From: an uncultured Clostridia bacterium
GTDB taxonomy: Bacteria > Bacillota > Clostridia > Oscillospirales > Acutalibacteraceae
DNA: 33,334 nt
Direction: 5' to 3'
NCBI GenBank assembly: GCA_944380675.1
Contig: CALWIH010000016.1
Coordinates: 1-33,334 of the forward strand
How positions within the stretch are numbered: position 1 is the stretch's first letter; every line of letters starts with the position of its first letter. Positions 1 to 33,334 of this stretch are shown one piece after another. The translations under genes and the position numbers were made by a program. The notes under the pieces were generated by a model. That model saw only the letters and a program-made list of their open reading frames with translations, was not told the DNA's origin and searched no databases.

Positions 1-23
1 CGTCTTTTTTGTTGTCCGATTTG

Positions 24-266
24 TTATCCGAGGAGCGGCAGCAGCCACCGGCTCCACGCCCAGCTCACCGGCATGACGAGCACCATGGCCGGAATCATGT
101 CGGCGACGGGAAATTCCCTGATCTTCGCCATCCGAAAGCCCGTGGCAAGCATCAGAATGCCGCCGCACGCCTTGAAATCGTCGATCATGTCGGGCGTCGT
201 GAGCGGGAAAATCAGCTTCGCGCAGAAGAACAGCGTGAGAAACACGAGGAGCTGCGGTACGCCTCC
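24..266 (-). pseudogene. 3' remnant of a DUF554 (YqgA/YdfK-like) membrane protein gene
   Basis: About 80 codons in one frame match the C-terminal part of the DUF554 family of small multi-pass membrane proteins. The stretch shows a hydrophobic helix, a Gly-rich GGILMLATGFRM segment and a final VADMIPAMVLVMP helix, and it ends at a TAA. Recognisable similarity begins near 263; the N-terminal two-thirds expected of the family is missing. A GTG at 245 could in principle start a 73-residue fragment, but no ribosome binding site supports it. Upstream the reading frame runs into response regulator sequence, so this is a gene tail left by a deletion or a chimeric join. The family's function is unknown; I call it from the pattern of the final helices. 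Confidence 0.6.
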
Positions 267-373
267 CCGCTCTCGCCGTCATAAGCCGCGTCCGTATCGA
301 AGCCCCTCTCCCGGAGGATGACGCAGATCGTATCCGCCAGCCGCCGCTCGTCTTCAATCACCAGGATTCGCAT
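212..373 (-). pseudogene. Truncated response regulator (receiver domain N-terminus only)
   Basis: An ATG at 373 with an excellent AGGAGG-type ribosome binding site opens with MRILVIEDERRLADT, the first strand and acidic pocket of an OmpR/PhoB-type receiver domain (conserved E-D pair at residues 7-8). Homology continues to YDGESG at about residue 36 and then stops. The remaining codons to the stop at 212 are an out-of-frame read of the DUF554 remnant. The phospho-acceptor Asp, the rest of the receiver, the DNA-binding domain and any partner histidine kinase are absent. The gene cannot encode a working regulator as it stands. The start region looks undamaged, so the break is recent or is an assembly join. 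Confidence 0.7.
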
Positions 374-544
374 TTTTTCCTCCTGTCTATACGCTGCACT
401 GCCGCGGCAGGAACTGCGGCTGAAAAACAGCAATATTCGTAAAAACAATTTCTGTTTGCCATGCGGTCGTTTCCTTTGATCGGTCTCTTTTCTCTCCGCA
501 GCAGATCGCCGTTCCCGCTGCACGGAAGATCCCGGCTGCCGCCG

Positions 545-1213
545 TTATGATTCATATTGACGGCAGATTGCAATCACACGCAGATAGCCGGATATGTCCC
601 GCATTTTCACGTTTGCCCGGTCCAGATACGCTTCGGCCAGCCGGTTGTCATACTGCCCGATAAGGAAAAAGGTTCGCGCAACATCATACAGAAAAGGCCC
701 GTGACATACGTTCATAAAATCAATGACAACAGGGGTTCCGCCGCGCGCAATCAGGATATTGCCCGGATGGAAATCCCCATGCAGCAGGCAGTCGTCTTCG
801 GGCAACGCGTTTATCTCATCAAACGGTGACGAATCCTTCACCCCTTTGCTTTTCAGCTGCGCGGAAAGGAACTGCTTGAAGCTGGGAACCTTTGTTGATC
901 GATGTGCGCAGATTTCAAACTGCAAACCGACGAAAACGGTGAGAAAATCGGAAAATACCACCCTGCCATGTGTCAGAAGCTGCAGAAGCGATTGCCCCTC
1001 AATTTCTTCGTACAGGATACCGCTGCGATTCTCCATTCTGACCACTTCATACGGAGCGCAAGCCCTGACGCCACTGCGGACAATCTCCCGGGCGTTTATC
1101 AATTCCTGCTCCACAAATTCGTGCGGGTACCCTTCACGAAACAATTTGCAGACCTTTCCGTTTCCGCATCGATAGATTTCCGCTGTATTTCCTCTGCCAA
1201 TCAGCTCAAACAT
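545..1213 (-). CDS. APH/choline-kinase-fold phosphotransferase (TIGR02172-like)
   Basis: This 222-residue protein has the aminoglycoside phosphotransferase/kinase fold in compact form. It shows an N-terminal nucleotide loop with GRGNTAEIY (residues 6-14) and Lys23, the catalytic Brenner motif HGDFHPGN (145-152) and the metal-binding Asp in VIDF (about 165). The start was set at the ATG at 1213 because GGAGAAAT precedes it; an upstream in-frame ATG at 1240 lacks this. The length and opening motif fit the family described as the Fibrobacter paralogous family TIGR02172, whose substrates are unknown. I would not infer antibiotic resistance. The gene is visibly more AT-rich than its neighbours, which suggests separate ancestry. 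It lies downstream of the esterase in the same orientation with a 90-base gap. Confidence 0.75.
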   Translation of the reverse strand: MFELIGRGNTAEIYRCGNGKVCKLFREGYPHEFVEQELINAREIVRSGVRACAPYEVVRMENRSGILYEEIEGQSLLQLLTHGRVVFSDFLTVFVGLQFEICAHRSTKVPSFKQFLSAQLKSKGVKDSSPFDEINALPEDDCLLHGDFHPGNILIARGGTPVVIDFMNVCHGPFLYDVARTFFLIGQYDNRLAEAYLDRANVKMRDISGYLRVIAICRQYES

Positions 1214-1303
1214 TTTTATTTCTCCAATCGATTCCGTCACAGCACCGCAAGGAAAAGGAGCTCCGACGCCTCCATGCCGGAAACCCCGGTTTCAGAGTGC
1301 AGC

Positions 1304-2431
1304 TTACGGGTTTCTCAGCTCTTTCGCAATCTCAATGCAGAGGTCCTCCGTCTGCGGGAGGAAGCCGAGCTTGTCAAGGAAGGCGTGGGAAACGCCGTTG
1401 TAGCGGATCGCGCGGGCGGGGACGCCGTTTTGCCGCAGCAGGCCGGCGTAGTATTCCGTCTGCAGGCGCAGGCCGTCAAACTCCGCGGAAATACACAGCG
1501 CGCGCGGGAGGCCGCGGTGGCTCCGCGCAAGCAGCGGGCTGACGTACGGGTGATACGCGGCCTCCCGGGAGGGAAGGTACACGTCCTCCATCTCGACGCG
1601 GTCGTCGTCCTCCGAGCGCGGGCGTCCGATGGCAATCAGCGGATCGATGAGGTCGTGCTGCTCCGGGCAGATTTTGAATTCGCCGAGATCGAAGCGGTAG
1701 CCTGGGTTCCCGGTATACAGCATTGTCACGCACGGATAGATCAAAATCTGCAGGGCGATCATGCGCGTGCCCATGTCGCGGTCACGCAGACTGACGGCGG
1801 CGGCGAGGTTGCCGCCCGCGCTGTCGCCGCAGACAGCGATCCGCGCGCGGTCGACGCCGTACTCCTCCGCGTGCCGCCAGACGTGGCGCACCGCCTCGTA
1901 GCAGTCGTTGAAGCCGTTCGGGAACTTCTTTTCCGGCGCGAGGGAATAGTCGACGTTCACGACGACGGCGTCCGCGAGCTGGGCAATGAGACGGCACGGA
2001 TTCTCGACCGTGTAGGGCGTGCCGCCCATCCAGCCGCCGCCGTGGAAAAAGACAAGACAGGGCTTGCCGGGCTTTCTCTCGGAGAAGCGCTTATAGTAGC
2101 GCCAGAGGCCGACCTCGTTCTCCCCCGCGCGGATTGTCTCGAACCGCGTATAGATTTCCTCCGTGCAGAGATTGCGATTGGGGAAGCCCATCGAATCGCG
2201 GACGGCCTGCACGCTCTCCTCGGGCGTCATCGCGGCCTTCTGCGCCTTCTCCTCCTCCGACTCCGTTTTCGTGGCCCAGTGCTCCTGCATGACGGCGAGC
2301 TCGTGGGCGTCGAGCCAGCCGGACTCCCTGGCGGTGGGGCTCTTCTTCACGAGGACTGGCATCCCGCAGTAATCCTCGAACGTGTTCTGGGCCTGCAGGA
2401 ACTCGATTTCGGCGCGGTCGTACTGTGTCAT
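1304..2431 (-). CDS. Alpha/beta hydrolase, hormone-sensitive-lipase (HSL) type esterase
   Basis: A 375-residue hydrolase of the alpha/beta_hydrolase_3 family. The oxyanion-hole motif HGGGW is at 130-134, the nucleophile elbow GDSAGG at 202-207 (Ser204), the acid in AEFDGLR (Asp319), and the catalytic His in VSHAFLD (His349). The DYSLAPE segment (161-167) is a further HSL hallmark. These residues point to carboxylic ester hydrolysis; the natural substrate is not evident. The N-terminal ~120 residues form a cap-like extension rich in charged residues. No signal peptide is seen, so the enzyme is probably cytoplasmic. The ATG at 2431 is preceded by an AGAGGG ribosome binding site and, further up, by a plausible promoter divergent from the DtxR-type gene. 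Confidence 0.88.
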   Translation of the reverse strand: MTQYDRAEIEFLQAQNTFEDYCGMPVLVKKSPTARESGWLDAHELAVMQEHWATKTESEEEKAQKAAMTPEESVQAVRDSMGFPNRNLCTEEIYTRFETIRAGENEVGLWRYYKRFSERKPGKPCLVFFHGGGWMGGTPYTVENPCRLIAQLADAVVVNVDYSLAPEKKFPNGFNDCYEAVRHVWRHAEEYGVDRARIAVCGDSAGGNLAAAVSLRDRDMGTRMIALQILIYPCVTMLYTGNPGYRFDLGEFKICPEQHDLIDPLIAIGRPRSEDDDRVEMEDVYLPSREAAYHPYVSPLLARSHRGLPRALCISAEFDGLRLQTEYYAGLLRQNGVPARAIRYNGVSHAFLDKLGFLPQTEDLCIEIAKELRNP

Positions 2432-2465
2432 TGTCTTTCCCTCTTTCTTTCGGCAATCTGCTATC

Positions 2466-2494
2466 AGGATACCACGCTTCCCGCGGAAAGTAAA
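2466..2494 (-). promoter_or_regulatory. Promoter for the esterase gene
   Basis: On the minus strand a TTTACT -35 and a TATCCT -10 are separated by exactly 17 bases. The -10 ends 35 bases before the start codon. The spacer holds a near-palindrome (CTTTCCGCGGGAAG), a possible operator, though similar strings also occur in coding DNA. Confidence 0.5.
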
Positions 2495-2520
2495 GCCCGC
2501 CGGAAGAGAGCCGGAAACGC

Positions 2521-2549
2521 TTGCATTGCCCTCTCTCCTGTGTTATGAT
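2521..2549 (+). promoter_or_regulatory. Promoter for the DtxR/MntR-type regulator
   Basis: TTGCAT (2521-2526) and TATGAT (2544-2549) have a 17-base spacer. The ATG inside this -10 element cannot be the start codon of the transcript made from here, which is why I place the regulator's start at the TTG at 2614. Confidence 0.7.
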
Positions 2550-2563
2550 AAGAAAAAACAGCT

Positions 2564-2588
2564 TTTCCCGCTTGGGAGAAGCGGGAAA
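2564..2588 (+). repeat. Perfect 10-bp inverted repeat in the regulator's 5' leader
   Basis: TTTCCCGCTT and AAGCGGGAAA flank a 5-base spacer (GGGAG), starting 15 bases after the -10. The repeat lies in the transcribed leader. It could be an operator just downstream of the start of transcription, or an RNA hairpin upstream of the ribosome binding site. There is no T-run, so it is not a terminator. Confidence 0.6.
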
Positions 2589-2613
2589 CAAAAGGGAAAG
2601 CGAGCTGATTTGT

Positions 2614-2985
2614 TTGCAGATTCACGAGTCTGCCGAAAACTATCTGGAAGCCATTCTGGTGCTTGCGAACCGGAACGGGCAGGTGCGCTCCATCGACATC
2701 GCGAGCGAGCTCTCCTTCTCGAAGCCGAGCGTCAGCGTGGCGATGAAAAATCTGCGCACGAACGGCTATATCTCCGTCGACGGGGACGGGTACATCACGC
2801 TGCTGGACAAGGGCCGCGCCATCGCGGAAAAGATTTACGAGCGGCACACGCTCATCTCGGACTGGCTCGTACAGCTCGGCGTCAGCCCCGAGGTCGCGGC
2901 GGAGGACGCCTGCCGCATCGAGCACGTCATCAGTGAGGAATCGTTCGAGGCCATCAAGCGCCACGCGGTGGAAAGACAAAACTGA
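2614..2985 (+). CDS. DtxR/MntR-family metal-dependent transcriptional regulator (short form)
   Basis: With a TTG start at 2614 the protein is 123 residues. It consists of a winged-helix DNA-binding domain (IHESAENYLEAIL, then VRSIDIASELSFSKPSVS as the recognition region) and a helical metal-binding and dimerisation part (KIYERHTL and EDACRIEHVIS). There is no SH3-like C-terminal domain, as in short MntR-type proteins. Aligned by eye, the likely metal ligands are Glu12, His78, Cys100, Glu103 and His104. Cys100 sits where DtxR has Cys102 and MntR has Glu99, while Asn9 replaces the MntR Asp8 or DtxR Met10, so metal preference is uncertain. The TTG start relies on the family's usual N-terminus and the promoter position; AAAGGGAAAG at 2591-2600 is a somewhat distant ribosome binding site. 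It is transcribed alone and ends at a terminator. Confidence 0.82.
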   Translation: MQIHESAENYLEAILVLANRNGQVRSIDIASELSFSKPSVSVAMKNLRTNGYISVDGDGYITLLDKGRAIAEKIYERHTLISDWLVQLGVSPEVAAEDACRIEHVISEESFEAIKRHAVERQN

Positions 2986-2993
2986 ATATCGGG

Positions 2994-3024
2994 AGACGGC
3001 GGAACGCGTCCGCCGTCTTTTTTT
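2994..3024 (+). terminator. Intrinsic terminator after the DtxR-type gene
   Basis: AGACGGCGGA and TCCGCCGTCT form a perfect 10-bp stem with a 5-base loop, followed by seven Ts. Confidence 0.9.
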
Positions 3025-3067
3025 GCGCCTTTTTTCGGGGAAGCGGGCATATCTTTCGGGAAAGCTA

Positions 3068-3096
3068 TTGACATTCCTGAAACGGATGAATATAAT
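3068..3096 (+). promoter_or_regulatory. Consensus promoter of the zinc-resistance cassette
   Basis: TTGACA (3068-3073), a 17-base spacer and TATAAT (3091-3096) match the sigma-A consensus at every position. It is the only strong promoter ahead of the arsR-type gene, the HMA protein and the P-type ATPase. Confidence 0.9.
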
Positions 3097-3099
3097 ATC

Positions 3100-3119
3100 A
3101 TATGAACAGTTATTCAAAT
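3100..3119 (+). promoter_or_regulatory. ArsR/SmtB-type operator
   Basis: ATATGAACAGTTATTCAAAT contains the TGAA-N7-TTCA imperfect inverted repeat known from SmtB, CzrA and CadC operators. It lies just downstream of the -10, over the expected start of transcription, where bound repressor would block initiation. The regulator encoded next is the obvious ligand, giving autoregulation. Confidence 0.8.
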
Positions 3120-3138
3120 ATTCAAAGGAGGCATTTCC

Positions 3139-3495
3139 ATGACGTCGGATCATCCCCTCGGCATAGCTCCGGAAGCGGAGAACGCCGCCCCCGGCGAGAC
3201 GTGCGCCGGTCTGCTGGACGACGAGGTGCTCTACGATCTCGCGGAGCTGTTTAAGGTCTTCGGCGACACCACGCGCGTCAAGATTCTCTACGCGCTCTTC
3301 GAGAGCGAGCTGTGCGTCAACGACATCGCGCAGTGCCTGAACACAACGCCCTCGGCGGTGAGCCATCAGCTGCGCATCCTCAAGGCGAGCAAGCTGGTGC
3401 GCTTCCGCCGCGAGGGAAAGACGGTTTTCTACGCGCTCGACGACGACCATGTGCGCACCATGATAGCGCTCGGCCTCGAGCACATTTCGGAGTGA
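3139..3495 (+). CDS. ArsR/SmtB-family zinc-responsive repressor
   Basis: A 118-residue winged-helix repressor with AAAGGAGG ahead of the ATG. The recognition helix region is NTTPSAVSHQLRILKASKLV (about 68-87). The C-terminal helix carries Asp102, His104, His115 and Glu118. This is the alpha-5 zinc site spacing (DxH-x10-H-x2-E/H) of SmtB and CzrA, with Glu118 being the very last residue. The alpha-3 region reads ELCVND, with a single Cys, so the CxC of the Cd/Pb-sensing CadC type is missing. I infer that zinc binding releases the repressor from the operator at 3100-3119 and induces the HMA protein and the ATPase. The N-terminal ~24 residues are an unconserved tail with one Cys (Cys22). Confidence 0.88.
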   Translation: MTSDHPLGIAPEAENAAPGETCAGLLDDEVLYDLAELFKVFGDTTRVKILYALFESELCVNDIAQCLNTTPSAVSHQLRILKASKLVRFRREGKTVFYALDDDHVRTMIALGLEHISE

Positions 3496-3514
3496 GAGAA
3501 AGGAGAAATATTCC

Positions 3515-3730
3515 ATGCGGAAGACGTTTCGGATTGAGGTAGACTGCGCGAACTGCGCGGCGAAGATGGAAACCGCCGTCAAAAAGCTCGACGGCGTGAC
3601 GGACGCGGCCATCAGCTTCATGAGCCAAAAGCTCGTGGTCGAAGCGCCGGACGAGCGGTTTGACCGCGTGATGAAGGACGTCGTGAAGGCGTGCAGGCGC
3701 GTGGAGCCCGACTGCGAAATCCATCTGTGA
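3515..3730 (+). CDS. Free-standing heavy-metal-associated (HMA) domain protein
   Basis: This 71-residue protein is a single ferredoxin-like HMA domain. It has the motif DCANC (Asp10, Cys11, Cys14) after the first strand and an amphipathic helix (KMETAVKKLDGV). Asp before CxxC is typical of the N-terminal domain of ZntA/CadA-type ATPases, whereas copper chaperones usually have MxCxxC. It sits 19 bases after the repressor gene and 25 bases before an ATPase gene that lacks such a domain. It probably delivers Zn/Cd to that pump or tunes it, acting in the cytoplasm. An AAAGGAG ribosome binding site supports the start. Confidence 0.85.
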   Translation: MRKTFRIEVDCANCAAKMETAVKKLDGVTDAAISFMSQKLVVEAPDERFDRVMKDVVKACRRVEPDCEIHL

Positions 3731-3755
3731 GAAAAGGCGCGAGGAGGGACAATTT

Positions 3756-5600
3756 GTGAACAAACGGCAGAAGCGGACGCTCGTCCGGATTCTTCTCGCG
3801 GGGGCGCTGTTTATCGCGCTCTGCCTCCTTCCCGCGGAGGGCACTGTGCGCTCCGCGCTCTTTCTTCTCCCCTACCTGCTCGTCGGGTACGACGTGCTGA
3901 AAAAGGCGGCGCTCGGCATCTGGCACCGGGAGCTGTTTGACGAAAGCTTTTTGATGACCGTCGCGACGATCGGCGCGATTCTGCTCGGCCAGTGCGAGGA
4001 GAGCGTCGAGGTCATGCTGTTTTACCAGATCGGCGAGCTGTTCCAGAGCGTGGCCGTCGGCAAGACCCGCAAAAGCATCGCCGCGCTGATGGACATCCGC
4101 CCCGACACGGCGAACGTGGAGCGGGACGGGCAGATCGTTACGGTGGAGCCGGAGCAGGTGCAGCCGGGCGAAGTGCTCGTCGTGCGCCCGGGCGAGCGCG
4201 TCCCGATTGACGGCGTCGTGCTCGAGGGCGTCTCCTCGCTCAACACGAGCGCCCTCACGGGCGAGAGCCTGCCGCGCGACGTCGCCCCGGGAGACGAGGC
4301 GCTCAGCGGCTGCGTGAACATCACGGGCGCGCTGCGGATTCGGGCGGAAAAGCCGTTCGGCGAGTCGACGGTCAGCCGCATTCTCGAGCTGGTGGAGCAT
4401 TCGAGCCTGAAAAAATCGCGGGCCGAGCAGTTCATCACGCGCTTCGCCCGCGTTTACACGCCGGCGGTCTGCGCGGCGGCACTGCTCCTCGCCGTGGTTC
4501 CGCCGCTCTTTCTCGGCGGTTGGGCGGACTGGGTGAGCCGCGCGCTGACGTTCCTCGTCATCAGCTGCCCGTGCGCGCTCGTCATCAGCATCCCGCTCTC
4601 CTTCTTCGGCGGCATCGGCGGCGCGAGCCGGGCGGGCATCCTCGTCAAGGGCGGCACCGACCTTGAAGCGCTGGCGCGGACGAAGACCGTGGTCTTCGAC
4701 AAAACAGGCACCCTGACGAAGGGCGTCTTCGAGGTCTCCTCCGTCCAGCCGGCTCCCGGCTTCTCCGCGCAGCGCGTCCTTGAGCTGGCCGCCCTCGCGG
4801 AAAGCTACTCCAACCACCCCATCAGCCGCAGCCTCCGCGAGGCATACGGGCAAACGCCCGCCCTCGCGCGCGTCTCCGCGGCGGAGGAGCTGGCCGGAAA
4901 GGGCGTCCTCGCGCGGGTCGACGGCAGGGCGGTCCTCGCGGGCAACGCGCGTCTGATGGAGGAAAACGGGATTGCCGCCGTCTCTCCGGCGCTGCCGGGG
5001 ACGGTTGTCTTCGTCGCGGAGGGCGGCGTCTTCGCGGGCAGCATTGTGATCAGCGACCTCGCGAAGCCGACGGCGGCGCAGGCCGTCGCGGCGATGCGGG
5101 AGCAGGGTGTCCGCACCGTGATGCTCACCGGCGACACGGAGAAAACGGCGCAGGCCGTCGGCACGGCGCTCGGCATCGATGAGACGCACGGCTCCCTCCT
5201 TCCGGACGGCAAGGTCGAGCACGTCGAGCGTCTGCTCGACGAAAAGCCGCCGAAAAGCGCGCTCGCCTTCGTCGGAGACGGCATCAACGACGCGCCCGTC
5301 CTCTCGCGGGCCGACGTCGGCATCGCAATGGGCGCGATGGGCAGCGACGCCGCCATCGAGGCCGCGGACGTCGTGCTCATGGACGACGACCCGCTCAAAA
5401 TCGCGCTCGCGATGCGCCTTGCCCGCCGCTGTATGCGGATAGTACGGCAGAACATCGTCCTCGCGCTCGGCGTCAAGGCCGCGTGCCTGCTGCTCGGCGC
5501 GCTCGGCGCGGCAGGGCTGCAGGCGGCCATCTTCGCGGACGTCGGCGTGATGGTGCTCGCCGTGCTCAACGCCATCCGCACGCTGCGCCTGTCGCGGTGA
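3756..5600 (+). CDS. P1B-type ATPase exporting Zn/Cd/Pb (ZntA/CadA-like)
   Basis: A 614-residue heavy-metal ATPase starting at a GTG with a GAGGAGGG ribosome binding site. In order: two N-terminal transmembrane helix pairs (about 8-50 and 64-100), the actuator with TGES (168-171), the metal-binding helix with CPC (271-273), the phosphorylation site DKTGT (Asp315), the nucleotide-binding SNHP motif (His354-Pro355), the hinge GDGIND (507-512), and a last helix with Asp595 in FADVGVMVL. CPC together with that C-terminal Asp is the signature of divalent Zn/Cd/Pb exporters. The N-terminal HMA domain normally fused to this pump is absent and is encoded separately just upstream. The pump ejects excess metal across the cytoplasmic membrane and is the effector of the cassette. 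Confidence 0.93.
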   Translation: MNKRQKRTLVRILLAGALFIALCLLPAEGTVRSALFLLPYLLVGYDVLKKAALGIWHRELFDESFLMTVATIGAILLGQCEESVEVMLFYQIGELFQSVAVGKTRKSIAALMDIRPDTANVERDGQIVTVEPEQVQPGEVLVVRPGERVPIDGVVLEGVSSLNTSALTGESLPRDVAPGDEALSGCVNITGALRIRAEKPFGESTVSRILELVEHSSLKKSRAEQFITRFARVYTPAVCAAALLLAVVPPLFLGGWADWVSRALTFLVISCPCALVISIPLSFFGGIGGASRAGILVKGGTDLEALARTKTVVFDKTGTLTKGVFEVSSVQPAPGFSAQRVLELAALAESYSNHPISRSLREAYGQTPALARVSAAEELAGKGVLARVDGRAVLAGNARLMEENGIAAVSPALPGTVVFVAEGGVFAGSIVISDLAKPTAAQAVAAMREQGVRTVMLTGDTEKTAQAVGTALGIDETHGSLLPDGKVEHVERLLDEKPPKSALAFVGDGINDAPVLSRADVGIAMGAMGSDAAIEAADVVLMDDDPLKIALAMRLARRCMRIVRQNIVLALGVKAACLLLGALGAAGLQAAIFADVGVMVLAVLNAIRTLRLSR

Positions 5601-5618
5601 CGGCTGTCTCCAAGCTAT

Positions 5619-5667
5619 AAAAAGCGTCCCCCTCCCGCAGGATGAAACGGGAGGGGGACGCTTTTTT
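5619..5667. terminator. Bidirectional intrinsic terminator
   Basis: AAAAGCGTCCCCCTCCCG and its complement CGGGAGGGGGACGCTTTT form an 18-bp stem with poly-A on the left and poly-T on the right. It works for the ATPase transcript on the plus strand and for the long minus-strand array ending with the comEA-like gene. Confidence 0.92.
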
Positions 5668-5668
5668 G

Positions 5669-6016
5669 TCAGGACACGACGACATATTCGCGGAGCTTCT
5701 CCACCGTCTTCTCGCCGATGCCGTAGACGTTCACGAGGTCGTCGACCGACTGGAACGGACCGTTCTCCTCGCGGTAATCGAGGATGGCCTGCGCGGTTAC
5801 GGGGCCGACGCCGGGCAGCGTGTCGAGCTGCTCAAGATCCGCGGTGTTGAGGTCGACCGGCCACGCGGGAGAGGAGGAGGCGGGATCGGAGGCGACCGTC
5901 ACGACGACGGGACGCGTCACCTCCGGGACGAAGAACGCCTGATAGGCGAACAGCGCCGCGGCGAGCAGAAGCGCGACGCCGATCAGAATCCGGGTCTGGA
6001 CGGCTTCCTTCTCCAT
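5669..6016 (-). CDS. ComEA-like helix-hairpin-helix protein, membrane anchored
   Basis: A 115-residue protein with one N-terminal transmembrane helix (about 8-30), a short linker, and a C-terminal ComEA-type tandem helix-hairpin-helix DNA-binding domain (VDLNTADLEQLDTLPGVGP, then GIGEKTVEKLREY). ComEA binds incoming DNA outside the membrane during natural transformation. This version lacks the SLBB domain found in longer Gram-positive ComEA proteins. No comEB, comEC or pilus gene is in the window, so a competence role is only inferred. The start was set at the ATG at 6016 because AGGGGGAGA precedes it at proper spacing. It is the last gene of the minus-strand array, 20 bases after the MFS gene. 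Confidence 0.85.
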   Translation of the reverse strand: MEKEAVQTRILIGVALLLAAALFAYQAFFVPEVTRPVVVTVASDPASSSPAWPVDLNTADLEQLDTLPGVGPVTAQAILDYREENGPFQSVDDLVNVYGIGEKTVEKLREYVVVS

Positions 6017-6036
6017 CCTCTCTCCCCCTTTTTCTC

Positions 6037-7338
6037 TCATTTTCCTCCGCGCCCCTGCTCCGTGTACCGGTAGGGGCGCAGGATTCTGCCGAACAGCAGG
6101 CAGACGAGCGTTCCCGCGACGCCGAGCATCAGCATCGTCAGCGCCGCGCCGGAGCCCTTGCCGCTGCCGAACAGCGCCGTCAGCAGACCGTCCGGCACAG
6201 CCGCCTCCATCAGCGGCTCACAGACGCCGTCCACCAGCCAGCCGCCGCACAGAAAGCCGATCGGGATAGTGAAGAACTGCAGCGTGTTGCGGCAGGCGTA
6301 CACCCTCCCCTGCAGCTCCACAGGGATGGTGGAACGTAGAATCACGTCGAGGTTGGCGTTCATCAGCGGCACGAGAATCCAGCCGATCAGCTGGGCGAGA
6401 CACCACCAGAACGGCGTCCGTGCAAAGGCGAGCAGATAGTTTTCCGTGCCGAGCGAAAACAGCATCGTCAGCACAATCACCCGCACGCGGTCCTTCGGCG
6501 CGGGAAGCGCCGCCGCGAGCACGCTGCCGAGCAGCGTCGCAATGCCCGCGCAGGACGTCACCATCCCGAGGACGGTCTCGCCGCCGTTCGCGCGCGGCAG
6601 AATGAGCGCCGGGAGCACCGCGTCAAACGCGGAGGCCACCAGATTCACGGCAGCCAGAAAAAGCATCAGCGCGAGAATCAGCCCGTGCTCCCGCAGATAG
6701 GCGAGACCGGCGCGGACGGAGGACAGAAACGATTCCCGCTCCTCCCTCCGCGGCAGCTCCGGCAGCCGGATGCCGAAAAGCAGCGTACAGAAGGCCGCGG
6801 CAAAGGCGGCAAGGTCAAACAGGATGACCGATTCCATCCCGGCGAGCGTGTAGAGAGCCGTCGCGAGAACGGGATTGAGAATTGTCACGAGCGCGTTGGA
6901 GAACGAGCGCAGGCCGCTCGTCTGCTGATAGCGCTCCGGCGGGATGAGCAGCGTCATCGCGACGTCCCCGGCGGGCTGCTGGATGCTGCCCATCAGCCCG
7001 TTGAGCGCGTTGAGGGCGTACAGCTGCCACGGCGCGAGCAGACCGCCGCGCAGCAGCGCGAGCACCGCGACGGTGCAGCACGCGGCGAACGTGTCGCAGG
7101 CCAACATCACCCTTTTCTTGTCCCAGCGGTCGCTCAAAGCGCCCGCAAAGATGCTCACGCAGACGTACGGGGCGTACGAGCAGACGGAGAGCAGCGCCGT
7201 CTGCAGCGCGGAGCCTGTTTCCTGATAGAGCCAGAGCGTCAGCGCAAAGCTCGTCATCGCGCTGCCGAGCTGCGACAGGGACTGCGTGCTCCAGAGCAGA
7301 AAAAAGGGCCGCAATTCTTTCCATGAATGTTTTATCAT
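6037..7338 (-). CDS. MFS exporter (MFS_3 / Mef-like drug efflux family)
   Basis: A 433-residue major facilitator with about 12 hydrophobic segments. It opens with FFLLWSTQSLSQLGSAMTSF, and the conserved cytoplasmic loop DRWDKKRVM follows helix 2 as the usual MFS loop motif. The overall pattern matches the enterobactin-exporter/macrolide-efflux (MFS_3, Mef-like) branch; the actual substrate cannot be read from sequence. The start was set at the ATG at 7338, preceded by AAAGGAG; the upstream in-frame start at 7371 has no support. A structured leader with a 14-codon ORF precedes it, so expression is probably induced through translation of that leader. It reads on into the comEA-like gene. Confidence 0.87.
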   Translation of the reverse strand: MIKHSWKELRPFFLLWSTQSLSQLGSAMTSFALTLWLYQETGSALQTALLSVCSYAPYVCVSIFAGALSDRWDKKRVMLACDTFAACCTVAVLALLRGGLLAPWQLYALNALNGLMGSIQQPAGDVAMTLLIPPERYQQTSGLRSFSNALVTILNPVLATALYTLAGMESVILFDLAAFAAAFCTLLFGIRLPELPRREERESFLSSVRAGLAYLREHGLILALMLFLAAVNLVASAFDAVLPALILPRANGGETVLGMVTSCAGIATLLGSVLAAALPAPKDRVRVIVLTMLFSLGTENYLLAFARTPFWWCLAQLIGWILVPLMNANLDVILRSTIPVELQGRVYACRNTLQFFTIPIGFLCGGWLVDGVCEPLMEAAVPDGLLTALFGSGKGSGAALTMLMLGVAGTLVCLLFGRILRPYRYTEQGRGGK

Positions 7339-7459
7339 TTCCTTTGCTCCTTTGGATAGTAGTAGTTCCAATCAGCAAAGGATGAGGACTCCGCCTCAGC
7401 CCGGCACACGCCGGGTCAGGGGGTTCCCTCCGTGCAGCGTCCTCAGCCTCTGCACGGAG
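7339..7459 (-). promoter_or_regulatory. Candidate attenuator leader of the MFS gene
   Basis: Read on the minus strand, three kinds of pairing compete. Hairpin A pairs 7450-7459 with 7428-7437 (10 bp, perfect). A longer helix pairs 7439-7453 with 7375-7389 (15 positions, one mismatch, one G-U) and encloses hairpin B (7410-7415 with 7400-7405). A sequestering helix pairs TCCTTTGC (7375-7382) with GCAAAGGA (7340-7347), right before the start codon; a second register of 7 bp covers the AAAGGA Shine-Dalgarno sequence itself. The long helix and the sequestering helix share 7375-7382 and cannot coexist. The long helix and hairpin A share 7450-7453. There is no T-run, so control would be translational rather than by termination. 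Confidence 0.6.
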
Positions 7460-7487
7460 CGCAGACAATGCAAAGCGGATAGCGCAT
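7443..7487 (-). CDS. Putative 14-residue leader peptide upstream of the MFS gene
   Basis: An ATG at 7487, preceded by AAGGGAAGGG five bases upstream, opens a short frame encoding MRYPLCIVCAPCRG and stops at a TGA at 7443-7445. Three of its 14 residues are Cys. Its last four codons and stop overlap the 5' arms of both hairpin A and the longer competing helix, so a ribosome on this ORF would decide which RNA structure forms. Such ORFs are known ahead of resistance genes, including mef/msr-type efflux operons, where drug-induced stalling induces expression. It begins 27 bases after the HAD gene's stop codon. A weak promoter (TTGTCG, 17 bases, TATCCC, at 7521-7549 on the minus strand) may serve it; otherwise it is on the HAD transcript. 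Confidence 0.55.
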   Translation of the reverse strand: MRYPLCIVCAPCRG

Positions 7488-7514
7488 GGCTGCCCTTCCC
7501 TTCTTCTCTCCCGT

Positions 7515-8327
7515 CTAATCGGGATATTTGCTTTCGAGAAATTCGACAAGGTCGGCGAGCGCGCCGCCGCGGCAGTCGCAGACGACGAGCTCCGCCTTTC
7601 TTTGAAGCTCCACCGGCGCGTTCGCCGGGACGACGGCGTGTCCCGCCGCCTCGAGAAGCTCCTCGTCGTTAAAGTAATCGCCCACAGCGTAGACGTTTTC
7701 CATTGGGATGGAAAGCCGCTGCGCCAGCGAGCGGAGCATCGCGCCCTTGTTCGCCTGCTCCGGCAAAATTTCAAGAAAATTCTCGGACGAGAACACAAGG
7801 CGCAGGCCGGGATGCGGCTGAGCGCCCGCGAACCGCATGGCCTCCCGGATGGCTTCCGCCTCCCCGCCGAGGAGGATTTTCAGCCAAGGCTGAAAGCAGG
7901 ATGTCTCCACGCCCTCGGTGAAGGGGTAAATCTCCGGCGTCTTTGTGTTGCCGATGAAGCCGTTCCGGCGAAGAATTCCGACGCAGTCGTCGTAGAAGCA
8001 CTCCATGCCAAGCTCCGGGAAGCGCTGGTACAGGGTATGGACGAGCGGGGCAGCGTTCTCCTTCTCAAGACCGCAGCGCAGCAGCACCTCGCCGCCCGCG
8101 TAATCGTAGAGGAGACAGCCGTTGAGCAAAATCGCCGGGGCGTTCACGGGAAGATCCCCGAGAAAGCGGCTCGCGGAGCCGATGGAGCGGCCCGTCGCGA
8201 GTGTAAAGCGGCCTCCCTTTTCAGCAAAGCGGCGCAGCGCGGCAAGGTTCCGCTCGGGAATGAAGCTTCCCTCCGGCACGAGAGTGCCGTCGATGTCGCT
8301 CGCAATCAGGATGTTTCGCAGGTTCAT
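7515..8327 (-). CDS. Cof-type HAD phosphatase
   Basis: A 270-residue HAD-superfamily hydrolase of the Cof/YbiV group. Motif I is DIDGT (Asp11 nucleophile, Asp13 acid/base), motif II lies in LATGRS (43-48), motif III is Lys194 (QANKG), and motif IV is GDYFND (216-221), with Tyr-Phe in place of the commoner Gly/Ser-x. The 100-residue insert between motifs II and III is the C2 cap that sets substrate choice. Members dephosphorylate sugar phosphates, pyridoxal phosphate or flavin intermediates, and the substrate here is unknown. The ATG overlaps the rluD stop codon by 4 bases (ATGA), so it is translationally coupled to rluD. Confidence 0.87.
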   Translation of the reverse strand: MNLRNILIASDIDGTLVPEGSFIPERNLAALRRFAEKGGRFTLATGRSIGSASRFLGDLPVNAPAILLNGCLLYDYAGGEVLLRCGLEKENAAPLVHTLYQRFPELGMECFYDDCVGILRRNGFIGNTKTPEIYPFTEGVETSCFQPWLKILLGGEAEAIREAMRFAGAQPHPGLRLVFSSENFLEILPEQANKGAMLRSLAQRLSIPMENVYAVGDYFNDEELLEAAGHAVVPANAPVELQRKAELVVCDCRGGALADLVEFLESKYPD

Positions 8328-9271
8328 GGCTCCGAATCCCCTCCCATCCCGGCCCTGCGCCGGAGCTTTTCGAGAAAGGCCGTGAAATACGGCGGCAGCT
8401 CGCTCTCAAATTCGAGCCAGCGCCCGTCGCGCGGATGTGTAAAGCCGATATGCTTTGCATGAAGGCATTGCCCGTGCAGCTCGGAGATGACCTTTTTCGG
8501 GCCGTAGACCTCGTCTCCGGCCACGGGATGACCGAGCGAGGCCATATGGACGCGGATCTGGTGCGTCCGCCCCGTCTCGAGCCGCAAACGGACGTGCGTA
8601 AAGCCCGGATACCGCGCCAGAACGGTGTAATGCGTCACGGCAGGGCGCGAATTGCGCTTCGTCACCGCCATTTTCTTGCGGTCGACGGGGTGGCGGCCAA
8701 TCGGGGCGTCGACCGTCCCCTCATCCCCGCGGAGGGAGCCGTACACGACCGCCTCGTAAATGCGTGTAAAGCTATGAACCTTTATCTGCTCCGCGAGCCG
8801 GAGGTGGGCAAAATCGTTCTTCGCGACGATGAGCAGCCCGCTCGTGTCCTTGTCGATCCGGTGGACGATACCGGGCCGGACAACGCCGCCGATGCCGGAG
8901 AGCGAGCCCCGGCAGTGCGCGAGCAGCGCGTTGACGAGCGTCCCGGACGGATTCCCGGCGGCGGGGTGCACCACCATTCCCTTCGGCTTGTTGACGACGA
9001 GCAGGTCGCCGTCCTCGTAGACAATCTCGAGCGGGATTTCCTCGGGCAGAACGTCTGCCGAGACGGGATCGGGGATTGTCACCGTGATGACGTCGCCCGG
9101 CTGCACCTTGTACGACTTCGGGAGGGCTTTGCCGCGAAGGCACACCTGCCCCGATTCCGCCAGCTTCTCCGCCGCCGTGCGTGTAATGTTGGGAAGCTTT
9201 ACACTGATAAACTTATCCAGACGAAGGCCGTTCTCCTCCCCCGGCACCGTCAGCTCCTCCGTGCGCGCCAT
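8324..9271 (-). CDS. rluD: RluD-type 23S rRNA pseudouridine synthase
   Basis: A 315-residue protein with an N-terminal S4 RNA-binding domain (about 16-63) and a RluA-family catalytic domain. The active-site motif HRIDKDTSG places the catalytic Asp at 140; further family segments are NKPKGMVVHPAAGN (94-107) and GRTHQIRVHMASLGHPVAGD. It converts uridine to pseudouridine in structured RNA, most likely 23S rRNA helix 69 as for RluD. Equivalent genes next to lspA in Firmicutes (ylyB) are annotated the same way. The ATG at 9271 follows the lspA TGA after one base, so a longer reading upstream was rejected as antisense overlap with lspA's frame. The position after lspA is conserved in Bacillus and Clostridia. 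Confidence 0.92.
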   Translation of the reverse strand: MARTEELTVPGEENGLRLDKFISVKLPNITRTAAEKLAESGQVCLRGKALPKSYKVQPGDVITVTIPDPVSADVLPEEIPLEIVYEDGDLLVVNKPKGMVVHPAAGNPSGTLVNALLAHCRGSLSGIGGVVRPGIVHRIDKDTSGLLIVAKNDFAHLRLAEQIKVHSFTRIYEAVVYGSLRGDEGTVDAPIGRHPVDRKKMAVTKRNSRPAVTHYTVLARYPGFTHVRLRLETGRTHQIRVHMASLGHPVAGDEVYGPKKVISELHGQCLHAKHIGFTHPRDGRWLEFESELPPYFTAFLEKLRRRAGMGGDSEP

Positions 9272-9272
9272 C

Positions 9273-9758
9273 TCAGTGCTTGCTCCGCAGGACGCGCTCC
9301 TCCGAAGCCTTTTCGGAGAAGAACAGAACATGGATAATGAACAGAGCTGTCCCGACCACAATCGCCATATCGGCAAAATTGAAGACCGGCGGGAAGAACG
9401 AGACGTGGATGTAATCGACGACGTAGCCGAGGCCAATCCGGTCAATCATGTTTCCGAGTCCGCCGCCGAGAATCAGGCCGCTCGCGAGATAGGTGATCCA
9501 GTTATGATGACGGTAGCGAAAGAGCAGAATCAGAATCGCCAGCATCAGAAGGCCGGTGGTAATGATAAAGAACCAGCGCTGATTGCTCAGGATCCCGAAG
9601 GCGGCTCCCCTGTTCTCGACAAACGTGAAATCGAGAAGGCCCTCGATCACGACATACGTTCCAATCGGCTTGAGGTTCTGGACAACCACAGCCTTGATGA
9701 TCTGATCGACGACGGCCAGCACCACAGCCAGACCAATCATCAGAAACTGCACAAGCAT
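9273..9758 (-). CDS. lspA: Lipoprotein signal peptidase II
   Basis: A 161-residue membrane aspartic protease that cleaves the signal peptide from prolipoproteins after lipidation. Four transmembrane helices are visible. Catalytic aspartates are Asp106 (in GNMIDR) and Asp130 (in FNFADMAI), and the conserved VENRGAAFG segment lies at 47-55. The start was set at the ATG at 9758 because AAGGAGGAAG precedes it; a start at 9818 would add a charged 20-residue extension lacking in the family. It lies between ileS and rluD as in B. subtilis. A terminator sits just upstream, so its expression from the ileS transcript is probably reduced. Confidence 0.95.
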   Translation of the reverse strand: MLVQFLMIGLAVVLAVVDQIIKAVVVQNLKPIGTYVVIEGLLDFTFVENRGAAFGILSNQRWFFIITTGLLMLAILILLFRYRHHNWITYLASGLILGGGLGNMIDRIGLGYVVDYIHVSFFPPVFNFADMAIVVGTALFIIHVLFFSEKASEERVLRSKH

Positions 9759-9776
9759 TTTCTTCCTCCTTGATAG

Positions 9777-9815
9777 AAAAACAGCGGGCAGTCCTTTTCC
9801 GATCATCCTGCCCGC
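9777..9815 (-). terminator. Intrinsic terminator between ileS and lspA
   Basis: On the minus strand GCGGGCAG pairs with CTGCCCGC (8 bp) across a 16-base loop, followed by TGTTTTT. With no space for a separate lspA promoter, this suggests partial read-through. Confidence 0.65.
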
Positions 9816-9834
9816 CATCTTCTGTTTGTTCTGT

Positions 9835-12627
9835 TTATTCCATTACAGCGGCGCAGCGGCTGCACAGATCCGGGTGCTCCGCGCTGGAGCCGACCGTATC
9901 GCTGTAGCACCAGCAGCGGGCGCACTTCTCGCCCTCGGCGTGCGCGACGGTGACGGAGAGCTCCGGCACAGTCTCGCCGGTATACTCGCCCTTCCCGCCC
10001 TGCTGTACCTCGAGCTGGGAGACGATGAAGACGGGAACGAGCTCATCCTTCACGGAGGAGACAAAGTCATAGAGCTCGCCGTCGCAGAACAGGCTCACCT
10101 TCGCGTCGAGAGACGAGCCGATGACCTTCTCCTTGCGCGCGATTTCAAGCGCCTTCTTGACGTCGTCGCGGATCTGGTGGATGCGATCCCAGCGCGCGAT
10201 GAAGTCGTCATCGACGGTGACGCCGCTCGTGCGGGGCATCTCGTTGAAGAGGACGCACTCCGGGTCGGCGGAAGCGTCGTGCGGCATCGCGTGCCAGATC
10301 TCGTCGGAGGTGAAGGCAAGAATCGGCGAGACGAGGCGCGTGAGCGCGTCGAGGACGCGGTACATGGCCGTCTGAGCGGCGCGGCGCGTCAGGCTCCCTG
10401 CCTTCTCGGTGTAGAGGCGATCCTTCGCGACGTCGAGGTAGAAGTTGGAGAGGTCAACGACGCAGAAGTTGTGAATCGCGTGGTAGACCTGATGGAACTC
10501 GTACGTCTCGTAGCCCTCGTGGCACTTCTTCATGACGTCCTCAAGCTTCTTGAGCACCCAGAGATCGATCGGGAAGAGCTTCTCGTTCGGCACCATGTCC
10601 TTGTCCGGGTCGAAGTCCTTGAGGTTGCCGAGGATGAACCGGGCCGTGTTGCGAATCTTGCGATACGCGTCGGAGAGCTGCTTCAGGATCTCCTTGGAGA
10701 TGCGGATATCGGCGTGATAGTCGGACGACGCGACCCACAGGCGCAGGATGTCGGCGCCGTACTGGTCGATGACCTCCTTCGGGTCAATGCCGTTGCCGGC
10801 GGATTTGTGCATCTGGCGGCCCTCGCCGTCGACGACCCAGCCGTGGGTGACGACGCTGCGGTACGGCGCCTGTCCGCGCCACGCGACGGACGTGAGCAGC
10901 GAGGACTGGAACCAGCCGCGGTACTGATCGGCGCCCTCGAGATAAAGGTCGGCCGGCCAGTGCAGCTCGGGACGCTGATCGGCGACGGCGGCGTGCGTGA
11001 CGCCGGAGTCAAACCACACGTCCATGATGTCGTGCTCCTTCGTAAACTCGGAGCAGCCGCACTTCCTGCAGACGGTTCCGGCGGGCAGGAGCTCCTTCTC
11101 GTCCTTCGCGTACCAGGCGTCGGAGCCCTCCTTCGCGAAGATGCCGGAGATGTGCATCATGACGTCCTTGTCGATAAGCGGCTCGCCGCAGTCCTTGCAG
11201 TAGAAGATCGGGATCGGCACGCCCCAGCGGCGCTGGCGGGAGATGCACCAGTCCTTGCGATCCTCGACCATCGAGGTGATGCGGTCGCGGCCCCAGCCGG
11301 GAATCCACTGCACCTTGTTGATCTCCTCAATCGCCTTCTCCTTGATGGCGTCGACCGAGCAGAACCACTGCTCCGTCGCGCGGAAGAGGATGGGGTTCTT
11401 GCAGCGCCAGCAGTGCGGATACTGGTGGACGATGCGCTGCGTCGCGAGCATCGCGCCGGTCTCCTCGAGGTACGCGCCGATGACCTTGTTCGCCTCGTTC
11501 GTCGTCAGGCCGGCAAACTGTCCGGCCTCCTCGGTGAGCTTGCCGTCGGCGTCGACCGGGACGACGATCTCAATTTCGGGGTAATTCTTGCAGATGTCAA
11601 AGTCCTCGACGCCGAAGCCGGGCGCGGTATGGACGCAGCCGGTGCCGCTCTCGAGCGTGACGTGGTCGCCGACAATGACGAGGCTGGTGCGGTCGAGGAA
11701 GGGGTGCTGCGCCTTCATGTATTCGAGCTCGCTGCCGCGGAAGGTCGCGACGGTCTCATACTCCTCGATACCGGCGGCCTTGAGGGCGTTCTCCGCGAGC
11801 GCCTCGGCCATGACGAGGTATTCGCCGCCGCAGCGGATGAGGGAATAGTCAAAATCGGGACCGAGGCAGATGGCAAGGTTGCCGGGGAGCGTCCAGGTCG
11901 TCGTCGTCCAGATGACGAAGGAGACCTTCGCCGGGTCGACGCCCTTCGCCGCGAACAGGCCCTTGTCGTCCACAACGCGGAACTTCACATAGACGGAGAC
12001 GCACGGATCCTCCGCGTACTCAATCTCCGCCTCCGCGAGGGCCGTCTTGCACTCGGGGCACCAGTAGACGGGCTTGAGGCCCTTATAGATGTAGCCCTTC
12101 GTGGCCATTTCGGAGAAAACTTCAATCTGCTTGGCCTCAAAATCATGCGTCAGGGTGATGTAGGGATGATCCCAATCGCCGATGCCGCCGAGACGCTTGA
12201 ACTGATTGCGCTGGCCGTCGAGGTACGTCATCGCGAACTCGCGGCAGATCTTTCTCAGCTCAACGTCGGAGATCGTGGTCGAATTTCCGACGCCGGCCTT
12301 CTTGCGCGCCTTGAGCTCCGTGGGCAGGCCGTGCGTGTCCCAGCCCGGCACATACGGAGCCTTGAAGCCCGCCATGTTGCGGTGGCGCACGATGATGTCC
12401 TTGAGCGTCTTGTTCAGCGCGGTGCCGAGGTGAATGTCACCGTTGGCATACGGAGGGCCGTCATGCAGGACGAACAGCGGCTTGCCGTCGTTCTTCTGCA
12501 TCAGCTTTTCGTAGATCCCGTCCTTCTCCCACTGCTCGAGCATGACGGGCTCGCGCTTCGGGAGACCCGCCTGCATCGCAAATTCCGTTTCGGGGAGATT
12601 CAGCGTCTTTTTGTAATCCTGGGCCAT
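9835..12627 (-). CDS. ileS: Isoleucyl-tRNA synthetase
   Basis: A 930-residue class I synthetase charging tRNA-Ile with isoleucine. The HIGH motif reads HLGT (66-69, within [13 protein letters not shown]) and the KMSKS loop reads QMHKS (605-609). The editing domain lies between them ([11 protein letters not shown], and [12 protein letters not shown] before the editing pocket Asp). The C-terminal zinc finger uses Cys902, Cys905, Cys922 and Cys925, as in bacterial-type enzymes. The start at the ATG at 12627 has AGGAGAG before it. Only 32 bases separate it from divIVA, leaving no room for the T-box leader that often controls ileS in Firmicutes. The KMSKS departure leaves the second Lys (Lys608), the important residue, in place. 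Confidence 0.97.
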
Positions 12628-12659
12628 GTCAATTACTCTCCTGTATCTATAGTTTTTCT

Positions 12660-13349
12660 TCAGAACTCATCAAAATTCGACACGCCGGCCTGAAATTCCA
12701 GCGTGGGCTCCTGCACGTCGTTCGGGTCGGCGGCGCGGCGCTGCTCAAAGAGAGAAGGCTCGAGGTCGACCGTCTCCGGCTCGGGCTCGCGGGACTCGCT
12801 CACGGCGCGCGGCGCGGCGGCGGGCTGCCGGGGCTGCTCCTCCTCCTTTTCCTCCTTCTGTTCGGAGGGAAGCGCGTCGATGAGCGTCAGGTGGCGGCGG
12901 TACATCTCAAGCAGCTGGGAGCGGAAATCCGACACCTGCTTTTTGAGGTCGACCATCTGCTGCTTCTGCTGCTGGATCTGCTCCTGCGCCCCCGCGACAA
13001 TGTGCTCGGCCTTGAGGTTCGCGTCCTTCAGAATGATCTCGGCCTTGTGGCGCGCCTCGCGGACGGACGCGTCCCCGAGCTTCTGCGCGCTGACGAGGGC
13101 GGTTTTGATCTCGTCCTCCTCGCCGCGGTACTCTTCAATCTTTGCCGCAAGAATCTCGAGCTTCTTCTGCAGCTGGCGCTTCTCCTCCTCGGCGCGCTCA
13201 AGCTCCTGACGCTGCTCCAGATTCTTTTTCATCAGATCCTCGACCGTCTCCCGGACGCGATCGATGAAGGCGTCGACGTCCTCCGGCTTGTAGCCGGAAA
13301 AACCCGCCTTGCGGAAGCTCACGTTCGTGATATCGTTTAACGAAAGCAT
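12660..13349 (-). CDS. divIVA: DivIVA family cell-division/polarity protein
   Basis: A 229-residue protein with the DivIVA lipid-binding N-terminus ([20 protein letters not shown], then [10 protein letters not shown]), which contains the Phe and Lys residues used for membrane insertion. A long coiled coil runs from about 30 to 165, rich in Glu, Lys and Gln. The C-terminal ~60 residues are acidic and proline-rich and end in NFDEF. It marks curved membrane at septa and poles and recruits division or growth proteins. The start at the ATG at 13349 matches the family N-terminus; the upstream start at 13406 would overlap ylmH. The order sepF, ylmH, divIVA, ileS is that of B. subtilis. Confidence 0.93.
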
Positions 13350-13398
13350 CAATGCTGCCGTCCCCTTTCCTCTGGTTCTTCCCGCGGAAGCGCCGCGT

Positions 13399-14154
13399 TC
13401 AGACATATTTCCTGCCGCCGATGCACAAGCGGCCCTTTTTCGTGTTCGGCCCCAGGCGATCGATGACGAATTTTCCCTTTCCGCGGATGGAAAGCTTCGC
13501 CCCCTCCTCCAGAAGACGGGAGGACGAAAGCTCCTCGCGGTAATTGAGCGTTACAAGGCCGGAGGCGATGGCCGAGGCGGCCTTGTCGCGGCTCAGTCCC
13601 GCCACGGCGGCGACCACGCAGTCAAGCCGCGGCGACGCCACGACGGCGGAAAACTCCTCAAAGCGGTGCGCCGGAGGAAGCGGCTCCTCCGCACCGACGG
13701 AAAGCCTGACGCCGGCACGGCCAATCCTGTCGGTCTGATCGACGAGGAAGGAGGCGAGCTCCCCGCGCACGAAAAAGACGGCCCTGCCCGTCTCAATCAG
13801 GATGTCCCCCAGCGCCTCCCGCTGGACGCCCTGCGAGAGCAGGCCGCCGAGGAGGTCGCGGTGCGTCAGGACGTCCTCACGGCGGAAGCGCGCGGTGACA
13901 GCCTTCAGCGGAAAGGAGGAAGCGTCCGGATCAAAACGGGACGGAAACGCGCCGAACAGGACGCGCTCCGCCTCCTCATGGCCGCCCCAAAGCAGAAAAC
14001 GGTCAAAGCGCAGCCTCCTCATCAGAGACCGCGCAAATTCCGCTTCCCTTTCATCCAGAAATCCAACGAAATGGCAGCGGTTCCGGCGTTTCGCCATCTC
14101 GACGGCGTCCGTCAGCCGCGCCTCCAGGAGCGCATCGTCCCGGTTCGCGTCCAT
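13399..14154 (-). CDS. ylmH: YlmH-type S4-domain RNA-binding protein
   Basis: A 251-residue protein of the YlmH family. Its N-terminal region contains HFVGFLDEREAEFA and its C-terminal S4 domain spans about 180-250 (LDCVVAAVAGLSRDKAASAI through the LSIRGKGKF strand). YlmH binds stalled 50S-peptidyl-tRNA complexes in a rescue pathway in B. subtilis and is always encoded with division genes. The ATG follows the sepF stop codon after one base (TGA-G-ATG), implying coupled translation. The ylmG gene that normally lies between sepF and ylmH is not here. Confidence 0.92.
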   Translation of the reverse strand: MDANRDDALLEARLTDAVEMAKRRNRCHFVGFLDEREAEFARSLMRRLRFDRFLLWGGHEEAERVLFGAFPSRFDPDASSFPLKAVTARFRREDVLTHRDLLGGLLSQGVQREALGDILIETGRAVFFVRGELASFLVDQTDRIGRAGVRLSVGAEEPLPPAHRFEEFSAVVASPRLDCVVAAVAGLSRDKAASAIASGLVTLNYREELSSSRLLEEGAKLSIRGKGKFVIDRLGPNTKKGRLCIGGRKYV

Positions 14155-14155
14155 C

Positions 14156-14626
14156 TCAGAAATACACCCCGTTGTTCTCGAGCTCGTCCATCACGTCGTC
14201 GCCCGTAAGATCCACATTGTACGGAGTGATGATGAACGTGTTGGTCGCCACGCGCTTGATCTTCCCGTTGTTGGCGTACGCGACGCCGGACAGGAAATCG
14301 ATGATGCGGCGGGAGACGTCCTTCGCGGTGTTCTCCAGATTGAGCACAACCGTGTGCATCTTCAAAAGCTCGTCGGCGACGCCGCGCGTCTCCTCGCCGA
14401 AATGCTCGGGCTTGAAGAGGACGACCTGCAGCTGCGCCGTCGCGTGGATATTCACAACCTTATTGCCGGACGAGGACGAGGACGGCGCGCGGCGAATCAC
14501 GTCGCGGTCATGGCTCTCGATCGGAGTGTCGAAGTCCTCCTCCTGCTCCTCCTCCTCGAGGTACTCATCGTACTCGTCGTCGGGGGGCGTCCACATATTT
14601 TTAATCTTCTGTACGAAACCTGCCAT
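14156..14626 (-). CDS. sepF: SepF cell-division protein
   Basis: A 156-residue SepF. It has an N-terminal amphipathic membrane-targeting helix (MAGFVQKIKNMW), a strongly acidic low-complexity linker (about 15-40) and the C-terminal SepF alpha/beta domain (VVNIHATAQLQVVLFKPEHF through SGVAYANNGKIKRVATNTFIITP). SepF rings tether FtsZ filaments to the membrane at the division site. An AGGAGG ribosome binding site lies 9 bases before the ATG. It is downstream of yggS with a 77-base gap and runs directly into ylmH. Confidence 0.95.
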   Translation of the reverse strand: MAGFVQKIKNMWTPPDDEYDEYLEEEEQEEDFDTPIESHDRDVIRRAPSSSSSGNKVVNIHATAQLQVVLFKPEHFGEETRGVADELLKMHTVVLNLENTAKDVSRRIIDFLSGVAYANNGKIKRVATNTFIITPYNVDLTGDDVMDELENNGVYF

Positions 14627-14703
14627 TTCTCTGACCTCCTGGTTGTCGTATTCTTTGATGTATCTTCAGAATCAGGACCTGCCTTTGAAAACGCGCCGGC
14701 CCG

Positions 14704-15432
14704 TCAGCGATAGACGCGGGGGCCGAACAGAGCGGAACCGACGCGGACCAGGTTCGCGCCGGCGCGCACGGCGTCAGCAAAATCCGCCGACATTCCCATC
14801 GACAGATAGTCCATAGTAACATTATCACTTCTTTTGTTCTTCATGTCAATAAAATATTGCGTCATCCTCGAAAAAAACCGGATTGTATCGGCTTTTTCGG
14901 CGCCGGCGGGCGGAATCGCCATCAATCCGCGCACGCGGACGCCCGGAAGGGAGGCCGCCTCGCTGACAAGCTCCGGCAGCGCCTCGGGCAGAACGCCCGA
15001 CTTGTTCTCCTCGCGGCCGATGTTCACCTCGATGAGAATATCCATGACGCGGCCCGCCTTCTCCGCCTGGCGGGAGATCTCCTGCGCGAGGCGTCCGCTG
15101 CCGACCGACTGAATCATGGACACCTTCTCAATGATCTGGCGCACCTTGTTCGTCTGCAGGTGACCGATGAACTGCAGGTCGACGGGCGCGTACCGGTCGT
15201 ACTTTTCGCACAGCTCCTGCACGCGGTTTTCGCCGATATGACGAATACCGAGCGCGATGCCGTGGTTGACGACCTCCACAGGCACCGTCTTCGTCGCGGC
15301 GAGAAGGGTGACCTCGTCGGGACTGCGGCCGGAGGCGATGGCGGCCTCCTCAAGCTCCGCCCGGATGCGTTTATAGTTTTCCTCGAGGTCGAGGAATCTC
15401 TGAGAAAGCTCACTTGACAACTTTTCCGTCAT
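14704..15432 (-). CDS. PLP-homeostasis protein, YggS/YlmE family
   Basis: A 242-residue alanine-racemase-fold protein that binds pyridoxal 5'-phosphate without known catalysis and buffers cellular PLP and amino acid pools. The Schiff-base Lys is Lys48 in LLAATKTV. Other family blocks are GENRVQE, LQFIGHLQTNK, and the C-terminal LSMGMSADFADAVRAGANLVRVGSALFG. It corresponds to ylmE of the B. subtilis ylm cluster. The start at the ATG at 15432 overlaps the end of the HlyD-like gene by 23 bases, so the two are coupled. Confidence 0.93.
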   Translation of the reverse strand: MTEKLSSELSQRFLDLEENYKRIRAELEEAAIASGRSPDEVTLLAATKTVPVEVVNHGIALGIRHIGENRVQELCEKYDRYAPVDLQFIGHLQTNKVRQIIEKVSMIQSVGSGRLAQEISRQAEKAGRVMDILIEVNIGREENKSGVLPEALPELVSEAASLPGVRVRGLMAIPPAGAEKADTIRFFSRMTQYFIDMKNKRSDNVTMDYLSMGMSADFADAVRAGANLVRVGSALFGPRVYR

Positions 15433-16708
15433 ACAAATCTGTCCCTTCCACCACAATTTCATCGTAAAGCTGTACCGTCTCGGACGTCATCATCTCGTCC
15501 TCGTCAGGATTCGGATCGCAGATCACATACGTCGACGTGCTGTAGAGCGGAACGATCTGACGGAACAGAATTTCGCTCCCGTGCATGACGTAGACGCCCT
15601 TGACCTCGCGCGTCTCCGTGACCTCCTCCCCGTCCTCGTTCTCGTACGTCCGCGTGACCTCGGCAAAATGGACGGCCTTCTGGCTGACGCGGATGCCGCT
15701 GTAATTCGTCACCGAGATGGAGCACGTCTCCGTGCGCAGGCTCGCGAGGTCCTCGGTGACGGTGCTGCACTCCATCACGACGGCGGCGTCGGAATCGATC
15801 GTCTCCTGGTTGACGGCGCGCACGACGGCGGTCACGGACTCTGTCGTCGCGAAAGGGAAGCTCAGCGTGACGGCGTTCCCCTCGAGAAACTTGAGCGCGT
15901 CGGACGCGGGAACGACGCAGACGAAATACCACTTGAATTCCCCGCAGATTTTCCCGACGGCGTCGGCGGGCGGAGAGGCCGCCGTCTGCGCCTTTTCCTG
16001 ATACTCCTTCGCCGTGATGGAGAGAATAGTATCGTAATCAAACACAGACTCGAAGCCGTCGACCTCGCTGATGAAGATGCCCGCGGAGGGGGCGGAAATC
16101 GAGCCGAGCGACTGCCTGCCGGCGGAGAGCGTGTCGCGCTGGAGCGTCAGGGCGGCGATGCGGTCGTCGAAATTGTCGACCTTGTTCGTCACGATCTGCC
16201 GCTCGTTGAGCACATAGAGAAGCTCCTCACGCGGCTCCTCGAGGGAATCATACTCCCCGAGAGCGGACGTCTGCAGAAGGGAAATCAACTTCTGGCTGAT
16301 GCGCTTGTTGATGGAATCCTGATCGACGGCCTCCGTGCTGCCGGGCGAGGAGAGGCTTTGAAGCTGGGAGATCTGCAGGTTGAGCGTCTCAATCTCCTGC
16401 TGCGCGGCGGCGTCCGCCTCCGTGGCGTACAGCTCCGCCACCGTCCCGCCCTTGGAGACCTTGCCGCCGTCGGGAATCACATAGGTGATGACGCCGCTCG
16501 TCTGCTGGGTGATGACGGACTCCTTGCGCACCGCCGTCCCCGTGGTGCGCACGACCTCAGCGGTGCCGGGATCGTCAGCGCTGACGTAGGTGGCGATCTC
16601 CGTGCGCACAGACGTATAATTCGCGTTGTAAATCTGATAACCGATGTAAAAGAGAAGCAGGACGGCGAGCAGAAACGTCGCCAGCCTGCGGATCAGCGAG
16701 CCGTTCAA
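15410..16708 (-). CDS. HlyD-like membrane-anchored protein of the division cluster
   Basis: This 432-residue protein has one N-terminal transmembrane helix (about 7-26) and is otherwise extracytoplasmic. A lipoyl/barrel-sandwich-like hairpin (SGVITYVIPDGGKVSKGGTV) leads into a coiled coil (about 95-125 and 150-195), and a second half-lipoyl segment (ISAPSAGIFIS) follows. Beta-rich domains make up the C-terminal half. This is the order of periplasmic adaptor proteins of efflux systems, but no partner pump or outer-membrane channel is encoded nearby. It occupies the place of ylmD before yggS and sepF. I chose the TTG at 16708 because AAAGGGGG lies 8 bases upstream and a promoter at 16772-16800 would leave almost no leader for the alternative TTG at 16753. 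The function is unknown. Confidence 0.75.
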   Translation of the reverse strand: MNGSLIRRLATFLLAVLLLFYIGYQIYNANYTSVRTEIATYVSADDPGTAEVVRTTGTAVRKESVITQQTSGVITYVIPDGGKVSKGGTVAELYATEADAAAQQEIETLNLQISQLQSLSSPGSTEAVDQDSINKRISQKLISLLQTSALGEYDSLEEPREELLYVLNERQIVTNKVDNFDDRIAALTLQRDTLSAGRQSLGSISAPSAGIFISEVDGFESVFDYDTILSITAKEYQEKAQTAASPPADAVGKICGEFKWYFVCVVPASDALKFLEGNAVTLSFPFATTESVTAVVRAVNQETIDSDAAVVMECSTVTEDLASLRTETCSISVTNYSGIRVSQKAVHFAEVTRTYENEDGEEVTETREVKGVYVMHGSEILFRQIVPLYSTSTYVICDPNPDEDEMMTSETVQLYDEIVVEGTDLYDGKVVK

Positions 16709-16762
16709 TGCACGCGCCCCCTTTCTCCGGGAATTCGCCCGGACTCCGGCCAAACTGCCGTC

Positions 16763-17722
16763 TTATCCTTCATTATACGCAATTTCCAGTTTCTTTGCAA
16801 CTATGGAACAAGCCTCCTGCACGAGGCGAGCCTCGCCGAGCTTGTCGCGGGAGAGCCAGGAAACCTCCTCCTCTCGGCGGAACCAGGTCAGCTGGCGCTT
16901 CGCGTAGCGGCGCGTCTCGCGGCGGAGCGTGTCCGCCGCCTCCTCGAGCGTGCATTCGCCGCGAAAATAAGGATAAAACTCCTTGCAGCCGATCGCCTGC
17001 CGGACGGTGGCGGCTCCGCCGAAGTCCATCAGGCAGCGCGCCTCGTCGAGGAGGCCGTTTTCGAGCATCGCGGTGACGCGGCGGTTGATGCGGTCGTACA
17101 GAAGCGACCGATCCTCGTACGTCAGGCCAATCCAGCACGCGCGGTAGGGCGAGGGCTCCCGGCGGGATTCCTCGCGCAGCGCCGCCATCGTCTTTCCCGT
17201 GAGGCGGCACAGCTCGAGCGCGCGCACGATTCGCTTGACGTCGCGGGGAGAAAGGCGCGCGGCCGTCTCCGGGTCGAGGGCGGCGAGCTCCGAGAGAAGC
17301 GCCTGCGCCCCCTCGTCCTCTGCGCGGCGCTCGAGCTCCCGGCGGAGGGCGTCGTCACGCGGCTCCTCAGCGAAGGAGACGTTGTGCAGGAGGGACGAGA
17401 CATAAAGACCCGTCCCGCCGGCGAGCACCGGAAGCTTCCCTCTCGCGTGCAGCTCCCGGATGAGAGCGCCCGCGCGCGCGACGTAGTCGGCGACGCTGAA
17501 GGGCTCGTCCCAGTCCAGAAAAGCGATCAGATGATGCGGCACGCCGCGCGTCTCCTCCGGCGTCGGCTGCGCCGTGCTGACCGGGAGGCCGCGGTAAATC
17601 TGCATCGAATCGGCGGAGATCACCTCGCCGCCGAAGCGCAGCGCCAGCTCGGCGGCGAGCGCCGTCTTGCCCGAGGCGGTCGGCCCCACGACGGCGACAA
17701 CCGGAATCTGTTCGTAAGCCAT
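16763..17722 (-). CDS. miaA: tRNA dimethylallyltransferase
   Basis: A 319-residue enzyme that transfers a dimethylallyl group to N6 of A37 in tRNAs reading UNN codons. The P-loop GPTASGKT is at 13-20, the catalytic Asp at 38 (SADSMQIYRGL), and the TAQPTPEETRGVPHHLI block follows. The insert RRVTAMLENGLLDEA and the QAIGCKEFYPYF segment are typical MiaA sequence. The start at the ATG at 17722 has AAGGAGG before it; the longer frame to 17776 is unsupported. Its product is the substrate of MiaB, encoded at the head of the same array. The 3' end contains the promoter for the next gene. Confidence 0.95.
   Translation of the reverse strand: MAYEQIPVVAVVGPTASGKTALAAELALRFGGEVISADSMQIYRGLPVSTAQPTPEETRGVPHHLIAFLDWDEPFSVADYVARAGALIRELHARGKLPVLAGGTGLYVSSLLHNVSFAEEPRDDALRRELERRAEDEGAQALLSELAALDPETAARLSPRDVKRIVRALELCRLTGKTMAALREESRREPSPYRACWIGLTYEDRSLLYDRINRRVTAMLENGLLDEARCLMDFGGAATVRQAIGCKEFYPYFRGECTLEEAADTLRRETRRYAKRQLTWFRREEEVSWLSRDKLGEARLVQEACSIVAKKLEIAYNEG
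16772..16800 (-). promoter_or_regulatory. Internal promoter in miaA for the HlyD-like/yggS/sepF group
   Basis: On the minus strand TTGCAA (-35) and a perfect TATAAT (-10) are separated by 17 bases inside the last codons of miaA. Transcription would start near 16765 and feed the division genes independently of the mismatch-repair block. Confidence 0.75.
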
Positions 17723-17797
17723 GCGTCCTCCTTTCTCAGTCGCGGCCTTCTCCATCATACGGCGCAGCGGCCGCAAAACCCGTCGGAAACCAGCGCG

Positions 17798-19825
17798 TCA
17801 CTGCAGCCTGCCGAACTGCTTTTCCAAATCCCGGCGGCGCATGACGATGGAGACGGGCCGCCCGTGCGGGCAGTAGCGAATCTCGGGATGATCCGCGAGG
17901 CGCTCCGCGAGCGCAATCAGCTCCTCGTCGGAGCTGCGGTCTCCCGCCTTGATCGCTGCCCGGCAGGCGACGTTGTGATACAGCCAGTCAAGCTTTTCCG
18001 TCGTGAGATCCCTGCGGGATTTCACGAGATAGCCGGCGATCTCCATCACCGCGTCCGCGACGCCCTCCCCCTCGAGGATCAGGGGAGCGGTGCGCACGAG
18101 GATGGTGCCGGGGCCGAAGTCGTCGATCTCAAAGCCCGCCTTCCCGAAGAGCTCGCGTGCCTCGAGGGCGGCGGCGTACTCGTTCTTTTCGAGCGTGACG
18201 GGCACCGGCTCGAGCAGGAGCTGACAGTCCGCGTCCCCGCGCCGGGCCTTGAGCTTCTCGTAGAGCATCCGCTCATGGGCGGCATGCTTGTCGATCCAGA
18301 CGAGCTCGTCGCCGCGCTCGAGAATCAGGTAGGTGCCGAACGCCTCCCCGACGAGGCGAAACGGCGGCTTGGCGTCCTCCCGGACGGGAACGGCAGGCGT
18401 ATTCTCCGCGGGCGTCTGCTCCGGAGCCGGGGCAGGAGCCTGCGGCGCGGGCGGCAGGGCGTCCGGAACGGGAGGCAGAGCGTCCGAAGAAGGAAGCGCG
18501 GCTTCCCGGTTCTCCCCGTCCGCGGGCGGCTGTGCGCTATCGGGCGCTGGGGCAGATTCCGCCCGGCGCGAGGGGAAGAAGCTCTCCCAGGCGGCGCCGG
18601 CGGCGGACGGCGCGGCGGGCCGGGAAGCAAACGGCAGGGAGCGGCTGTCCCGCACCGCGCGTCCCGCGCCGAACGGGCGGCTCCGCTCGAGCTTCGGGAC
18701 GGAGATCTCCGGCTCCGGCTCGCTCACAGGCTCCCGCTTCGGCTCCAGATCGAGGGAAAGCTGGCTCGCCTGCGGCTGCACGCCCGCGAAAACGGGCGGC
18801 GGCGGGGCGGCGGGGAACTGCGCCGTCTTCGGCGTGTCCTGCTCATTGAGCGCCGTCTTGACGCCATGGTAAACGCAGTCAAAGAGAGGCTTTTCGTTGA
18901 CGAAGCGCACCTCGATCTTCGCCGGATGGACGTTGACGTCCACCGCGCGGCAGGAAACCGTGAGATGCAGGACGCAGGCGGGCAGCTTCCCGGCCATCAG
19001 CGTCCCCTTGAACGCCTCCTCGAGCGCGACCATCGCCGTGCGGCTGCGGACGTAGCGCCCGTTGAGGAAAAAGTTCTGCATACTGCGGTTCGGGCGAGCG
19101 GCGGCGGGCTTGCTGACGAAGCCCTTGACGGACGCGCCTCCGAACTCGTAATCGACCGGCAGAAGATTCTGCGTGAACTCGCGGCCGTACACCGCGTAAA
19201 TCGCGGACTTGAGCTTTCCGTCGCCCGGGGTGCGGAGCGTCTCCTTCCCGTCGCGCAGGAAGCGGAACGCAATCTCCGGGTGGGAGAGCGCGATCTTGTC
19301 CATCACGGAGGCAACGGCGTTCCCCTCGACGACGTCCTTCTTGAGGAATTTCATCCGCGCGGGGGTGTTGAAGAAAATATCGCGGACGACAATCGTCGTG
19401 CCGGCGGGGCAGCCCGCCTCCTCGAGCGCCTCCTCCTCCCCGCCCTCGATGACATACCGCGTGCCCTCGAGCTCGTCTCCGACGCGGGTGAGCAGCTCGA
19501 CGCGCGCGACGGCGGCGATCGACGCGAGCGCCTCGCCGCGGAAGCCGAGCGTGCCGATCCCCTCGAGGTCGTCCCGGCTCTGCACCTTGCTCGTCGCGTG
19601 GCGGAGAAAGGCGGTCGGGACGTCCTCGCGCGCGATGCCGCAGCCGTTGTCGGTGATGCGCAGATACGACGCGCCGCCGTGCTTGATCTCCACCGTGACC
19701 GACGTCGCGCCGGCGTCGACCGCGTTCTCAAGCAGCTCCTTCACAACGGAGGAGGGGCGATCGACCACCTCGCCCGCCGCAATCAGCTCCGCGACGTGCT
19801 TGTCGAGCACATGAATCCGTCCCAT
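17798..19825 (-). CDS. mutL: DNA mismatch repair protein MutL
   Basis: A 675-residue MutL. The N-terminal GHKL ATPase has the motifs ELLENAVDAGA (Glu33, Asn34), TDNGCGI (58-64) and GFRGEAL (94-100). A low-complexity Pro/Ala-rich linker of about 150 residues follows (roughly 345-495). The C-terminal dimerisation domain carries DKHAAHERMLYE (512-523) and CPHGRPV near the end, the metal-binding motifs of MutL proteins with intrinsic nicking endonuclease activity. MutL relays mismatch recognition by MutS and nicks the new strand. It begins 24 bases after the mutS stop. The linker is long for Firmicutes but of the usual composition. Confidence 0.96.
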   Translation of the reverse strand: MGRIHVLDKHVAELIAAGEVVDRPSSVVKELLENAVDAGATSVTVEIKHGGASYLRITDNGCGIAREDVPTAFLRHATSKVQSRDDLEGIGTLGFRGEALASIAAVARVELLTRVGDELEGTRYVIEGGEEEALEEAGCPAGTTIVVRDIFFNTPARMKFLKKDVVEGNAVASVMDKIALSHPEIAFRFLRDGKETLRTPGDGKLKSAIYAVYGREFTQNLLPVDYEFGGASVKGFVSKPAAARPNRSMQNFFLNGRYVRSRTAMVALEEAFKGTLMAGKLPACVLHLTVSCRAVDVNVHPAKIEVRFVNEKPLFDCVYHGVKTALNEQDTPKTAQFPAAPPPPVFAGVQPQASQLSLDLEPKREPVSEPEPEISVPKLERSRPFGAGRAVRDSRSLPFASRPAAPSAAGAAWESFFPSRRAESAPAPDSAQPPADGENREAALPSSDALPPVPDALPPAPQAPAPAPEQTPAENTPAVPVREDAKPPFRLVGEAFGTYLILERGDELVWIDKHAAHERMLYEKLKARRGDADCQLLLEPVPVTLEKNEYAAALEARELFGKAGFEIDDFGPGTILVRTAPLILEGEGVADAVMEIAGYLVKSRRDLTTEKLDWLYHNVACRAAIKAGDRSSDEELIALAERLADHPEIRYCPHGRPVSIVMRRRDLEKQFGRLQ

Positions 19826-19849
19826 ACGCTTCTCCTTTCTCCCGGCGGC

Positions 19850-22468
19850 TTATTCCTTCTTCGCCAGGGTGGTCAGTTCAAACAGCTGCGTCATGCACTC
19901 GATCGGCGTCAGCGTGTTGACGTCGAGGGCGCGCAGACGCTCGAGAATTTCGCTTTCCCTGCCGGGGAGGATGGCGAGCTGGAGCGCGTCCGGCTCCTCC
20001 TCCGCCCTGCGGCGTCCCTTTGCCTTCGGCATGGAGACGACCTTCCCCTCCTCGAGCTCGGCGAGGATCTGCTTTGCGCGGGAAATCACGCGGTTCGGAA
20101 TCCCGGCGAGCTTCGCCACCTCGATGCCGAAGCTGTCGTCCGCTCCGCCGCGTACAATCCGGCGCAGGAAGGTGATGTCGTCGCCGCGCTTCTTGACGGC
20201 GATGTTGAAGTTCTTCACGCCCTCGACAAGTTCCTCGAGGACGGTCAGCTCGTGGTAATGCGTGGCGAACAGCGCCTTCGCGCCGAGCAGCTTTTTGTCG
20301 GCGACGTACTCGAGGACAGCGCGCGCGATGCTCATGCCGTCGAAGGTCGACGTGCCGCGGCCGATCTCGTCGAGAATCAGGAGGCTGTCCGGCGTGGCCT
20401 CGCGGAGGATCTCCGCGACCTCGCTCATCTCCACCATGAAGGTCGACTGGCCGGAGGAGAGATCGTCCGACGCGCCGACGCGGGTGAAGATGCCGTCGGT
20501 GATGCAGACGTCCGCCGACGAGGCGGGAACAAAGCAGCCGATCTGCGCCATCAGGACGATGAGCGCGACCTGGCGCATATAGGTCGACTTGCCGGCCATG
20601 TTCGGGCCGGTGATGATGGCGACGCGGTTCTCCCCCTTGTCGAGCAGGACGTCGTTCGGGACGAACGGCGCGTCGAGCAGCTTTTCCACCACGGGGTGGC
20701 GTCCCTCACGGATCTGCAGCCGCCCCTCGAGGTTGATGGACGGGCGGACGTACCCCTGCGCGGCGGAAACCTCGGCGAACGAGAGCAGCACGTCGAGCTG
20801 GGCGACGGCCGCCGCCGTGCGCTGGATGCGGGAAAGCTCCCCCGCCGTCTTTTTTCGCACCTCGTCAAAGAGACTGTACTCGAGCTGGACGGAGCGCTCC
20901 TTCGCGCCGAGAATCCGGCCCTCAAGCTCCTTGAGCTCCTGGGTGATGTATCGCTCGCAGTTGGCGAGCGTCTGCTTTCTGATGTAATCGTCCGGCGCTT
21001 TGTCGCGGAACGAATTGCTGATTTCAATGTAATAGCCGAACACGCGGTTGTAGCCGACCTTGAGCTTCGGGATGCCGGTGCGCTCGCGCTCCCGCGCTTC
21101 TATCCGGGCCGTCAGGCTGCTGCCGTTGTCCATATCGTCCCTGAGGGAGTCAAGCTCCTCGCTGTAGCCGCGGCGAATGAGCCCGCCCTCGCGGACGGAA
21201 AAGGGAGGCTCGTCCTCAATGGCGCTGTCGATGAGGCTGCAGACGTCCTCGAGGGGATCGATCTCCCCGCGCAGATCCACGAGGAGCGCGGCGTTCACCG
21301 CGGAGAGCGCCGTCCGCACGAGCGGCAGGCGGGCAAGAGCGGCGGCAAGCGAGCGCAGCTCGCGCGCGTTCGAGCTGCCGTAAACAATTCGCGTCATGAG
21401 ACGCTCGAGATCGTGGATGCCGGTCAGCGCTTCGGCAAGCTCGTCGCGCAGGGCGGCGGACTCGAAAAGCTCCGCCACCGCGTTCTGGCGGCGAAGAATC
21501 TGGCCGGGGCTGAGCAGCGGCTGCTCGAGCCAGGAGCGGATGAGGCGCTTGCCCATCGCGGTGCTCGTCCTGTCGAGCACCCAGAGCAGGGAGCCGCGCT
21601 TCTCCTTCGACCGCATCGTCTCCGTCAGCTCGAGATTGCGGCGGGCGTTGAGGTCGAGGTGCATATACTGCGCCTCGCTGAACAGCCTGAGCTCCGTCAT
21701 GCGCTCAAGGCCGGTGCGCTGCGTCTTTTTCAGGTAGCCGAGCAGCGCGCCGAGCGCCGCCGTCACGAGCGGGCGATCGGTCAGGCCGAGCTCGTCGAGG
21801 CTTCTGCCGGCAAACTGGCCGATCACGAGCGCCTCGGCCTGCTCGAAGGCGAAGTCCTCGTCCGGCAGAAGCTCGAGGCTCGCGGAGAGACGCGTGCGGA
21901 TGAAGCCCGGCAGCTCCCGGAAATCAAGCGAGGCGGGATTGAGCAGAATCTCGCGCGGGGAGAATTTGGAGAGCTCGTTTTTGATGCGCTCCTCAAGCTC
22001 CCCGGAGAGCACGCAGGCGCTCAGCTCGCCGGTGGAGATGTCCGCGAAGCAGCAGCCCGCCTCCCCGTCTCTCGTACAGACGGAGCAGATGTAGTTGTTC
22101 CGCGCCTCGTCGAGCATCGCGCTCTCGAGGACGGTGCCGGGGGTGATGACGCGGATGATGTCGCGCTTGACAAGCCCCTTTGCGAGCGCCGGGTCCTCAA
22201 GCTGCTCGCAGATGGAGACCTTGTACCCCTTCTGCACGAGCCGGGCGATGTAATTGTCCGCGCTGTGGAACGGCACGCCGCACATCGGGGCGCGCTCCTC
22301 CTGCCCGCAGCCGCGCCCGGTGAGCGTCAGGTCGAGCTCCCGGGAGACGAGCTTCGCGTCGTCAAAAAACATCTCATAGAAATCGCCGAGACGGAAGAAG
22401 AGGATGGTGTTGGGCTCCTTCTTCTTCATCTCCATATACTGCTTCAACATCGGCGAGAGATCTGCCAT
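19850..22468 (-). CDS. mutS: DNA mismatch repair protein MutS
   Basis: An 872-residue mismatch-binding ATPase. The mismatch-reading GDFYEMF motif lies at 28-34 (Phe30, Glu32), followed by connector, lever and clamp domains. The ABC-type ATPase has Walker A GPNMAGKST at 621-629, then LILDEIGRGTSTFDG, and a C-terminal helix-turn-helix. The start at the ATG at 22468 has GGAGG before it; the ORF could extend to 22543 but the extension overlaps a terminator and lacks similarity. It is co-transcribed with mutL and miaA. Confidence 0.97.
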   Translation of the reverse strand: MADLSPMLKQYMEMKKKEPNTILFFRLGDFYEMFFDDAKLVSRELDLTLTGRGCGQEERAPMCGVPFHSADNYIARLVQKGYKVSICEQLEDPALAKGLVKRDIIRVITPGTVLESAMLDEARNNYICSVCTRDGEAGCCFADISTGELSACVLSGELEERIKNELSKFSPREILLNPASLDFRELPGFIRTRLSASLELLPDEDFAFEQAEALVIGQFAGRSLDELGLTDRPLVTAALGALLGYLKKTQRTGLERMTELRLFSEAQYMHLDLNARRNLELTETMRSKEKRGSLLWVLDRTSTAMGKRLIRSWLEQPLLSPGQILRRQNAVAELFESAALRDELAEALTGIHDLERLMTRIVYGSSNARELRSLAAALARLPLVRTALSAVNAALLVDLRGEIDPLEDVCSLIDSAIEDEPPFSVREGGLIRRGYSEELDSLRDDMDNGSSLTARIEARERERTGIPKLKVGYNRVFGYYIEISNSFRDKAPDDYIRKQTLANCERYITQELKELEGRILGAKERSVQLEYSLFDEVRKKTAGELSRIQRTAAAVAQLDVLLSFAEVSAAQGYVRPSINLEGRLQIREGRHPVVEKLLDAPFVPNDVLLDKGENRVAIITGPNMAGKSTYMRQVALIVLMAQIGCFVPASSADVCITDGIFTRVGASDDLSSGQSTFMVEMSEVAEILREATPDSLLILDEIGRGTSTFDGMSIARAVLEYVADKKLLGAKALFATHYHELTVLEELVEGVKNFNIAVKKRGDDITFLRRIVRGGADDSFGIEVAKLAGIPNRVISRAKQILAELEEGKVVSMPKAKGRRRAEEEPDALQLAILPGRESEILERLRALDVNTLTPIECMTQLFELTTLAKKE

Positions 22469-22491
22469 TCTTCTGCCTCCAACCCAAACTG

Positions 22492-22539
22492 AAAAAAGCA
22501 CGCGGAAGGGGCGTGTTCCTGTCCTCCTCCGCATGCTTT
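22492..22539 (-). terminator. Intrinsic terminator between the ylbF-type gene and mutS
   Basis: On the minus strand AAAGCATGCGGA pairs with TCCGCGTGCTTT (12 bp, one T-G pair) across a ~21-base loop and is followed by TTTTTT counting the stem's own Ts. A second GC hairpin (CCCGGC and GCCGGG, 22578-22594) lies in the same 3' region. The mutS start is only 24 bases beyond, so read-through must supply mutS unless its promoter lies further upstream. Confidence 0.65.
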
Positions 22540-22601
22540 CCATCGATTCGTTTCATCCGCCGCGCGGAGTATGTGCGCCCGGCGAAAAGCCGGGGACGGC
22601 C

Positions 22602-23009
22602 TCAGTGGCAGCCGCCGCAGGAGCCGCAGTCGCCGCCGCAGCTGTGCTCCTCATAGTCCGCCGTGTCCGGGTCCGCCCCGTCGGCGCACTGGCTGATGAT
22701 GGCGCTCACGCGGTTGAGCAGGGCGTCAAGCTCCTGCTTCGCGGCGTTGTACGCCTGCATATGGTCGTTCTGCATGATCTGGCCGTAGAGGAGACGGAGC
22801 TCGTTGTTGAGCTGCTGGAGCTTCTCGTCGTCGCGCTCGTCCTTGTTGGCCTCGTTGTTGATGGCCATTCTCTTGAGGTTGAAGTCGCCGATCATGTTCT
22901 GCAGCACGGCGTCGCCGTCGCAGCCCTCGCTCGCGGCGCGCATGGCGAGATAGCGCTCGTCCTTCTGCAGCTCACGGCCGATTTCACGGGTCAGTTCGAT
23001 AATATCCAT
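22602..23009 (-). CDS. YlbF/YmcA family protein with Cys-rich tail
   Basis: A 135-residue, mostly helical protein of the YlbF family (DUF964). In B. subtilis YlbF, YmcA and YaaT form a complex that binds Fe-S clusters and steers RNase Y. The conserved helical pair spans about 1-115 and includes MRAASEGCDGDAVLQNMIGDF. The C-terminus EEHSCGGDCGSCGGCH carries Cys124, Cys128, Cys131, Cys134 and His135, a likely metal or Fe-S ligand set. A GGAGG ribosome binding site precedes the ATG. It lies 47 bases after miaB, itself an Fe-S enzyme, and before mutS, an order I recognise from other Clostridia. Confidence 0.85.
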   Translation of the reverse strand: MDIIELTREIGRELQKDERYLAMRAASEGCDGDAVLQNMIGDFNLKRMAINNEANKDERDDEKLQQLNNELRLLYGQIMQNDHMQAYNAAKQELDALLNRVSAIISQCADGADPDTADYEEHSCGGDCGSCGGCH

Positions 23010-23056
23010 TTGGGTACCTCCATCATATGATAAATATTAAATATAAAGAATATGCA

Positions 23057-24460
23057 TTACGCCAGCTCGCCCGTCAGAATCCAGTTGCGGGCGGCGGTCA
23101 CGCGCACGTCGGCGAAGCTGCCGATAAGGCTTTTCGGGCCGGAGAAATCGACGATGACGTTGCCGTCCGTGCGGCCGGAGAGCATTCCCTCCCCCTTCCC
23201 CTCTTCCTCGACGAGGACGCGCTGCACCGTGCCGACAGCCGACTGGCAGCGCCGCGCGGCAATCTCCTCCTGGACGGCGCAAAGCTCCTGAAACCAGCGG
23301 GTCTTCTCGGCGGCGGGGATGGGGTCGTCCATGGAGGCGGCTCTCGTCCCCTTTCTCGGGGAGTAGATAAAGGTAAACAGCGAGGTAAATTCCACCTCGC
23401 GGATGAGGGACACGGTGTCGAGGAATTCCTCGTACGTCTCGCCCGGGAAGCCGACGATGACGTCGGACGTCAGGGAGAGATCCGGAATCTTCTCCTTCGC
23501 GTAGCGGATGAGGCCGAGATATTTCGCCCGGTCGTAATGGCGGTTCATCTCAAACAGCACCCTGTCGTTTCCCGACTGGAAGGGCAGGTGCAGGTGATGA
23601 CTGATGTGCTTCCCCTGCGCGATGGTGTCGATGAGCTCCTGCGTCGCGTCCTTCGGATGGCTCGTCATGAAGCGGATGCGGTAGTCGCCCGGAATCCGGT
23701 CGAGACGGCGCAGCAGCTCCGCGAAGGAGACGGGATGCTCGAGCGTCTTGCCGTAGGAGTTGACGTTCTGACCGAGCAGGGTGATGTCCTTATAGCCCGC
23801 TTTGACGAGGGCGGCGAATTCCGCCTCAATTGCCTCGGGGGAGCGGCTTCTCTCGCGGCCGCGCACATACGGCACGATGCAGTAGGAGCAGAAGTTGTTG
23901 CAGCCGTACATGACGGTGACCCACGCCTTGACGGAGCCGTCGCGGTGAATGGGCAGGCCCTCGTGGATGACGCGATCCTCGCTCTCGTCGCCGCGCGAAA
24001 AGACGCGCCGGCCGCCCGTGAGCGTCTCGAGCAGAAGCTCCGGGAAACGGTGGATGACGTGCGTACCGAAGACGAGGCTCACATACGGGAAGCTTTTGCG
24101 GATGCGCTCGGCGACGTGCTCCTGCTCCATCATACAGCCGCACAGAGCGATGACAACGGACGGATGGCGGCGCTTGATGTTCTTGAGCGCGCCGACGTTG
24201 CCGAAGACGCGATCCTCCGCGTGCTCGCGGACGGCGCAGGTGTTGAAGAGGATGAAGTCGGCCTCCTCCGGCTCTTCGGTGAAGCCGAAGCCCATCCGCT
24301 CGAGAAAGCCCTTGATTTTTTCGCCGTCCGCCACGTTCTGCTGGCAGCCGTAGGAGTGAACAAAGGCCATGGGGCGCTCCCCTCTGGCGCGGATTTTCAT
24401 GATCTGCGCGACGTCGTTCACGGCGGCGCAGTCGAACTCGAGCTGCGTATTTTCCTGCAA
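23057..24460 (-). CDS. miaB: tRNA-2-methylthio-N6-dimethylallyladenosine synthase
   Basis: A 467-residue radical SAM methylthiotransferase completing the ms2i6A37 modification begun by MiaA. The N-terminal UPF0004 domain holds the auxiliary cluster cysteines Cys39 (SYGCQQN), Cys75 (FNTCAVRE) and Cys109 (CGCMMEQ). The radical SAM cluster is Cys187, Cys191 and Cys194 (GCNNFCSYC). A C-terminal TRAM domain begins near residue 400. The start is the TTG at 24460, preceded by AGGAGG at good spacing; the first ~28 residues are a non-conserved lead-in. It is the first gene of the 19-kb minus-strand array and has its own promoter. Confidence 0.95.
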   Translation of the reverse strand: MQENTQLEFDCAAVNDVAQIMKIRARGERPMAFVHSYGCQQNVADGEKIKGFLERMGFGFTEEPEEADFILFNTCAVREHAEDRVFGNVGALKNIKRRHPSVVIALCGCMMEQEHVAERIRKSFPYVSLVFGTHVIHRFPELLLETLTGGRRVFSRGDESEDRVIHEGLPIHRDGSVKAWVTVMYGCNNFCSYCIVPYVRGRERSRSPEAIEAEFAALVKAGYKDITLLGQNVNSYGKTLEHPVSFAELLRRLDRIPGDYRIRFMTSHPKDATQELIDTIAQGKHISHHLHLPFQSGNDRVLFEMNRHYDRAKYLGLIRYAKEKIPDLSLTSDVIVGFPGETYEEFLDTVSLIREVEFTSLFTFIYSPRKGTRAASMDDPIPAAEKTRWFQELCAVQEEIAARRCQSAVGTVQRVLVEEEGKGEGMLSGRTDGNVIVDFSGPKSLIGSFADVRVTAARNWILTGELA

Positions 24461-24523
24461 AGAGCTTCCTCCTAAGCGAAAAAAGGGCTCCGGGGGCCGA
24501 AAGCCGCCCGGGCAATGTAGATT

Positions 24524-24552
24524 AGTATATCATATTCCCCCTTTTTCTTCAA
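24524..24552 (-). promoter_or_regulatory. Promoter of miaB and the following array
   Basis: On the minus strand TTGAAG (-35) and TATACT (-10) have a 17-base spacer. The -10 ends about 63 bases before the miaB start codon. Confidence 0.7.
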
Positions 24553-24769
24553 GAAAATACGCGGAAAAATTCTTTTTCCCGCGCCGTTTCGGGGCGGAAA
24601 AAAGCCGGCGGAACGGAGAGAAAAAATCCCGCACAAAATTTGCGGGTGCGCCTTTTTTGTTTTTTGCAAAATTGTCAAAACGTTCATGCATTTTCCGGTG
24701 ATTTATACTATAATAAAATCAGAAAGCGGAACCTGTGCGCCCTCCCGGCGCGCGGAAAGGAGGCGCTTT
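24553..24769. other. Divergent intergenic region between miaB and mgtC genes
   Basis: With the miaB promoter, this forms a 309-base gene-free stretch. It is A/T-rich with scattered inverted repeats, the clearest being CCCGCA/TGCGGG at 24629-24647. Read on the minus strand that hairpin is followed by six Ts, but no gene lies upstream of it on that strand. A TATAAT at 24709-24714 is a plausible -10 for the mgtC gene; no good -35 is visible. I see no tRNA, small ORF or riboswitch fold here. Confidence 0.4.
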
Positions 24770-25474
24770 ATGGCGGAATTTCTGGAAAGCGCGGCACGGT
24801 ATCTGCAGGAATTTCATACAGGCTCGGTCGTGTTCCGGCTTGTGCTCGCCATGGTTCTCGGCGGCATCCTCGGCATGGAACGCGGCAGGAAAAAGCGTCC
24901 GGCGGGCTTTCGCACCTATATGACGGTCTGCGTCGGCTCCGCCCTCGTGATGTGCACGAGCCAGTACATGGTCGGGGCGTTCGACACCGGAGACCCGGCG
25001 CGGCTCGGCGCGCAGGTGATCAGCGGCATCGGCTTTCTCGGCGCGGGCACCATCATCGTCACGGGGCGCAGCCAGGTCAAGGGGCTGACGACGGCGGCGT
25101 GCCTGTGGGCGTCGGCGTGCATCGGGCTGGCGGCCGGCATCGGCTTTTACGCGGGCGCGATCGTCTGCACGGCGCTCATTTACTTCGGGATGACGGTCAT
25201 GCACCGCATGGAGAGCAGCCTGCTCTCGAAGGCGCGCGTGATGGACTTCTTCGCGGAGTTCGCGGCGATGCAGGACGTCGGTCGGTTTATCCAAATGCTT
25301 CGGGAGCAGGGGATCACCGTCAGCGATCTGCAGATGAACAGGAAGAACCGCACGAAGGACGATCTCGTCGGCGTCGTCTTCACCGTCAAAATCAGCCGCC
25401 CCATCCCCCACGACAAGCTCATCGAGACGTTCTCCTCCTTCGACGGCCTCAAGTTCATTGAGGAAATCCAGTGA
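24770..25474 (+). CDS. MgtC/SapB family membrane protein
   Basis: A 234-residue protein with four to five N-terminal transmembrane helices (about 18-145). It has the MgtC signature block GGILGMERGRKKRPAGFRTY and then the Gly-rich GAQVISGIGFLGAGTI segment. The soluble C-terminal ~80 residues resemble the ACT-like tail seen in some members. MgtC proteins are linked to magnesium limitation and regulation of membrane ATPase or K+ transport; they are not proven Mg2+ transporters. The start at the ATG at 24770 is set by GGAAAGGAGG; a TTG-type start at 24686 would precede the -10. The gene is monocistronic and followed by a terminator. No M-box leader is apparent. Confidence 0.88.
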   Translation: MAEFLESAARYLQEFHTGSVVFRLVLAMVLGGILGMERGRKKRPAGFRTYMTVCVGSALVMCTSQYMVGAFDTGDPARLGAQVISGIGFLGAGTIIVTGRSQVKGLTTAACLWASACIGLAAGIGFYAGAIVCTALIYFGMTVMHRMESSLLSKARVMDFFAEFAAMQDVGRFIQMLREQGITVSDLQMNRKNRTKDDLVGVVFTVKISRPIPHDKLIETFSSFDGLKFIEEIQ

Positions 25475-25515
25475 ACGCCGCGGGTCCGTTTTTCACGGTC
25501 CGCGGCGTGATTTTT
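25475..25515 (+). terminator. Intrinsic terminator after the mgtC-type gene
   Basis: ACGCCGCGG and CCGCGGCGT pair over 9 bp, with an additional inner CCGT/ACGG pairing, followed by GATTTTT. The stem starts within the stop codon's trailing base. Confidence 0.85.
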
Positions 25516-25544
25516 CAAATTCCGAAAATTTTTTCAAAATCCTA

Positions 25545-25573
25545 TTGACATCCCGGCACCATGATGCTATAAT
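25545..25573 (+). promoter_or_regulatory. tRNA-Leu promoter
   Basis: TTGACA (25545-25550), 17 bases, then TGCTATAAT: a full consensus with extended -10. It is placed about 40 bases before the mature tRNA. Confidence 0.92.
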
Positions 25574-25614
25574 TCAAAACGTCGCCAAACGAGGGCGGCG
25601 AAAAAATGAAAAAT

Positions 25615-25699
25615 GCGCGAGTGCTGGAATTGGCAGACAGGCACGTTTGAGGGGCGTGTGTTGCATGACGTACGGGTTCAAGTCCCGTCTCGCGCACCA
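25615..25699 (+). tRNA. tRNA-Leu (anticodon GAG)
   Basis: An 85-base class II tRNA including an encoded CCA. The acceptor stem GCGCGAG pairs fully with CTCGCGC. The D-arm contains TGGAATTGGCAGACA. The anticodon stem CACGT/GCGTG holds the 7-base loop TTGAGGG with GAG at the anticodon position. A long variable arm follows, and the T-arm has GGTTCAAGTCC. It decodes CUU and CUC. It has its own promoter and terminator and no integrase beside it. Confidence 0.97.
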
Positions 25700-25700
25700 A

Positions 25701-25732
25701 AAAACCGAATGCGGAACGCATTCGGTTTTTTT
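25701..25732 (+). terminator. Terminator of the tRNA-Leu transcript
   Basis: AAAACCGAATGCG and CGCATTCGGTTTT form a perfect 13-bp stem with a GAA loop, running into seven Ts. It starts just after the CCA. Confidence 0.92.
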
Positions 25733-25806
25733 CTGTCCGAATCTTTCCCGTGGGAAGGCTTCGGATTTTTTGTCTGCCCGAAACCGGGCCTGAGAGGAGG
25801 AACGCC

Positions 25807-26781
25807 ATGATTGAGCTCAAACACATACGGAAAAGCTTTCGGGTCGCCAAGCGGAACGCGGGCTTCTCGGAGGCCGTGAAGGCCCTGTTCCGCAGGGAGT
25901 ACGAGACCGTCGACGCGCTGCGGGACGTCTCGTTCACCATCCGGGACGGCGAGATGGTCGGCTACATCGGGCCGAACGGCGCGGGAAAGAGCAGCACCAT
26001 CAAGGTGATGAGCGGCGTCCTCACCCCGGACGGCGGCGAGTGCGTCATCAACGGGCGCGTGCCGTGGAAAGATCGCGTCGCCCATGTGCGGGAGATCGGC
26101 GTCGTCTTCGGGCAGCGCTCGCAGCTGTGGTGGGACGTGCCGGTGATCGACAGCTTTGAGCTGATCCGGGACATTTACAAGGTCGACGGCGCGTCCTACC
26201 GCAGGACGCTCTCGCGCCTCACGGAGCTGCTCGACCTCGGGGAAATCGTCAAAACGCCGGCGCGTCAGCTCTCCCTCGGACAGCGGATGCGGTGCGAGAT
26301 CGCGGCGTCGCTGCTGCACAATCCGAAAATTCTTTTCCTCGACGAGCCGACGATCGGCCTCGACGCCGTGTCGAAGCTCGCTGTGCGCGATTTCATCCGG
26401 GCGCTCAACCGGGAAAACGGGACGACGGTCATCCTCACGACGCACGATATGCAGGACGTCGAAGCACTCACGGAGCGCATCCTCCTCATCGGCCGCGGGC
26501 AGATTCTGCTCGACGGCTCGCTCGACGAGCTCAAGGCGCGCAGCTCGTCGCGGCGGACGCTGACCATCGCCTACGAGGGCGGCGTGCTCCCGCAGCTGCC
26601 CGGCGTAACCGTCGCGGAGGACAAGCCGGGGCGCGCCGTCCTCACGCTGGACGCCGCCGTCTGCCCCGTCTCCGAGGCAATTGCGCGGATCTCGTCCAGG
26701 GTGAACGTCAAGGACTTTTCCGCCGCCGGGGAGAGCGTCGACGAGCTCGTCGCCTCGCTCTACAGGGAGTTTTCGATATGA
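25807..26781 (+). CDS. ABC transporter ATP-binding subunit (ABC-2 export type)
   Basis: A 324-residue ATPase. Walker A GPNGAGKS is at 55-62, the Q-loop Gln at 103, the signature reads LSLGQR (155-160), Walker B ILFLDE is at 175-180, and the switch His is 213. LSLGQ in place of LSGGQ and the insert between the first strand and Walker A (residues 14-37) are typical of the subfamily that pairs with PF06182-type (DUF990) permeases. The C-terminal ~75 residues form an accessory domain. It energises export by the two following membrane subunits; its stop codon overlaps the next start (ATGA). AGGAGG precedes the ATG. The substrate is unknown; relatives are annotated as multidrug or viologen exporters. 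Confidence 0.92.
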   Translation: MIELKHIRKSFRVAKRNAGFSEAVKALFRREYETVDALRDVSFTIRDGEMVGYIGPNGAGKSSTIKVMSGVLTPDGGECVINGRVPWKDRVAHVREIGVVFGQRSQLWWDVPVIDSFELIRDIYKVDGASYRRTLSRLTELLDLGEIVKTPARQLSLGQRMRCEIAASLLHNPKILFLDEPTIGLDAVSKLAVRDFIRALNRENGTTVILTTHDMQDVEALTERILLIGRGQILLDGSLDELKARSSSRRTLTIAYEGGVLPQLPGVTVAEDKPGRAVLTLDAAVCPVSEAIARISSRVNVKDFSAAGESVDELVASLYREFSI

Positions 26782-27581
26782 GACAATATCTCTCGTTCTT
26801 CCGCATCCGCTTCACGGCGGGCCTGCAGTACCGCGCCGCGGCGTGGGCGGGCATCTCGACCCAGTTCGCGTGGGGCGGCATGACGCTGCTGCTGTACCGC
26901 GCCTTTTACGAGGCGAACGCCGCGGCGTTCCCGATGCCGTTCTCGTCGCTCGCGAGCTATATCTGGCTGCAGCAGGCGCTCCTCGCGCTGTTCATGTCGT
27001 GGTATTTTGACGACGAGATTCTCGGGAGCGTCGTCTCGGGAGGCGTGGTGTACGAGCTGTGCAGGCCGTGCGATCTGTACGCGATGTGGTTCGTCAAGAA
27101 CGTCGCCGTTCGCCTGTCGCGCGCGGTGCTGCGCTGCGCGCCGATTCTGGCCGTCGCCGCTTTCCTGCCGGCGCCGTACGGCGTATCGCTGCCCGCCGGG
27201 CCGGGGGCGGCGGCGCTCTTTGTCCCTGCGCTCCTGCTGGGGCTGCTCGTTATCGTCGCCTTTTCCATGCTCGTCTACCTTTCGGCGTTTTACACCGTCT
27301 CGCCGATGGGCGTGCGGATACTCGCGTCGTCCGCCGTGGAATTCCTCGCGGGCGGGCTCATCCCCATCCCTTTCTTCCCGGACGCCGTGCAGCCGCTGTT
27401 CAATGCCCTCCCCTTCGCGTCAATCCAGAACACGCCGTTTCTGATTTACACCGGTTATCTGCGGGGGCGGGAGGCGCTCGCAGCCGTCGCCGTCCAGCTG
27501 TTCTGGCTCCTGACGCTCGTCCTTGTCGGACGGGCGCTGATGCGCCGCGCGCTCAAAAAAGTCGTCGTACAGGGAGGGTAA
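26778..27581 (+). CDS. ABC-2 type permease subunit 1
   Basis: A 267-residue membrane protein with about six transmembrane helices. It opens with an amphipathic MRQYLSFFRIRFTAGLQYRAAAW segment typical of ABC-2 permeases. GGVVYELCRPCDLY in the first cytoplasmic/extracellular loop region and the late LAGGLIPIPFFPD motif are shared with PF06182-type permeases. The start overlaps the ATPase stop by 4 bases. It probably forms a heterodimer with the next gene product to make the exporter channel. Confidence 0.88.
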   Translation: MRQYLSFFRIRFTAGLQYRAAAWAGISTQFAWGGMTLLLYRAFYEANAAAFPMPFSSLASYIWLQQALLALFMSWYFDDEILGSVVSGGVVYELCRPCDLYAMWFVKNVAVRLSRAVLRCAPILAVAAFLPAPYGVSLPAGPGAAALFVPALLLGLLVIVAFSMLVYLSAFYTVSPMGVRILASSAVEFLAGGLIPIPFFPDAVQPLFNALPFASIQNTPFLIYTGYLRGREALAAVAVQLFWLLTLVLVGRALMRRALKKVVVQGG

Positions 27582-27585
27582 CGCG

Positions 27586-28362
27586 ATGAAGCTTTATTGG
27601 AAGCTCGTTCTCATGCAGCTCAAAAGTCAGATGCAATACAAGGCGTCGTTTTTTATGACGGCGGCGGGGCAGTTTATCGTCTCGTTCACGGCGTTTCTGA
27701 GCGTGCTTTTTCTGTTCTCGCGTTTTCACGAGGTGCAGGGCTTTTCCTATTCGGAGGTACTGATCTGCTACTCCGTCATCCTGACGGCCTTCTCGCTCAC
27801 GGAATGCTTCGTGCGCGGCTTCGACGTCTTCCCGCGTCTCATACGCGGCGGCGATCTCGACCGCATCCTCGTGCGGCCGCGCAGCGAGGTCTTTCAGGTG
27901 CTGACGTCGCACATCGAATTTTCGCGGCTCGGACGCCTGCTGCAGGCGCTCGCCGTGCTCGCCTACGCCATCCCGACGAGCGAGATCGTGTGGAGCGCCG
28001 AACGGGTCGCCGCCGTCTTTCTGATGCTTGCGGGCGGCGTGGCCGTCTTCTCGGCGCTGTTCATGCTCTACGCGGGACTGAGCTTCTTCACCATCGAGGG
28101 GCTCGAGTTCATGAACATCTTCACGGACGGCAGCCGCGAATTCGGGATGTACCCGCTCTCCGTCTACGGCGAGGGCGTGCTCAAATTTTACACCTACTGC
28201 ATCCCCATCGCGCTGTTTCAGTACTATCCGTTTCTCTATCTGGTAGGGCGGTCGGACGACGTGCGGCTCATTTTTCTGCCACTCCTCGGTTTTCTGTTCC
28301 TCCTCCCCTGCTACGCCTTTTTCCGCTTCGGCCTGAGACGGTATAAGTCCACAGGCTCCTGA
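27586..28362 (+). CDS. ABC-2 type permease subunit 2
   Basis: A 258-residue membrane protein with about six transmembrane helices. It shares the ABC-2 layout of the preceding subunit, including an equivalent motif (RGGDLDRILVRPRSE) in the loop after helix 2 or 3, and the DGSREFGMYPLSVY segment characteristic of PF06182-like permeases. It begins 4 bases after subunit 1 with a CAGGGAGGG ribosome binding site. Two different half-permeases plus one ATPase complete the exporter. Confidence 0.88.
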   Translation: MKLYWKLVLMQLKSQMQYKASFFMTAAGQFIVSFTAFLSVLFLFSRFHEVQGFSYSEVLICYSVILTAFSLTECFVRGFDVFPRLIRGGDLDRILVRPRSEVFQVLTSHIEFSRLGRLLQALAVLAYAIPTSEIVWSAERVAAVFLMLAGGVAVFSALFMLYAGLSFFTIEGLEFMNIFTDGSREFGMYPLSVYGEGVLKFYTYCIPIALFQYYPFLYLVGRSDDVRLIFLPLLGFLFLLPCYAFFRFGLRRYKSTGS

Positions 28363-28370
28363 AGAATGCG

Positions 28371-28401
28371 AAAGCCCGCCGGGCCGCCCGGCGGGCTTTT
28401 T
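28371..28401. terminator. Bidirectional terminator between the ABC operon and tspO
   Basis: AAAGCCCGCCGGG and CCCGGCGGGCTTT pair over 13 bp around a 3-base loop, with a T-run on the plus side. It lies directly between convergent genes; the minus-strand T-run is shorter. Confidence 0.88.
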
Positions 28402-28866
28402 CTATGGGTTAAGCTGCCAAATCATGAAGTTCAGATAGCCCGCGAAGGCGACCCAGAGGAGGTAGGGGATCTGCAGAAGACCGGCCAGCGGGCGGATGGT
28501 ATAAAAGACGGCGGTCATTGCGAGAATCACGAGCCAGAGAACCGCGAGCCAGAGCAGCGCGACGCCGTACGCCTGCGCGTTGAAGAAAATCAGGCTCCAG
28601 CAGAAATTCATCGCGAGCTGGACGATCCACAGCGCGAGTGCCTGACGCTCCTGCAGGCCGTCCTTCTCCCAGACGAGCGCCATCGAGATTCCCATGAGAA
28701 GGTAGAGGATCGTCCACACGATGGGAAACACGATACCGGGCGGCGTCAGCGCGGGTTTGTTGACCGCCTCGTACGACTGCATGGCGTCCTTCGTGAGCAA
28801 GGCGGACAAGCCTCCCACAGCAAGAGCGGCAGCCGGAAACAGGATAAAGCGGGTGATTTTTTTCAT
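28402..28866 (-). CDS. TspO/MBR (peripheral benzodiazepine receptor) family protein
   Basis: A 154-residue protein with five transmembrane helices. It contains the TspO hallmark residues KPALTPPGIVFPIVWTILY and the later NFCWSLIFFNAQ and LQIPYLLWVAFAGYLNF blocks. TspO proteins bind porphyrins and related tetrapyrroles and affect stress responses. The start at the ATG at 28866 is set by GGGAGGGAGG upstream. It is transcribed alone, convergent with the ABC exporter genes; no tetrapyrrole genes are near. Confidence 0.92.
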   Translation of the reverse strand: MKKITRFILFPAAALAVGGLSALLTKDAMQSYEAVNKPALTPPGIVFPIVWTILYLLMGISMALVWEKDGLQERQALALWIVQLAMNFCWSLIFFNAQAYGVALLWLAVLWLVILAMTAVFYTIRPLAGLLQIPYLLWVAFAGYLNFMIWQLNP

Positions 28867-28952
28867 ATTGCTTCCTCCCTCCCTCCCATTACTATTTCCC
28901 ATTTTTCTCTATCAGAACCGCGCAGGCAAAAAAATGTATTTGTTTGGAACAG

Positions 28953-28981
28953 TTGCATCCCGGCGGACGGCGTGATACAAT
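28953..28981 (+). promoter_or_regulatory. Promoter of the accessory run beginning with the P-loop kinase
   Basis: TTGCAT and TACAAT with a 17-base spacer. An inverted repeat TTCCCGC/GCGGGAA (29006-29012 and 29024-29030) lies in the leader, resembling the one in the DtxR-type gene's leader. Confidence 0.65.
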
Positions 28982-29079
28982 AGATAAGCACAAAATCCTC
29001 CTCAATTCCCGCTTTGCTTTTGTGCGGGAAAGGCAAAATCCGCCGGCAAACGCAGGCACGGGCACAAGGAGGCCGAAAC

Positions 29080-29592
29080 ATGATTCTGCTTCTGACTGGA
29101 ACGACGCACACGGGAAAGACCGCGCTCGCGCAGCGCCTTCTCGAGCGATACCGCTATCCCTATCTCTCTCTCGACCTGCTCAAGATGGGGCTCATCCGCA
29201 GCGGACAAACCGCTCTCACGCCCGAGGATGAGGACGAGCTGACAGACTATCTCTGGCCGATCGTGCGCGAGGAAATCAAGACGGCCATCGAGAACGGGCA
29301 GCATCTCATCGTGGAGGGCTGCTACATTCCGTTCGGCTGGGAGCGCGATTTCGAGGAGATGTATCTGCGCGAGATTCGCTATCTTTGCCTCGTGATGACG
29401 CGGCGGTATCTCGAGGAGCATTTCGACGATGTGCGGCGGCACGCAGGCATCATCGAAAACAGAGGAGACGACGAAGGATATTCCAAAGACTATCTGATTG
29501 CGGACAATGAACGGCGCCTCGCGATGTGCCGGAAGCACGGCTACCCCGTCTGCCTGATTGACGGCTCATACGAGGCGGACTGGAAGCTGTGA
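29080..29592 (+). CDS. Small P-loop kinase (adenylate-kinase-like)
   Basis: A 170-residue protein with Walker A GTTHTGKT at 7-14, a hydrophobic first strand (MILLLTG), and an Asp-Leu-Leu-Lys segment after strand 2 (LSLDLLKMGL) that resembles substrate-binding regions of nucleotide or 2-phosphoglycerate kinase-like proteins. The strand LIVEGCYIP may carry the Walker B-like acidic residue (Glu79), and arginines at 108-109 and 119-120 could form the lid. The substrate is not identifiable. ACAAGGAGG precedes the ATG; the longer frame from 29014 was rejected. It is followed after 14 bases by the flavin-binding gene. Confidence 0.75.
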   Translation: MILLLTGTTHTGKTALAQRLLERYRYPYLSLDLLKMGLIRSGQTALTPEDEDELTDYLWPIVREEIKTAIENGQHLIVEGCYIPFGWERDFEEMYLREIRYLCLVMTRRYLEEHFDDVRRHAGIIENRGDDEGYSKDYLIADNERRLAMCRKHGYPVCLIDGSYEADWKL

Positions 29593-29606
29593 AGGGAGGA
29601 TACGGA

Positions 29607-30026
29607 ATGGCACAATGGACGGACGAAGCCGAACACATCATGCGGGAGCGCTTCGGAAAAGACAGCCTGATTGCGCTCGCAACTGCAATTGCGGGAACTC
29701 CTTATGCAAGAACCGTAAATGCATTTTATGATCGCGGCGCGTTTTTTATTCTGACGGACGCACGTTCCAACAAAATACGGCAGCTGGCAGACAACCCATG
29801 CGCGGCAATCGCGGGAGACTGGTTCACAGGACACGCGAAAGCACAATGTCTCGGCGCGCTTGCAGCACCGGAAAACCGGGCTGTTTCTGAGAAAATGCGC
29901 GCTGTTTTCTCCTCATGGATTGACAACGGTCATTCCAATCCTGAGGATCCGAACACAGTGATTCTCCGCCTGGAGCTGACAGACGGCGTTCTTTTTTCAC
30001 ACGGAACCCGATACTCGTTTCCGTAA
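29607..30026 (+). CDS. Pyridoxamine 5'-phosphate oxidase-like FMN-binding protein
   Basis: A 139-residue protein with the split-barrel FMN-binding fold pattern: an opening strand DSLIALATA, then PYARTVNAFYDRGAFFILTDARSNKIRQLADNPCAAI. The second block is the usual small PNPOx-like signature of residues around the flavin phosphate. Members reduce or bind flavins and small substrates; the role here is unknown. The ATG at 29607 has GGGAGG before it and is preferred to the GTG at 29589. The gene is visibly less GC-rich than most of the window and may have arrived separately. Confidence 0.8.
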   Translation: MAQWTDEAEHIMRERFGKDSLIALATAIAGTPYARTVNAFYDRGAFFILTDARSNKIRQLADNPCAAIAGDWFTGHAKAQCLGALAAPENRAVSEKMRAVFSSWIDNGHSNPEDPNTVILRLELTDGVLFSHGTRYSFP

Positions 30027-30063
30027 CGCGGAACAATTCTAATTATGAGAGAGGGGGATTCTC

Positions 30064-30798
30064 ATGCTGCGGAGAAACAAAAAGGTGATCGTCTTTTTTC
30101 TCGTGCTGGCGGCATTTTTGCTGGTGCTCGCGCATTATTCCAACGATATGTCAAATGTCTGGGACTCCTCGGAATTCTTTGACGTCTACCAGCCGCTTTC
30201 CGATCAGAAATCGGTGGACGAGCTGGCTTTGGCCATGCGGGAGCACGGGATCAGCGGGATCACCGACGAGCGCGTCGAGGAGCTCAGGCAGCTTTCCGGC
30301 GCGATGCCGGAGGGGCTGGTATTCAGCCTCGCCGGGTCGCTCCTCTCCGACGCGGGCAGCGGCGAATACGACTACGAGACGGACACGTTTACTCCCTCCC
30401 GGAACGGCGTATACAGCTTCGATATGGAGATCTGGAACACGGAGAAAATGTACACCGATTTTCTCCGCGGCGTTTCCGCGCTCGGCGAGGGCGAGCTGGA
30501 CTTTACGAATATCGAGGAGGATCTCAGCGGAGTCGACTGGGACAACGGCACGGGAACGCGGAAGGTGCGCTTTGACTGGAACGGGACGAGCTACACCCTC
30601 GAGGCGGAGCATCAGGGCGACTGGTTCGACGCGTCCGTCGCGAACGACCTGGCGGTGATTGTCGCCTCGCAGGGCGGCGAAAAGCGTCTGTACTTTGCGA
30701 GCGACGGGTTTCAGAGCTGCTATGTCTTCTTCCGCGACAAGGAGTGGGCGAGCTCGTTCCAGGAGGCCACAGGTCTCGCGCTCTATGAAAGCTTCTGA
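30064..30798 (+). CDS. Membrane-anchored protein of unknown function
   Basis: I do not recognise this 244-residue protein. It has a basic N-terminus (MLRRNKK) and one transmembrane helix (about 8-24), and no lipobox Cys, so it is probably an anchored extracytoplasmic protein. The rest is acidic and mixes helical (SVDELALAMREHGISG) and strand-rich parts; the C-terminal half (KVRFDWNGTSYTLEAEHQGDWFD and later) looks like a compact beta-rich domain. An AGAGAGGGGG ribosome binding site precedes the ATG. It lies between the PNPOx-like gene and the FMN reductase gene in the same direction, with gaps of 37 and 38 bases. No catalytic motif is visible. Confidence 0.7.
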   Translation: MLRRNKKVIVFFLVLAAFLLVLAHYSNDMSNVWDSSEFFDVYQPLSDQKSVDELALAMREHGISGITDERVEELRQLSGAMPEGLVFSLAGSLLSDAGSGEYDYETDTFTPSRNGVYSFDMEIWNTEKMYTDFLRGVSALGEGELDFTNIEEDLSGVDWDNGTGTRKVRFDWNGTSYTLEAEHQGDWFDASVANDLAVIVASQGGEKRLYFASDGFQSCYVFFRDKEWASSFQEATGLALYESF

Positions 30799-30836
30799 GA
30801 AAATAGGGCTGATGAAAACGAAAGGGAAGGATTTGC

Positions 30837-31490
30837 ATGAAGGTATTGCTTGTCAACGGAAGCAGCCATCTTCACGGCTCGACCATGCGGGCGCTTGAGG
30901 AAATGATAGGCGTTTTGAAGGCGGAGGGCGTGGAGACGGAGGTGGTGCAGCTCGGCGGCGCGCCGCTCGCGGACTGCCTGCAGTGCGAGCGCTGCCGCGA
31001 GGCGGGAAAGTGCGTCATCGGCGGGGACGGCGTCAACGAATTCGTCGAAAAGGCGGCGTCGTGCGACGGCTTTGTCTTCGCGTCGCCCGTCTACTACGCG
31101 CATCCGAGCGGACGGATTCTCACGTTTCTCGACAGAGCCTTCTACTCCTGCGGCGGCGCGCCGTTCCGGCACAAGCCGGGCGCGGCGGTGGCGGTCGCGA
31201 GGCGCGGCGGGGCGTCGGCCTCCTTCGACGTGCTCAACAAATACTTCGGGCTCTCGCAGATGCCCGTCGCGGGCTCGACCTACTGGAACATCACGCACGC
31301 GCTGACGGCGGAGGACGTCCCGCACGACGAGGAGGGGCTGCAGACGCTGCGCAATCTCGCGCGAAACCTCGTCTGGATGATGCGCTGCTTTGCCGCCGGA
31401 CGGGACGCCGGCATTTCCCCTCCGCAGGCGGAGTCGGGCGCGTGCACCAACTTCATCGACCGGGGCGGCAGACCATACGCGGAGGGATGA
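30837..31490 (+). CDS. NADPH-dependent FMN reductase-like flavoprotein
   Basis: A 217-residue flavodoxin-fold oxidoreductase. The phosphate-binding loop NGSSHLHGST follows the first strand (residues 8-17). The CLQCERCREAGKC stretch (about 47-59) is the Cys-containing segment common in iron-sulfur flavoprotein/FMN-reductase-like members of Clostridia, and FASPVYYAHPSGRILTFLDR gives the flavin-contact and dimerisation part. The Cys spacing (Cys47, Cys50, Cys53, Cys59) matches relatives that bind a 4Fe-4S cluster, which makes that likely but not certain. It probably uses NAD(P)H to reduce FMN and small acceptors. AAGGGAAGG lies before the ATG. Confidence 0.83.
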   Translation: MKVLLVNGSSHLHGSTMRALEEMIGVLKAEGVETEVVQLGGAPLADCLQCERCREAGKCVIGGDGVNEFVEKAASCDGFVFASPVYYAHPSGRILTFLDRAFYSCGGAPFRHKPGAAVAVARRGGASASFDVLNKYFGLSQMPVAGSTYWNITHALTAEDVPHDEEGLQTLRNLARNLVWMMRCFAAGRDAGISPPQAESGACTNFIDRGGRPYAEG

Positions 31491-31557
31491 AGGACGAAGG
31501 ACACATTCCGGGAAAGAAACGAAAACAGGCGGTTTTCTGCCGCAGGGAGGGATGCTG

Positions 31558-32007
31558 ATGTCCAGTATATGGGTTCGTCTCATGAAGCCGGAGGATTACG
31601 ACGAGGTGTTTGCCCTCTGGCTCGCCACGCCGGGTATGGGGCTCAACACCACAGACGACAGCCGGGAGGGAATCGAACGGTATCTGCGCCGAAATCCCTC
31701 CACCAGCTTTGTGGCGGAACTGGACGGGCGCATTGTGGGCGCTGTCCTGGCGGGGCACGACGGGCGGCGGGGCTTTCTCCACCACACCGCCGTTCTGCCC
31801 GAGTTCCGGAATCGCGGAATCGGCTCCCGCCTCGTGGAGACCGCTCTGTTCGCTCTGGAGCGGGAGGGCATCCAGAAGGCGGCGCTCGTCGTCTTTGAGC
31901 AAAACGAAGGCGGAAACGCGTTCTGGGAGCACGCCGGCTTCCCAGCCAGAACCGATCTCGTCTACCGCAACCGGAGCATCCACGAGCTGGTAAAAATCGA
32001 TACCTGA
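31558..32007 (+). CDS. GNAT family N-acetyltransferase
   Basis: A 149-residue acetyltransferase. The central strands hold FVAELDGRIVGAVLAGHDGRRG, followed by the acetyl-CoA pyrophosphate loop FRNRGIGSRLV (motif A) and the final ALVVFEQNEGGNAFWEHAGF strand-helix (motif B). The acceptor is unknown. The ATG at 31558 is chosen because CAGGGAGG lies 7 bases upstream; the ATG at 31552 is only one base from it. Gap to the preceding gene 67 bases, to the next 77. Confidence 0.87.
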   Translation: MSSIWVRLMKPEDYDEVFALWLATPGMGLNTTDDSREGIERYLRRNPSTSFVAELDGRIVGAVLAGHDGRRGFLHHTAVLPEFRNRGIGSRLVETALFALEREGIQKAALVVFEQNEGGNAFWEHAGFPARTDLVYRNRSIHELVKIDT

Positions 32008-32084
32008 AGGCGGCGTCCGCAGCAGAAAATCGATTCCGTCGCGTGCGGAAAACAAAGCAGCACGCGAGGAAAGGGAAGCAATCC

Positions 32085-33218
32085 ATGACAAAATATGACT
32101 ATACTCTTTGGGAAAGCTATATGCTCTCCTGTATGCAGGACAGCGCGCATGACCGCGAGCACGTTTACCGCGTGCTGTACGGGGCGCTGGAGCTCGGAAA
32201 GGACGAGCCGGGCGTCGACTGGGACGTGCTCGTCTGCGCGTGTCTTCTGCACGACATCGGGCGGCAGGAGCAGTTTCGGGACGCTTCGCTCGACCACGCG
32301 TCCGTGGGCGCGGAGAAGGCATACCGCTTCCTGACAAAGCACGGCTACGGAGAAACGTTCGCCGCGCGCGTGCGCGGCTGCATCTTCACGCACCGCTTCC
32401 GCTCGGAGCATCCGCCCGAAAGCCCGGAGGCAAAGCTCCTCTTTGACGCTGACAAGCTCGACGTCTGCGGAGCGCTCGGGATGGCGCGCACGCTCCTCTA
32501 CAACGGCGAGGAGGGCGAGCCGCTCTACTCACTGCTGCCTGACGGGCGCGTCTCGCCGGGCGAGGGAGACAAGGAGCCGTCGTTCTTTCAGGAGTATAAG
32601 AAAAAGCTCGAGGGGATTTACGGCCGCTTTTTCACCGAAAAGGGAAAAGCGCTCGCCGGAGAACGGCGGCAGGCCGCCGTGAACTTCTACGAGGCCCTTC
32701 TGCGGGAATCCTCCTCCCTGTACGACGCGGGGCGCGCGGGACTGCGGGCGCTGTTCGGCGAGGAAATTGCGCTCGTCCGCCTCTGCGACAGGCCGGAGCT
32801 CCGGGAGCCTCTCGCCCGCTGGTTTCACGAGAAGTGGGGCGTTCCGCTCGAGGCGTATCTCGAAAGCATGGACGATTGCCTCGCCGCCCGGAGCGCGGTT
32901 CCGCAGTGGTACGCGGCGCTCGACGGCGGCACAATCGCCGGAGGGCTCGGCGTCATTGAGAACGACTTCCACGACCGCAGGGATTTGACGCCGAACGTCT
33001 GCGCCGTCTATGTGGAGGAAGCGTACCGCTGCCGCGGCATTGCGGGGCAGCTTCTGCGGTTCGTCTGCCGCGACATGAAAGAACGCGGCGTCGGGACGCT
33101 GTATCTGCTGACGGACCACACGTCGTTCTACGAGCGGTACGGCTGGGAGTTCTTCTGCATGGCGCAGGGCGACGGCGAGGAAGGACCCTCGCGGATGTAC
33201 CGGCATACGGAGCCGTGA
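32085..33218 (+). CDS. HD-domain phosphohydrolase fused to a GNAT acetyltransferase
   Basis: A 377-residue protein with two clear domains. The N-terminal HD domain (about 15-215) has His26 (DREHVYRV), the paired His56-Asp57 (LLHDIGR), His71 and Asp121/Asp123 (FDADKLD), a metal site like that of small YedJ/PgpH-type phosphohydrolases. The C-terminal GNAT domain (about 228-375) has the acetyl-CoA loop AYRCRGIAGQLL (313-324) and the final LTDHTSFYERYGWEF block. A start at the ATG at 32085 fits the HD family and follows GAGGAAAGGGAAG; the upstream start at 32043 does not. Both catalytic cores look complete. The linked activities suggest sequential steps on one substrate, but nothing identifies it. 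Confidence 0.85.
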   Translation: MTKYDYTLWESYMLSCMQDSAHDREHVYRVLYGALELGKDEPGVDWDVLVCACLLHDIGRQEQFRDASLDHASVGAEKAYRFLTKHGYGETFAARVRGCIFTHRFRSEHPPESPEAKLLFDADKLDVCGALGMARTLLYNGEEGEPLYSLLPDGRVSPGEGDKEPSFFQEYKKKLEGIYGRFFTEKGKALAGERRQAAVNFYEALLRESSSLYDAGRAGLRALFGEEIALVRLCDRPELREPLARWFHEKWGVPLEAYLESMDDCLAARSAVPQWYAALDGGTIAGGLGVIENDFHDRRDLTPNVCAVYVEEAYRCRGIAGQLLRFVCRDMKERGVGTLYLLTDHTSFYERYGWEFFCMAQGDGEEGPSRMYRHTEP

Positions 33219-33247
33219 AAAGAGCAATAAAGCCTCTATAGGACAGG

Positions 33248-33280
33248 AAAACGGGCAGGCCGCGCGGGCCTGCCCGTTTT
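33248..33280. terminator. Bidirectional terminator at the right end
   Basis: AAAACGGGCAGGCC and GGCCTGCCCGTTTT form a perfect 14-bp stem with a 5-base loop, T-rich on the plus side and A-rich on the left, between the HD-GNAT gene and a convergent partial gene. Confidence 0.9.
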
Positions 33281-33292
33281 GTTTTTGCCGCG

Positions 33293-33334
33293 TCAGCGCA
33301 GCTTCTTTTTGATGTTTTCCAGCACGCGGCTGTC
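33293..33334 (-). CDS. 3' end of an unidentified gene, cut by the window edge
   Basis: The minus strand here reads 13 codons ending in VLENIKKKLR and a TGA. The Lys-rich helical tail and the terminator immediately downstream suggest a genuine gene end. It is too short to name. Confidence 0.4.
   Translation of the reverse strand, partial: DSRVLENIKKKLR

Follow-up and report, generated by a model that had tools for sequence, protein, structure and literature searches.

The questions raised by this locus are how its exporter gene is controlled and what the control responds to. In the window, i.e. the whole 33,334-nt stretch of DNA from an uncultured Clostridia bacterium analysed here, the gene of a 433-amino-acid MFS exporter (6037-7338, minus strand), TIGR00900/Mef-like according to a family search, is separated from a HAD-type hydrolase gene (7515-8327, minus strand) by a leader region for which a preliminary description had claimed a short ORF with a ribosome binding site and three RNA helices. 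Direct re-reading of the minus strand located each of them. The leader ORF MRYPLCIVCAPCRG comprises 14 codons (7487-7443 including the stop; ATG 7487-7485, TGA 7445-7443) and follows a Shine-Dalgarno (SD)-like sequence GGGAAGGG (7493-7500); orthologous leaders and their codon pattern also argue for it. The bases of the helices were confirmed by scripted re-reading. Hairpin A, whose 5' arm lies in window leader codons 10-13, forms 10/10 pairs (7459-7450 with 7437-7428). Helix B joins the leader end and its stop codon, the anti-anti-SD (7453-7439), to a 3' strand (7389-7375) whose 3' part is the anti-SD, with 14/15 pairs and a single C-U mismatch. Helix C pairs the anti-SD TCCTTTGC (7382-7375) at 8/8 positions with GCAAAGGA (7347-7340), which abuts the exporter SD AAGGAG (7347-7352). 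In the predicted minimum-energy fold, A and C form together, and a stem C2 (TTGGA, 7367-7371, with TCCAA, 7352-7356) closes further over AAGGAG. A G+C-rich hairpin (CCCGGC-GTGT-GCCGGG, 7400-7415), seen in the sequence and in the fold, belongs to the spacer between leader and exporter, which is variable among relatives and no conserved part. The region 7320-7505 folded better than 200/200 dinucleotide shuffles (z -3.29); it is mainly because of its conservation in relatives that the element is regarded as more than chance. Elsewhere in the window, a ComEA-like helix-hairpin-helix ORF (5669-6040, minus strand) has a possible start inside the exporter stop (ATGA overlap) and may therefore be translated under the exporter's switch, and a long ORF on the plus strand (3756-5600) resembles by eye a heavy-metal P-type ATPase.

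With the exporter as query, 42 relatives with 57-77% identity by best segment were found in public genomes, and the leader was present in 36 of the 41 with upstream DNA (absent from L027, L031, L040, L042 and L045). Its consensus is M-x-L-C-I-A-x-A-P-C-[K/R]-V-stop, with a length of 12 codons in 66/82 leaders (no start was found for L070, and an inner ATG was picked for L058). These 82 leaders are not a species count, as the identical leader regions of L028/L061, L025/L079 and L046/L075 probably each reflect one genome met twice. A sequence pattern representing the leader end matched in 8/391 genomes of the class, each time immediately upstream of the exporter. When one mismatch was permitted, it matched in 52/346 genomes of one family, several of these inexact matches being chance occurrences inside other genes. 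A covariance model (R1) was built from the leader and hairpin A, with the copy L091, which is linked to a CatA-like acetyltransferase gene, in its training set. It matched in 71/346 genomes of the family at E up to 0.1, with the weak matches mostly as candidates, and, with E limited to 0.01, in 31/391 genomes of the class. Downstream DNA was inspected at every R1 place with E up to 1.1e-4 in both samples, which share some genomes. The 50 places in the family were followed by the exporter in 45 cases (internally shortened in L185, fused at its start in L077), by broken exporter remnants in two, and by a CatA-like gene, an esterase gene and nothing found in one each; the 23 places in the class led to 20 exporters, one remnant and two CatA-like genes. 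A second model (R2), built without the CatA-linked copies, recovered the element at all four CatA-like loci, at the esterase locus L182 and at two loci of CD3324-family proteins, although L218, L219, L226, L182, L221 and L223 had originally been selected with R1. Weak model matches in L191, L192 and L195 belonged to another kind of hairpin, close to GGCA[GA]CAAAGCCG-like DNA, with no exporter.

Neither the window nor the loci of 12 relatives contained a match to an Rfam family (release 15) at gathering threshold, the only sub-threshold match being sR23 (E 1.2), and PADLOC gave no match. In the open literature, no description of the leader appeared in the titles and abstract starts among the matches listed. 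Mobile spread was considered and rejected: exporter matches in the plasmid collection (268 records) were all below 60% identity, and so were those in 23 phage records, the eight listed being Mef-like with 22-24%. The nearest plasmid-labelled matches, with 58% and 51%, came from records of 386 and 368 kb of Subdoligranulum and Monoglobus, both of which carry the element (L066 and L065). One viral-collection contig (L056) had element and exporter.

The preliminary description had made the switch depend on conservation of the leader ORF and its pairing segments in orthologous loci, where both are indeed kept, with compensatory changes. When partners were swapped among 78/82 leaders (66 distinct; L035, L076 and L077 have no ribosome-site anchor and L099 was misplaced), own partners were paired in 239/260 cells for hairpin A, 795/880 for helix B and 175/200 for helix C, and 0/5000 swaps were as good in each case; the partners of stem C2 beat 2000/2000 swaps. 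These swap statistics, like those of the shuffles, leave the effect of common descent in place. In hairpin A, 6/10 pairs have changes on both sides. The most telling cases are two in which whole helices were rebuilt: in L065 the stop region is of another sequence and its partner has changed too, with helix B retaining 13/15 pairs, and in L182 helix B consists of 14 pairs of quite different sequence (GCAAAGTTAAATAG with CTATTTAACTTTGC). In L035 and L077 the upstream regions are shortened, leader and hairpin A lie close to the exporter and helix C is missing, and these copies may be regulated differently from usual.

The behaviour of the helices during leader translation was modelled by setting the leading edge of a ribosome at each base and folding the downstream RNA (79/82 sequences). 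Counting positions along hairpin A (GCTCCATGCA), mean SD accessibility was 0.57-0.58 for an edge between +5 and +7, 0.42 at +3 and 0.48 at +4; edges at +1 or before it gave 0.26-0.30, and those at +8 or beyond gave 0.33-0.37, i.e. a peak one codon wide plus a shoulder. The SD opened by more than 0.1 in 54-55/79 sequences at +5 to +7 (22 at +3, 34 at +4, at most 12 elsewhere), and helix B exceeded 0.5 in 65-68/79 at the same positions. With a leading edge 14-16 nt from the P-site, the modelled stall would place codon 5 in the P-site, and with 11-13 nt codon 6. In the free RNA of the relatives, helix B is already partly formed (mean 0.44, above 0.5 in 36/79). At the peak, about 24/79 sequences still fall short of an opening of 0.1, and in L064, L099, L103 and L091 helix B never exceeds 0.5. 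Among the CatA-linked copies, the same peak was seen in L218 (0.44 to 0.70) and L219 (0.29 to 0.73), and it was weak in L226 and L091; in L182, SD accessibility rose from 0.21 and was 0.76-0.80 across a broader stretch (+5 to about +10). Two natural one-hairpin forms, L189 (genome G084) and L217 (G278), with the leader MINC[SI][VA]YAPCR, carry the ribosome site GGAGG inside the 3' arm of hairpin A itself, and their SD is unpaired at 0.00 in free RNA and at 0.81-0.95 from edge +7 on.

Calculated for the window itself, A plus C is favoured in free RNA (-72.1 vs -68.9 kcal/mol for B) and still ahead with the ribosome at +5 to +7 (-59.7 vs -58.4 kcal/mol); helix B reaches 0.16 at most at these positions, and SD accessibility is flat at 0.53-0.55. 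The window copy is thus a weak example, being modelled as OFF at every ribosome position; it could be leaky, or the energy model could be off by the small margin involved. The switch logic put forward in the preliminary description, with A plus C as OFF and a stall leading to helix B as ON, agrees with how the relatives fold, whereas the modelled swing in the window copy is too small for it.

From the conservation of the leader, the covariation of its helices, the codon pattern at the peptide level and the use of the same element by CatA-like genes, we consider it most likely, with a probability of roughly 0.8, that the element is a drug-inducible translational attenuator, a reading drawn from sequence and folding models. 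We infer that the leader is translated, that ribosomes stall on it in response to an inducer and that expression of the downstream gene is induced. When no drug is present, the leader would be read to its stop or left by ribosomes, so that hairpin A forms; the anti-SD would then pair with the exporter ribosome site (C plus C2), and the exporter would be off, as it is in the model with the leader read to the stop or unread. A drug-bound ribosome would stall near codons 5-7 (12-codon numbering) and cover the 5' arm of hairpin A, which would leave the GCARGG and stop region free to pair with the anti-SD (helix B) and open the exporter ribosome site.

Three other readings of the element as a whole have to be weighed against this attenuator. 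A structured RNA kept for mRNA stability or protein binding, with an incidental ORF, would account for codons 8-12: these are part of hairpin A or helix B, and pairing may explain their conservation. In a set of 67 different codon blocks (12-codon numbering; the pair counts ignore relatedness), codon 5 also shows no synonymous excess (0.16 vs 0.22 random), though it is Ile in 50/67. Outside the helices, however, one-base differences were synonymous in excess at codon 3 (0.86 vs 0.30 random; Leu in 60/67, with all six Leu codons used), codon 4 (0.70 vs 0.15) and codon 6 (0.58 vs 0.32; Ala in 48/67, Val in 12/67), while codons 2 and 7 vary freely, and the distance from start to hairpin is equal in 66/82. 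The leader thus looks to be under selection at the peptide level, judging by its codons, and an incidental ORF is highly improbable. Hardly more probable is transcriptional attenuation of the mef/mel type, with a Rho-independent terminator formed by one of the hairpins. In 29/78 relatives the DNA after helix B is T-rich (5 or more T in 8), but in the window no terminator-like site was found on the minus strand from leader to gene, the median length enclosed by helix B is 33 nt (maximum 133 nt), and the stretch after this helix pairs with the SD flank as C2, beating all swaps. The least probable is sensing of cysteine supply or thiol stress by a stall at the leader Cys codons, a signal that the preliminary description had left open on account of Cys at window codons 6, 9 and 12, and with which Cys10 in 62/67 blocks and Cys4 in 32/67 would agree. 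Cys10, however, is part of hairpin A and is replaced by Arg in 5/67 blocks with the arm still paired; four of these are Cys-free (MRLINASAPRRV type, one clade), the fifth (L071) keeping Cys4, which makes a cysteine signal unlikely as a general function. In addition, codons 5-7, the modelled stall place, are almost never Cys, Cys10 lies past it, and the other clients of the element are drug-type genes or an esterase gene rather than genes of Cys metabolism.

As to the inducer of the preferred attenuator, its clients are the main guide. The element lies ahead of CatA-like acetyltransferase genes in four genomes of three families (L091, L218, L219 and L226), which start 103-110 nt past the start of hairpin A. 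Their products score 209.8-214.0 bits against a CatA cut-off of 270, and that of L219 resembles type III CAT over its full length, with HHAV-DGFH kept. In one genome (L182) the element precedes the gene of a PF00756 esterase. Around the relatives of L091, 30 of the 31 CatA-like loci examined (drawn from 97 places found plus one plasmid match) were without the element: two three-mismatch pattern matches in these 30 were due to chance, one model match had E 0.88, and R2 gave none at E <0.5. A CatA query found no relative in viral contigs. The occurrence ahead of CatA-like and esterase genes points to a phenicol or another peptidyl-transferase drug, and we slightly favour a phenicol, another drug acting at the peptidyl-transferase centre or a natural analogue as inducer. 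Chloramphenicol and linezolid are described to stall best with Ala at minus 1 (PMC8987054). For Ala6 to fit this rule, codon 7 would have to be in the P-site; the model places the stall one or two codons before that, so the drug is assigned from the genes that accompany the element and not from the register. This mismatch would suit a switch of the same kind induced by a macrolide, a lincosamide, another tunnel or peptidyl-transferase-centre drug or general translation stress, which we regard as a serious but somewhat less probable possibility. The nearest named families of the exporter are macrolide exporters (TIGR00900 and Mef models matched, none at its curated cut-off, with Mef(A) below it at E 9.7e-27). 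On the other side stand the four CatA-linked genomes and, for macrolides in particular, a leader consensus without +x+, the macrolide arrest motif. The idea of a broader inducer range also draws on the topAI leader ORF of E. coli, reported to sense several drug classes (PMC12121999). More tentatively, the element might be a portable drug-sensor cassette with its own leader peptide that serves unrelated clostridial resistance genes, with the MFS exporter, CatA-like proteins, the esterase and perhaps CD3324-type proteins as clients; its stall at L-C-I-A, about codon 5-6, would fall outside the Ala-at-minus-1 rule and possibly answer not a clinical phenicol but a compound occurring naturally in the gut.

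Several further loci were observed alongside these clients. A similar hairpin A precedes genes of CD3324-family small proteins in L221 (G349) and L223 (G365), where the leader ORF lies in another reading frame (..LHA[KR].T[IV]) and where, in L221, a 9-pair match of GCAAAGTCT with AGACTTTGC was seen by eye. In L198 (G741, 4633-5235), a CatA-like gene is followed by an overlapping ORF, by eye a small alpha/beta hydrolase, and both perhaps form one operon under the leader. Other CatA-like genes (L119, L120 and L140) are preceded by a short leader of another kind, with LAF at its end in L119 and L120, and then by an apparent hairpin (judged by eye) over the ribosome site, as in classical cat attenuators.

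In attenuators of cat genes the leader is short, the ribosome stalls early and the ribosome site is hidden by a single hairpin. The present element differs in usually having two hairpins plus the long-range helix B and in lying mainly ahead of an MFS exporter, with L189 and L217 as the one-hairpin forms among the copies seen, and its leader presumably differs from those of both cat and ermC. As a point in common with the present element, which also precedes CatA-like genes, cat-86-type attenuators are described to control chloramphenicol acetyltransferase genes at the level of translation (PMC5418344). The phenicol genes cmlA and fexA appear next to cat among those listed under attenuator control, and these two resemble the present case as translational attenuators ahead of exporters (PMC5418344), whereas the 14 families listed for the exporter studied here include no phenicol-exporter model. 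In ermC a leader stall likewise leads to an alternative pairing that frees the ribosome site, as outlined in the same source (PMC5418344); there the gene encodes a methylase, and here the freed segment is largely in the loop of hairpin A. Elements of the mef/mel (msrD) type share a leader ahead of a distantly related MFS exporter, yet they are reported to act by transcriptional attenuation (PMC4335068) and no conserved terminator is present here. The parallel to mef/msr drawn in the preliminary description is therefore weaker than that to cat, because the same leader precedes CatA-like genes and the U tract is not conserved. The present element shows three features expected of translational attenuators: a short leader ORF with a ribosome site, a predicted hiding of the exporter ribosome site by pairing, as suggested by folding and covariation, and a helix B that would exclude the hiding helix, in the window only marginally by calculated energy. 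By these features the element is a putative new family among translational attenuators.

Chloramphenicol resistance has been reported for every library in a set of paediatric stool libraries tested in E. coli, a result called especially surprising by its authors (PMC3827270). A conserved drug-induction sensor would assign such uncharacterised exporters to a substrate class that can be tested, and would point to phenicol-type resistance being held silent until needed in many clostridia. At the same time, the conserved leader would be a ready test of the sequence rule that a drug reads in the nascent chain.
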